Assembly (NCBI GenBank): GCA_950295325.1
Contig: OX485809.1
Coordinates: 28,580,001 to 28,644,000 of the forward strand
DNA: 64,000 bases
From: Polytrichum commune
Taxonomy: Eukaryota > Streptophyta > Polytrichopsida > Polytrichales > Polytrichaceae
Direction: 5' to 3'
The notes under the pieces are model-generated. The model ran no database searches. It was not told where the DNA came from and saw only the letters and a program-made list of their open reading frames with translations. This document shows, piece by piece, positions 1-64,000 of this stretch; within the stretch, counting starts at the first letter, position 1, and every line of letters starts with the position of its first letter. The translations under genes were made by a program, and so were the position numbers.

Positions 1-237
1 CACGGGCGTTCACCCGTGGTTAGGTGTATGCATCCACTTTGAGTCCAAAGTAATTTGAACACTGTTTATTGAGGTTGCATTGATTAAACCAATAATTTTA
101 GAACACATTCGTTTTCATGCGCATCGTTGCTTTTTAGTTGTCATGAGCTTTCTATGTTTAGTCAAGCTTGTATAAAGGATTTTCCCCCTTGTATTGCACG
201 GGCGTTGGTTCGTCACGGGCGTTCACCCGTGGTTAGG
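1..237. repeat. Direct repeat of a hairpin-forming unit
   Basis: An identical 24-bp unit occurs at 1-24 and 214-237. Inside it CACGGG and CCCGTG are inverted around a six-base spacer, so each copy can fold as a short hairpin. A third, partial copy (CACGGGCGTT) lies at 197-206. The copies may be internal or terminal repeats of a mobile element that runs off the left edge of the window. No coding sequence is visible between them. Confidence 0.7.
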
Positions 238-2340
238 GTTAAACCTAAGTTCAACTTTGATACGCAATACGTGCCCTTCTAGCATATATGAAACAACTCT
301 AATCTTTGCAACACAGTGGTTTCCTCTGTTGATGACCTTTTGGTTGTTCTCAACATTGGTAATGAAGTAATTTCCATGGGATTTTGCTCGTGAACTATGT
401 TCCCAATGGACGTTCCCAAGGTACGGATTGTCTCATAATGGCCCAATTGGCTCATTTTAGTTAATAAGGCCATGAAGACATACAAACGCCCATCCGCAAA
501 TAGGGAGGGAGGGAGGCATGCAAGCATGCCTCAAGCAAGGTTGGTTACCTCGACATGCCAAAGTGATGCGCTACCAATGCCCCCCTTGTCGGTAATTGGG
601 GCAATTTTGCAAACATGTGTTTGTACCTTCAACCAATATTTTTGTGTCCACTTGGATCCCCCGGAAGGCGCCTAAAATGTTTGGGTGTCGACATACTCTT
701 GCCCATCGTATCCCCTTCCCTCCTTTTGGTTCCCGCACATATGTAAAGCGTCTTCAGGCCCTTTTTGCGTCTCCTCCATCTCCTCATCAATTTTTGTTGT
801 AGGTGTTGGGCTCTCCCGCAATTCCTCCACACATTTAGTGTGTCTCATAGTGTCATGGCTTACCTATCTACACCCCTCCTAACAATGGTGAAACTAGTAG
901 ACAAATATTTTGTGGGAAGAACTATAGGGATGGACCCAAGACAAGGGAGGGGGATTGACATACTGAATTACGAACATGCATTTGTAATTCTTCACCTTCA
1001 AATTATGGTTGTTGTACCACTGAGATTGAGGGTTGGACTGGCACATGAGGTGGGATTTGCATCCATGGGGGTGGGGGAGCGTAGTACGAATGGCCAGTAA
1101 GAAGGGACATGGCAAAGGTGGGCACCTGGGAGCCGTCGGGGGAAGGCGCGTAGACCACCTACAATCTCACGTCATTATTGCAAAAAAAAAATGCATGGGA
1201 ATGGAACAAGGTGTTCATTGAATGGCATGAGGCATGCTAGTAGGTTAAGTATGGTGCATTGGTTATTGGATTTGTCACAATGAGATATCATTGAGATCTC
1301 AAAAATTAGACACAAACCATGGGGCCAATAGGAGCAACCTTTGAACCATTAGAAAACCCTTAGAAAGAGAGTAGGGATGCATTGGCTTGGTGTCATGATG
1401 TTTCAACTCGAGATGAGGAAGATATTGGAGTTTGAGTTATTTATAACATGATGATCATATCAATTAACGTAGTCCATCACTTGTTGTACCCAAAACCCCT
1501 TTAAAAAATATTTACCGAATATTAAGAGTAACAAAATCCACATTTCCATTGTACTCTCAATCATTTGCACCCCATTTGCATACTTGATTGGTTCATTTTT
1601 AAGAAGTGTGTACATAATTTCCTACTTTGCGCTCACTTCTCTACAGTTGGATGCAATGTAGAGCTCTTCAAGATTGTTTGCGCATAAGCTTGCATAGTAG
1701 AGGACTTGTTGAAAAGCCTCAAAGGGTGAAATGGGGCATTTCCATCTTGCGCTTTGTGACTCAGGGGGTGCACCTTTCATTAAAAACCAACAACCACATG
1801 CATTCGCAATACATTCTAAAAAAAACCCCTTGTATACAATTTTTTTTGGTAAAATCAAGCAATACACATACAATTCCAATGATAAAGATACAAGTGACAA
1901 TATGTATACTTAAAAAATTTACATTCATATAAAGTCATTAACATTGGTTTATAAATTCACTTCTGAATAATATCGAACCCCTGTCATATGTATAATGTAA
2001 ACTCCTAGCATTCAGAATTACGTTGTTGAAGACTTTTTCAACCCCCGGATGTAACTCATAAGCCTTTAAGTCTACCATATATGTCATAAAAGCTAATGCA
2101 GTTATTGTTTCTAAATCTATCATCAAATAATTTGTAAGATTATAAGCCCACTTATTGTTGGTTCTCTTTGATACCAACATAAACCAATCTCCATGTTTGA
2201 TGAATGGTGTGAACCGAATTTTTGGCCAAATAGTTAAACTATGGGCATATTGGTAATAAGAGGATGGAGTAACATCCAACCGGATGAAGATAGTAACTAT
2301 AGGTTGTGAAAAATAGTTATAAATATAGGCGTAGGCTTAG
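238..2340. other. Intergenic stretch, no gene recognised
   Basis: Open frames here are short and overlap on both strands, and none shows a domain, conserved motif or convincing splice pattern. About 440-1220 is more GC-rich than its surroundings and contains G-runs. It reads like decayed repeat sequence, but I could not assign it to a family. Confidence 0.5.
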
Positions 2341-2439
2341 GCGCCCCTAGTTGGTTACAAAAACTATCATCGTCTTTTCCGAGCCAAAAGGGCTGGCGGG
2401 AGGGAGATAGGCATGGATTTCGTAGGTAGCTTGATCGTA

Positions 2440-3180
2440 GAGTGAAACCAAGCAGTTTTGTCTCCCTCAACACCGAGAGCAGGTGAGGATAATAATTAAA
2501 CTATTTTCTTTGTAAATTGAGTAATCACCGCAGTGATTGCGGGATTATTGAAGTTCATTTGAGCACATTGTTATTTCGAATGATATCTACTTTGAATGGC
2601 TAAAGTTCGGTCAAACTATTTACTTGTTTGGATTGCATCAATGCAAGATCGGAAAACCATTGTCTATTGTTGCAACTGCAATTCACGAAGCTTGAAGTTG
2701 TGAGAGAAATCAAGTGACTCACAATTGTGAGAGTGAACGGTTGGAAAGTGATTAAGTGTAAAGCAAGACAGACAGACATAAGATTGATCAACCTCAAAGA
2801 GAAAAAGGTGGCGCATCAGAGAGGGAGAAACAAATGATGAGAAAGTAAATGAAAGTTGAGAGATCGGGAGTGTACGAGGAATTAGAGAGTGAATACATGA
2901 GAGAGGCTTATCGTCGCAAGAAACTAAATATTGTGTAACAGTTGTCCAAGGGGTATGATCCCTTTCGAAGTTCAACATTGCGAGAGAGAGAACCAAGAGA
3001 ATTAATAGAGAGAGAGAGAGAGCTACGCAAGAAGAAATAGAGTGAAACCATAATCTCATAGCGCCTCTAGAGAAGTAACCTTGAGCAACTGAGGGAAACT
3101 TTAGCCCATTGTTTAGCCTAAGAGAGGCAGTGAGAAAGGAAGGAAGAAAAAAAACCATAGTAAATTGTGCATCCAAGTTG
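2440..3180. repeat. Purine-rich (GA) low-complexity tract
   Basis: The + strand from about 2700 to 3180 is dominated by GAGA/GAAA-type sequence with a clean GA dinucleotide run near 3008-3022. The complementary strand therefore gives a long Ser/Leu/Phe-rich open frame (2664-3176) that looks compositional. No protein domain is visible. Confidence 0.6.
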
Positions 3181-6100
3181 TGACTATAATTAAAGTAAAC
3201 ATTATAGGTTGGTAGTAGTAAAATTTGTTAAGTCAGTTTAATGAGAGAACCCCTAATCAATTGGAAATGATGAGAAAATACCTCTAATCAGCTGATTAAC
3301 AGTTGAAATGAGAGATGGAGACTAATTAAATAACTTAAGTTAGGATAAAATTTGGATTATCAAGGAAATTAAGGCATAATTAGGCATAAGACTTAATTAG
3401 AAGTTCTATATATAATATGAGTATGACATGCAAGTTAACCATATCAGCTATGGTCATGTGTGTTACCTTGGTTGTTGTTGCAGGTTGTGCAAGGCAACCA
3501 AGACTATAGCTTGACCCTGATAATCATTGTTAGTTTCATAAGTTGTGAGTAATGATTAAATCTTGGAATTAATAAATAAACATTTTGTCTTGTATTGGAA
3601 TTAACCTTGACCAATCAATAAAAATATTGTTGTGATTTGAAGATGCATTGGCCAATGCTTACCATACTCAAAGACTATTGTTCTACAATCTCATGACAAG
3701 ATGGAAACTTATACACACTGACATACATACAATATTCAATGAGAAATATTGAGAGGAAACCTTGAGAGAAATGAGAGTAAAAGATGATTGAGTGATGTTT
3801 TGGAGTGAAGATAACAACCCTATTGTCTTATTAAAGAACTATAATGTGACAAATGCATATAATAGACACTAGTAAAGCCTTCCTTGAGAGTATATACCCT
3901 GGGTTTTGGTTTATTTTAGTCATAGCAAAAACCTAACTACAAATGATTCATCAAGTCAATTGGATCTTTATACTCCACCCAATGATTACCAAAATTTCTA
4001 CGCATCCTATAAACCCTCCCAACAAACCAAATTTTGATTAGAGCTAATTTTTTTGGTCTACCACATGTTTTGACAATTCTAGCTTCAGGTGTGCTCAAAA
4101 ACCACACTCCACAATCACAACCAAGGTTTAACATCATATCATGATTTGTGGCAGTACGGAGTTTAGGCTTCATATATAACATTATTGGAGCCTTAATCCG
4201 AGTCAATCGATCTTTAGATAAAGTTGGATTGCCATTCATGGACTAACAAATGTACTTTTGAAAATTCTAAACTCCCCTACCTCTACATGAGCCACAAAGG
4301 ACTTTACATTAATTGAGAGGACATTTCAACATTTTCATGTTCATTATTTAGAACATCCAAGGCATGTCAAAGCTCACTTTGCAACTCCACGTCTTCATGT
4401 AAATCATTTTTAACATGTGACTACATCAATACCATCTCTATGACAACATCCTTGCACATGTTTGAATTGTCTTCTCCAACACTATAATTTTCCTTGTCAC
4501 CATTTTGTGCACTAGAATCATCAATCAATGTGTGATCACAATCATACTCCTCATTCTCCCTCATATTGCCACATAAATGAGCCTCACCTAGTGATCCTAC
4601 CATACTTCACTCTATAAACTTCAATGTGGAGCTCATATATATATATATGTAAAAATCCATGTTTTTATCAATTTTAGAACTTAAACAAATGCACACGTGA
4701 TTATGAGTAATAGAGGGCAACATGCAAAATGATCTTTATTTTGAAGATATTTGATGGTTTTAGAAGAAATTCAACTAATTTAAGATGTAAGGGAGTGATA
4801 CAAACATGAAGTAATCTTAAACAAACAAGAACATGTACAAATTATCCATCTCAAAGCACCAGGTGCATCAAAATTGCAATTATGAAATAATAACATTTAT
4901 GGTTTCCCAGGGTCGACACTTCCCAAAATTAGAAACTACATGCGGCCAACAAAGGGTCCTCTTTATTGATGGTATCAAAAAATTGAAGCAATTTCAAATT
5001 AGAATAGGCCCCATGCAATATGTGGTTTTGAGTTCAAAATTTGAATGTAGATTTTTATAAATTTCATGAAATTAAGTTTATATTATTTCTAAGATACCAT
5101 GATATAAAAATTTGCATAAGGGTTATATGTAGTAGAATTTCCATCATCATCCTTGGAGATGTTATTAGTTTATGGTTCCACAATACACATAATCCATGTT
5201 GTCCTTGAGTGCATATCTACTTTGTTTATGTATGTTTTGTATTGCAGCATTATGAAATTGCTTTGAGGCTAATCCTCATTGCAATGATTCAATGACTCTA
5301 CATTTTGAGATGATTTTTGAAAAGAGCCAAAGTTTGACCTCTGACAGATAACCAACTAGTATTGGCCACATTGAAGGATAATCATAGGGGGTACCCCAAA
5401 CTATGCATGTATCCATTTATGTGTTGTCTATAATCACATATCAAAATACAAGTCAAGATACCTTTAAGCTCCAGGTAATTTGTGGTATTTTAAGACCAGA
5501 ATCCTAAAACCATGTGCAGAATCCAAGCACTAACATGCATATTTTAAATATAATTTCACCTATTTTGCCACTTGAATGATCGATATTCTGAGAGTAGGTT
5601 TTTCACTACAGTACTAGGAACTTACACCTATACGGTTAAATCCAATCTAGACTGTTAGAATTGCAGTGCATATTTTTCAATAAGTAGAGGAATTGTTGAG
5701 GAACCTTCTAGGAGGAAAAAGGGGAATTGTGTTTGAAAATTGGACACAAGTTGGGAAAGATATAATTTGTACGCCTACGAGATTATTTTGTGAAAATTAA
5801 GAGAAGGGTAAAACGGTTAAACATCTATGGATGTATAAGTAACATACATGAGATCCAGATTATAAGAGGAGAATTTGAAACAAACACTATAGGCTTATGG
5901 GATTATCCCACAAAATGACCTTTGTAAAAATATGAAAAATTGGAGCAGACTTGAGAAGGAAACTATGCACTTCCGGTAATATTCCCCGAAGCGGCTGTTT
6001 CAAATTATCAAGAAATAGAAATAGTTTAAGGGACAAAATGAATTTGTCCGCTATCAAACGAGGCGCTAACATGCAGCACGATTAATTTAGTACTAGGCAT

Positions 6101-6590
6101 GAAAGCTTGAACACACAATGTTGAAAATATCAAATTATCATTGGTAAGATATACTCATTTGTGTTGAACACTCCATAGTTGGGAGCTGGATGATTATGGA
6201 AATCATCAAAATACAATTTCAAAACACAGATTACCAGTGATAGTTTGATACTTTCAGCAACCTCACGCAATTTTCAAACCTTTTCAAACATAGAAAGATT
6301 TGTCAGGACTGAATTGTAATTTAACAAGTCAAGCACATTTCCGTTGGATTTCAAAAAGCAAAAAGATACAAGCTTTTATTACAAAATGGAAAATACTTCC
6401 AAAAGTATATACAAACAAAACTCGTACAGAAAACCCTGTACAACTGCGTATTGTGGAAGTCGATTGGCAACAAAAAGTCTGGGAAATATGGAGCTTTTGA
6501 TATACCCCACGAGCTCCACCAATTCACTCATGCCATGATAATTCCTGGGGAATTGTATAGAACGGACTTAATTTCGAACCGGTTGTAGTT
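3181..6590. other. AT-rich intergenic stretch, no gene seen
   Basis: Only short frames on both strands, none with a recognisable motif. A short (AT)n run lies near 4637-4650. The right part is the 3' flank of the gene ending at 6596 on the minus strand; its polyadenylation site was not identified. Confidence 0.5.
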
Positions 6591-6595
6591 ACTCT

Positions 6596-8353
6596 CTAGT
6601 GGTGAATAATCCTGCTCAACAATCCAGGCTTCCTCCTCTGGCCGGCGGCTGTAGGGCTGTCGAGGGCTGTAGTTCCATCCAAACTATTGACACCACTACC
6701 ATTCAAGGTATGATCAGTGGCTCCAATCTCCCCATCCGACGAGGATGAAGAGGATGAGCTTTTAGACCTGTGCAGAATACCCCCTTTGTGAGCGTGATGG
6801 TGTCTGTTGAGGAGGTCGAAGTGGCCGGGATTCACAAACTCGCCAGCAGGTGCCTCGCAGTAGCTGCAAGGAAAAAGAATACAATGATTTCATGTTAAAT
6901 TAAGAGTTCATCATTGGACAAACAACATTCAGATGTTTACTGGTATACTTAAACTCTCAACTGTACACCTACCTTATATCACATAAGTTACATACTGTCT
7001 GCTTTTCTGGGAACAATTGACCAGCACTCTGAATTTCTGAATTTAGTTACAACTGTACACCTAGTCTGAATTTCTAGAATCGAATTATTATCTCTTGAGA
7101 AATACATTCATATCAATTGTCCACAACACTCCATTACATACATACCGTCCGCATTACAAGAAGCAAATGAGAAGGAATCCTGCAGATTTATGAAATTGAG
7201 AGTGTCACTTACTTTCCAGTGGGAACCTCCACCATACGGGTGACAGGAACTTCTCTGACCACAGGAACAGTGATCACCTCCTCCACTTCCTCGGTAATGA
7301 CACGAGGAACCTGTTCAATTCTGGGAACGTCCACATACTCCACGACAGGCACCATGTCTGTAACTTCCCGCTCCTCTGTCACCACCCTGTATTCATAACA
7401 AGAGTATCATTGATCACCGTTATTTAGGTCAACAACATCAGCACAGCACATATTATTTTCACAATTGATGAAAGTGACTAGGATTAAATTTAAAATGGTT
7501 ATCGTCCAATGTACAGAATCTGATGTATTTACCTGTGCACAGTTTCAATTCTTATTTTGGGCACTTGCTTCACGACAGGCACGCGGTCAATCCTCTCCAC
7601 CTCGTCCATAATCACTCTGGTCTTGGGGACAAGAATAGTGCGCTCCTCATGATGAATCTCTTTCACAAAATCTGTCTTTTCGACAGTTCGCATCTCAGGG
7701 TATCTCTGGATAACTTGTACTCTGGTCTCAAACTCTTTGGGCTGCAGCCGAAAATAACAACCCATATAAAAATCATCAGTTTCGTTTCCACAAAACCCCG
7801 TTGATGGCCCAATCAGTAAACTCTATTGAGTTATATAACACTCACTGCAGCAGCCGCTGCTGTGCATGCATACAAGTATATAATCCACTGATGCATACAA
7901 AATCATTAGAATTCTATTAAATTATGTGACATGCATTCCAGCAGCAGCTTCGAAGAATGCATGCATAGCACAAGATTTTTTCCACTTGGGATTGTTTACC
8001 AGATCTCGGAGATTGGGGTTGGGGCAGTATGCCTCCCCCTCATGAGTGATTTGAGTGCGGTTCCGCAAACGTGCCACCTCCTCTTCGGTGCGCTCCATCA
8101 ACCCCTCGTGGTGGCGACCTCCCATCAAACCTCTGTCTGTGGCACCCTCTGTACCGAATCCGGTGCCTACACCAGATCCTACTCCAGTTCCAACAGGTCC
8201 AACCCCTGCACCAGGGGGCCTGTTGAGAGGACCAGGACCATCTCTTCCAGTGGCCACATTCTTCGCAGCTTCGGAAGCTCTACCTACAGGACCACGGCCT
8301 TCCAACCGTCCTTCCTCAGCTCCGATGGCCGCACGATCTGTTGCTGTCGCCAT
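6596..8353 (-). CDS. Val-Pro repeat protein with dehydrin-like S-segment (paralogue A)
   Basis: Four coding exons on the minus strand: 8353-8000, 7741-7533, 7386-7213 and 6863-6596. All introns are GT-AG, phases are 0, 2 and 2, and the sum is 1005 nt (334 aa plus stop). Residues 1-118 are polar with a Gly/Pro-rich stretch (about 48-74) and a conserved NVATGRDGP block. Residues 119-245 are a charged repeat region with elements such as RVPVVKQV, VPVVEYVDVP and VPVVREVPVTRMVEVP, resembling the Val-Pro repeats of alveolins and articulins. Residues 276-291 read LHRSK, eight Ser, then DGE, close to the dehydrin S-segment. The C-terminus is basic/hydrophobic (RRKPGLLSRIIHH). No signal peptide or membrane segment is evident. 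The paralogue at 26307-28002 confirms the exon model. Function is unknown: a cytoskeletal/cortical or desiccation role is only inferred. A CAG acceptor just upstream of the ATG suggests an intron in the 5' UTR. Confidence 0.85.
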
Positions 8354-8904
8354 GATCGACTGCGGTTGAAATCGAATAGTACAGTAACTGTCACAGGCGA
8401 AACATCACTCAATATGTCAAATCAACAGCCCTCAGCACTCCCAAACTGCTTGACAGTGATTGGTTCTGTGTACTTGGTTCTACATCTGTGACATTTCGAC
8501 TAATCTCGCCAGGCTAGCATTGTGAATTTTTCTTCCAACTATTTGAACTGCAGCTGCGCTGCGTAGTCTCCCCGAGCTACTCATCAGCTTCTGGGATACG
8601 AAGTTACAGCTATGCATAAGCCGCTGCACATGACAATTGAGTTCTTTCAAGCAAAGATTACTAATTTGTTCATCTTCGTTCCTTTAGCTCCTGCAAGAAT
8701 GGATCGAATCTCATGTTCAGCTCCAGATGACACAAAGTCAATGGACATACTCGTTCAGAGCTTTCACGTTTCATGTCGTGACCCCAGGTTACAAAATGCG
8801 GAAGCGTCTTGACCACTTCTCAACTGTTCGCCGTGCAGCAAGAGTGGCATCATCGGTTAACAAAAAAGAAGAAGAATAAAAATCAAGATATGTGTGACGA
8901 TCAC

Positions 8905-9026
8905 CTTTTCTAAGGGAGGAACTCCGTAGAACCTTTGAGCTGAATACGTGATGGTCTGCAGAGTTCAGCAGCCCAAGAATGTCGAGTGCTGATGATCTTG
9001 CTATACTTCGTAACCGTCGAACAAGC
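8905..9026 (-). other. Possible upstream non-coding (5' UTR) exon of paralogue A
   Basis: On the minus strand a pyrimidine-rich acceptor (TTTTCTTGCAG) precedes 9026 and a GTGATC donor follows 8905, bounding 122 nt. About 550 nt downstream another acceptor-like CAG sits a few bases before the start codon of paralogue A. A spliced leader exon would explain both signals. The exon could instead belong to an unrelated transcript. No transcript evidence is available. Confidence 0.3.
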
Positions 9027-9499
9027 CTGCAAGAAAAGAGAAACAATGTAATCTTAGCTACTCCACCAAAGCAAGCTCAACTAAGTCCATGGAGGAAACA
9101 AGTGCACCTAGTTGGTCAAACTCCTGAACTATCTCAAACAGGCCATAAACAAACGGCGTTCTACTTCACTCAGGGACTGAAACTATGGAAAGATTATCTA
9201 AGTCATAAGTGCAAGTGAGGATCGATGGCATCAGGTCGGAGGAAACTGCAAGCTAAGTCATGAAGAGAAGTGAAAGAAGTAGTACTCACTTGTCTAATCG
9301 AGGTAGGTAGTCGCTGATTGATCGATGGCAGATGTGCACACAACTCTGAATGGCGAGCCCAGTATGGAAAGAAGGTTATAAAGCCTCGAAAGATCGATCA
9401 CTGCTTTTGAAAAGAGATTGGCTAAATTTAGATCCACATCGACGCTCTGACAGCAAGACAAAACGGATTGCCAGGTGTTGGAATTAGCCAAGGTGTAGG

Positions 9500-11400
9500 C
9501 ATGAGTACATCGTCTGCACCGGTATGGGTTCCGTAACGATGATCAATGAATGATAGTATTGATACCATCAAAGAGCTTAGCCTAGTACTAACTTAGGTAC
9601 TTACACCTATAATTTCCGGGGATTGTTAAGAGGATCCCCTACCTCTATTACCTTATTCACCACTGTATTAGTACCTAGTCTGCCACTGCAATTTGAAGAA
9701 GGTCGGCCAGCCTGCTGATGTAGTTTTGACAAGTTCCGATCTCTTTGACTTGGTGCAGGTCCCATGTTTGCATTGTGGAAACTCCTGATGATCTCCTCGG
9801 GAACACTAAACTACTCTTCTTTTCCCCCATCAAGAAGGCTTTTGTTACAGAATATAGGTCTTCTGCACAACTCAGATACCGATTAGATTGGATCTGATTA
9901 ATCAAATGTCATAAATCTCTCCAGATTGGTCATTCCAACACTACCAACATATGAGTCCTCGGCAACCGTACTGCATCATAATTGAAAGAAATGTGCAAAT
10001 CTATCATTGTGATAGATTTGAAAAAAATCGGTGACGTACTCGAATACTTATTCAGCGGCACATGTCATTTACCCAACTTCACTCATATGCTTGTAGTGAA
10101 ATTAATTGTCCAGTTCAAAATGACTTTAACTTTAATTTTTGTTTGGGTGCATGCCATTGAACTTGTAATTTTCAAGCCACCTTGATGTCATGGCCATAAT
10201 TGAGCCCATTATCATGTCCAGCATTGGTTTCATCACTTGCATATGGAAGCCAACTCTATAATGGAGATATGTGAAGAGAAAACCTCTCATCAATGAACTA
10301 ATTTTGAGAAGACATACTAATCAAGTTGCTTAATAAATGATGGGACGGATGAGGACAATGGATTTAAAATAGAGTAACCGCGTGAATTTGGAATTCATAT
10401 TAATGAATGATATGTAACACGTGAAAATCCAAATGCTCAAATTTGGAGTGCATATGCCTATTTCAAAAGGTTCAAAGTTTATGGACTGGTGATGGGTGTC
10501 TTGCATTTGGAAGTTGAATACCATTTTTGGAGCATGTTTGGTTGGAGGCGTTGCCCAAACTATTCAGACAGTTGATACTTTTGATGGGCAACATCTTCAA
10601 ACAAGAAAGCATGCATCCTCACTCAAGTCTTCTACAAGCATCAAATGCACTTCGGAGCACCATTCTTTTTCAACTATGCAAAATCTTAATTACCCATGTT
10701 GATTTTGGGTCGTCTACCAATAAAAATTTGAGCCCTTATAAATTTTGTATATGAATATCAAAGAACATATAATTTGATGCCTTGGAATCCCCTTTCAATT
10801 GTTAGCCAAGAACATACAAGGTATGCGGCTGTTATTTAGTTACTTTTCTTTATTGGACTAAGCCTATGTTTGGTTGGTGTGTGGTTCAATGAGGATCAAA
10901 GAACAAACACCATAAAGACACATGTATAAAAGAGATTGGACTACATCTTCAATTCTTATTAACAACTCCACACTCAATAGCGAACATACTTGGAAGACCT
11001 TCAAATTTCAATTAAGGGATCAACAAACATGCACTCACGATAACCAAAACAATATATTAGGGGAGGTCGGATCACGAGCTTGATTAGTATCAATGTGTTC
11101 ATCATAGAATGATTGCTACTAGTGCAACATGTCAAACTTCATTGTGTAAATCCAATTGGTAGAAGTCGGAGAACATGAAAAACAAGGGCGGTTGGTTGCA
11201 ACGTAGAGTGTTTTTCCCTAGTGTTATCTTGCGTATGAACGGGAATATGTTATGCTTGCTTAAAACCGCAAGTTATGTGATAATTGCATGCAGTCATGAG
11301 TTCCCATGTACCTAGTAAGTGTAGCATTCAAGATTATAAACTAACTTTTACTTGAGTGAACTATACTTAACTCCTTAAAGATGGAGGCCATGGCAAACTT
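9500..11400. other. Intergenic stretch with decayed interspersed repeat
   Basis: No gene recognised. The segment near 10885-10930 (GAGGATCAA..GAACAAAC followed by ACATGT) recurs at about 29985-30030, and the following AACATGCACTTATGATAACC-type block also recurs in both places. This indicates an old interspersed repeat, family unknown. Confidence 0.45.
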
Positions 11401-11439
11401 TTGGCTCACTTAAGATACCATCACTAAATGCATACAATT

Positions 11440-11595
11440 TAGTGATAACTTGATGGTGGTGGACAACTCCCACCAATAAGGGGACACCTTTCCATTGTCT
11501 TTGAGTACATTACATCTAATCGTTGGCTAAAAGCCAACGAAAAGGTGCCTCCTACTGGTGGGAGCCATCCATCACCAGTAAGTGTGGACATGGCA
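11440..11595. repeat. Foldback (MITE-like) element, family 1, copy 1
   Basis: The two ends are imperfect inverted repeats: the left arm contains ACTCCCACCAATAAGG and the right arm ends in ACCAGTAAGTGTGG. The centre contains a perfect small hairpin, CGTTGGC-TAAAA-GCCAACG, near 11520-11540. Related copies lie at about 16750-16912 and 39662-39815. The element is non-coding, and its terminus and target duplication were not resolved in this copy. Confidence 0.55.
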
Positions 11596-11689
11596 TAAGC
11601 CTCTTATCCAGAGAGCAGAGCCAAGAAACCGACATAACACCCCACCTAAAGTTACCAATCTAACCGACGCTTGAAACGGACCACGGGTT

Positions 11690-12400
11690 TGTGACACCCT
11701 CTACTCTACACACTGAAAGTTGACATTACATGAGACGGTAAGCAGATTCCAAGTGGACCGAACTTTATGTTCAACAGTTCCAAGTAATGTGGACCGGCCC
11801 CAGGTTTGGCAAGGGTCCAAACAAGATACCGGCCACAAGGGGAAACCACCTGAAGATTCATGTGTTGGAGGACACGTGGCAATACAAGAGGGGACGCGAA
11901 CGGTGCGCTAAGGCCCTTAACCTCGGGTTTCACTTTTTGGGAGTGTGGTGTGGCACGGAGAGGTTGGACCTCAGCAGGAGCTCGCATTCCTAGCCTCCTG
12001 AAACCTTGCCTCAATGCCAGGGTTTGCAAGCTGGAGGGAGGGGGAGGCTCTACCTCTATTCAGGCTCCCCCTGACCCCCAATACTGGATCTACTGCCAAA
12101 TGGGAGAGGACCCATTCTCGCATTCATGACATTTGGCTACACTCCAGTATTCTCTCTGATGAAAATTAATACGAAATCACGACCATCATCGACTGCCAGT
12201 CTCCAGAGTTGCACTAGTAGTATGACGAAGTAGGTCCACGGGGACACTTGTTGAAACCTCGATCACTGCTTGCATCTCTATCAGGTAACCTGCCCACTAA
12301 TTTTGCTTTGGAGCGAATGCAACCCATCCAGCTGGCCCGCCTCCGTTTTGCATGTTATGTTGTAAGGTAACTCAGGTCCCTGTAAGTTTTCAAACCACGA
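11690..12400. other. GC-rich intergenic island, no gene recognised
   Basis: This stretch is clearly more GC-rich than its surroundings and yields several overlapping frames on both strands without domains. An ABRE-like GACACGTGGC lies near 11871, but no gene start is seen nearby. It may be decayed transposon sequence. Confidence 0.4.
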
Positions 12401-12667
12401 GTGTGGGTGATTAATGAGGTGTTTAGTATGCGACAAGTGGCACTAAACCTTGAAACTCGACAGTCTAGCTCTTTAAGCTCATCTGCGATGAGCAGTAGCT
12501 TAGTAACTTATTAGTGCTATGTGGTACTACATATATAGTACTGAAGGACACGAACGTGAAGGAGTTGTGAAAGAATGCCTGCTAACTTATATGTTCGACC
12601 ATGCCGCCTGGCCTGGCCTGGCCATTGTTTCCAGCTTTAATATATAGCTGCTGCAAGGACTAGCTAG

Positions 12668-12892
12668 GAGGGAGATTTTTGGGCATCATCCATCAAAATC
12701 CTAGTGTTTCCAAGATCAACCGGTTACATGTTGACATCTTTCGGTTTCCTTTTTTATTGAATAGAGGAATATTCTGTAAATTCATCTAATCGGATCGGTA
12801 ATTCTGCTGAAGTCTTGAGTTCGGACCGGTGATTTTTCAAACTCAACCGGTTCATCTGTAGCTCGTGGTTGGTTCTCCCCGTTCAGTGTTCC
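12668..12892 (+). repeat. Interspersed repeat, copy 1
   Basis: About 220 bp resembling 21325-21545 in the same orientation. Shared blocks include ATCCTAGTGTTTCCAAG, TGAAGTCTTG, CTCAACCGG and CTCCCCGTTCA, in the same order with substitutions and small indels. The two copies are about 8.7 kb apart between the paralogous genes. They could be decayed LTRs or an old interspersed repeat. Confidence 0.6.
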
Positions 12893-12899
12893 AGTCATT

Positions 12900-14478
12900 G
12901 CTTGCATGACTTAGCTTCATTTTATAAGATAGAAGTGTCACTGCGGTCCCTTGTCTAATTCAGAGGAAGTATTCAATATTTTATTTAGATTAATATTTTA
13001 TGTTATGAGCACAATGACATTAAGATCACATGAATCAAAGTATATCCGATTTCTATAAGAGAGTGTTTAAAATCACAAAATTCATTCAATCCTTCTTAGT
13101 CATTGTCAATATCTCTCCCCAAAAAATATACAATATTGTTTGTTAATAATTGGTCTCCTTCAACTAATGAGTTGTGTCTTTAGTCCCTAAAATTAAACAA
13201 AGATTGTTCATGTTGAAGTATGTAGTTGCCCAGTTTGGAAGGAAGGTAGGTGTTGGAATTGGGATCATTGACAAAGAATTGTGCACTTCTTCCATGCAAG
13301 AGGAGCTATTGCATATTGGCGTACTTCTCATTCATCCAATGACAATGCTTTAATGTAGTTGTGCGTGGGACGGATGTTAATAAATTATATACAATTTTAC
13401 ACCCCAATTAGCTACAAAAGAATCATTTAATAAATGAGACACATTTGAAATGAATGATTCACACACTTACGACAGGCATGTGTTTAATATGAGTGGACGA
13501 AAGGTACACTTGTATACAATTATGCCTCTCAAACCCTATCACACAAACTTCAAGTGATTAAGGAGTTTAATACTCAATTGACATATACACTCTAGCCTCC
13601 ATTATATTGACCTCCTTGATGTCACTGATTCTCTTATATCCTAACCCTAGGGAGTGGATATTCTTAGTTTAAATCTCACTCCTTGTTGTCACACTTCCCT
13701 CCCATATATCATGGGCTCTATAACACAAGAGGTTTTTGATATAGGTGTGCTTGGAATGTACTGTGGGGATCAACCCCTTGTGTGAGCCAACAATGGTAGT
13801 TGACAATGAGAACTTCTACAAGCAAGGTTTTTCTTATCAACTTCGGAAGAGACCAATTGCGTTGATATGTTGGTGCCATGAGGATCAAACTTTCAAACAA
13901 TACAAGGAAAATTTCTTCCATGTTTTGTTCACTCAAAGCCGAAAGGCTCTTTAGTAGGGTATAGTGGAGCTTTAAAGTTTGCGATTTTGTAAAGTGAAAA
14001 CCTTAGAGTTTGTCAAAGTATAGACCGACCAAGTGTTGTTGCACTTGAAAAAGATATTGGAGGTTAATAAATTTGTGAGTTTGTATAGTTTGGTGTGTTG
14101 TTGTGATTGCTTTGATTTCATGATTCCTTGTTCTTGTGAAAAATCTTATTTAGGTTCACAATTAGGAATAATGCTACCTTTAACCTCAACGAGTGCAACA
14201 CCTTCAAGAAATTTGGGTTGTGGGTTTTAGTCAATGGTCTTGGAACTCTTAAATTCCACTTTGAGAGATGAATGTACTCTAGAGAAGCATTCATCTTTCC
14301 AAGATGCTAGTGTAGAACTTTCTTCCTACCTCCTCTATGTTTTGCAACTGTCTCCAAAGCTTCTAAAAGACTCATACATATTGTCATGAAATTTTGAACA
14401 AGCATACCCTAGAAAGTTTGAGCTTTGCATATGTGTGCAACTTTGAGAGATTATATGTGTCCCATGTATGAATTATCA
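12900..14478. other. AT-rich intergenic stretch, no gene seen
   Basis: Only short frames without motifs on either strand, and no recognisable exon signals linked to a conserved protein. The stretch ends at the target duplication of the hAT element. Confidence 0.5.
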
Positions 14479-14486
14479 ATTTCAAC

Positions 14487-15167
14487 CAGGGTTGTCTATT
14501 GTGTCGTGACGGAGGCTAATCTCGGCATAATGTCGTGCCGTCACGACACGTATCCGTCACGACATTATGTCGGATGCTGTCTTTATCCTGACGGACTTGA
14601 ATTTTACCGAATTCTGTGTGTAATTACATTACCCCATTTCGGACACGTAGGATGTAAGATGTCCATGTGTGATGACATGTCAGCAAAGTAGAGGTAAAGT
14701 GGGGAAAAAATTACTAGCGCCCGTCCGCCCCCGTTCCTCGATCGTCCGCCCCCGTTCCCCCCCCCCCGTCCACCCCGTTCCCGACCCCGTCCGCCCCATT
14801 CCCGCCCCATCCGCCCCCGTTCCCCCCCGTCCGCCCCACCCCCCTCCCTCGTCTGCCTCCCCCCCGTCCGTCCCCGTCCACCCCACCCTCGTCCCCCGTC
14901 CGCCCCACACCCTCCTTAGTCATATTTTACTACTTTGATTTTAACAGAATGATAAACAGAATGGCAAAATGGTTGACCTGGCGCTAGGCATATCAACGTC
15001 CACGTCGGCCTTTTCTGCCACATAGGACGCCACCTTGGCAAGAAGGTAAGTATTTTACCCACCCTACTAGCTTCCCCCTAGGTTGACCCTATGTGGACCC
15101 TATTGTGTCGTGACGGAGGGGTCCGTCACGACACGACACCGTCATGACGTCGGGATAGACAACCCTG
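14487..15167. mobile_element. Non-autonomous hAT transposon (681 bp) with 8-bp target duplication
   Basis: The element begins CAGGGTTGTCTAT and ends with the exact inverse, ATAGACAACCCTG. It is flanked by a perfect 8-bp duplication, ATTTCAAC, at 14479-14486 and 15168-15175. Eight-base duplications and CAGGG-type ends are characteristic of the hAT superfamily. Subterminal GTCGTGACGG-type motifs recur in both orientations at both ends (14500-14570 and 15105-15150), as expected for transposase binding sites. The interior has no transposase and carries a C-rich minisatellite. It must have been mobilised in trans. Confidence 0.9.
14714..14912. repeat. C-rich minisatellite inside the hAT element
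   Basis: About 200 bp of degenerate short units built from CCGTCCGCCCC and CCCGTTCC, almost free of G-clusters on the + strand. It produces long Pro/Arg-rich or Gly-rich frames on both strands that are compositional artefacts. The tract could form i-motif/G-quadruplex structures. It lies wholly within the transposon. Confidence 0.8.
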
Positions 15168-15175
15168 ATTTCAAC

Positions 15176-16300
15176 ATTGCAATGTTATAGTTTGTCTTAT
15201 TCCAAAATGCCATATGCTACACTAATTCTCTCATATCTCGCATCCATGTTGACACTACATAATTCCTCAATATCACGTGCACTTTGGTTACCATGGGCAT
15301 GATATTACAGAGGTTAGAGTGTAGTAGAAATGAAGACTAAAATGATAGACATGTGTGTATGATATGGAAGACATTCTCATATTCAAAGGATATTCGAAGG
15401 TGTTTTTGGAATTTAAAATCTTATTGATCTTATTTGAATTTATGCTTTTGACTTTCACAATTCATAGAAATGCTATCCATTGAGGAGTTGGCATTCACAT
15501 ACATAGTACTAACTTATTACTAACTAGAAAATCACAATTGTCTTATATTTGAGACAGTGTGATCATAATCATTATTTTGTATGCCAAATACAAAATTTAC
15601 TCAAAATGTCTATGTAGTTGTCAGTTTTTCATCAATCTAATAGTTTTCTATAGCATCCATATAGATATGACATTTGGTTATGATTTCTTGGTTAATACGA
15701 CAAGACTTGCATGTAATTTAATTTAGCCCAATTGTGCATAAACTTAAATTATAACTTAGACATTTACTTAGTATGGGGCTTTGGAAGGCTTACACAACTA
15801 CAAGCACTTCAATGATTATTCAATGAGAACAACAATTATAATCAATGTTATCTAATATTTATTAATCAATGTCCTCCATTGATTAATAATAACAACTTTA
15901 CCTCTCAAAGTTTTGGCGTTTTAATCCTTGCAACAGTCTTTGTTTATAGAAAATTGACAATATTCTATTTTATTCTATGGGAGTACATGTTAAAAATGAC
16001 TTAAAGCTTTAGGGTCAATATAGTAACAATGACTCTAGTAACATTCATGAGTGTTGTAATATAATCATGGCTTTAAACAAAAAGTGGAGTGCCTGTGGAG
16101 TAGATGTCAAAAAAAAATCACCTATTACAAGTATGGTGAGTGCAAAAATAAGATGATGTCAACACTCTCTAAAAATAACTCACTCTCTGAATTGCAAAAC
16201 TTCTTGTACTTATTGTTTTGCAATTCTCATAGATGGTATTGGTATTTTATACACATCAACAAATTTGACTTTCTTATCGTTAAAATCCCAGGGCGAGTCA
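15176..16300. other. AT-rich intergenic stretch, no gene seen
   Basis: No open frame with a recognisable motif and no convincing exon signals; visibly AT-rich throughout. Confidence 0.5.
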
Positions 16301-16309
16301 GTTGATATC

Positions 16310-16515
16310 CCAAATGTGTGTTACTATTTGGAGTACGCAGTGTTATAACTATTTAATGAGAATGCAATATTCATTGTGCAAAGTTATTTATGTTCTATAA
16401 TACCCCAACCAACATATTTAACTTTCATCAGTAAATTGAACTCATGAGGAAGATGTTATTGCACTGCATAACTCCGAATAATAACACGCACTAATTGGGA
16501 TAATTAGTGTAGAGA
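16310..16515. repeat. Foldback element, family 2, diverged copy
   Basis: Contains GTTACTATTTGGAGT at the left, TTGAACTCATGAGGAAG in the interior and GATAATTAGTGTAG at the right. The same blocks in the same order occur in the copy at about 59639-59844. It is a more decayed member of the family whose terminal repeats are best seen at 30799-31020. Confidence 0.5.
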
Positions 16516-16565
16516 TAAGATCATGATTCAACCATACCCCCAAGCATCCCCCCCCCCTCCCCTCT

Positions 16566-16569
<4 letters not shown>

Positions 16570-16609
<40 letters not shown>
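16570..16609. repeat. (CA)20 microsatellite
   Basis: Forty bases of perfect alternating CA, preceded by a short C-run. A likely length-polymorphic marker. Confidence 0.95.
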
Positions 16610-16610
<1 letters not shown>

Positions 16611-16749
16611 TTGAGGTTAATAAAACATGGCACATGAGGGCATTCAATGACCATCATTTGGGCTACATCCAAAACTACTTGGGGTGTTACAACAATTTCA
16701 TATATAATTTATAGGTTGTGATATATTATGAAATTATACAGCTATTTGA

Positions 16750-16912
16750 GTGTAATAGCCCACACTTACTGATGCGGGCTATTAGTGAACGGTTCCTACC
16801 AGCAGAGGCCACTTTTAGAGTTGGTTTAGCCATCGAGAGCCACTGGATGCAACCAATGCTGGTACTCACCATTCACTGATGGCCCGCACCAGTAAGTGTG
16901 GATGGACTATAA
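16750..16912. repeat. Foldback (MITE-like) element, family 1, copy 2
   Basis: The left end CCACACTTACTGATGCGGGC matches, inverted, the right end GCCCGCACCAGTAAGTGTGG; the complementarity continues inward to ACCAGC for about 44 bases with a few mismatches. The interior (GAGTTGGTTTAGCCATCGAG, CCACTGGATG) matches the copy near 39662. Non-coding. Confidence 0.75.
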
Positions 16913-16919
16913 GTCACAA

Positions 16920-18380
16920 GCATGTACATACATCCAATATTTGAATAATGCACTTTGTGTGTATATATATACACACACATATTATAATTTGTGAATGTAA
17001 AACAAAACTCTTTTGTATACAAATAAACATACAGAAAGAGGACTCATACTATCACGTGTATTTGTTTTCTTCTTTTATTATTCATCTTTTCAGTTTTTTT
17101 TTGTTTCATACATTATTCATCATTGCAGGATCCATATGATTTCATTTTTAAAATATCCAAAATAAGTGCCTCCTTTACCAACCACAAATTTCAATCAGTG
17201 CAAAAGAGCTACACTAAATACTATATTTAGTGTCCTATGGTATTTTATGTCATTGTGGTAACTTTCCTAGTGACACTATTTATGAGTAGTTTTACAAGTA
17301 TTGTCCAAATGCTTTTAGTCCAACTTGCTTTTTGTTCATCCAAATGCCAATTATTGAAACATAGTTTGGCATATTGCACATCCTGACATTTGTTTGATGA
17401 AAATTTGTCATGGATGCTTCAAATTTGGATGAAAATTTGCTTACTAAGTGATGGAACTTACAACACTGTATTGTATGTTCATTATTCCCTAATTGTATCA
17501 AGTTTACGGGAAGTACTTCATTACTACATGCATGTACTTGTGAAATCTATTTCTAGTCACAAGTACTATCAAGTATGGCAAAGGGAAAAGTTGGAACTCA
17601 CCTATGTATGTAGATTCAATTAAGCAAAGAACCCAATTAGGGCAGCCGTGGCCTAATCGATAAATATATTAAGTAATTACTTCTCAATATTATATAAGTA
17701 AAATTCAGACAAATTCTATAATTTGTTCAAAGAGGTACAGTCTCACTTCCGTAATACAGTACGACACTTCATTATATGACACCTCGACTATACGACGCAT
17801 TCTCTATTGACCAAACTTTCTAGTGTTTGATTACCTCCACACTACGACTATGATGCTTGTGATATGATATTCTTAGGCCCGATTTGTCATATAATAGAGG
17901 TAACAAGATGGCATGGCCATGATAGGCTCTATCCCAATTCAATTGGGATAGAATTGACATAATGATGGTATAAGTTGACATTGTAGTATCAATGTGATAT
18001 TGGCATGATTTCATATTTTAAGAGCAAGTTTAGCGTCTTTCTACCAAATAATTATTAAAATGAAAAAATGATTCAAAAAAATAAAATAATGATCAAATTT
18101 CAGCTCTAACAATATAACAATGTCAAATTTGATGTCAGAAGGGTTTGAATCAAGATCACTTGGGTTCCAAACTAGTAAAGTCTTTTTGGTCATAACCATA
18201 GCTTAAGCAATCCTCATCCTCACCATCTCAGCATCCCACATGCTTCGTACCTACTGTCCTTAGGTATTTACAAAATTTTCATATTTTCAGCAATTCAACT
18301 CAATAATTTCCAAAATAATTTGGCATGCTTTTTAATAATTATTAGAATCCAAACCTACTATACAATTTACAATACCATGA
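16920..18380. other. AT-rich intergenic stretch, no gene seen
   Basis: No gene recognised. A short TATATACACACAC run lies near 16964. A fragment at 17212-17235 (ACACTAAATACTATATTTAGTG) is a small palindrome resembling the termini of foldback family 2 and is probably a remnant of it. Confidence 0.45.
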
Positions 18381-18419
18381 TATTAACATGTGAGCCTTGA
18401 ATTAAATTCTCATGAACGT

Positions 18420-19330
18420 TCAATGAAATCGTGAAATTCCAAGGAAAAATTGAGGATGTAGAATGGAGATAAACATTTGATGACATTTTGAGAAAATTTT
18501 GGGGAAATTCTGAGATACTGGGAATTTCTAAGAGAATTCTAGGAAATTTCTAGAAAGATGTTGGGAAATGATGGATTTTTTTTATAGAAATTGTGGACTG
18601 CGGATTGAGAATGAAAAATATTGTAAATCACATGATACTAGAACTAGATGAAATTGGAAATTGAGAATGAAACTAGAAACTGTGGATGAAACTAGAAATT
18701 GAATGAAATTGGATTAGATGGATGGAACTGGATGAAAATGAAAGACATGGACAAAACTCCTAGAGTTCTAAGAAATGGTAAAAAAAAAGCTTGTATATAG
18801 TTCTAAGCAATCTCCTAGGGTTTCTAGAATCCAAACTATGAGAAATATTCAGAGTCTATATTGTATGTAGTTTCTAAACTCTACTGCATAACAAGTTCCT
18901 CAAATCTATTTGAAAAGATGACTCTAGCGTCTACTTCTCCAAAGATTCCGATATCTACATTTTAGAAGATTCTAATATCTATTTTTAGAGTATTTTGAAA
19001 TCTACTATCATAATTGTTTTGGAAACTACTTATACGAAGATTCTTATTTAAAATTTTTTTTTTTAGGACTTTGAAATCTCTTTTCCCATAACATTGTAGA
19101 ATCTACACTTTGTTAATACTCTCAAATCTACTAGTCTACAAGATTCTATAATCTTCTTGCACACAAAATTTCTAGAATCTATGGTGTAAAAAGTTCTAGA
19201 ACTGAAGCATTTAAAATCTTCCAGAACATACATATTAAATAGGTTTTGAAGTTATGTGTCATGAAATCTCTAGAATTGACCAATATTAAATACTCATATA
19301 ACTGAGAGTTCCACCATAAACACTTCTGAA
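18420..19330. repeat. Degenerate simple/tandem repeat region (TCTAGAA/ATCTA words)
   Basis: The words GAAATT, TTCTAGAA, ATCTA and GATTCTA recur at irregular short spacing over about 900 bp. First comes a purine-rich part (18420-18740, GAAATTG/GATGAAACT words), then a part with repeated AGATTCTAATATCTA-like phrases (18930-19200). It looks like an old short-period tandem array. No coding potential. Confidence 0.55.
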
Positions 19331-21324
19331 TTTGCCAATACATTTTTACCTTGCTTTCTTTTTATTGAGCACATTTTTAACCTTCTTTTACCAGCTAAGG
19401 AATTTTTTCATGTCATAAAGCCTTCGCATAGGTTTTGCCCCCGTAGGGGAAAGAGTCAATAATTGTGCATACGTGGTGGGACCCACACTAAAGATCATCC
19501 ACCTTGGGATCGGGGAGATGTTTCAAGTACAAAATGATACGGAAGAAGAACATGTATCATGATCATCAGTGGGTTGAATTAACTTAACTGAAAATTATTT
19601 GCTTTGAACCATGGTTCCAAAGCATATGGTGCACTTTGAATCGTTGGGATTGGGTGGAGGTTGAAGCAGAATTGAAGAAGATGCAAGTAAGATTAAGTAG
19701 TTGTTACAAATTTCTTCCCAAGTTTTGATTGAAGGTTGGGTAGAGGCAACTTACTTACATTAATTGGTAGGCCAATTTCGTCCAATATTGATTACATAAT
19801 ATTGGAAGATTGATCTTGCAAGCTAGGTTAAATCTTGAATGGGGTGATTGGGGGGAAGGGGGGGGGGGGATGAATTGAAGGCATGGTTGAGCTAGTGGAT
19901 TTGGCACAAGGTAAAGAAGTCCATTTGGACTTAGATTTTAATAAAGAGCCAATGGAGGGGAATGATGTGGATGACTGGCCAACACCGATAGTCAAGCTTC
20001 CTTGAGCCAATTAGTCTACCCAATTACTATCAAATTTTGCAGAGGATCGTTCTTTGAAGTTTTTGGTTGCAGATGTGATGAACATGCAATCTTCTATGGA
20101 TAAATTAAATAGGATATCAATTTTCAAAATCAACAAGCATCATCATAGGACAATAGATTTTTTTTTTTACTTTCGTAGTGTGTAATATGGTGAAGACATC
20201 ATCATGGGATTTTATCTTTTATTTTTTAGCCCCCACATTGTGTGACGTTGTGTGCATATTTTGGTGCAAATAAGGTAAAGTGGATTAAAAAATGCTCCAG
20301 TATCTTGAAACCATAATTTCTTTTTTATCAAACACCTACAAATAATAGCACAATATTGTTTCAATAGAATTATTTTTCATAGTGACCTCTACTAGTGCTC
20401 TTCGACACTTATCATTGAAAGGAATTCTTAAAAGCAAATGGTTAGATCTAGTTTTGAACATAAATTTCATGACCTTAATTATATCTAATGGTCCAACTTT
20501 TTTTTGAAATGTTTTAGAATTTTAAAAAAATTGTCTTTAGAAGTCGACTATAGCAGTTGACCCAAAAAGCAATTATTTTACAAAAAAATGATGTTGTAAG
20601 AAACATTACCACATCCACAACCATTACATCCCAACATGATGCGATATGTCGGCCAGTGGCCGCGTTACATCCATTTGCATAATCATGATCATCATCGGTT
20701 GCTTGCACATGAGATTAATTAGTTTGAACAAGCTAAGAAATTTTTGGGTAGAAATACACAGAAGACCTTGCAACTCCTATTGGCTACCTACTCAAACTTT
20801 CACTTCTAACCCATTCAATGTACAACCATATAGCATTTGACACATACTAACTTTCAACACTCCAAAAAATCGAACCAAACATTGATTTAAGAAACTAAGA
20901 GGTAGGCGCATAGAAAGTAAGCAAAAACAACAACAATTTCACCGGGAGGAACAACTAAGACAATGAAATCTTGCAAACACCAATCTCTTTTGCTTTTATG
21001 CACTACTTGCAAATCTGCATCTCCAATCATACCAAAATTATATCACACCAACACTAAGCCTAACCCGCATGGCATTGCATCGAGCAAACTCGCAAGCATG
21101 CAAGGAGTCCTTAGGGTGGAGGCGGAACCAAGAGAAGAATAGCTGCCAAGAGAAGGTAGGGTTTTGGCCAATGGATGAACTCCTCCATCATCCATGACAA
21201 TATATGTTCAGTTATTCATAAGAAGTGTCATCCAAAAAGTGGCATCAAATATCATATTTACTGTACTGCCTTGCTGTTATAACTTATGAAATTAAATGAA
21301 GGGTTTAAAATTGATCTGAGTTGG
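19331..21324. other. Intergenic stretch, no gene seen
   Basis: Only short frames without motifs. A G-homopolymer of about 11 lies near 19858-19870. A fragment at about 21225-21270 (GTGTCATCC.., ATCAAATATCATATTTACTG) resembles a terminus of foldback family 2. Confidence 0.45.
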
Positions 21325-21545
21325 GGGAGATTTTGGACATAATTGGTTGACATCCTAGTGTTTCCAAGTCCAACCAGCTACATGTTGTGATCTTTCAGGT
21401 TTTCCTTATTACGTAATCCAAAGTAAATTCCCTGGATTCCTCAAAATTGATTGGTAATTCTTCTGAAGTCTTGCACTTCAACCAGTTGTTTCTCAGACTC
21501 AACCGGTGCATCCGTAACAAGCGGTCAGTACTCCCCGTTCATCGA
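21325..21545 (+). repeat. Interspersed repeat, copy 2
   Basis: Partner of 12668-12892 in the same orientation, with the shared blocks CATCCTAGTGTTTCCAAG, TACATGTTG, TGAAGTCTTG, CTCAACCGG and CTCCCCGTTCA. Divergence is substantial, so the duplication is old. Confidence 0.6.
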
Positions 21546-22274
21546 AATTGATGCTGTTCGGGTGAATAAGTCCTGGTATAAGCCCCTTATAGAGAGATTC
21601 TGATAATACCATACCACAAGTACTGGATTGAACTAGTCCAGGGCACACTATTCCTCCCATCAAAGCCTAATCTTGCATGCAATCGGTCACAGTGGCAAGC
21701 CTCAGAAACTAGGCAATTAGGGAACATGTTGCTATTACGGAAGTCACCCATTTGCTTGGGAAGCAGGGTAGGACTGATCCATTTGGATGAGCAGATAATG
21801 CAGGCGTCAAGATAATATAATTGCAAAACTAAGGCAAGTGGGCCTTATATCGTGACCCTTCTTACTAAGACATTCATATCCAAGTGGGAAAAGGCCATGC
21901 TTCAAGTTATGAAGGGACACCAAGAACACAGATGCTACAATGGGATTGAACTGTGTTTTCATGATATGATAATCATAATTTTAAGTTTCAAAGTTAACAC
22001 AATCGGGAGGGCCTATGTGATTACTTAAAGAGAAAGTGAATCTTCAAGCTGAGTTCTTCACATTCTTGCATCTCAATTTTGATTCTGAAACTTTGAATGG
22101 CAATCTGTGTGATTCTCAATTGCTAACAACAAGACTTAATTCTTGATTTGGTGCAACGGCCGGAGTTTTTGTGGAGTTGGAAGTGATGTTCAAAATAGGG
22201 TTACATGTCAAGGTAGCTCAACCTATTACAAACAATGGACCTACCATTATTTAAATGAATGCGAGCCTGGACTT

Positions 22275-22565
22275 CATTTTAGGATTGAAATCTAAGACCT
22301 CCAAGGATCCCTCAATTCATTACAATCTTATAACCATTTGGTGCATGAGGCATGTCATGTGACTGAAGAAGACAACGACTTCCCCAAGGCATAACACTCT
22401 CCCTCCTTGGCCTCAATCTAGGCCGTTGGTATTCATGATCAATTTAGGTGCACAAATGATTAGGTCTAGTAACCTTGCTTGGACCTTCCAGCCCTCGATG
22501 GTTACCTGGTCCATAATTGAGAGATCCTTGGAAGTCCTAGACTTGCATTTAAATACGAAACCCAC
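22275..22565. repeat. Inverted-repeat element, family 3
   Basis: The left arm (TTTTAGGATTGAAATCTAAG, ACCTCCAAGGATC) is an imperfect inverse of the right arm (GATCCTTGGAAGTCCTAGAC, TTGCATTTAAATACG). Similar arms occur at about 22686-22725 and, inverted, 24275-24320. Exact termini and target duplications were not resolved. Confidence 0.55.
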
Positions 22566-22636
22566 CCCTTTCTTTGGATATTTTAAGGTTTGGCATTGGT
22601 GTTGCGCTGATCTATGCTAATCTAAAGTTATTGTGT

Positions 22637-25100
22637 ATGGGAAAACATTTCTTGGTCCTAGAAGTTGTTGAACCATCTCAGTGCTGATATTTTAGAATGC
22701 AAAGCTAAGGACCTCCAAGGATATCTCAAGTGTTGTTTATACTAGGGGTGGTCGTGGTTCAATTTCTTTGGTTTATTTTCATGGAAAAAGCATATTTTCT
22801 AAGGAATATATGATTCTACACCTGGTACAACTAGGTATTCTTACCAAACCTTATTCCTTCCTTGTCATTACCCTTATTCATCTTACTAGCTTTGGTAAAG
22901 TATTGGGTGACATTGTCTCTACCATCCATTCCTTACTAGTTCCTACCGGCTTTTCTCCTTTTATTGGTACTGCTCCGTCCATGTCACTCTATTGTGTGCA
23001 TTGCCTTCTCTGGTAGATGCCTGGTAGATGACATCATGTACCCTATCATGACCATTAGCTCGACATCATCCTCGTCTAACTGGATACTTCCAAGGTTTGG
23101 GAAGATACGAGGGTGACGACTACTTATTTCCCTGGTAATACTCACATTTCTAGAAGCACCTTCTTTAACTAGTATCACGGCCTTAGCCATTCTTAGTAAG
23201 GTGTATCTTTCTCAGCAAGCCCTTAGCCAACTTTGCTACTAGTTCAACTATTGGCCATTCACCTTAGTCATATCAAATGAGGGAGTTTACCTACCTACAT
23301 ATTATTTAGTTGACTCAGTTTTGACTATTACTGACTAGAAACCTTGGTTCTTCCCGCTACCTTACACAACTCTACATTCTTATTCCAATCCTACTCTCTA
23401 TTCTTATCAAAGCCATTTGACGTTAGTACTTCTCTAATCCTACTTGCCGAGATTACACTTAACTGACTGATTCCCCTCATAGCTATCAGATACTTACTGA
23501 AGACACACTTCAACACCCCCCTTCAACACATACAAAATAAGTTAGAATCGTTCATCACTACCATACATATTGACAACTATAGACATGCTTGGAAATAACT
23601 ATACACACCTTTACTTCCAATAAGAGGTAACCCAAAATAGATTCACTATACAAAAGCTAGTCACACCAAAGCATTGTTCCTCTTCTCCTTAAACCTCCCA
23701 CAAGCCTTGGCATAATTACTTCCTATCTTAATCAATCCATAAAATTGTGGTCAATATTTAATGGAACCTTCTATCCTATCCTCATCTAATCCTCTTTTCT
23801 AATCCTTGTCTAGTTACTTTTACCCTTCCCTTACCGCTTGTAAGAATGAGGCAACTTTCATCAATAAGAATATCACAACCAACAACCACAACCACACTCA
23901 ACCTCACTACTCTCCATGGTTAACCACCCTTGGGATGGTTGTTCATGCTCTTGTGGCGCCAATAAAAAGAGCTTCAAGGCCAACATCCAAGGAGAAAGCT
24001 GCGGAGGCAACCACTTTGACACTACAATCCAAGGCCAACAATTTTAATAATCACTTCAATTTTCTTCTTGAGTTCAAGACTCAAATTGATGGAAGATTAT
24101 GATTTAGAAGTGTGACACCATTAACCACCACCACCATCACCACCACCACAAGGATTTACACAAAACAAGAAAAATATTGTAATTGTGGTTGATGATTATG
24201 GTTAGCCACAACCATAAACCAACCACTTTGGTAAGTAATGTAATCAACCCCTCAATCATCAAAACTCACAAACGAGAAATCCTTGGAAGTCTTAGATTTG
24301 CATTCTAAAATGAATCCGCATCCCTTTTCATTTAGATGGTCATAGGTTGTTGGACTCATCGTGTGTTGAGCTACACTAAGGGTAGATTTCCATGTATGTT
24401 GCTCGCCCGCCATACTATGGTGGGGATAAGCCTTACAAATGTAGATGAAATTTGGTGGGGTGGTGTTTGCATGTGTTTAGTGGGGTAGGGTTGTAAAGTA
24501 TTTACTGGGCGCATGGAAGTGTAGTGGCCCATTGTCACGGCCCTCCACATTCCCAAAGGCGACCAAAACGTGGTTGTTTGGTTGCTTTTGATATCTTCAT
24601 GAGAACACATCCAACCCACTATTATCTAGAATCTAGAGGGACGACGACTAACATGAAAATCCACCCTGAATAAGATAGACGTGCCTAATCCCAAGATAGC
24701 AATGATTCAGACACTTATATTTTTATGGCACGTGGTTAAAACTGAAGTGAGGATTTGAGACCAAAATGACATGTGTTAAAAAAAAATTGGACTATGTGCA
24801 TAAAATACACTAATAATTCTAAGCTCAATGATTTTTATTTTTATTTTGGGGGGGGGGCACTTTATGACCACTTCATGAGAACGAAATCCTTCACTTTGAT
24901 CCCTATGAGTTTCAAAAATAATGAAACAAATGGATACGGGCATGATTTAGATTTGCTAATTATCTCACACTAACTTAATCGCGTGCTTCATTGACTGCGA
25001 GAAGTGGGTGCAGAGAGAAAAGTATGCATATAACACAAGTCTACCTTAGTCTAAACACTAGTGTGTGGAAGAACATTTCTTGGCCCTAAAAGTGGTTGCA
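22637..25100. other. Repeat-derived intergenic stretch, no gene seen
   Basis: The phrase GAACATTTCTTGG(C/T)CCTA followed by AAGT(T/G)GTTG occurs at about 22640 and 25065. Family 3 arms occur at 22686-22725 and 24275-24320. Around 23860-24250 the + strand is C/A-rich and G-poor (ACAACCAACAACC-type words). No protein motif was recognised in any frame. Confidence 0.45.
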
Positions 25101-25749
25101 CCAGCTCCCAATTGTTGACAAGTGCCATCAATCCAGATGCAATGCGAAGCCTGCATGCATGGACAGCATGTTGAACCTCCCAAAGGTGCGCACTTCCCGC
25201 TTCGAAGTTTTCCTAAACGGCGGAGGAGCCAAATTGTAAGTGACCATTTCGTGTGACTCATCGCCAAATTGTGTGGCTCCCCCAACACCTGGCCCTCTTG
25301 ATGCCTTGTTGTAAGAACCTTAAATAAATTCTATATTTGGCACACACTACAAGTCTAAGCGGTGAAGTCGACATCTCAAGGTTATAAAGCTGATTCGATT
25401 CTGAACCCCCAAATCATCACGATTCCAACCCACCAGTCCACGGTTTGTGCAACTGCAACATACACACTGGAATATTTCAAGTCTTGTCCTCAGTCTGACA
25501 TCACTTGCAGATTCTCACTTGCCATTGAGTTCCTCTTTTAGAGGTATGCGTCGCACTCTCTTCCATTACACTCTCCACTCCTGTTGACCACTGATGCGAA
25601 CATAAGAATGAATTTTAGCATCTTGAATAATTAGGATGGTGAGCCCGTTCTTTGAGTTCAGCTGACATTACGAGCTACATTGGAATGCGCGTTGATTGAG
25701 CTAGTTAGACCAACTGCCTGTAAATTGGTAATCCATTGATGACTCATTG

Positions 25750-26280
25750 GGTAGTTTCTGCATGCTAGGTGGTTTTACACGCATACCAGGTAGTACTGAA
25801 TGGAAGTAGCATTGAATTCAGCTGAATATGTTGTCCTGCTAATCTAATGCGTTCAGTGTCAAGCATTCTATTGGAGCTGGATCTCGTCTTTGGAATCCTT
25901 GCGCAAGTTGCTCTGATGATCACTTCCATGTTGATCAGCTCCATGTGTGGCTAATTTGTATGTCATGGATGTTATATGAGCATATGAGCTCAAAGAGTTT
26001 GTAAAGTGGTAGCGCACTGATAACTGAAATTCAAAAGGCAGTTTGCATTTTAGATGGTGATTACACGCATATCACGTAGTACTGAATGGAATTATGGAAG
26101 TAGCATTAAATTCAGCTGAATATGTCGCCCTGGTGATGTAATGCGTTCAGTGTACATTCCATTGTGGGTGGCTTTCCTCTTTCGAGTCCTTGGGCAAGTT
26201 TCTAACTTGCTAACATTATGATGAACACCTGATCAGCTCCCTGGTGTATGTGTGGCTAAATTGCATATGAATGTGCAGAT
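25750..26280 (+). repeat. Tandem duplication immediately upstream of paralogue B
   Basis: About 220-240 bp at 25750-25970 is repeated at about 26038-26280. Shared blocks in order: TTACACGCAT, GTAGTACTGAATGGAA, GAAGTAGCATT, AATTCAGCTGAATATGT, AATGCGTTCAGTGT, TGATCAGCTCC and TGTGTGGCTAA. The second copy ends with the GTGCAG acceptor that lies 25 nt before the start codon of paralogue B, so the duplication is probably within or beside a 5' UTR intron. It could alter splicing or regulation. Confidence 0.75.
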
Positions 26281-26306
26281 ACAGAGTACACGAACTACCG
26301 CTAAAA

Positions 26307-28002
26307 ATGGCTGCTGTAACGGAGCGCGCGACAGTGGGAGCTGAAACAGCCCGGATGGACGGGAAGGGAGTTGTAGGGAGAGCCGCTGAAGCTGCTATGA
26401 ATGTGGCCACAGGCAGAGATGGGCCACATTACCCTTTGGACAGGACTGGTGAAACTACTGGAACTGGCGTAGATTACGATGGTCTTGGCAATAGATCAGA
26501 CTTCATTGATACTCACCATTACAACGGTGAAGGAATTATGGGCCGGACTGAGGAGGAGATGGCACGGCTACGTAATCGAACCGAAATCACCCGCGAAGGA
26601 GAACCATACGCTCCCAACCCGAACATGAGAGATTTGGTAAGTTTGCATTGAACTCTATTATCCTTCGATCCTTCAATCGATCTTTTCACCTTGACTCGGT
26701 AGATAGCGAAGCATTTTAAGAACAGCCACACATAATAACCCCATCCATTGTTATCATCACAAACTTCACGAAGATATTGCCCAGGAGTTCATATGAAAAA
26801 TCTAACTGAATTTGTAACTTATTTGCGTTTATGTCAGAATGCAGCTAATGCGGAAACGAAGTGTATATGTACATCTCGTGTCAGGTTATCCGCGGGAATG
26901 TACAGGTAGATATACGTTCACTGTGAATCTTACATGTTGCTTGCCCGGCTTGTTCTCTGTTTTGCAGCCGAAGGAGTTTGAAACTAAGGTGCAGGTTGTC
27001 CAAAGATATCCTGAAATGAAAACTGTTGAGAAAACAGACTTCGTGAAGGAAGTTCACCACGAGGAGCGTGTTGTTACTGTTCCTAAGACCAGAGTGATCA
27101 TGGAAGAGGTCGAGAGAGTGGACCGCGTACCCATGGTGAAGGAGGTGAATCAAACAAGGATGGAAACTGTTCACAGGTATTGACAAAATGGCTTGCCAGT
27201 CAGTTGATCTGAATTCAATTTAGAATAATCAGCATGATACATCACAATTCGTTATATGAGGAGGTTAATCGTCAAGTTTTCATAACGCAAGCCTTTATTG
27301 TAGTGCGTCCGATGTATAGTTCCAAGTAATCGATATGCTTAATTGATTGGCAGGGTGGTTGCGGAAGAGCGTGAAGTTACAGAGAGGGTGCCTGTCGTCG
27401 AATATGTTGAAGTGCCAAGAATGGAAGAAGTTCCTCGAGTTATCACCGAGGATGTAGAGGAAACAGTGAGAGTTCCTGTTGTCACCGAGGTGCCAGTGAC
27501 GCGCATGGTCGAGGTTCCTACCGGAAAGTAAGTAAATGTGCCCTTTAGGACATAGCATTTTTAGATAAATTTTTTAACAATTTTAAAATCGTAAGATGTA
27601 TTTTCTTTCCCGTATTCTATATGTCGTGCAATAGTTTGTTCATTATATAGTGATCTGTGCATCTGAATTTGAGTCGGAGAATTAATTTATGTTTGTGAAT
27701 TTTGCAGCTACTGCGAATCCACGGCTGATGAGTACGTCACTCCGGGCAATTTGAAGGGTCTTGATGGGCATGGGCTTCATCATGAGGGTCACCACGGTGT
27801 TGGTGCTGCCGGTGTTGCTGGTGCAGGTGCTGGTGGTCTCTTGCACAGATCGAACACTTCGTCGTCATCGTCGTCGTCAGATGATGAAGATATTGACGAT
27901 GTGAACAGGACAGGTGTAGACCATATCAATCCAGACGGTACTACATCTGTAAATCCGGCACCGAGGAAGAAGAGTTTGCTCAAGAAATTGCTTCACCATT
28001 GA
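26307..28002 (+). CDS. Val-Pro repeat protein with dehydrin-like S-segment (paralogue B)
   Basis: Four coding exons: 26307-26636, 26968-27176, 27354-27527 and 27708-28002. Introns are GT-AG in phases 0, 2 and 2; the total is 1008 nt (335 aa plus stop). Exons 2 and 3 have exactly the lengths of those in paralogue A. Residues 1-110 carry VGRAAEAAMNVATGRDGP and an acidic block ending NPNMRDL. Residues 111-237 are the charged repeat region (QRYPEMKTVEKTDFVKEV, RVPVVEYVEVP, VRVPVVTEVPVTRMVEVP), similar to alveolin/articulin repeats. Residues 239-281 are His/Gly-rich. Residues 283-299 read LHRSNT, seven Ser, then DDED, matching the dehydrin S-segment pattern. The end is KKSLLKKLLHH, a basic amphipathic stretch reminiscent of, but shorter than, a K-segment. 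The protein is hydrophilic with no membrane segment. Function is unknown; a stress-related or structural role is inferred from the motifs only. Confidence 0.87.
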
Positions 28003-28900
28003 CCTAGACCGTTCGTGTAACTAAGCAAATGTCATCTGCTTACAGATTACATACTTACTTGTCGTGAGCACGTAAACTAAGCACAGCGATTAATTTAATT
28101 TTCTTAGCCTGCAGGTTTTGTTAATATTGTAGATGTTGTTACCAGGCTAATCTCAGATTCATCTTTCAAGGTGTTATAATGTTTTGCATGTTCATGTGAC
28201 GCTCATTCTATAAAACACAGTTTGTAATAATATGTTCTTCGTATTCACATCCTCCGATACATTGCACAACTTTATGTGTAATGTGAATGTATGCCGTATA
28301 GATTGCTGGAAACTATTAATGTGTATTTGTTCTTGTCACCGGTTGATGTTAGAATTTTAAAACTATGTGCTCTTATATTAGCGATTGTTATAGTTCACAT
28401 TAATCACAAATCAAATCTCAGTAACAGTAATTCCGGAATATAGTCTCGAAAATCATCCTCTAAATGAATATTGAAATGGAGGTTAATTCTTGAAAGTGTT
28501 TCATATCTCATAACGACATTACCTTCAATATACTTATAATGGTGGTACATTACTCACATAACACACATAAGTTTACACACTATTACATCCACAGCTACCT
28601 ATACCTTAAATCTATATGCTTTATTTGATGAATAAACTACAAAATTTATCTCCACTTAATTTGCATATTCAAGCTGTGAAAATTCTATTCAATGATGATG
28701 CAAGGAAATTATTATACTTGCATGCGTCCGCAATCAGTCTGCCATTATACTCTTAGTCATCGTCAGAAGATAATAAGATAAAACTTAAATATAGGAAGTA
28801 GAGGGATTCTGCAACAGAATGTTAATGATCAAAACTATCTTGCAACAAAAAATCCGACACAGCAGCACCTAGTTTCTCAGAGTAATCCTTGGGTAGGGGA
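28003..28900. other. 3' flank of paralogue B, no gene seen
   Basis: AT-rich sequence downstream of the stop codon with only short frames. The 3' UTR presumably ends in the first few hundred bases; no unambiguous polyadenylation signal was identified. Confidence 0.45.
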
Positions 28901-28908
28901 ATGTGTAA

Positions 28909-29888
28909 CAGCGTCCGGCAAGAGCCTAAGGCTAATACAAATGCAGCCTACAAAATTTGTGACTTAGCCTATAAAATTTTGAAAGTGTAGGACAAAGAGC
29001 CTATGGACAATTTAAAAACATAGGATATCAACCTATGTGATAAAAAACATGTAGGAAATTTTGCCTACAAATTTTTTTAAAGAGAGGATTTTAGCCATTC
29101 ATCCTTCTTCAAATTGGGAAATTAGTTGGCCTAAGTACATATCTATAGGCTAATACTCGGGACTCTTGGGTGGCACATAGGCAGATATCAACAATAGCCC
29201 TGACTCCCTCCCCGCCGATCTTTACAAATACTAACGCTTGCTAACATTGCAAGATGCCAATGTGTTAGTACTGCTACTTGTGAGAGAGCTTTCTCTGTGC
29301 AGAATAACATCAAGCAGAAGAATAGGAATCGAATGACAACAACACACTTGGATAGTGTGATGCGGGTGGCAATTGAAGGACCAACCAAAATTTTGAGTTT
29401 ATTTTGCAGGAAGCTATATCTTTGTGGAAGGATTCAAGAAAGTTTCGATTCTTGTTTACTAATCCTGAGAAATATCTTGCAGGAAGAGTAGAGGTTGAAT
29501 CAGAAGATGGTGAGGACTTTCACCCTTAAACTCATCTGAATTTTAGCAACCTTTCATAACTTGTAATCAACTCTTTAAAAAAGAGTTGGTTAATCCTTGG
29601 CCTTCAAACGTGGTGAAGGGCTTAGCCAAGTTCAATTCCTGCCAAGGATACCACTTAGTACTCAAATTTTGAATTTAAAGCCTACAACATTAAAAGATAT
29701 GAAGGATTTTAACCTACTAAAAATTAGTTTTGAAGGCAATTGGCGGGTAACTTAAAAACTCAAAAGGTTTTCAACTTACAAAAATTTGATATTGTAGGAT
29801 GCAACCTATGCCATGAGGGAAATAGCCTATGCCCTTTTAAAGAGGTAGGCAATTAACCTTAATAACTTCAAAAACTTTTCGGACGCTG
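28909..29888 (+). mobile_element. Decayed hAT transposon (980 bp) with 8-bp target duplication
   Basis: The element starts CAGCGTCCGGCAAGAG and ends CTTTTCGGACGCTG, inverted termini sharing CAGCGTCCG. It is flanked by a perfect 8-bp duplication, ATGTGTAA, at 28901-28908 and 29889-29896. Both traits fit the hAT superfamily, and the interior retains the transposase C-terminus, which supports the assignment independently. Subterminal regions carry repeated words such as AGCCTA/TAGGC and ACAAAATTT in both orientations. It is internally deleted relative to an autonomous element. Confidence 0.92.
29216..29528 (+). pseudogene. hAT transposase C-terminal (dimerisation) domain fragment
   Basis: One frame reads LTLANIARCQCVSTATCERAF followed by SVQNNIKQKNRNRM and HLDSVMRVAIEGP. 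The STATCERAFS block and the following basic helix are typical of the hAT C-terminal dimerisation region. After about 29385 the reading continues in another frame (EFILQEAISLWKDSRKFRF ... EDFHP, stop at 29526-29528), so there is one frameshift. A stop lies just upstream, and the BED finger and catalytic core are absent. This is a non-functional relic. Confidence 0.85.
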
Positions 29889-29984
29889 ATGTGTAACCTG
29901 CACACATCAGAGGAAATCCATAAAGTACGCAGCTATTTTTTAGCTCATTTTCTTAATCAGACACCTAGATCTTATTAGTGTCTG

Positions 29985-30560
29985 GTTTGGTGAGGATCAA
30001 GGAACAAACGTCGTGAAGATACATGTTTGATTGTGGGTTTCAGATTTACACACAATTGGGAGGACTTATGTATTTAGATTAGGAATCCACAAACATGCAC
30101 TTATGATAACCATCACTAATTCAAGGGATATTCAATCCTCTTCTTGCTAATGCTTAATCGTAGCTTTGCTAAGGCAAAACAAGTACCGCGGTGTAAATCT
30201 AAAGGTAGACAACCTTTATTCAATTACTTTTTATTTAGAAAAAGTACATTTGAGTGCAATGTCATTTGGTACAGCTCCCAAAACGGATATTAAAAAGACA
30301 TGTGTTCAAAAAGGAGATTGGATCATATGCTCAAAATATGATAAAACATTATGAATTCAATAGTCAATATAATTGGGGAGACCTTTATGACCATTTGATA
30401 AACTCAATAATCTTCACTTTGACAACGAATAAGGTACTCATATGAGCTCCAAAAACTATGAGGATGGTGGCTATGGCCTTCATTTGGATTTGTTGACCAT
30501 CTTGTACTAATCACAACCTAGGAGAAGTGCTAGTCGGAAAGAGTAACCATTTAAGACCCA
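29985..30560. repeat. Diverged interspersed repeat
   Basis: The beginning resembles 10885-11060. The middle (GACATGTGTTCAAAAAGGAG, then TTTATGACCA, CTTCACTTTGA and ATGAGCTCCAAAAA) resembles 24765-24975 in the same order. No protein is recognised. This is probably one decayed element family present at least three times in the window. Confidence 0.4.
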
Positions 30561-30798
30561 ACTTCCTTAATCCATAGAAGTTGGAGAACATGAAAACAAG
30601 GCACTTACATAATACCCACATGCCTCACATTAATTATCCCAATTAGTGAGGGAAGGCTAGTAGTGCATGTCGAAAATTAGTGAAGGTTACTCTAAATTTA
30701 TTTACGCCACCAAAAGTTCTAGGAAGCATTGTTCATCCTGACACTATTCATAGCAGCACTATTCGCTGAAAGCACCAATACTATTCACAATATTCATA

Positions 30799-31020
30799 CT
30801 ACACTAAATATGATATTTAATGTCACTTACTATTTGGAATTACAAAATGCTATATTTATTTAGTGTATATCTCATATTTCACCAATAAATGTGAAATTGG
30901 TGTTTGGACATTATAGAACAATAGCAACTTTACTTGGTGAAGATCTCCATCAATAGTAAGAAAATATAGCACTGTGCATATCCAAATAGTAGGTGACACC
31001 AAATATCATATTTAGTATAG
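30799..31020. repeat. Foldback (MITE-like) element, family 2, best copy
   Basis: The left terminus (CTACACTAAATATGATATTT, then GTCACTTACTATTTGG) and the inverted right terminus (CTATACTAAATATGATATTT, then GTGTCACCTACTATTTGG) match over about 39 bases with few differences. The interior is about 145 bp of AT-rich non-coding sequence. The class is uncertain because the target duplication is not clear. Related copies are at 16310-16515 and 59639-59844. Confidence 0.75.
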
Positions 31021-31024
31021 TTAT

Positions 31025-32020
31025 ACTAGTGTCAATTTCTTCCTATTATAGTGTCTAAGTTTCTTCCCATAGAGGTAAGACAATGGTTGGCCCCTATTAG
31101 ATGCTAAATAAAGAAATGGAACTCAACCATAGGGCTGAGTAATGTCATGCTGAAAAGCATGTGTTTGCATATAATCTTTCTTTATCACTCTACAAACACC
31201 ATAGAGTACGCACTAATTTTCTTGAAATCTATAATAAGTGAGGAGGCACTTGTTAAATAGTGAATTTGGTTGAATAATGTGTATCTCAGGAATTAGTAGT
31301 ACACGCACTAATTGGGATAATCAGTGTACCATTCAAGGGGGGCATGGGAAGACAGGAAACTTGGCAAGTGCTTTGTTCCTGGTTATTGCTGCAACAGCCT
31401 CGAGTACCCTAATTTCAAATTTGCTTAATTACAACCGGGAAAATTTGACATTGAGTGCACCCTTGAGTGCCAGTCATGATATTGCTGGGTGCTGGAAAAT
31501 ACCAGCAAGCGCTATGCATGTGTGTAAACTCGAAAAAATTACTAATCAGTACAATGGACAAACCCTTCAGCCATGGGAAGAATGAGATTTAAATGCAGTA
31601 ATTGATCCAAGGCACATGATCTCTACAATCATAATCAAGAGTCCCCTGTATGGTGATTGTGTTCAATCCAGTAAGTGGATGAAAAGAATGGCTCCTCAAC
31701 TTTACAATAGAACATTCCCGATCTATGAATGCAAACATGCACCTTATTCAGGACAAGCAAAATTGCAATAATGAATGCTCAATGTTGTGTAAGAGCAGTA
31801 TCTAAACCTGAAGGAATGGCCACAGGTTTTAACTTTCCTCAAGACTCTAGTCTAAACTACAGTAATGTGGTGTCCTAAATCACTAAACCTTGCACCAGAG
31901 CTTCTTGTAGATGAAAGAAAGTCAAGTGAACTTATCATGGTACGAAAGGTTGTGGAATGCTTGGCAATGCAAGCAATGTCACCACAAGCCTGTGTAGGCA
32001 AGGGAGTGTGCAGCGCTTCT
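31025..32020. other. 3' flank of the CCC gene, no separate gene seen
   Basis: This lies downstream of the minus-strand stop codon at 32021. A + strand frame at 31277-31585 has no recognisable domain and probably overlaps the 3' UTR of the minus-strand gene. No polyadenylation signal was fixed. Confidence 0.45.
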
Positions 32021-35000
32021 CTATGTAAAGATGGTGACCACATCTCTTCGATATCCACGAACCATGAGCAATCTAGGGATGCTCTCAACCAGAAGATCAA
32101 TGTACTCCATGTAGCAAAAACTGGGATGACTTGGAGGTGGTGGTGGGAGGCTCACCAACACAACAGCTGCTGCTCTGGAGTACCGCAAGATGATTGAATT
32201 TAGCTTCAAGCATGTGTAAAGAAATTTGTTGACCTGTTGAAGTATCAATACACAACAGCCCAAGGTTACAAACTTGTCAGTGATAAGATTCAGAGCTCTT
32301 GTACAAGCATCCCAAGAACCTCAAGTTCACATGTATGATATATTACCAACTTCTTTGTTACTAATGTACTCTTGGGATCCAGTAGGAAAGGGGGGATACA
32401 GCTCCTGCAAGAAGTACAGAGGTTAAATCCTAGAGCTAAGGAAAGCCAAGAAGCCTCACTTGTAACTCATCAACCTTCTCATCTTCAGGCTGGCTGCTGC
32501 TGTTCATATTTGGCTCAAATCCAGCAACACGTTCAGCAATCCTTTTGCGGGCCTTTGAGAAGGTTTCCATAGCATCACTCCGCCCTATCTCCCCAGCAGC
32601 TAGATTATCTTCTTGATGAGCTTCCCAAGACTTCATTGTAACCACAATAACGTCAGCTTGCATTCGCAAGTCATATAGAAACTTTTTTACATCCATCTTC
32701 AACTCATCAGCCTCCGTGTCTTCCTCTGCAATGCAGAACACCTGTATAGCCAGCAAAGTGGTTCAAGAATTCAACAATTTAGTACAAGAATATACAGCTT
32801 CTTTAGTCATCCATAAAAGTGATCAAATAGCTATGCTAAAGTTTCTTAATAATCCTAGCTGTACCACAAAGGAAAAGAAAGACCAATGTGCAAATGTACC
32901 TGAATCTTACAGCTCTCAAAGCAATCTCTAGCACGGAGCAACTGAGACAACAGCAACATGAGACCACCATCTCTAACAATCCAATAGAGATCGATTGTCC
33001 CATACTGCTTCTGATATTCGCCAGGCCATTCGTCCAGACCCTTCACTATGACAACTGCTTTGTTTGATGTTGAGCAATCATTGATAATGCTAACGAAATT
33101 ATCAGGAATACCACTGTGCCTTGTGTCCCTCCATATCTCAGGGTAGCGCATACAAACAATGTTGGGTTTCAGGTTTGCAAGACCCATGGCTTGCACAATC
33201 AACCGAAATCCATCTACAACATTGTTCGCAACAATCACTTCTGCAACTCCCTCGCATTTTTTGTAATCAATATAGGTGCTAAGAAGTCGGCATGCCTGTT
33301 TAAAGATGCAAAAATAGTGTCAACCAGCAGTTTCAGTTTGCACACTTGCTTGTGAAAATAGATAGCCATCAGAGCTTTTGTACGAAGGAGTTTGTGGCAA
33401 AGACACTGCTAACTTTCACACACAAGGAACAGAAAATTGCTCCTCTCCTTAAACAGTAGATGGAACCAATATCAAAGATTCCATCATGAACATGTACAGA
33501 AGGGACGCATACAAGACCTGCCGGCTTTCCTCTGCTTTGTTCTTGTAGTCACCCTCCACAATTGAAGCAAATATAGACATACCACGTCCTTTCTTTTTCA
33601 TACAGTTTGCAAAATCTGCCAGTTTGGGGTGGCATGGTACATCATTCGGCAGTATACCCCAAGGCTTACAGAAAATGAGAGGGATGGGATACCAATTCTT
33701 GGGATGGACAGGTGTTGCTGCACCAAAACGAAGGACACAGTCAGAAGTCAATTCAATCCAGACAACCAAGGCTTTGAAATGGTTGTGAAAACCTAGTAAA
33801 TGAAAAGACTCAAGTAAAAAGATTAAAAAAAAATCAATGTCACTTGAAAAAGCAAGTACAAGCCGCTTAATTGCTTACAAATACATCAAGGCATTGATGG
33901 ATCCACAAACCTCCTAAGGAGCGAAGACTTCTCAAGGCAAGTTGGAAGTAAGCGCTCTTAAATCCGTCTCCCCAGTCACCACCTTTGCCTTTGATGCTAA
34001 CATACCAATAGAGCAGACTCGCAAGTGCTAGTGACACTATGGTAAATGACCATGATATCAGGAACATTATACCTGTCACAAGTGAACTGAGTTGCTTCCT
34101 TTAGTGGCTTTAGACAACTTAGAGGAGGTTCATCTTCTATTGATGACCTCGGGTTTGATATCAAGGACATTGTCAGATGTTTCTCAGAAATATCAAGTAG
34201 GGCCTAACTTCCCTAATGAAGAAATGCAGCAGTTAGGACTTGTAAGGCTATAAAATAGAGATGATCACAAAGTAAGAATGTCAGGAAAGCTTTGAGGTAA
34301 TCACAAATATATCTCCTAAAAACCACCAACAAATATGAAACAAAAAAAGGGTCCTCCCCGAGACACTTTGGAAGCAGACCATGCAGGATAGGGAAAGACA
34401 TAGAAACTTACTGATGCATAGGAGAGCACCAACAAGAGAAAAACTCCAATGATGAAATTTGAATCGAGGCCGCCAACTGGGTGCATCAAGCAGGTCGAGA
34501 AGAAGACAAGATAGATTCACACCTCCATAACAGAGAAGGAAGAACATGGTTATGACAGGAGTGATGAGATCTAAATTTCCCAGAATTACACAGCTCGCGC
34601 AGATTAGCATGGTGAATAGTGTTGCAAAATGAGGCTCCGCATCATCAGGTGCCTTGAAGTACTTCAACACAGGTATGATGTCATCATTGGCGATTGCCGC
34701 AAGAAGACGAGGAGCCCCTGTCAGGCTCTGAAGAGCTGCTCCAAGAGTGGAAAGAATAACTCCGACTTGGACCACCCACGGCACTGGCCATGCAATTGTT
34801 GCTGTCAATAACCTAAAAGCACAAACAAGGTACAACTTCAAAATCCTAGACAGGCCGTGCTGCACATCACAAAGTAGAGAGGGGTGGCTTAAAACCAAGG
34901 CTAACCCAGACCCCATGGGAACTCTAAGATTGAGTCACATACGCCTAGAATAGTGCCAGGATGCATGACCTTCCTAGCACTTGATATATTGGTGCACTTA

Positions 35001-38000
35001 CCACTATGGTCCACCCAATCATGGTGAGGTATCCAAGTGAACCAACCATGTGGGAACCTAGGGTCTTGCCCATAGGGTAGATAGGTGCGGGCTGGCTTGT
35101 ACACACCAAGCCCCATTCAAGGTTGCCATTGAAAGGAGGCAGTATTCTTCAAGCTCTATCTAATTCTCTTGAAGTCCGTTCCAGGATTGCATAAGAATTA
35201 GAGCAACTCGTAGGTGAAGCAACACCGTGTTTCACACCGGTGGCAACATAAGAGTCACCTCTTCTACAAAGTACAGAAGAATACATAAACAAGTTCAACG
35301 CACTTATAAGAAGACCCCCTTCTCAAGTACCAAGTCAGAAGTCTAGCAAAGAGGCACAACAGGTAGGTAAGCAACTCATCAGTTGGCTAAAACAAGTCTA
35401 AGAATGATGAAGCAGGACCAGGGATTTCACCTGTCAGTCAATAGTTGATCTCGAGTAGCAACAGCTCCAAACATGATAACAGAGAACAGATATAGAGCAG
35501 TAGTTACAACAATGGCAGACAGGGTTCCTTTGGGGATTGAACGTTGGGTATCCTTCAGAGATGCTGAACGATTTGACCCTGCCATAATTCCAGTTACAGC
35601 AGGGAAAAACAAGCCAAGTAAATTCCTGCAAAATTCATGGGTAAATTGTCACTTTCCCATGCCCCTCAGCCTCTTGCTTCAGCCTGGGGCAAATCCAACA
35701 ATCTAGAATATTGCTCAGAATAAACCACAACTGAGTAGAGAAACCAAGAATCTATGCATAAAATATTGCAACCAGTAAAGATCAGTAAATTGCAGCAAGT
35801 GAAGGTCGAGATGTCAACATACTCAAAATTCCAATAAACACCAGTAGGAGCTGGTATGCCTGCCTCATTTGTGAATTGATAACTGGAGCCCCAATTATCC
35901 TGTAAATTACTTAGTTTTAGTCCTGTCACTCCAGCTGCCACATATTGATTGTAAGACAGTATGTTAGTGGATGACAGTGTCCCTGCTGCACAATAATGTA
36001 GTCTAATAAAAAGCTAAAATGCAGGGATGGCTTCATTTGCATTTGAAAAAACGATGCACTAAGGAAATTTGTCACACTACACAAACTAAATATGAGTATG
36101 AGAACATTCTATCCTGGAGAATCCCAATAAGCCTTGTCAATTAGCAAGTTTAGTTTTTCCTAACAGAAGCTCCTCAGCTAACACAATATCATCCAGTTCA
36201 CAGGTGCTAAAAGTAGGACCAAAACATTCCAGAAGTTCCAAGGAACCGAGATCTTTGTTCCAATATGATTGTAACTTGGTCAACAGCAAATTAGAAAAGA
36301 AAAGGGGAGGCATCTCTTACGTGGATCGCTTGATCGATGTGCTGCAAAGATTCCAATAAAAATGAAGAACAGGGACAGTATGACAGGGATCAGGAATGCT
36401 GGGCTGACTCTATTGATGATTTTAACCCCTCCAAATACGATCAAGCAAAGCACAACAGTGAGAATAACACCATAGACCTGAAGGTCGTGTATACTTGGGC
36501 TCTGCAGTACTTCGGGTACTGCTGACGGAGAGGGTGCAACATATAGGTCAGTTATAGTTCCTGCCATTTTTAAACAGAAATTTGTGAGAAAAGAAAGCTG
36601 AGAAACTTGAGTGATCCACACAAGGTCATCAGATCAGAAGAAGAAAAAACTGTACCAATAAACAGTATTAGACAAAATGTTCACCTCGACAATGATTCAA
36701 TACTTACATTCTTTACTGATTAATTCATCTTCAATATCATAAAATGAAGAACTCACGTTTGAAAAGGCCTGCTGCAGGAATTGCATTCAAGAATGTCTCC
36801 ACAGCTCCTAAAATGTACCTGCACAGTGGAAAATGCCTCCAAAATTCTTACTTGTGCAAAGTATACAATGTACAAAAAAGCCTCTACACATGTGCATAAG
36901 GTGATAAATTTCAATTGCATAGGTATTGACAATGAACCTACACTAGCACAACAGATTGACATGTCCAAGTTGAATATACCTTCACAATATTATAGAATGC
37001 CCCACTTAACTTCTAGCATATGGTCAACAAGTACATAAATATCAGCTCTTTCATATCTACACAAAGACAAAGATGGACGTTTGTTGTAACTTAGAGACTC
37101 ACAAGGATGCAGCTACAGCATTTCCAAGAAAAAAACAGAGTCCAATACTCACGCCAACCTCTGGACCAAGAGCTCGGCCTATCAAGTAGTAAGGACCACC
37201 ACCCTGCATCAGAAGAAAATGATTGCATCAGAATTATTAGATTCAAGACAATGTGTTCATAGGTGTACCTGTTCCAAATTGAAGAAAGGAGAGCAGAAGA
37301 CAGTCACAGAACTCTCAGGGGATGCTCCAAAATCAAGTGCTCACAAGACATGTATGTCCTGGACCACGCACTAAACTAGTTGACCTCCATTAGATAATCA
37401 GTGAGATCAATTCCCAATTCCAACTCTTTTAGGAGGTGAATTTAGGGAATATGCAGCTGAAGAGAACTCCTCACAAGACTAACCTTCATAGCTCCATTCG
37501 TAGCAATAGCACTGAGGGAGATGCCGGTCAAAAATGTGCAGAGACAGCATAAACAAACCAGCAGAAGGCTGTGCCAAACCCCAGCTATACCCACAATCCT
37601 GCCAACCATCACCATATGCACAATACAAGGGTCCTTATAGAGCACTTTGAAGGTAGACCAAAGCTGAAAGTTGAGAAGATGTAGATAAAAAAAGAAACAG
37701 CTTGATGCTTTTGCAGTTCCTCCCAAGCAAATCGTATAACACTGCAGATGATTGCAGAAGCCCCTCATTGTGCAACAACCAAAAACAACTCACCAGGTGA
37801 ATCGAATGTAAAAGATGATACCCAGTATGTTTTGAAGACATGGTACAAAGACACCCATCAACGTCCCCAACTTTCCAATTTGTGTCTGCCACACGAACAA
37901 AAGAATCTCACCAAAGAGAAGTACCAAATTCAAAGTGCTCTATAAGGTTACATAGGGCTACAGTTTTTTGGCAATATAAGATGCAAGTTGAAATATGTTT

Positions 38001-39195
38001 TTTGTTGTTTTGAAATAGAAACAATAAAACCTACTTTCTCTTTCACATGTGACCCATAAAGAGCGCAGCTTCACACATTCTGATATATAATAAAAACAGA
38101 GAGAAAGAAGAGCACACAATAATGAGCCAAGATTCTTTGGTCATTTGCAACATGACCCAGATGAGAGCAAAATAATGTTGTTACTATCGACATAATTCTG
38201 TCTGGATGTATGCTTCATTCAAAAATGGTTCTGTGCATAGCATCTAATGGAGTTGATGCAATCAAAAGTCAGCTGAAACGAGCTTCCCACCCCGATTTCC
38301 ATCTTACACAATTACGTTGGCAATTGTGACCAGTTAACAGATCAAGAACCCCTAATTGTTGAGCTGGCACTCCGAACTCGTACCTCAAAAAACAGAGAAA
38401 TATAACCTGGATTTTCGCCAGGCCTCCCCACATCAATGGAGTAATCTTCGGTATCTCTAGGGCTTTGAGGCATGGCAGGCTGTTGACCTCCCATACTGCA
38501 TCAATGAGAAAGAATCTCAAAACATTTGGAGCCTCAGACAACTCACAAGTCCATCATTCAAGCGATAGCTTTATCTCCAGCATCAAACCAGGGTAATGCA
38601 ACAAAGAGTGAAAACTCACGAATTTCTCACTCCAATTGCAGACTTCCACAAATGACACTCAATGCATTCCCTCAAAACTGCTACTCTTGGCTAAGTGATC
38701 CATTCTACAGCATCACAAACAGGATGGAGGGATTGCTGGGTTAAGCCAATGCAGGGATGGTGTACACACCTTTTAAGCCCTCGGACATCGACAAGAGGAT
38801 CAATTTGGTAGAGCTCCAACTTGGTTGTCTGTTCCGTCCGCATAAATATTGCAGTGTCCTGTTCGCCATTGTCCCGCGGTGGTGGTGGTCGACTCTGCTG
38901 CGACTCCCTAGTCTTGATGGGTGCCAACACTCTGCCACCCAACACAAGAATGCAACAACTCAATTCAAAGATCGAATTGCAAGCAATCCCCAATCCAATC
39001 AACTCAACTCAACTCAACTCAGTTTCGGATCACTCACCGTTGCACAAAGGCTGGCACACTCACGGCTTGCTGTTGGTGTTGCTGTCGCGTCGGAGCAGGC
39101 GAACGAGGGGGCGAGGAGAGATCCACCGCAGTCATATCCTGTGCCCCTGCATTTCCAATTCCATTTGCCTCATGTCCTCCCACTCCATTCTCCAT
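32021..39195 (-). CDS. CCC1: Cation-chloride cotransporter (SLC12/CCC family)
   Basis: Electroneutral cation-chloride symporter of the endomembrane or plasma membrane. Sixteen exons on the minus strand: 39195-39038, 38931-38770, 38495-38384, 37885-37794, 37598-37484, 37203-37103, 36818-36757, 36560-36321, 35985-35823, 35625-35431, 34812-34412, 34072-33911, 33717-33518, 33295-32900, 32741-32460 and 32233-32021. The total is 3054 nt (1017 aa), near the roughly 975 aa of Arabidopsis CCC1. Motifs in order: GLKSMGGQQ and [10 protein letters not shown] (about 105-125), [20 protein letters not shown] (first membrane helix), [74 protein letters not shown], then the cytosolic domain with [46 protein letters not shown] and a [10 protein letters not shown] block near the end. 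All phases agree, and the gene looks intact. An in-frame ATG at 39255 would add 20 residues encoded by purine-rich sequence; I prefer the ATG at 39195. Confidence 0.93.
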
Positions 39196-39500
39196 CTCTC
39201 CCTCCCCTTCCTTCCTTCCTTCCTTCAGTCCCTCCAAGACTTCTCTCCTCAGCACCTACAAGCCCATCTCTCCCCTACTTACGCATCCAACTTAACTTAG
39301 CAAAACCCTCGAGTTCCCTCCGCACCCGAGTCATAAGTAAGTTGGCGCCGCTTTGTGAGAAAGCCTGCGTGCGTCAAGATCTGAATGTGGGTGTTGTTGT
39401 TAAGCCCTGATTTGTCGTGATTCCCCTCTGCAGCTCTTGGAAGTTACGAGTTGCTGAGAGTTGAGAGAGAAAGAGAGGGAGAGAGAGAGAGAATCCACAA
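39196..39500 (-). promoter_or_regulatory. 5' leader/promoter-proximal region of CCC with CT-rich tract
   Basis: Read on the minus strand this is pyrimidine-rich, with a CT-dinucleotide tract at about 39467-39491 and GGAAGG/CCTTCC runs near 39210-39235. Such Y-patch-like sequence is common around plant transcription starts. No TATA box was identified with confidence. Confidence 0.35.
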
Positions 39501-39661
39501 GGAAGGAAGCTGTGACAGGGTGGAATGAATGATGGAGGCTTTTTCCTCACGTTGTTTCTCTCATCAGTGTGCACGCACCCAATGCCTGGCAGCAAGTAAG
39601 GGTGCATTTCCTGGAGGAGGCTGCTCGCCCATCATATTCTAGTGGAAATGTAGATTCCACC

Positions 39662-39815
39662 TTCTGGTGTGGGCAACCACCGAATGGCTCCTACCAGCAC
39701 TAGCAGGGATCATTTGTAGCTCTAGTTTGGCCAACGATAACCACTAGATGTAATTAGTGATGGTGGGAACCGTTCACTGATGGCATGCACCACTAAGTGT
39801 GGGTGGGTGGGTGGG
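39662..39815. repeat. Foldback (MITE-like) element, family 1, copy 3
   Basis: The right end GCACCACTAAGTGTGGGTGG and the blocks CGTTCACTGATGGC and CTAGTTTGGCCAACGATAAC match the family 1 copy at 16750-16912; the left end is more decayed. It lies about 170 bp upstream of the CT-rich leader of the CCC gene. Confidence 0.6.
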
Positions 39816-39819
39816 TTCG

Positions 39820-41015
39820 CACCCGGAGTGTACATAAGTTGATTTCATACCACCTTTCCTTTAGTCCATTTATAATTCATGATTTTTTCACCTTATGTGA
39901 TGCCGATAGAGTTATCCGTTAATTCAACCGGAGTTTGGGTCGGGAGTTGATGGTTTTGCATACAATTTATGTTGACAAACTTTTTTTCAAGAAAAGTCTA
40001 TATATTTTAGAAAACAGTGCAAGTCGTGTGCAAGTAAGTATAATGAACACGTAATTGCCTAAAATTTGTTTAAAATATGATAAAATTACATCAAATATTT
40101 TTTCCCACAATTTTTTTGTAATGGTGCCCTTAAGTTAATAATAGATTCAAGGAATATGAAAATAAATTCCAACTTCAAAATATTCGAGGTCATGAAATCT
40201 ACATCCAAAACCAAATTCAGCCATTACCTTTTGAGTAATATTTTTAATGATATGAAAATTCTTGAAGATCTCATCTTGATATTCTATATTTGAGTACCTA
40301 ACACAACAATAGAGGCTTCCATGGGAAAAAAATCAATTTAAACAACATATTTCTACTGTTTTTAGGCATTTGACACAAAATGATCATGGTTTTAGTGTAC
40401 CATAACATGTTTTCCATATATTTGGTTGTGTTTGTTCCCTCTACCTCATCCACAACCACCTACGCCTAACCCTCCTAATAACTTCTCATCCAAGCCATAG
40501 TGCAACATTACCTAATAACACTCCAAAAAATCTTTGCACACTCAATAATCATAGGCAACGACACTACATATTAATTAGCAAAAAAAAAACCTACAGACCC
40601 CCACAATGAAACCATCCCTACCATGCACACCTCCCACACTATCCCCTTCTAGCACTCCAAAATCATCACGCAATACCCCCCATAACATCCTTATATGCCA
40701 CCTTAAACCATACATCCTTTTAGAATATGCCCACCAACTCACCACTACAATCCTTCCCCACTTCCCATAAATTGCCAAATGGCTTAACAACCCATAGTCT
40801 ATTATTTCATCTCCAACGAATATGGTCCTCATCCAAATGCACAAAAACCCAAATTACACAACACACTCAAATTAGGATACAACCCATACATAGGTAATTA
40901 ACCAAAGAAAATTCACCATCTAGTCCACCAAATTTTCATCCCCCACCCTTTTGCTACCTATGTCCAGTCCACATGGTTGACACATGTCTCCACCTCCACT
41001 CCATGTGCACTAACC
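39820..41015. other. Intergenic stretch, no gene seen
   Basis: AT-rich to about 40420, then a C/A-rich, G-poor + strand from about 40430 to 40990. No domain or exon pattern found. The right end abuts the 3' side of the LINE element. Confidence 0.45.
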
Positions 41016-41403
41016 CCAACATTTTTATTTTTATTTTGGCACAAATTGAAAATTCAATTGCAGAGAGAACCCAAAATACAACCAACCCAACCGAAACAAT
41101 GCAACCTGAGTGAAAATCAAGAAATAATGCTCATCGAAGGCCTATCCTTCCAAGTAATGACTAAGTTGCTCCGGGTCACAATAAGACCTCTGACCCCCCA
41201 AGTCAAATTAAATTTGTTAAGAATGTCATGGTAGGCCACGTCCGGGGCTTTTTCCAAATCCGTAAGCGTCCGTTTCCATTCAATCCTACCGTAATCCTAC
41301 AAGGCATCCCAAATAATTTGACGTGTTCTCTCAATGGGCCATTGCAATTTATTAGAAATTAGATCGTTCCGTTGCCGCCGTATGATCCACAGAAGACCAC
41401 TTC

Positions 41404-41690
41404 TTAAGAAAAAACAGATGCGACTGAACCGTGTGAGTGTTTTGCACAAAGGTTGATCAAAAAGACATTGCAACATGGAAAAAAACTTGCGCAAGCCGAG
41501 ATTCTTTTTTTTGGCAAAAAATTTGCCAAATGATGTTGGCAATGTATCTCCACACGTGTTGAGCAAGGGGACAATTGTAGAACATGTGATGCACCAATTC
41601 CACTAACTGAGGGCCACAATGGGAGCAACTTTGGTCGATCTCCATCAAGATTTTACCGTGCCACTCGTTAACTGCCACTGCCTTATGGAT
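41404..41690 (-). pseudogene. LINE zf-RVT C-terminal domain remnant
   Basis: Frame reads VNEWHGKILMEIDQSCSHCG then HHMFYNCPLAQHVWRYI. The CxxC followed by HxxxxC and the CPxAxxVW phrase are typical of the zf-RVT domain at the end of plant L1-type ORF2. Sequence further downstream continues in other frames, so it is broken. Confidence 0.8.
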
Positions 41691-42158
41691 AACCGACTAG
41701 AGGAATGCCGCATCTTTCTATGTCTTGGCTTTGTGCCAGATGGTATTCCACTTGGACGAGGAAGAGGGGGGGATTTTGTTCTGCCACTTGTGTGATATTG
41801 ACTTCTTGAGGCCAATTTGCTTAGTGATTCACTTCCTCCCGTCTTTGGCCGAGTAAGCGAAGAAAGGGGTGAACTCTGGCCGCCACCAACAAGTGGGGTT
41901 GAAAAAAAGTTGATCGAGTTTCCCCCAAAAAATTTTGAATTGAGTTTTGCTACTACCTCTAGTGAGCCTATCAATCCTTACGCGTATCATCCAACCACTG
42001 AAAGTTGTTGGTGGTGGTGCATTCTTAGTGTTAGGTTTAATCTCGGTGAGGGTGAAATATTATGATCCCACTATAGATTTGGGAAAATGGCCCATAAATT
42101 TGGCACTAGATTGAATAGGTCCAGGGCTAAATTCCTTGAGATAACCAACACAAACGAC

Positions 42159-43946
42159 TCATTTAGGCAGTTCATCCTCTGTGTTCCTACAAAAACCAAC
42201 CCATTGTTGTGAGGTGAGTTGGGCATTTTGTTGGTTGAACATCATTTCATGGAAAAATCCGTAGAATTCCGTAAGTTTAAGCCAAAAGTCATAGTGAACT
42301 TCTTCTAAGGAGAATTTATCTTTAGCATCCTCCCAATTCAAGAAATCGTATCTCCCTGGGTCCCAAATATCCCTAAAGTACCTTAACCCATTCATGTTCA
42401 ATGTGTATGCCTTGATCATGATAATGCTCAAGTGAAGTCTTTGGTATTCCTCCCTCCACCAAAGATTGAGTTGTAAAATATCTTCGGGAATTGTTGGAGA
42501 AATGTATGTGACCATTTTCGCCATTACCTTCCACGATTGATTAATGTGGTGCCAAACTTTGGATCTACCTTTTGTAGAAAATTGTGGGGAGTACAACCAT
42601 AAAGAAGAGGAGGGACCCCATGGACCGTGGGGCGAAGGTTGTAACTCCGTGATGCGATACCTCAAGATAATTTGAAAGTTTGATTTGTCAGGTCCTAAGG
42701 CTTGGATAACCCATTTACTCATGAGGGCTTTCATAGCGTCTTCTAGCGAGGTAAGACTAAGATCTCTTACTTTCTTAGGCATTATGCAATCATCCCAATT
42801 AACATGTGCTTTAGCCGTATTTTTCGATCCATACCAAAGGTAGTTGCGGAGTAGAGTTTTAATCCTCTTCAGAATTTTCTTTGACCCAACCCATACCACA
42901 TTAAAGTACCATAGGGATGACATCAAAAATTGGTTAACGATGAGGGTACACCCCGCAAATGACATGGTCGTGGAGCCCCAATATTTGAGTTTGCCCTTGA
43001 CCCTATTCATCATAAATTGGTCTACATTTTGTAGTTCTAGCTTAAGACCGAATGGCATGCCTAGATGTTTTGATAGGTCCCCAGTAGTTGCCCATTTTCA
43101 TTGGTATTTTTCCACCCATCTTGCGGACGTCCTCGATCGCACCAATACATCATGTTTTTATGCCAATTTATCCCAAGTCCCAAAGCATTACCAAACTTGT
43201 GAAGGATCCCAACAAGGTGGTCCACGTTGGTTACTTCTGCCTTGACAGTGAAGGATGTGTCATCAACGTACTAGCTAATAATTTGTTGAAAGTTATCTTG
43301 TAGAAGGGTAATGCCTTTGAGGTTACCTACTACCATTGCATGTTTAATTGTTGCATTTAATGCCTCCGCCGTGATAATGAACAAATAGGGTGCAAGAGGG
43401 CAACCCTGACAAACTCCTCTATGCAATTCGAAAGGCATAATTGTTTGGTTGTTGATATTGACACAGACCATTGCGTCATGAAATAGAATTCTAATCATGT
43501 GAATAAATGTGCTTGGCATTCCTAGTTTCTCCATTACTTGGAACGTAAAGGCTCAGTCAACTTTATCATAGGCTTTGCTAAAGTCAAGTTTGAAGAAAAT
43601 AGACTCTTGACGTGACTCCTTTGGCCATTGAATTGATTCGTGTGTGAATGTTGTCTAGAATGAATCTAAGTGGTAGAAAGACAATTTGATCACTATCGAT
43701 TAACTTTATTAGTAGTGGTTGGAGTCGTCGTTGTAGGGCTTTGGCGAAGATTTTATAAGTAGTGTTGAGGAGTGTGACTGGTCGCCAATTGGTTAACCTC
43801 GAGCGGTCCCCTTCTTTGAATAGCAGTGCAATTTGTCCTCTTGTTATCCCGTTTGGAAATCGGCCCCTCACTAATGACTCGTTGACCATCCTTGTGAAAT
43901 CGTCACTCATGAAGCTCCAGTAAGATTGAAAAAATTCCACCGTCAC
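42159..43946 (-). pseudogene. LINE reverse transcriptase remnant
   Basis: The fingers region at about 43946-43584 carries ALLFKEGDRSRLTNWRPVTL and IFAKALQRRL. The palm at 43534-43271 carries GVCQGCPLAPYLF. The catalytic YVDD follows in the same frame near 43255 but is preceded two codons earlier by a TAG stop. The thumb/connection region is a 299-codon frame at 43058-42159 (KLKYWGSTTMSFAGCTLIVN, SLWYFNVVW, LRNYLWYG). At least two frame breaks separate these parts. The protein is not functional. Confidence 0.88.
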
Positions 43947-44475
43947 CCATATGGGCCTAGGCTTTTACCTTTTGCAAGGGCATGGACCGCTTTGGTTAAT
44001 TCTTCTTTGGTTAGTGGGGCTTCCAACATCCTCTGGACGGTTGGTGAGAATTTGTTTGGTATGTAGCTTAACAACTCTTTCACATGCTCATGTCGTTGTT
44101 CATTATGGATTGGACATGCATACAATTTAGAATAGAAAGAATTACACACTTTGGCTAGGTCTGCACTTGATGAGACAATTGTATTGTTTTCATCATACAA
44201 TTCCGTGATCAATCCTCCCCCAGTCTCTCCCTTACTAAGGAGAAGAATTGTTTATTCATTCTATCCCTAGACTCCATCCATCGGGTTCGAGGCCTAATTA
44301 TACGCCCTTCCTCTTTCTTATCTGCTAAGCTTTGTAATTTATCCCTAAGTATCTTAATCATGGCCTTAGCTATTCCATTTGTTATGTCAGAGTGTAGGAT
44401 AACTTGCCAAAACTCCAAACCTACTTTTTGTTGCTTTAGTTAGGCAAAAGTATTTGTAGTACTTGAGTACTTTCC

Positions 44476-45322
44476 TCAATTTGGTGAAGAAAACCATATG
44501 TGGAGGGAGTGTTTCCACAATGCTTGAATTGGTTCCCGGGCTACTAGAAGGAATCTCCCATTTGCTTCCCACAAGGTGCCTCCTGGGGCGTTGTTGTTGA
44601 GGTTAATTTGAAAAAATACCAGGTGATGATCAAAGAATGTTGAGTCCCCCAAAATTTTGTAATGCACGTAATATGAGAAGATGGATTTTGAAATGACCTC
44701 GAGAAGGAGTAAAATCTATCAAGTCTAGCCAACACTCTGATACCATCATGTTTGAGATTGTCCCATGAGTAAAGGGGGCCCTTATCCCCGCTAAAATAAT
44801 CCTTGATGTTAAGTTTTTTTTCTTAATGTTCGTCCATGCCAAATCCTCCTTTAAACCCATAAGTTGGTGGCATGATGACATGGATCTATCAAACGGAATT
44901 TCCACCATATTAAAATCCCCCATCATGATTCATCGGCAGTCTACTAGGAGAGATTGGAACATCTCATTCCATGTGGCACATCTCTTATTAGCCAAATTGG
45001 ATGCATAGATATCGAGGATACCAAGGTGACCTCCCTCTAGTCCTTTGAATCTAATTCATTGGACTTTGTTGTCGGCCAATGAGCCTTTGTCAAGGATTGG
45101 AGGTTGTAGTCCAGTTTGGAAACATACAACAATGCCTCCCTTCCCTGCCCCAATTTTCCTATCTTCAGCTTCATTGCTTGGGTTAGCTTTGAGGGACCAT
45201 AAATTCTCATTTTTCCATATTGTCCTTATGTTCCTATGTGCCTTATCCCCTCTTAGTTTATGCTCTTGTAAGCATAGAATGTCCACCCTTGGGGAGAGGT
45301 TACCTATGTAGTCTCTAATCAC
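44476..45322 (-). pseudogene. LINE apurinic-like endonuclease remnant
   Basis: Segments in different frames carry VDILCLQEHKL (45322-45056), MGDFNMVEIPFDRS (about 44926), MLARLDRFYSF (44735) and STFFDHHLVFFQ (about 44660). These correspond, in order, to the QEHK, GDFN, RLDRF and SDH-type motifs of L1 endonucleases. The splitting between frames shows the domain is decayed. Confidence 0.82.
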
Positions 45323-45400
45323 CCCTACTTTTGTATCATTGTTTATGCCTCATACGTTTATGGATAACAGGTGTACTTTCATTGAGTGGATGTGAAGGGC

Positions 45401-48400
45401 AAGGGAGTGGTACCCGAGCTGTGGCTGCTCATTTCTTCTTCCGTCGTCCAGTTGAAACTTCTCCATAGGTTGAAGTTTGGCGCCTCCTCACCACCTTGTT
45501 GGGTTTTCCTTTGTGCGGATGACTTCAGGGTTCAAATGCTCGTGGCCTTTAGATTGCGACGGTCTTCTTCATTTTTTGTAGGTTCTGTCAATCTTTGGGA
45601 GGAGGTTGTTGGTGTAATACTAACAACCAGAGACGGTGCTATGCTTTCCTCAATCATGAGGGGGGTTGGTGAGATTGGTGTTGGTCTATCATCTAGGGCG
45701 TCAACAAAAACCTCTTGGTCATCCTCCTCTATGAGTCCTATGTGTTGTAAAATGAAGGTTGAGTGGCCTTCATTTGTGGACTTTGCCTCACCAATCCTAG
45801 GGTGTTTGAAGGTTGGCGTTGGTGAGGTCTCATCCCTCTCCCCCTCCATCCTATTAGCAAGAAAGGTTATGACATCAAGGGGTTGACTGCTTGATTGAGT
45901 CGAGTTTTGAGTCTTAAGGACACATTCCTCACTCAAATCTTCATTTTGTCTCCATATTTCCTTTAAGTGTCTAGGATTGCCAGGTTGGTTAGCCTCCCTA
46001 TTGAAGAGGACTATGGCTAAGTTACCATTTTCTTGAAAGTTATCATGAACCCAATTCTCCCTTCATGTTGCATTTGCATGTCTCTTGGTGCATAAGACTC
46101 TACGTGGTGATCACCTCATAGTGGTAGGTCAGCGCCTTCAGTTGTTAAGGGGGCCTCATGGTTCTCTATTCTTTTCCCCTAGCTTCTGGCGTTGTCCCGC
46201 CTTGTGTGCTCTTTGGGGCTCCCTCCTTAGGAGATGGTTCCTCCACTCTCTTATTACATTCCGCCATGGTTTCTACCCTAGGCTCTCTACTTCCTCTCCC
46301 TTCATGTGTTGACTTTGTGCAATCCGTAGTGGAAGTTGTGGCTCTAGTTTGTTGATGATGGTGTGTTTCTAACACTAACCCCACCATCAATAATCAATAA
46401 CACACGCATAGGCCGACACAACAAAGCAGTATGGAAATCAAATAGTACCTCCTCTTACATGAGACACCATCCTCATGAATGCCAAAACACACATGAGTGC
46501 CCCTGCCTCTCCCCAAGATTATGCAATCCCCTTGGCTCTACCCCTACATATATGCACATCAAAACCATGTCACTACCTCACCTAACTTAAACCATATCAT
46601 GACATCCTTACTACCACCTCCAACCAAGGTACACCCCGTTATACCACTTAAATCTTCAATATACACTTCATAGAATTCACACTTTGCCATGACAAAGACC
46701 CCACAACAACAATCCAACACAAACAAATCAAATACTAACCACTATTCGATACACTGGAAGGCGCCAATTGGTATGCCACCCTTATTATCCTCACGCGGGC
46801 CAATGTATGTGGAGGCATCCACACTAATAGTATCACCAAATTATTTGAACAATGCTACACACTCTTATGCCCATCCATGCATGCATGCAACAAGGCCGTC
46901 TTGTAGCCATCAAATACCTCACATTTTCCATGTTAAAACAAAAGAAGAGTTGAAAACCATCAAATACCCATCATACACACTTGAATTCCCACACACATAG
47001 TAAAACACCCACATAACATAACTCCAATAATGAATGAATACTACAACAAATTGCCCAAACTAACTCAATCAACTCAGTTGGGGGGATGCCCACCAACCCA
47101 AAGAATTGAAGCCAACTCACATTGACACCAACAAGAACAACCTACCAAATTAACACCCACCTCAAAATACCCATATTAACACAACAACCCTAATATACAA
47201 CTTGCGACCAATAATGACCCCCCTTCGTACATGGTTATTAAAGGGACACCTCTAGCAGGATGCAATAGCATTTGCTCATAGCGTTGCTTTGTAAACCCGC
47301 TTTGCGTTCACATTAGTTTGTTCTTCATTCAAGACAACCTCCCAAGATTGGCATCATCTCTCTTCTTAATTTCTCTTTCTTTCTTTAAGAATATCTCTAT
47401 TAGATTCTATTCTCATTCTAATGTATATGTACATATCCAAGTATAGAATACACATATAAGAAAGAAAGCCATGATAAGTCATCTATGATTTCTTTTGAAA
47501 ATTCTTAAGATAATCACCCTTGCCTCCAAAAGCAACAACATTGGCTCTCATTTTTTTTTAAATTTGAGTTTGCTAATAGAGTTATCCGCTAACCCCTGTA
47601 AACACGTGTTGAGTTGGGGGGATGAGGGGAATCACCCACCAGTAACCAAAAAGCCAGGCCGTCAACAACATATAAAAACAACACGCACCCAGACTCCTTT
47701 CAAGATGTAGGAGACTTTCAAAATGCGTTTGACCCTGGGTTCATCAAATAGAGCGGGCCCGTCATGGTTTTGAGACCGGGTCTAGTTGAAACCCGACTTC
47801 CACATACGACAGGGATTGGAGTTGTGCTCCTCGCGATCTAACCTAGTTTGTTGTGGTCCGTGCGATGAGGAGGAGCGCTAAGTGTTGTGAGGAGGAAGAA
47901 CGCTGAGTATTGGGAGGAGGGGGAGCAGAGCAAAGAAACTGGCGCAGTCGTTGCCAAGTGGTGAAACATATGCTCAGTTGTGGCAGATGAAATGTAGTTT
48001 GATTGCAGGAACATGCAAGTTAGGCTGTAGATTAGCAGCAGCAGCAGGAGGCCATCATCATCTTGCGGATTGAGACACGGACGAAAAATGGAGCAGAATC
48101 CTATCTTGGCTCGTGGAGTGAAAGTGGAGTGAGAGTTGAGCCTGGAAGACAAAATCAAAGAAGTCTTGGTTATGGTTAAGAGAGAAGGATCTCTCTCAAA
48201 GCAGCATGCGCGATTCCAATCAACCTGCTTGTAATGTGTCACTAGTGAAATTTTATGCTACATCCTCTCGCCTCTTCGTGTGTTGTTTGAAATTTGCATT
48301 TGTGATTTACATTTTGTACGAGCTTCATGCGCTGCCAATTGTTGTTACTTTCCCCTAAAATTGTTTGCTTCTTGTAGCTTGGCGTGACAAATGTGCAGGT
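45401..48400. other. Intergenic stretch, possibly LINE 5' part; no gene recognised
   Basis: A minus-strand frame at 45936-45532 is polar and acidic without a domain, and might be an ORF1 or spacer remnant. From about 46380 to 47210 the + strand is C/A-rich and G-poor. The region 47700-48240 is more GC-rich and yields frames without motifs. Confidence 0.4.
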
Positions 48401-48414
48401 TGTAGTAAATTTGC

Positions 48415-48690
48415 AAGCAAACTCCTTATGCAAGCAAACACTTTGTGTAGTGTGATCTTTGGTCGCCGAAATGAGCAAATATGATGTTTTAGGGCTTTCT
48501 CTTGAAAGACATGTATGCTTGCTTACAATCGCAGCTCCTTATGCAAGCAAACTCTTTGTGTGATGTGATCTTGGGTTTCCAAAATAAGCAAATCTGACGT
48601 TTTGGGAGTTTTCTTGAAACACCTCTATGCTTCCTTAAAATCCCAGCTCCTTATGCAATCAAGTTCTTTGAGTGATGTGAGTGATGTGAG
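48415..48690. repeat. Tandem repeat, period about 113 bp (2.4 copies)
   Basis: Units begin at CTCCTTATGCAA near 48423, 48535 and 48647. Each continues with GCAAACTCTTTGTGT, GTGATCTT, AAATAAGCAAAT and CTTGAAA. The third is truncated. There is no coding sequence. Confidence 0.8.
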
Positions 48691-48777
48691 TAACAAAAAT
48701 GTGATTTTGCATTTCTCATGTCATTTTATGGTGTTTGAGTAGCATAAAGTACGATTTTGCATGAAATGACTTGATAT

Positions 48778-49025
48778 GAGGTTGTATGTGTCACGTGGAG
48801 GTTGATGTTGCATTTTTTGAGTACCTTGAGGTTACATGTGTTACATACAGGCTGATTTTACATGCATTGAATACTGTGAGTGTGTTTGTGTCGCATATAA
48901 GTTGTTTTGGCTATGAGTGTCTTGAAATGATGTTGTGTTTGAACATAAAGGTTGATTTTGCATTCCTTGCATAAAATGAAGTTGTGTGAGCATATATGTT
49001 GATTTTTCAACGCTTGCCTAAAGTT
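48778..49025. repeat. Degenerate tandem repeat, period about 50 bp (5 copies)
   Basis: Five consecutive units start with GAGGTTGTATGTGTC, GAGGTTACATGTGTT, GAGTGTGTTTGTGTC, GATGTTGTGTTTG and GAAGTTGTGTGAG. Most then contain a GTTGATTTTGCAT-like phrase. The unit is unrelated in length to the preceding 113-bp array but directly follows it. Confidence 0.65.
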
Positions 49026-49029
49026 AGCT

Positions 49030-51115
49030 CGAAAGTCTTCATATGAGGTTGTACGATAAGCATATGGGCATATGTTGTATAAAGTGATACAACAAAGACG
49101 AAGACAAAGACCATAATCATGAAGTTTAGTACACCCAAATAAAACTGTAATTACAACTCTTTGGTTGTATGAGCTTATGTCCAAGTCTTAGTATGGTATA
49201 AGCAATCCAAATTCAAGAAGAAATGGATTACCACAATACGTGAACATATCAAACAAAATATATTAATTCCACAACCTTAACATGATTTGTCAAGTACGAA
49301 CGTTGATTTGTTAATGGAACCGTTGGTTTATCTTGGAAACTCCTCCAAAACCTACATGGAACACCCTCAGGTATTGGGGAACGGAGTGATACCATGTGGA
49401 AGCATCCATAGTTAGGCCATGCTGCCCCCACATGATAACATCACCCTCGAATCGCGGCCATCCAACACATGTCTAAATTTGGAAACCGGACAACCCACCA
49501 TGGTCCATGACCTTGCCTCACCTTGGATTTTCAAGGGTCAACCATCCATTTATTCGGTTACCGTTGACTAGGCATAATTAGGGTTAGTTGTCAAACTGAG
49601 GCTGGATGGATGACTCCCGGCTGAATGCCATTCCAAACACATAATTAATTGGTGGATAACTTCGATATGTTCATGTAGTTTTTGATTTGTTATAAAACCT
49701 CCACATGAGTCAAAATTTGAAAAGTAATCATAACGCAATCTAATAATCTCCAAGTTTAGGAACGAAGAGTATGGTGCAGATTTAGAAATGGAAAAACGAA
49801 GAGGACTTCCATATTGTTTCTTATGGTCTTATTTTTATGTTTTTAGGGCGATAAAACTCCGGTGGAGTTGTTAAAAATCCATTGATTGTTCAAGTGGGGT
49901 TCAAATATGTTATTCTCAAAAAATAATTTGAAACATCTATTATACATTTGGAAATTTTGGAGTGGAGAGGACGTTGTTGCTACTCCAAATTTTCAAAATA
50001 GTTGAGTGACATTCAAGCTAAGTGTGAAATTGACTTTTGGCAATGGAATATTCTTGATAAGATTTTGGCATTTTTAACATCTTATTCATAAATTTAGTTG
50101 CTTAGATGCATGTGCAATGTCTAATGCTTCAAATGTGATATTAATGGAGTTCAATCCTCACTCACATTACACAAGTTTGAGTTTATTGATGCTTGATAGT
50201 ATATATCACAAACAAATGAAAGACAAACGTTTCTACTCAGGCATACAACAATCAGAGTGTGGTGTATTTGCAAAGAAGAAGAAAAATGATGTTTTTGATA
50301 TCCATCTCTATAATTGGTAGCGCATCTAACACTTCTAGTCTTCAATTCGCAGTTCATAATTGAAAGCATGAAAGGATAACGATTTGGCATGGTTTAGGGG
50401 TGTTCTCATGGTTTATAGGCATGTAACATTGCAACTTTAAGTAAATCAGTTGAAGACATTGACCTTTTTTATAGTTGGATCTACGTGCAAAGACAAGATG
50501 ACGTAAAATTGTTCTCCAAGGTTGTCAACCCCCTAAGTCATGATATCCTTGGCTCTCTTGGGTCTTACTAATCACAACACTTCCTAAGTTGAAGCTCTAG
50601 GAAAGCTACATTTGATAACCCATGTTTTAAGGAATCAACTTCCAACTTCTATCCGATGTTTCACTGCAATTTTGAGCTTGATAAATGGCATTGTATAAAA
50701 TTGTACAATAAGATTTGGCAAGAGATGGACAAAACAATCATGATGCAAGAGGCAATGACACCGAGGGTCGTATTCAAATGTCTCAATTCAACCTTATAAT
50801 GTCCTCTTTGCTTTTGACTTTTTGCAATGTTTTTCTATTGATATCATACCAAAAGTCAAATTATTTCAAATATCAAACCAAAATGGGCATCAATGTCATG
50901 CACGAGAGAGGCCAACGACTTCAAAGCTTATATTTATTGAACCCACTTTGCACAAGAGTATCATGCAAAAGAGATGTATTGAAAGTCTCCCATGATATCC
51001 TTCAAGATCATATTAACTTAAATTGTACTCCAAAAACAATATGTGATCGTTTCATAATAATAATATCATCAAACACAATTTTTTCTCTCATTGTCAACTA
51101 CTTAGTGTAGAGATT
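49030..51115. other. Intergenic stretch, no gene seen
   Basis: AT-rich with short frames and no motif. The right part is the 3' flank of the minus-strand transporter gene ending at 51118. Confidence 0.45.
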
Positions 51116-51117
51116 GA

Positions 51118-54100
51118 TCATTGGTAAAATGAGAAAGTAGATGCCTCGGTAATAAGTTCTCGTAGTCCACCTATGGAAGATACAAGCATGAGCAAAACTC
51201 CCAAGACAATGATGATCTACAAAATCCACCACATAGTTAGAACCGATTTGATGGAAGTCCATATCTTCGATGACATTGAACTTAATACAACTTGGTTCAA
51301 GAAATTTAAGTCAAACGTTCTGAATAATTAAGTACGACTATTACAAATGTGACATTGCCTAGTGAGAATGACAATCATCAATCACATATATGCTCATATG
51401 TTCCATGTATACTACAACAACTTTAAATGACATTTTTGATCACAACCTTGACTTGTGTAAAGGAAACACCAAGGCAAACTCAATGTATCATGAAGTCAAG
51501 GAGGTGAGGTGTCAGTAAAAGCAAATTACCCAATTCAGTATCCATGTGATGCTAAATGGCTTGGGCTTGTAGATACACAACCAAATTATGCATGGTAGCT
51601 GTGTCACCCCACAAAAAGATCACTAGATGGCATCAACACTCAAATAAAAAGAGTTATTTTAAAAAAAAATTAATTAAGTAGGCTAAAATTGAATTTCATT
51701 CAAAGAAATAAACAATGAGAGTCAACTTTCATGTGATAAATTGTCATGTTGTATCACTTGATGTAGAATTAAATGCTCAATTAAGGTCTAGGAACTTGTT
51801 GAAACCATAAGTTGTAAGTTGAGTAGATGGAATGGATCTTACAAAATAGGTTGTTGGAGCGAAAGCAAATCCTCCAAAAAATCCAAGTAATGCCGAAAAA
51901 AACGGGAATGTCATGGCAAGAAACATAGTGAAGGCTGGAAACACATCATCTATTATGTTAGCATACGTAACAAACTATGTGTCCTTATTGAGTTTTTATG
52001 ACAAATCATGTTTCCTAGATACAATATGCAACAATTGATTGAAAAAAATGTAAACCATACTCCAATCAAATATGTTGAATTACACATACCTACATAGGTA
52101 GAACGAGTTACTATACGAAGCAAAAGCGAAGGTCGTAAGCCAATCCTTTTTACCAATATACCCTCCACCAAATCAAACACAGGCATTGCATAGATCTGAA
52201 ACAAACAAATGCAAAGTATGTCACTTATGAGACTTGCGTTGACGTGATATATTATAGGTGAAAACTGATTCAAACCATCACACATTGGGACCTAGAGATG
52301 CATAAATTCATAGCGTATAGGGATTTTATTATTATTTTAAGAACGAGTAAACAATTTCTTACCTGGTAACTTCCAATGACGTGAATGACAACCATGAGAT
52401 TGGCCATCGCCACAACCCATCTTGGTTTTGCTACAAATGTAATAATGTTATCAGTAACTTGATTCCCATATGCCCAATATCCCACAAGTGCAACCGGAAA
52501 ATAACAGAGCGCAACAATAATGTATGCCAAAACACATCCCCGCCACATTGGTATTTTTGAAGGTCGTTCTAGTGTCGAAGGAATCGATGCTTGAATTTCC
52601 AGCACTACATTGTGTCCTGCATATGCAAATGCAACCGATCCAAGGGCATTGAATGCCCCAAAAACCAAATTAGCTGTTGATGTGTCACGGAGGTGGTAAT
52701 CTACGGGAGTAAACGTAAGTGGAGGAATACTGTGACCATATGCTGCAGGAATTGCCCATGCAATTGTCGAATAACTGCACATAAACAACACATACCTTTA
52801 TCAATACATCCCAAAACACATCATAATATCCCACACTTTCTTCCACCTTCAGTTCTTGAGTGCCAACACAAACAAAAGTCCTCTCATTAACATTATAAAA
52901 GTACAAGCTTCACATTCGATAATGTTGTCACCGTTCTACATTCAGTCAAGTTCATTTCAAACACCCTCAATAAATTGGGAACCAACTGGAATATTTTTAA
53001 GTCTATTCATATTCATTTACAATACATTGAGTCCTTGATTTAGTCTAGCCTACACTAGTTCTCCCACATTGACTTTGCCCAATGAAGACATACTATGGAG
53101 AGAAAGCCCATTCTCCTATTCACGCATAGTGTGTATAATTTTTTCCACTTGCACAAAGGTAGAGGGTGCTAAAACCAACACCCCACCCAAAACCAACACC
53201 ATGAAATCTTGCACAATAAGTACATATTATGAGAATGTTCACCATGTGAACGTCATGTCCCTCCCCCCCCCCCCCCAAATGATTTTGGGCAACTACACTT
53301 CAAATATTTGTATTTATTCAAAAACTTGGGGGAGAGGGGGGGGGGGCTTGCAATACGTTTGGCCAATGTTGAATGAACTATTATCTAAATTTTGAGTTAG
53401 CATTGAATTGATATTAAACCCTAAAAGGTATTTACCAACACTGACTCAACATCAAGCATCAATCACTTGCATTTTGAGATGTAAAGTATCCAAAACTACA
53501 TGGAATGGCAAACCTTAGAGACATGTATGAAGCAATGTGTTAAGTTTTGGGCAAACCTTAGGGACATGCAAGCAGCGGCTAAGGACACTCCTGCAATGGA
53601 ATTGAAATTGGGGAGTTGCGATAGAAGGAAGTGCACTGACGCAAAGACAGCAATCCACACGGTCGTGTGGCCATCCAAGTGGCAACTTTTGCCACAATAA
53701 AGGCTGTAGATCTTCATGAGGGAGTTTCCGCCAGTGACCATGTACAAAATGTCGACACCCACTTGCACAATAAGTTGTTGCGGAACCACGATCCATAGCC
53801 CCAATCTCTCCCCAAATGCTTCTTGTCCAAGCTCATGGTAGCGATCTAGCCGCTTCCCAGGAACCATCTCATGCATCTCCACCATTTGCCACAAAGTGTA
53901 GAGCGTGATCACCCACGAGAGCACTAGCACTACCACACCCGGACCCCTACATCACAAAACTTGTCATGTTGTATGTTATAAACGAATTTGGGTTTGTGCC
54001 ATCTAAATCCCATTGTATCCATGCATATCAATAAATACACATGCCATCCCTACATTGTCTACCCAACACCCGGGGGTGGCAACTCCACCATAGCATGCAG

Positions 54101-56924
54101 GGGTGTGCAAATCATAACTCTAATTTTGAGATATTCATGGACTTATGATAAGTGAATCCCTACTTATTAATATGGAAATGAAATCAAACTCCAGACTGCA
54201 AGAATAAAATGAATTAGAAAAATTACTTACGTTCATTTCTTGCTCACATTTTTAGCTTGGATTTGTGTTGTTTGTTGTCCACTTTGTGTACATTGTAGTC
54301 TCCACTTATGACTTTAAATTTTATTCTTTTTAATTTATGTTTTTTTTTTACCAAAATGTGGTGGAGAGCTAGGATGCACCCACCTTGCTTTATAAAATCT
54401 CCAATTTGTCATTTATGAAATGTCATAATTATAACTATATTATTACTTTCCTTGCAAGTTATATATCATTGGATTTGTCTTATGCATTGTCCAATTTCAC
54501 TCCTCTAATGACAATGATAAGCATTGAATCCTACTTATTATCATCATAATCAAATAATTGATAAACTTTACAATCCAATGAGTAACCCCATCGATTTGTG
54601 TAGTTGTGGCCTACACTTTCTAAAGTTTATTTCAAGATTAAATATAAGAATGAATTAAAGAAACTCACCACCACTTTTGGTAGTGTAGGATTGGAAATAC
54701 ATAGATTTTTTGTCACTAACCATGTAAGGTAGACCATAGCATAGGGCAATGATAGCACTCCTGCACCCACCATGGCCGTCACATTATGAAATGCCGAATA
54801 CCACCATTTGGCGTGGCGGTCACCAGTGATGGGTAACCAATCGTCCACATCCTTTGTTGATATAGTGGAGTGCCCATTCTCTTCCACGTGCTCCTACACT
54901 CAACACATCACCCAACCAACTCAAAGTAAGCATATATATAAAGTAAAGGATCATTCCTAAAAGGGAAGCAATAGTCTATAGAATGATATGGAATTTAAAG
55001 TCCGGGAAGCCGAAAAGGCTAGTGGGTTTGAAGGTACATCATAATGGTTTCAAACCAACTAATTTTCTAGAGTGTTGGAGTGCAGTAGCCTCCGTCAGAT
55101 AGAGGCTAATGTCAACTTGATGGTCCAATTGGAAAAATAAATAAAAAATACTTGAGGCTCCCTAGAATCACTTCCTCAAATAATAAATGGAAACTTATAT
55201 CTAATGGGGTTATATAGGAGACATTCCAAAACAATATTTGCCTTGTTTTCAACTACATTATATGAGCAAATATGGCATAGTCTAGTCTAGTATATGTACA
55301 GATAGGGATAGTCGTCCATCATCCAATTTCAATGACAAGTCTATGGTTATAGGTGTGGTAGGCAACAAAGATCATGCGTCGTGGTGGGGTCAATGGTTGC
55401 TTAAAGCACAAATCGCATCTATGACTAAGAGGCTCTTCATTTATCTTCGTCCAATCTACGATGAAGAGGCTTTTCATTCCAGTGGAGGACATTTCCAACA
55501 ACTTCTTTTGTTTTTCTATCCACGTTGAGGTACATTTCTCTAGATACACTAGACTATGCCCACTTTTCGGATAAATGAAGAATCAAAAGGATGTGCTATA
55601 ATTTTGACTGTTAGAATGAATTAGGGATTGCCATTTCAAGTTTGAAAATTGAGATTGAGATGTCAAACTTCCTTGAGATCAAGATTAATATTTTCTTTTG
55701 ATTTAAATGATCTCACATAGGATCTACCAACTGTGTTAACTATTAAGCCTAAAATGGCGAAGACATCGTCCAATCTCGTCATAACACAAAGTGCTATTCA
55801 AGTGCCCATTCATAACCCCTCAAATACCATTGAAAGATAAGTGTCCGATGGAGAAGAGTGACCACATAAGACCCATATCTTATGTTCTAATAGACTGAAT
55901 GACACAAGGACCCTAAAATTCATTATGATCTTTGTCCCAATATACTAGGATATAAATGATCACTATCACCAATGGTTGTATCTATTATATATAAGACAAC
56001 GTGGTGAAGATAGTGATTGTCACCCAACTTGCTCTCCACCGTTGCCCACTATTCCATAAAGGTGGGGGTACCACAGTAAACTGATGTGTCATGTGCAAAG
56101 AGCCATGACAACATGCCGCACGGAACCATACTAGTCTACTGCATTAGTCCTAGATATTGGACAAAGGCGATGAACTTGGGGGCCCTTCTGGATGGTTTCC
56201 CGCTTTGTCTATATTATGAGAATCTAATGTTTCATAATCAATTGCCTACTTCCTGATTATTGCAGTAATTCCACAGTGGATCATTCATTACTTACATGTT
56301 TTGAAGTCTCTGAGTGTGAGTCTCACGGTCCTTGTTTTGGGGCTTCAACAAGCAAGAATAAGTTACTGTTTGAAGTGATTAAAGTGGACACTGCTATCAA
56401 GGCAAGCTTACACATTGGAAGCAGCGAGTGAGCTGCACGCCAAAAACTGAAGTGACTCTTTCTTACAACCTACCGGAGTTCTCCTTCGTCTCTCACCCTG
56501 CCACTTGAAGAAACCTCTCAACAAGAAACGTAGGGAGAAACTCTGGAGAAATTTGGCAGAGCTGAAGATCCTCTGAGTCTGTATCATCACCTAATACCTC
56601 AACATGACATTTTCATTCGACAGTGCTGGCTAAAGAAAGAAGGCAAACCCAATGGATTTACTAAAGAGTTCACAGGATTCAAGAATGATGCAGGCCAAGA
56701 CAATCATCGTCGATAAAACCTACTTTCGAACTAGTACAACTCTAGTATTCATGTGATCCACCACCGCCAAGTAATACATGCAACCTCAAGATCCTAAATT
56801 TCTACCCGATGGAGCTGAGTCTCTAGATATAAATTGGGGTTACTATGCCAAGATGAAAGTGCGTACAAACATACATATATACCTTGAAAGCTTCAGCCGT
56901 AGAAGGGTTTCGAGGTGCAGCCAT
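51118..56924 (-). CDS. LHT-type amino acid transporter (AAAP family)
   Basis: Plasma-membrane proton/amino acid symporter of the lysine-histidine-transporter-like group. Eight exons on the minus strand: 56924-56883, 54893-54721, 53946-53557, 52774-52363, 52195-52090, 51934-51843, 51598-51530 and 51216-51118. The total is 1383 nt (460 aa; Arabidopsis LHT1 is about 446). Phases agree throughout. Motifs: [20 protein letters not shown] and [15 protein letters not shown] (exon 2), [51 protein letters not shown] (exon 3), [19 protein letters not shown] and [20 protein letters not shown] (exon 4), QIYAMPVFD across the exon 4/5 junction, [13 protein letters not shown] (exon 6), a conserved LPCIIWL...W exon of 23 codons, and [10 protein letters not shown] near the end. 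Exon 1 ([14 protein letters not shown]) is supported by phase, ATG context and a GT donor, but a 14-codon exon 2 kb away is less certain than the rest. No disruption is seen. Confidence 0.9.
53263..53347. repeat. Poly-C and poly-G tracts in an LHT intron
   Basis: A run of 14 C at 53263-53276 is followed about 60 bp later by GGGGGAGA and 11 G ending near 53346. The two can pair as an imperfect hairpin. They lie in the intron between exons 3 and 4 of the transporter gene. Confidence 0.75.
54894..56882 (-). other. Long first intron of the LHT gene
   Basis: About 2 kb between the proposed first exon and the first conserved exon. It contains short frames on both strands (for example 55319-55549) without recognisable domains. 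The acceptor region (GTTGAGTGTAG) has a weak pyrimidine tract. Confidence 0.5.
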
Positions 56925-59638
56925 AGTAACAATTTGGTGCAACTGTCAGAATTTTCTTGGCAGATACAGGAGTTTAAGCTCGGACTTCCAGCATCCTACT
57001 TGCTCCCCCACGATCTAGAATAACAAATTCAAAACCAACCGACTGGTTAGTCGCTCACTGAATACACCAACACCGTCGGACAAGCCATCTCTGTGAAATT
57101 CTCCGTGAAACTTGGCTTGTGATTCTGACATCCCATCCATTTCTGTGAAAATTGCTGACACTGATGAAGCTCATACTAGGTCACAAAACAAAGACATCAT
57201 GTAGCAGACTGTCAATTTTATCGTAAGATGGTGCTTTGAGTTACTTGTCATGTTCTGTTGGAGGTCTTCAATTTAGCACGCTTGTTTAAACAGCCTCCCA
57301 ACACACATTGTGAAACAGGAGAAAACGATTAAGAGTTCGCCTGGACCATCATGTACAAAACAATTAAGTAGTGTCCTTTTTCAGTGAATCTAGGTCAGAA
57401 TTAACAGATATATACACGCAGACTTCCAGAACTCATGTGATTGGAAGACTGTTCATTTACTATGGAATTATTCTGCTCCTCTTCTTCCACCTTCGGTGGA
57501 GTTTGAAGGAGGTGATGATTTAGCAAGCTCTGCCAATGCATTAGTTGGCACAAAACACACTTAAACCCAACAAATCTTCCAATCTTTGTCTAGGAGACTC
57601 TCCATACAGAAAACTTTTGTAGTGGTTCAATGTGACTCAATATTGCTAGGGATGCCGCACCCGAGCGTCGGTGTGGTCTGTTGGAGCTGATGACAGAAAC
57701 TCACAGTTCCCTTTTCCCAATTTGCACTGGTTCTGATCAGGATGGACATATAAGGAGTGGTCATACATCATTCAACGCCAAAGTGGATGTATTCCGACCG
57801 TCCGATCACCTGCCAAAGCCTGTGGAAAAATGACTCTTTTGTGTGCAACTTACTCTCACGTTTCTTCGCCGTAGGAGATTCAAAGAAAAGAGTTTCGAAG
57901 TAGGTGAGAGCCTAAGACTTTCAAAGCACGTACGAGCCTACGAGTTCCTTTTCTCGGTCCCTGCCTAAAGTGTCATGCCATGAAGCTATCTTATCTATCC
58001 ACAGCTATGCACAGTCTGAGTTTGCTTTGAACCATGGCAGTTACGGTGTGATTATATCATTTCGAGATTCATAGATATTTCTGAAAACAATTTCTACACC
58101 ATCGGACAACGATTTGCCAACACCACCCTGGGATTACGGTAGTTAGGTAGGTCGTAAAGGTTCTATAGTTATATCATACGGAGTCCACTATTGGGTTGGA
58201 TTGGCTTAGAAGCGCTAACTGTATGGATGGAAGCTTTGAATCTAGTTATATACAGTTTCTTTATGAGGACTTGTGTCTTTTTGGACTTTGCAACATTCAC
58301 CTTTTGGGTCGATGTAAAATATGTGCTCAAAATTACACTGAAGAGCAAAGGTGCTAACTTAATGCATTTGAGGACTGCCAAAAAATCTTACAAAATGTTT
58401 TCAAATATACTAGAACCAAAGGATAGGCCAAGTTGACATGGGATTTGGTCTTCTACTTGTTCAAGTTGGTCATTCATCGTCCTAATTTAGTACATCGATA
58501 TAAATTAGATTGAATCTTCAATTACACATGATCTACCGAAAAGTTGAGGGGAAATTTGGAGGAGGTTTATGTCTTGTTTTCAATCAAGTCAAGTGGAGAG
58601 ACTTCAAAATTTCATATGGTTGGTTACGATACTCACATTTATTCTATACAACCATATAATCATACATAGCATGACTAAAAGACTCCAATAAGTTAATTTT
58701 AAGGAGATTGCAACACTCAACATGCAGTTGAGAACTTCTAAAGTCCCTTCATAGCATAGAGTGTGCTTCCAAAACACTTTTTAAGATTCCTCCATTATGG
58801 AATTTCTTTGTATTGTTTGCCAGAGTGGTCCTAGATGGGTGCCACACAATATAAAGATAAGCATGTCAAGGGAGCAGGTTGCAAGGACGTCCAATCTTAA
58901 CTTACTTCTAAATATATAATGGGTTTAGTATGTAGATGAGTCTTGATATGGGTTATACCTTGCAACACCAAAGATTAGGCATCAAATCTCAAATTCAAGA
59001 TCAACTTTTAGAATTAAAAAAGGATCTAACTATGAATAGAACACATATTTTAATAAAATTGGACATATTCTCAAAATCTGGACATTTGGGTTGCTTCAAA
59101 TATATGGATATATTCTTTGTTAAACTTTCAATATACCTTCATTTTATCGGAAGATCCTACAATAGATTTTGGCATGTTCTATTAAAAAAACTTGGACATA
59201 GTCCAATTTTACTTAGATATCAGTTCTAGGTTTGAAACAAAGATACACCATCAAATTGAAATTGGCCTTGATATTTATATATTGGGTCATGTTGGGAGAA
59301 GCCCATGGTAGCACGAATGGAAGCCAAATTGTAGTATTCACTCACAAAGATTTTCATTCAATCGCTTTCTACAATGGGTTTACAGTGAAGATACTTTTCA
59401 TCATGTGCTTCCCCCTTATAATGACCCAAAAGCCTAAAAGAAAATAACAAAAAAAGAAATGAACCGCATAAGTGCTTAAAGCAATTGTACTATGTAATCC
59501 AAACCTTGGTGCACTTTCAAAAAGGGAAAAGTAAATAGTACAATTTTCTTGAAAGGTAATCCTTAAGGTAGGTGGGCCTTAAGCGGCCGGTCTTCTTAAA
59601 CAAACCCTTATATTTGATTGGTATGTGACTACCACACT
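56925..59638. other. LHT upstream region and intergenic DNA, no gene recognised
   Basis: The first several hundred bases should hold the LHT promoter; I could not fix a TATA box. Frames beyond 58000 are short and lack motifs. Confidence 0.4.
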
Positions 59639-59844
59639 TTTATGGCATTTAGTGTCACTTACTATTTGGAATCATGCATTGCTATAATTATTCTATAAGA
59701 ATACGATGTTTTACCAAGCAAAGTCATTTATGTTTTATAATGTCCAAATAACCTATTCAACTTTCATTATTAAAATTGAACTCATGAGTAAGAAATTATT
59801 GCATTGCGTAATTCCAAATGGTTAGTGACACTAAATACCATAAT
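59639..59844. repeat. Foldback (MITE-like) element, family 2, copy 3
   Basis: The left end (TTATGGCATTTAGTGTCACT, then TACTATTTGGAAT) matches the inverted right end (TTATGGTATTTAGTGTCACT, then AACCATTTGGAAT) over about 33 bases. The interior TTGAACTCATGAG block is shared with the copy at 16310. Confidence 0.72.
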
Positions 59845-60187
59845 TGGGGTAGTGCAAAGACATTATTATTCATCAGAATCTTGGTAGTCAAAATTTCAAA
59901 CAAGGCTCACAATGAAATACTCTATCAGTTTTCTCAGAACCTCATCAATGAAACAAATTGTATCAACGCCTTGCAATGCAGTCCTTCAATACACATCCCA
60001 CATGAAGCTCATCTAGCTAAGGGGTAGTTAACCTTCAATGCTCATGGATTGCAGGTATGACAAGATTTTGCACAAGGGGTTGTAATACTGTACAAGACAT
60101 TCCTCATAGATTTGGTAAATGACCAAAATCAACGCCTTCAAATCAGATTAGTGTGTGTGAGAGGCTAGTACGATCTTTTAGGGTTAG

Positions 60188-61020
60188 AATGCTCTTGAGA
60201 ATCGAAGTGAGTGATTTGCGTAGCTGCTTGTCATCGTTAGCACATCAGTGATTGCGACTCAACCGCAAACTAGAATTTACTAAGTTCAGCGTCCCGCAAA
60301 CAAAATGGAGATTCCCCGTCACCATACATTGCATTTCATCAAAACATAGCAGCTTCTAAATGGTCGAAATCGGTGGAAACTCTGCAAAGACATCCCCACT
60401 CTTCACCTTTTAGCTGATTTGAAGTACTCAGTATATATTCCGATCGACCGAATCTAGCTGCAGAATTGAGTCTTGTTCGATCCAACACTATCCTCAACGT
60501 CAACAAAGGCACATTGAATTTCTTCAAACTGCATGCATTACCCTCCCAATAAACTTCAAATGCAAACCTCCCGAAATCGGCTCTCTATGACAGTCTAACT
60601 TACGAACCTCCATTTCAGGAATTCAGGTCGGCATTTAGGGTTCTATATGATGTCGGAATCCCCTTCAAGCTCGTATCGAGCAATTTGCGCAGCTGACTGT
60701 CACCGTTAATTTGCACATCAGCGATTTCGACTCAACATCAATACATAACTTACTAGTATCCACGCTCCTTGCAAACAAATTAAAATTTTTATACAACATC
60801 TAGTGCCCTTCATCAAAACAGAACTTCATCGATATCGGAGGAAATTCTCCACACACATCTCTGCTGTTCACCTTATATCCCGACCGTATCGATCAGACTT
60901 TAATGAATGGAGCCCTGATCTATCCAACCTCAACCTCAACCTCAGCAACAAAAGGTTCGATCATGAGTCCTGCTGCACACACTTTTTGATTACTTCTATC
61001 TGCATTACCTACAATCCTAT
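60188..61020. repeat. Direct tandem duplication (offset about 480 bp)
   Basis: About 350 bp from 60188 recurs from about 60668. Shared blocks in order: ATTTGCG(T/C)AGCTG, TGTCA(T/C)CGTTA, CACATCAG(T/C)GATT, CGACTCAAC, a TTCATCAAAACA block, ATCGGTGGAAA/ATCGGAGGAAA, and a cluster of GATCGA words. Divergence is considerable. No intact coding sequence covers either copy, so it may be a duplicated exon-plus-flank or a repeat. Confidence 0.7.
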
Positions 61021-61089
61021 TAGACTTCGATAATATAGACCCGGATTCCTAGCACAATCTAACTACAAACCCAGTCACTCACCAATACT

Positions 61090-61282
61090 TCGCTGAATTG
61101 GTTTCCAAGACTTGCAAAATGGCCGAGACTCTGACCATCCTGTGCACAGAAGAACATCGTGATGTGATTATATGATATTGCTTCAACACGTATCTGTTGC
61201 CGACGGATCACAACACTGGCCATCTCCTCTTGCTCGCAGTCACCGTCGAGGGTAGCAGTGAGGTAGATGGCTCCCAGCTCTC
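61090..61282 (-). other. Possible orphan exon, function unknown
   Basis: On the minus strand an acceptor-like CCCTTTTTAG precedes 61282 and a near-consensus GTGAGTGACT donor follows about 61090. The open frame between contains ELGAIYLTATLDGDCEQEEM and FFCAQDGQSLGHFASLGNQF. I do not recognise the protein, and neighbouring exons were not found. It could be an exon of a gene extending to the left across the tandem duplication, or chance. Confidence 0.3.
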
Positions 61283-61610
61283 TAAAAAGGGTATTATTCA
61301 AAAGTAGGGGGTAGTGTATACACATAGATACAGGGTGTTAAATTTCTTCATTTGTAGATACACTCTAAACTCCATAGTATCACACCTGTGGCAACCAAAG
61401 TGCACGTGATATTACGGAGTTTTGTAGTGTTAACATGGATGCGTGATACTGTAGAATTAGTGTAGCATGTGACATTATGAAATAACACAAAGGAGATTGA
61501 GGACAATTTGAATTTGTTCTCCGGTCACCTACGCTAGTGTGGTCCACTCTACTTGGCCTTCCCGGGTTATGTGGCGGACGCATGCACCAACATTCAACAA
61601 GTGGCAGCAG

Positions 61611-61638
61611 AAGAAGAAGAAGAAGAAGAAGAAGAAGA
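61611..61638. repeat. (AAG)n microsatellite
   Basis: About nine AAG units, giving a poly-Leu or poly-Glu stretch in short frames that are not credible genes. Confidence 0.9.
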
Positions 61639-61639
61639 C

Positions 61640-63900
61640 ACTCCACATGTTGACTCATGGTGCAATGTGAGGGTGTGGGTTGACTTCTTTGGTGGTATGC
61701 ATTAATGACAAATTTTGTGATATACAGGAGAGAAATGTGACAATAAGGAGTGAGATTTGAACTACAAACATTTGTTCCCTAGGGTTTTGGGTTATTAGAA
61801 TGTGTGTGACAATATGGGGGTTGATATTATGGAGTTTAGGGTGTATATTAGGCTAATTCTGGTGCAACAAAAGGATGTAAGCCTACACGAAGGGCTATAC
61901 GCATTCAGGAGTAGGTCGCAAATATCTCATCCATGGTCTACATAATTGACCCATAAAAAATGGTCCGTCATGTGCCCGCCATAGACCCAGCAATGCCCCC
62001 TCCTCCCCAACCCCCCCATCTCCTTCCCCTTCCCCTTCCCCTTAGGCGGTAGTTTCTCCATTTCCTTTTCCTTGATGCCAACTTTGCTATCGTCACTGTA
62101 CTCCCCCTTAGTTCGTGTTATTACTACTCCTAGTGGAGTCCCACATCATCACCATGAGTAAGTTGTAAAATATGTACAACATATGGTTGTTTTTGCACAA
62201 ACATGCTTTCTTAGTTTGCCATCTTTTGCTTGTCTTGTTGAGCGGTCTATGATTGGATGGCCCTAATTTTTCATGAATGTCGGTGCATGTGCTTGATTAT
62301 TAAGCCTAGATGTGCCTTTCTTCTCTAGAAATCCAATCATTAAGACACGATCATGATTCGGGCTTAAATTCCACATATAATGCTACCAGTTTCTAGTGGA
62401 AGCATATTCGCTCATGAGTTCCTCACAACCATTGCAAAACTGGACACGCACTTGAGTTGCAATGCAATATTAGTTGCCATGGCTCGCAATGGACTTGGAC
62501 GATGGCATCCATTCATAACACATGATGGGATGTGATATATGCATGTCATGTGATGGGGTGTGATGTATGCATGCAGTGCAACCCCCATACGTGTCCTCAT
62601 TTAGGGACTTGTAACATGGACCAAGAGACATATAAACATGGGTCAAGATATGTGCATCACATATCAAGATACAAGCAACATGGAGTTGCGCCCAAGGTTC
62701 ATTGAGTTATGAGGGTTGAATGGGTCATTGGATGTATAGCTTCGGATGGGTGCGAACAACCACTATTTTATAGGGGGGTATTACTTTCAATTCTCTTTTT
62801 TTTTTCACATGCTATCATTATGTAAATTTCTACTTTGGGTTAATAGAAAACTGGCTTGCATTACTTATAATTCCAAATTCCCTATTATTCCATACCCTAT
62901 AGTACTTTAAAGATGTCCAGTGCCATTTTTGATACCCTATATTACTCTTAAGTCCAATTATAAGATTTTGCCCCCATGTTTTTAAAATACCCTATCATTT
63001 GTTCGCACGTATATTGCTACTCCAACCAATGACTACCCCCCCCCCCCGAGAAACAATTAGGTTGTGATATGAAAGAAAAGAAGAAGAAAAATGTCATGGA
63101 GAAAGAAAAAGAGTGCGCATGTTGTAGGTGGGTGCATTTGTTGAGGAGCCTTGACAATGCGCTAGGCGTGCCATTGCATTGAAGGCATACACCACAAATA
63201 ATGTTAAGGATTACCAAACCATCCACACCCGTTAATTAACCATCTGCACCCAACAACCAAACACCAACCTATCAATATCAAATACCAACCCATGAGCACC
63301 CAAGCCAATTAACCCCAATCCCAACACTAACCCATTGGCACATAGGCTTATAAAATGCCCACACTTGTGATGATGAATGTGATGGTAGTCATTGTACTAC
63401 ATGCACTTAATGTTATTCTTCTATACACCTAACCACTTAATTCACCAGACACTATGCGGTGGAGAGGTGCACCGTGGCACTTAACACATCCACCTTTCAT
63501 GAGTACATTTGGCGTTTGATATGCATCACCCACATGAACAACATTCACCCTCAAACCACGAGATCTCACTGAAACATTGGTTACTGCCATGACATTGACT
63601 TTTAAACTAGGCCATCCATTTGTACATCAATTGGCTACTAATGATTGTTTCCACTACAATTTCAGTTACCCTGGAGGGTTCATTTAGACAAGGGTTCCTC
63701 CAGTGTAAGAGTACAAGTTGCATTACATGATTGAATTTGGAAGTGGGCCTCCAAATCTTGTATGAGACGTTTTTATGCACGTTACAAGAGGAAAATACTT
63801 GATAACCAAATGAATCCTCTACACAATAAAAAGAATTATAAATAATTGAATCCATGGGTTGGTCTCCTCAACCTTACGAGATTGTGGTTTGTGCTAGGTG
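61640..63900. other. Intergenic stretch, no gene seen
   Basis: Contains a short duplicated phrase (CATG..GGGATGTGAT, TATGCATG) at about 62517-62575, a C-homopolymer near 63036-63048, and a C/A-rich G-poor + strand at about 63220-63350 like those at 40430-40990 and 46380-47210. No coding region recognised. Confidence 0.45.
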
Positions 63901-63915
63901 TACAACATGTTTGAG

Positions 63916-63932
63916 CTCTCTCTCTCTCTCTC
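63916..63932. repeat. (CT)n microsatellite
   Basis: A short perfect CT dinucleotide run near the right edge of the window. Confidence 0.9.
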
Positions 63933-64000
63933 ATAATCTCAAGTATGCACCTTGATTAGATGGCAAGGATAAACTTTGCCACAACCAACATGATGTGTAG

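Follow-up and report, generated by a model that had tools for sequence, protein, structure and literature searches.

A moss gene family with an epiplastin-like core and a dehydrin-type tail, tentatively read as a tail-tethered beta-ribbon scaffold

The question raised by this locus is whether a moss gene can join, within one protein, a charged Val-Pro repeat resembling those of alveolins and articulins to the Ser-rich tail of a dehydrin, and what kind of protein such a combination would make. Epiplastins, the class that comprises alveolins, articulins and epiplasmins, are described as building blocks of the protist membrane skeleton (PMC6212826; like the other papers cited here, this source was available in part, and what is quoted is limited to that part). 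The window, by which is meant the whole 64-kb stretch of DNA analysed, is C7:28580001-28644000 of a source assembly of 407.8 Mb in 64 contigs. Within it, gene A occupies positions 26307-28002 of the forward strand, where four exons separated by GT-AG introns join in frame to encode 335 amino acids, and its parts are the following.

26307-26636, forward strand: exon 1, an A/G-rich head terminating in ...RTEEEMARLRNRTEITREGEPYAPNPNMRDL, alignable in the paralogues B, C and D
26968-27176, forward strand: exon 2 (209 nt), first half of the core repeat
27354-27527, forward strand: exon 3 (174 nt), second half of the core repeat, modelled by AlphaFold2 as a long beta hairpin
26968-27519, forward strand: core (residues 111-235, containing the intron 27177-27353), of epiplastin-like composition and with a 28-residue repeat
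27708-28002, forward strand: exon 4, with a Cys-containing joint, a His/Gly linker, the S-segment and the basic C-terminus
27841-27891, forward strand: dehydrin-type S-segment, LHRSNTSSSSSSSDDED, within a sub-threshold Pfam Dehydrin match
27964-28002, forward strand: truncated K-segment-like C-terminus, RKKSLLKKLLHH plus stop

The observation on which the original prediction was built is confirmed. Both Val-Pro phrases that it had reported, VPVVEYVEVP and VPVTRMVEVP, are found in the 125-residue core, the His/Gly-rich linker that it had described lies in exon 4, and the basic end that it had announced directly precedes the stop codon. Of the S-segment, it had read LHRS, the seven Ser and DDED correctly and had missed the NT between LHRS and the Ser run. 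The N-terminus, as judged by eye, is without a signal-like hydrophobic stretch, which suggests a cytosolic protein. Elsewhere in the window, the reverse strand carries exons of a cation-chloride cotransporter-like gene (32858-34934; with matches to SLC12 and amino acid permease), exons encoding a transmembrane amino acid transporter (52273-53951; Aa_trans) and a reverse transcriptase-like fragment (43587-43964; RVT_1, 28.5 bits, slightly below the cut-off).

By searching the source genome with the gene A protein, it was found that the core is present in at least six genes, named A to F with gene A counted, and that one of the others lies in the same window. The gene models, built by hand, have four exons each.

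8353-8000, 7741-7533, 7386-7213 and 6863-6596, reverse strand: gene B, second member in the window, 334 amino acids
6734-6775, reverse strand: S-segment pattern match of gene B

Gene B is about 18 kb from gene A on the opposite strand, gene C is on C7 at 37.27 Mb, gene D on C4 at 29.24 Mb, and genes E and F lie near each other on C5 at 8.98 Mb. Exon 3 measures 174 nt in all six members, and exon 2 measures 209 nt in five of them and 212 nt in F. Identity to gene A is 66, 66, 61, 35 and 41% over the whole protein for B, C, D, E and F, respectively, and 80, 78, 73, 44 and 48% over the core. The complete architecture, with A/G-rich head, Val/Glu-rich core, S-segment and short basic C-terminus, is common to four of the six genes (A-D). 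Genes E and F, two loci at C5 8.982-8.990 Mb, are divergent and Cys-rich and have different tails, that of F being a long His/Lys/Pro-rich repeat in its C-terminal region. Cysteines stand on both sides of the core in B, C, D, E and F, and the upstream one is lost in A.

Nei-Gojobori estimates over the six pairs among A-D, with E and F left out, gave core dN values of 0.036-0.174 and core dS values of 1.44-1.81 in three pairs, dS being saturated in the other three; for the heads and tails of the same four genes, dN was 0.20-0.37 and 0.23-0.38, respectively. The core is under strong purifying selection in A-D, the duplicates of the family are old, and the core is their most constrained portion. 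The lowest core dN belongs to the pair B-C, and the window neighbours A and B are not mutual closest relatives. The union of repeat and S-segment tail that had been predicted from a single gene is therefore real, as it recurs in a conserved family with a Val-Pro-rich core and a dehydrin-type S-segment.

As to what the core resembles, the published profile of epiplastin domains has V+I of 33+/-7%, charged residues of 35+/-6%, G and A almost excluded and S and T low, together with a beta-strand prediction and an A/G-rich head and tail (PMC6212826). The cores of A-D lie inside all four limits of an epiplastin-like medial domain (V+I, charge, G/A and A/G-rich flanks), with V+I of 29.6-33.6%, charged residues of 36.8-38.4%, G 0, A 0-0.8%, S 0, L 0-0.8% and A+G of 14.8-32.5% in the flanks. 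The V+I of F (27.0%) is inside the limit and that of E (25.6%) just outside. Net charge is -5 to -8 in the A-D cores and -1 to -8 across the six. When a composition filter (V+I 26-47%, charge 29-47%, A+G <4%) was run over the 1529 stop-free stretches of 60 amino acids in the 64 kb, taken at a step of 5, seven passed, and all seven are in genes A and B. The same cores depart from the profile in Thr (6.4-9.6% vs 3+/-2%), and in Arg (10.4-12.0% vs 7+/-3%), which exceeds Lys whereas the profile favours Lys; gene A also falls short in Ile (1.6% vs 9+/-4%). The articulin subclass is defined by more than three VPV in the medial domain (PMC6212826), a count reached by two of the six genes, since B and C have four VPV phrases each, A and D three, and E and F one.

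The repeat itself was examined by a fixed-lag self-comparison. A 28-residue period was found in A-D with z values of 5.8-7.3, none of 2000 shuffles being as high in each gene; it falls short of significance in E and F, where 243 and 99 of 2000 shuffles, respectively, were as high. The unit reads VPVV..V...R.E.V.RV..EE.E...., and units 1 and 2 match at 12-15 of 28 residues in A-D, where a lag of 6 also gives z values of 2.8-3.8. At a lag of 12, the tandem period quoted for alveolins (PMC4303705), this method, simpler than HHrepID, gave z values of 1.1-1.5 in A-D and 0.0-0.2 in E and F.

Structure prediction was carried out with AlphaFold2 on exons 2 and 3 of gene A separately, each with a two-sequence alignment, that for exon 3 consisting of genes A and B. 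Exon 3 alone was modelled with a mean pLDDT of 82.3 and a pTM of 0.46 as two 19-residue strands (2-20 and 36-54), joined by a less confidently modelled loop and without any helix; exon 2 alone gave a low-confidence model (pLDDT 45.5) with two strands and a short helix. The hydrophobic moment of the core at the beta angles of 160-180 degrees did not exceed that of shuffles (z -2.3 to -0.1), and at the alpha angle of 100 degrees it was slight (z 0.4-1.4); the beta reading rests on AlphaFold2, this simple test giving it no support. When the exon 3 model was compared with solved structures by Foldseek, 158 matches were returned at E<=10 and none at E<=0.001, with probabilities of at most 0.28 among the 50 of these matches listed; by sequence, solved structures yielded nothing convincing (best E 0.21 and 0.36). 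In AlphaFold models, malaria alveolin domains adopt a twisted beta-ribbon together with a specific partner, and the lone domains are predicted to be disordered, one tested homodimer being unsupported (PMC12465100), whereas exon 3 of gene A is predicted to be ordered alone.

The tail brings a different set of signatures. The dehydrin S-segment has the consensus LHRSGS4-10(E/D)3 (PMC8100072; also quoted in PMC5393156), and the segments LHRSNTS7DDED of A, LHRSKS8D of B, LHRTKS10DD of C and FNRSKS8D of D fit it, save for the N or K after the first Ser. Among 195,372 six-frame residues of DNA from the same genome, namely the 64-kb window plus loci L009-L020, the S-segment pattern occurred four times, once in each of A-D. 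Next to the stop codon, these four genes end in a KKxLLxR[IL]-type motif, and their C-termini RKKSLLKKLLHH, RKPGLLSRIIHH, KKKSLLQRIIHH and KRKSLLQRIIHH hold only the first half of the K-segment. A dehydrin is defined by at least one K-segment, EKKGIMDKIKEKLPG (PMC4215689); the complete form is absent in A-D, and since its second half, KEKLPG, is missing, they are not dehydrins by that definition, as given in the available part of the source. Neither of these tail features, S-segment pattern or half-K end, occurs in genes E and F. In the same set of DNA, the half-K pattern also matches at the C-terminal ends of L016, L017 and L020, dehydrin-like loci that themselves score below the Pfam Dehydrin cut-off, and nowhere else. 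Because both patterns were written after the sequences had been seen, they are descriptions and not a blind test. The helical moment of the tail was not above shuffles, and this test is uninformative, as three K-segments of the same genome were not above shuffles either.

Dehydrin-like sequences of several kinds are found in the source genome, and their K-segments are in keeping with a land plant. Complete K-segments occur at loci L013, L014 and L015. At L016, L017 and L020, a single K-segment stands at the stop codon or close to it, its LPG end being altered or absent. An open reading frame at L019 (C4, 12.33 Mb) has two K-like segments and a nine-Ser run without acidic residues after it.

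The preferred reading, which is held tentatively, is that of a small plant family with epiplastin-like physics and a dehydrin-type tail, whose products would act as a tail-tethered beta-ribbon scaffold. By analogy with the modelled malaria alveolins, the beta-ribbon core would pair with itself or with paralogues and so build a ribbon or filament scaffold. In dehydrins, the Ser run of the S-segment is phosphorylated by CK2. The Ser run of the moss tail may be phosphorylated as well, with CK2 as the candidate kinase, and together with the basic KKxLLxRIIHH-type end it could hold the scaffold at membranes or in the nucleus, or let it go, probably in response to water stress.

The chief alternative is a divergent dehydrin or LEA-type protectant that forms no filaments, in which an extended, mostly disordered core would shield membranes or proteins during drying and the SK-type tail would do the work. 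Besides the S-segment of A-D and the order of the C-terminal motifs, S first and K-like after it, this explanation draws on the Pfam Dehydrin profile (PF00257), which scores 26.8 bits in B (E 8.5e-6), 18.7 bits in A (E 0.0026, covering residues 233-297) and 12.6 bits in D (E 0.2), and on the existence of dehydrin-like proteins with truncated or absent K-segments (PMC5393156, PMC4251312). Against it, three of the six members match that profile at E<=1, with C and E without a listing at that level, and every family member is below the cut-off of 30.6 bits; with the lack of a complete K-segment, this leaves the S-segment as the genuine part of the dehydrin reading first proposed for gene A. The core also speaks against a protectant, for it is V/I-rich (30-34%) where dehydrins are hydrophilic and Gly-rich, it is the most constrained portion of the protein (dN 0.04-0.17 vs the higher values of head and tail), and its exon 3 is modelled with fair confidence as ordered beta structure. 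A protectant of this kind is considered somewhat unlikely.

With regard to a role in stress, the 1 kb upstream of A and of B contains neither ACGTGKC nor RCCGAC, and ACGTG occurs there once in A and twice in B, compared with 0.97 per kb in the window. The lack of ABRE/DRE enrichment upstream of the two genes mildly disfavours such a role. The same lack of stress elements, together with the predicted ribbon-type core, is in line with another explanation, according to which the family would serve a structural role in a specialised moss cell, for instance in the flagellated sperm cortex or the spore wall, with a regulatory Ser tail and no dependence on drought. The S-segment and the half-K end, both of them dehydrin signatures, argue against it, and it is considered improbable.

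A third explanation is that the core is a true alveolin or articulin homologue, inherited or transferred from protists, as its composition, its VPV phrases and its predicted long beta strands might suggest. The original prediction had proposed a profile search against these families as a check, and its outcome was negative. The IMCp profile, PF12314, has no match to the gene A protein at E<=10, none across the source genome (a search that weak matches could escape), and one among the six cores at E 8.2. As a positive control, nine PF12314-positive proteins (IMCp E<=0.01) were collected from 9 of 75 genomes of the genus Caulobacter, and their domains were cut out by a simple ad hoc scoring rule; a narrower IMCp search of four named Caulobacter genomes found none. 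Most of these nine proteins have a G/A/S-rich C-terminal tail. Their domains are similar to the moss cores in V+I and charge, with a net charge of +5 to +10, and show lag-12 z values of 1.7-5.1; their best lags differ, the five best being even in all nine. Since repeat lags are mixed in these proteins, the lack of a 12-residue period does not by itself exclude an articulin-type design.

The Caulobacter HMM was scored against the six cores, and 26-131 of 200 shuffles were as high with composition correction (11-94 without); in the reverse direction, where the moss cores supplied the profile and the Caulobacter domains the targets, the counts were 36-150 of 200 with correction and 5-93 without. 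The lowest uncorrected counts, 5, 6 and 8 of 200, hint weakly that some residue order is shared, and it is in such uncorrected comparisons that some scores reach the top 3-10% of their own shuffles, a point in favour of homology. By hhalign, cores and Caulobacter domains aligned with a probability of 0.09 and a score of 10.2, compared with a mean of 11.1 and a maximum of 18.6 for 60 column shuffles. Other searches for relatives were equally empty: scanning with the core profile gave 46 pattern matches in viral contigs and 34 in prokaryotic genomes, none of them confirmed, and there was no match at E<=10 to plasmids by tblastn with the core of one paralogue, and NCBIfam gave none at that level either.

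Given these shuffle controls, articulin homology is assigned low odds, and with the missing IMCp match and a period of 28 rather than 12, a true protist homologue is very improbable. Distant descent from alveolins or articulins is likewise judged unlikely, on a sequence comparison that covered bacterial (Caulobacter) articulin-like proteins and not protist ones. Because the repeat has 28 residues, PF12314 does not match and the Caulobacter similarity is about that of shuffled sequence, the core is epiplastin-like in physical character only, without demonstrated common descent, and what it has in common with alveolins is its composition and its predicted strands. The alveolin/articulin part of the original prediction is thus borne out for composition and for the predicted strands of exon 3 and fails for family membership, and its own caution that the similarity could be convergent low complexity agrees with the same results. 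That the gene is chance low-complexity sequence or a mis-joining of exons, as its biased composition might suggest, is hardly credible and is refuted by the exon plan shared by six members and by the strong purifying selection among A-D.

If the tail-tethered scaffold is true, a plant family with an epiplastin-like core and a dehydrin tail would represent an independent origin of a membrane-skeleton design. In its boldest form, which is fairly improbable, the proposal is that a land plant evolved, independently of protist alveolins, an epiplastin-like membrane skeleton in which paralogous beta-ribbon proteins pair, and which an S/half-K tail would deploy on drying membranes, offering mechanical and not purely chaperone-type protection. 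A question that can be tested in mosses follows, namely whether dehydrin-type tails can bring a structural scaffold to membranes in drying. Such proteins escape the dehydrin and alveolin profiles alike when curated cut-offs are applied. In the literature searched, which included few subscription papers and preprints, no report of an alveolin or articulin with Physcomitrium and no combination of the alveolin class with a dehydrin were found, and the reports on epiplastins among those listed appear to concern protists or algae rather than land plants. The published IMCp search recovered no red or green algal candidates, and land plants are not among the groups named in the available part of that source (PMC6212826).

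Three known systems may be set beside the moss family. Physcomitrium PpDHNA and PpDHNC are, like its members, moss proteins with repeated segments, and are stress proteins; compared by description, PpDHNA has an amphipathic helix as its D-segment and not a VP repeat, and no ribbon-type core is described in the available parts of the sources (PMC5526925, PMC8100072). SK-type dehydrins (PF00257) share with the family an S-segment made of LHRS, a Ser run and acids, followed by a basic KKxLLxR[IL]-type C-terminal motif, whereas the moss proteins lack the KEKLPG half, have a long V/I-rich core and score below the Pfam cut-off. Unlike epiplastins (PMC6212826), the family has a 28-residue repeat, more Arg than Lys, higher Thr and a dehydrin tail, with IMCp unmatched and bacterial articulin-like proteins about as similar as shuffled sequence; like them, it shows a medial domain of V/I and charged residues from which G and A are nearly absent, an A/G-rich head and tail, VP/VPV phrases and, as predicted for exon 3, long strands.
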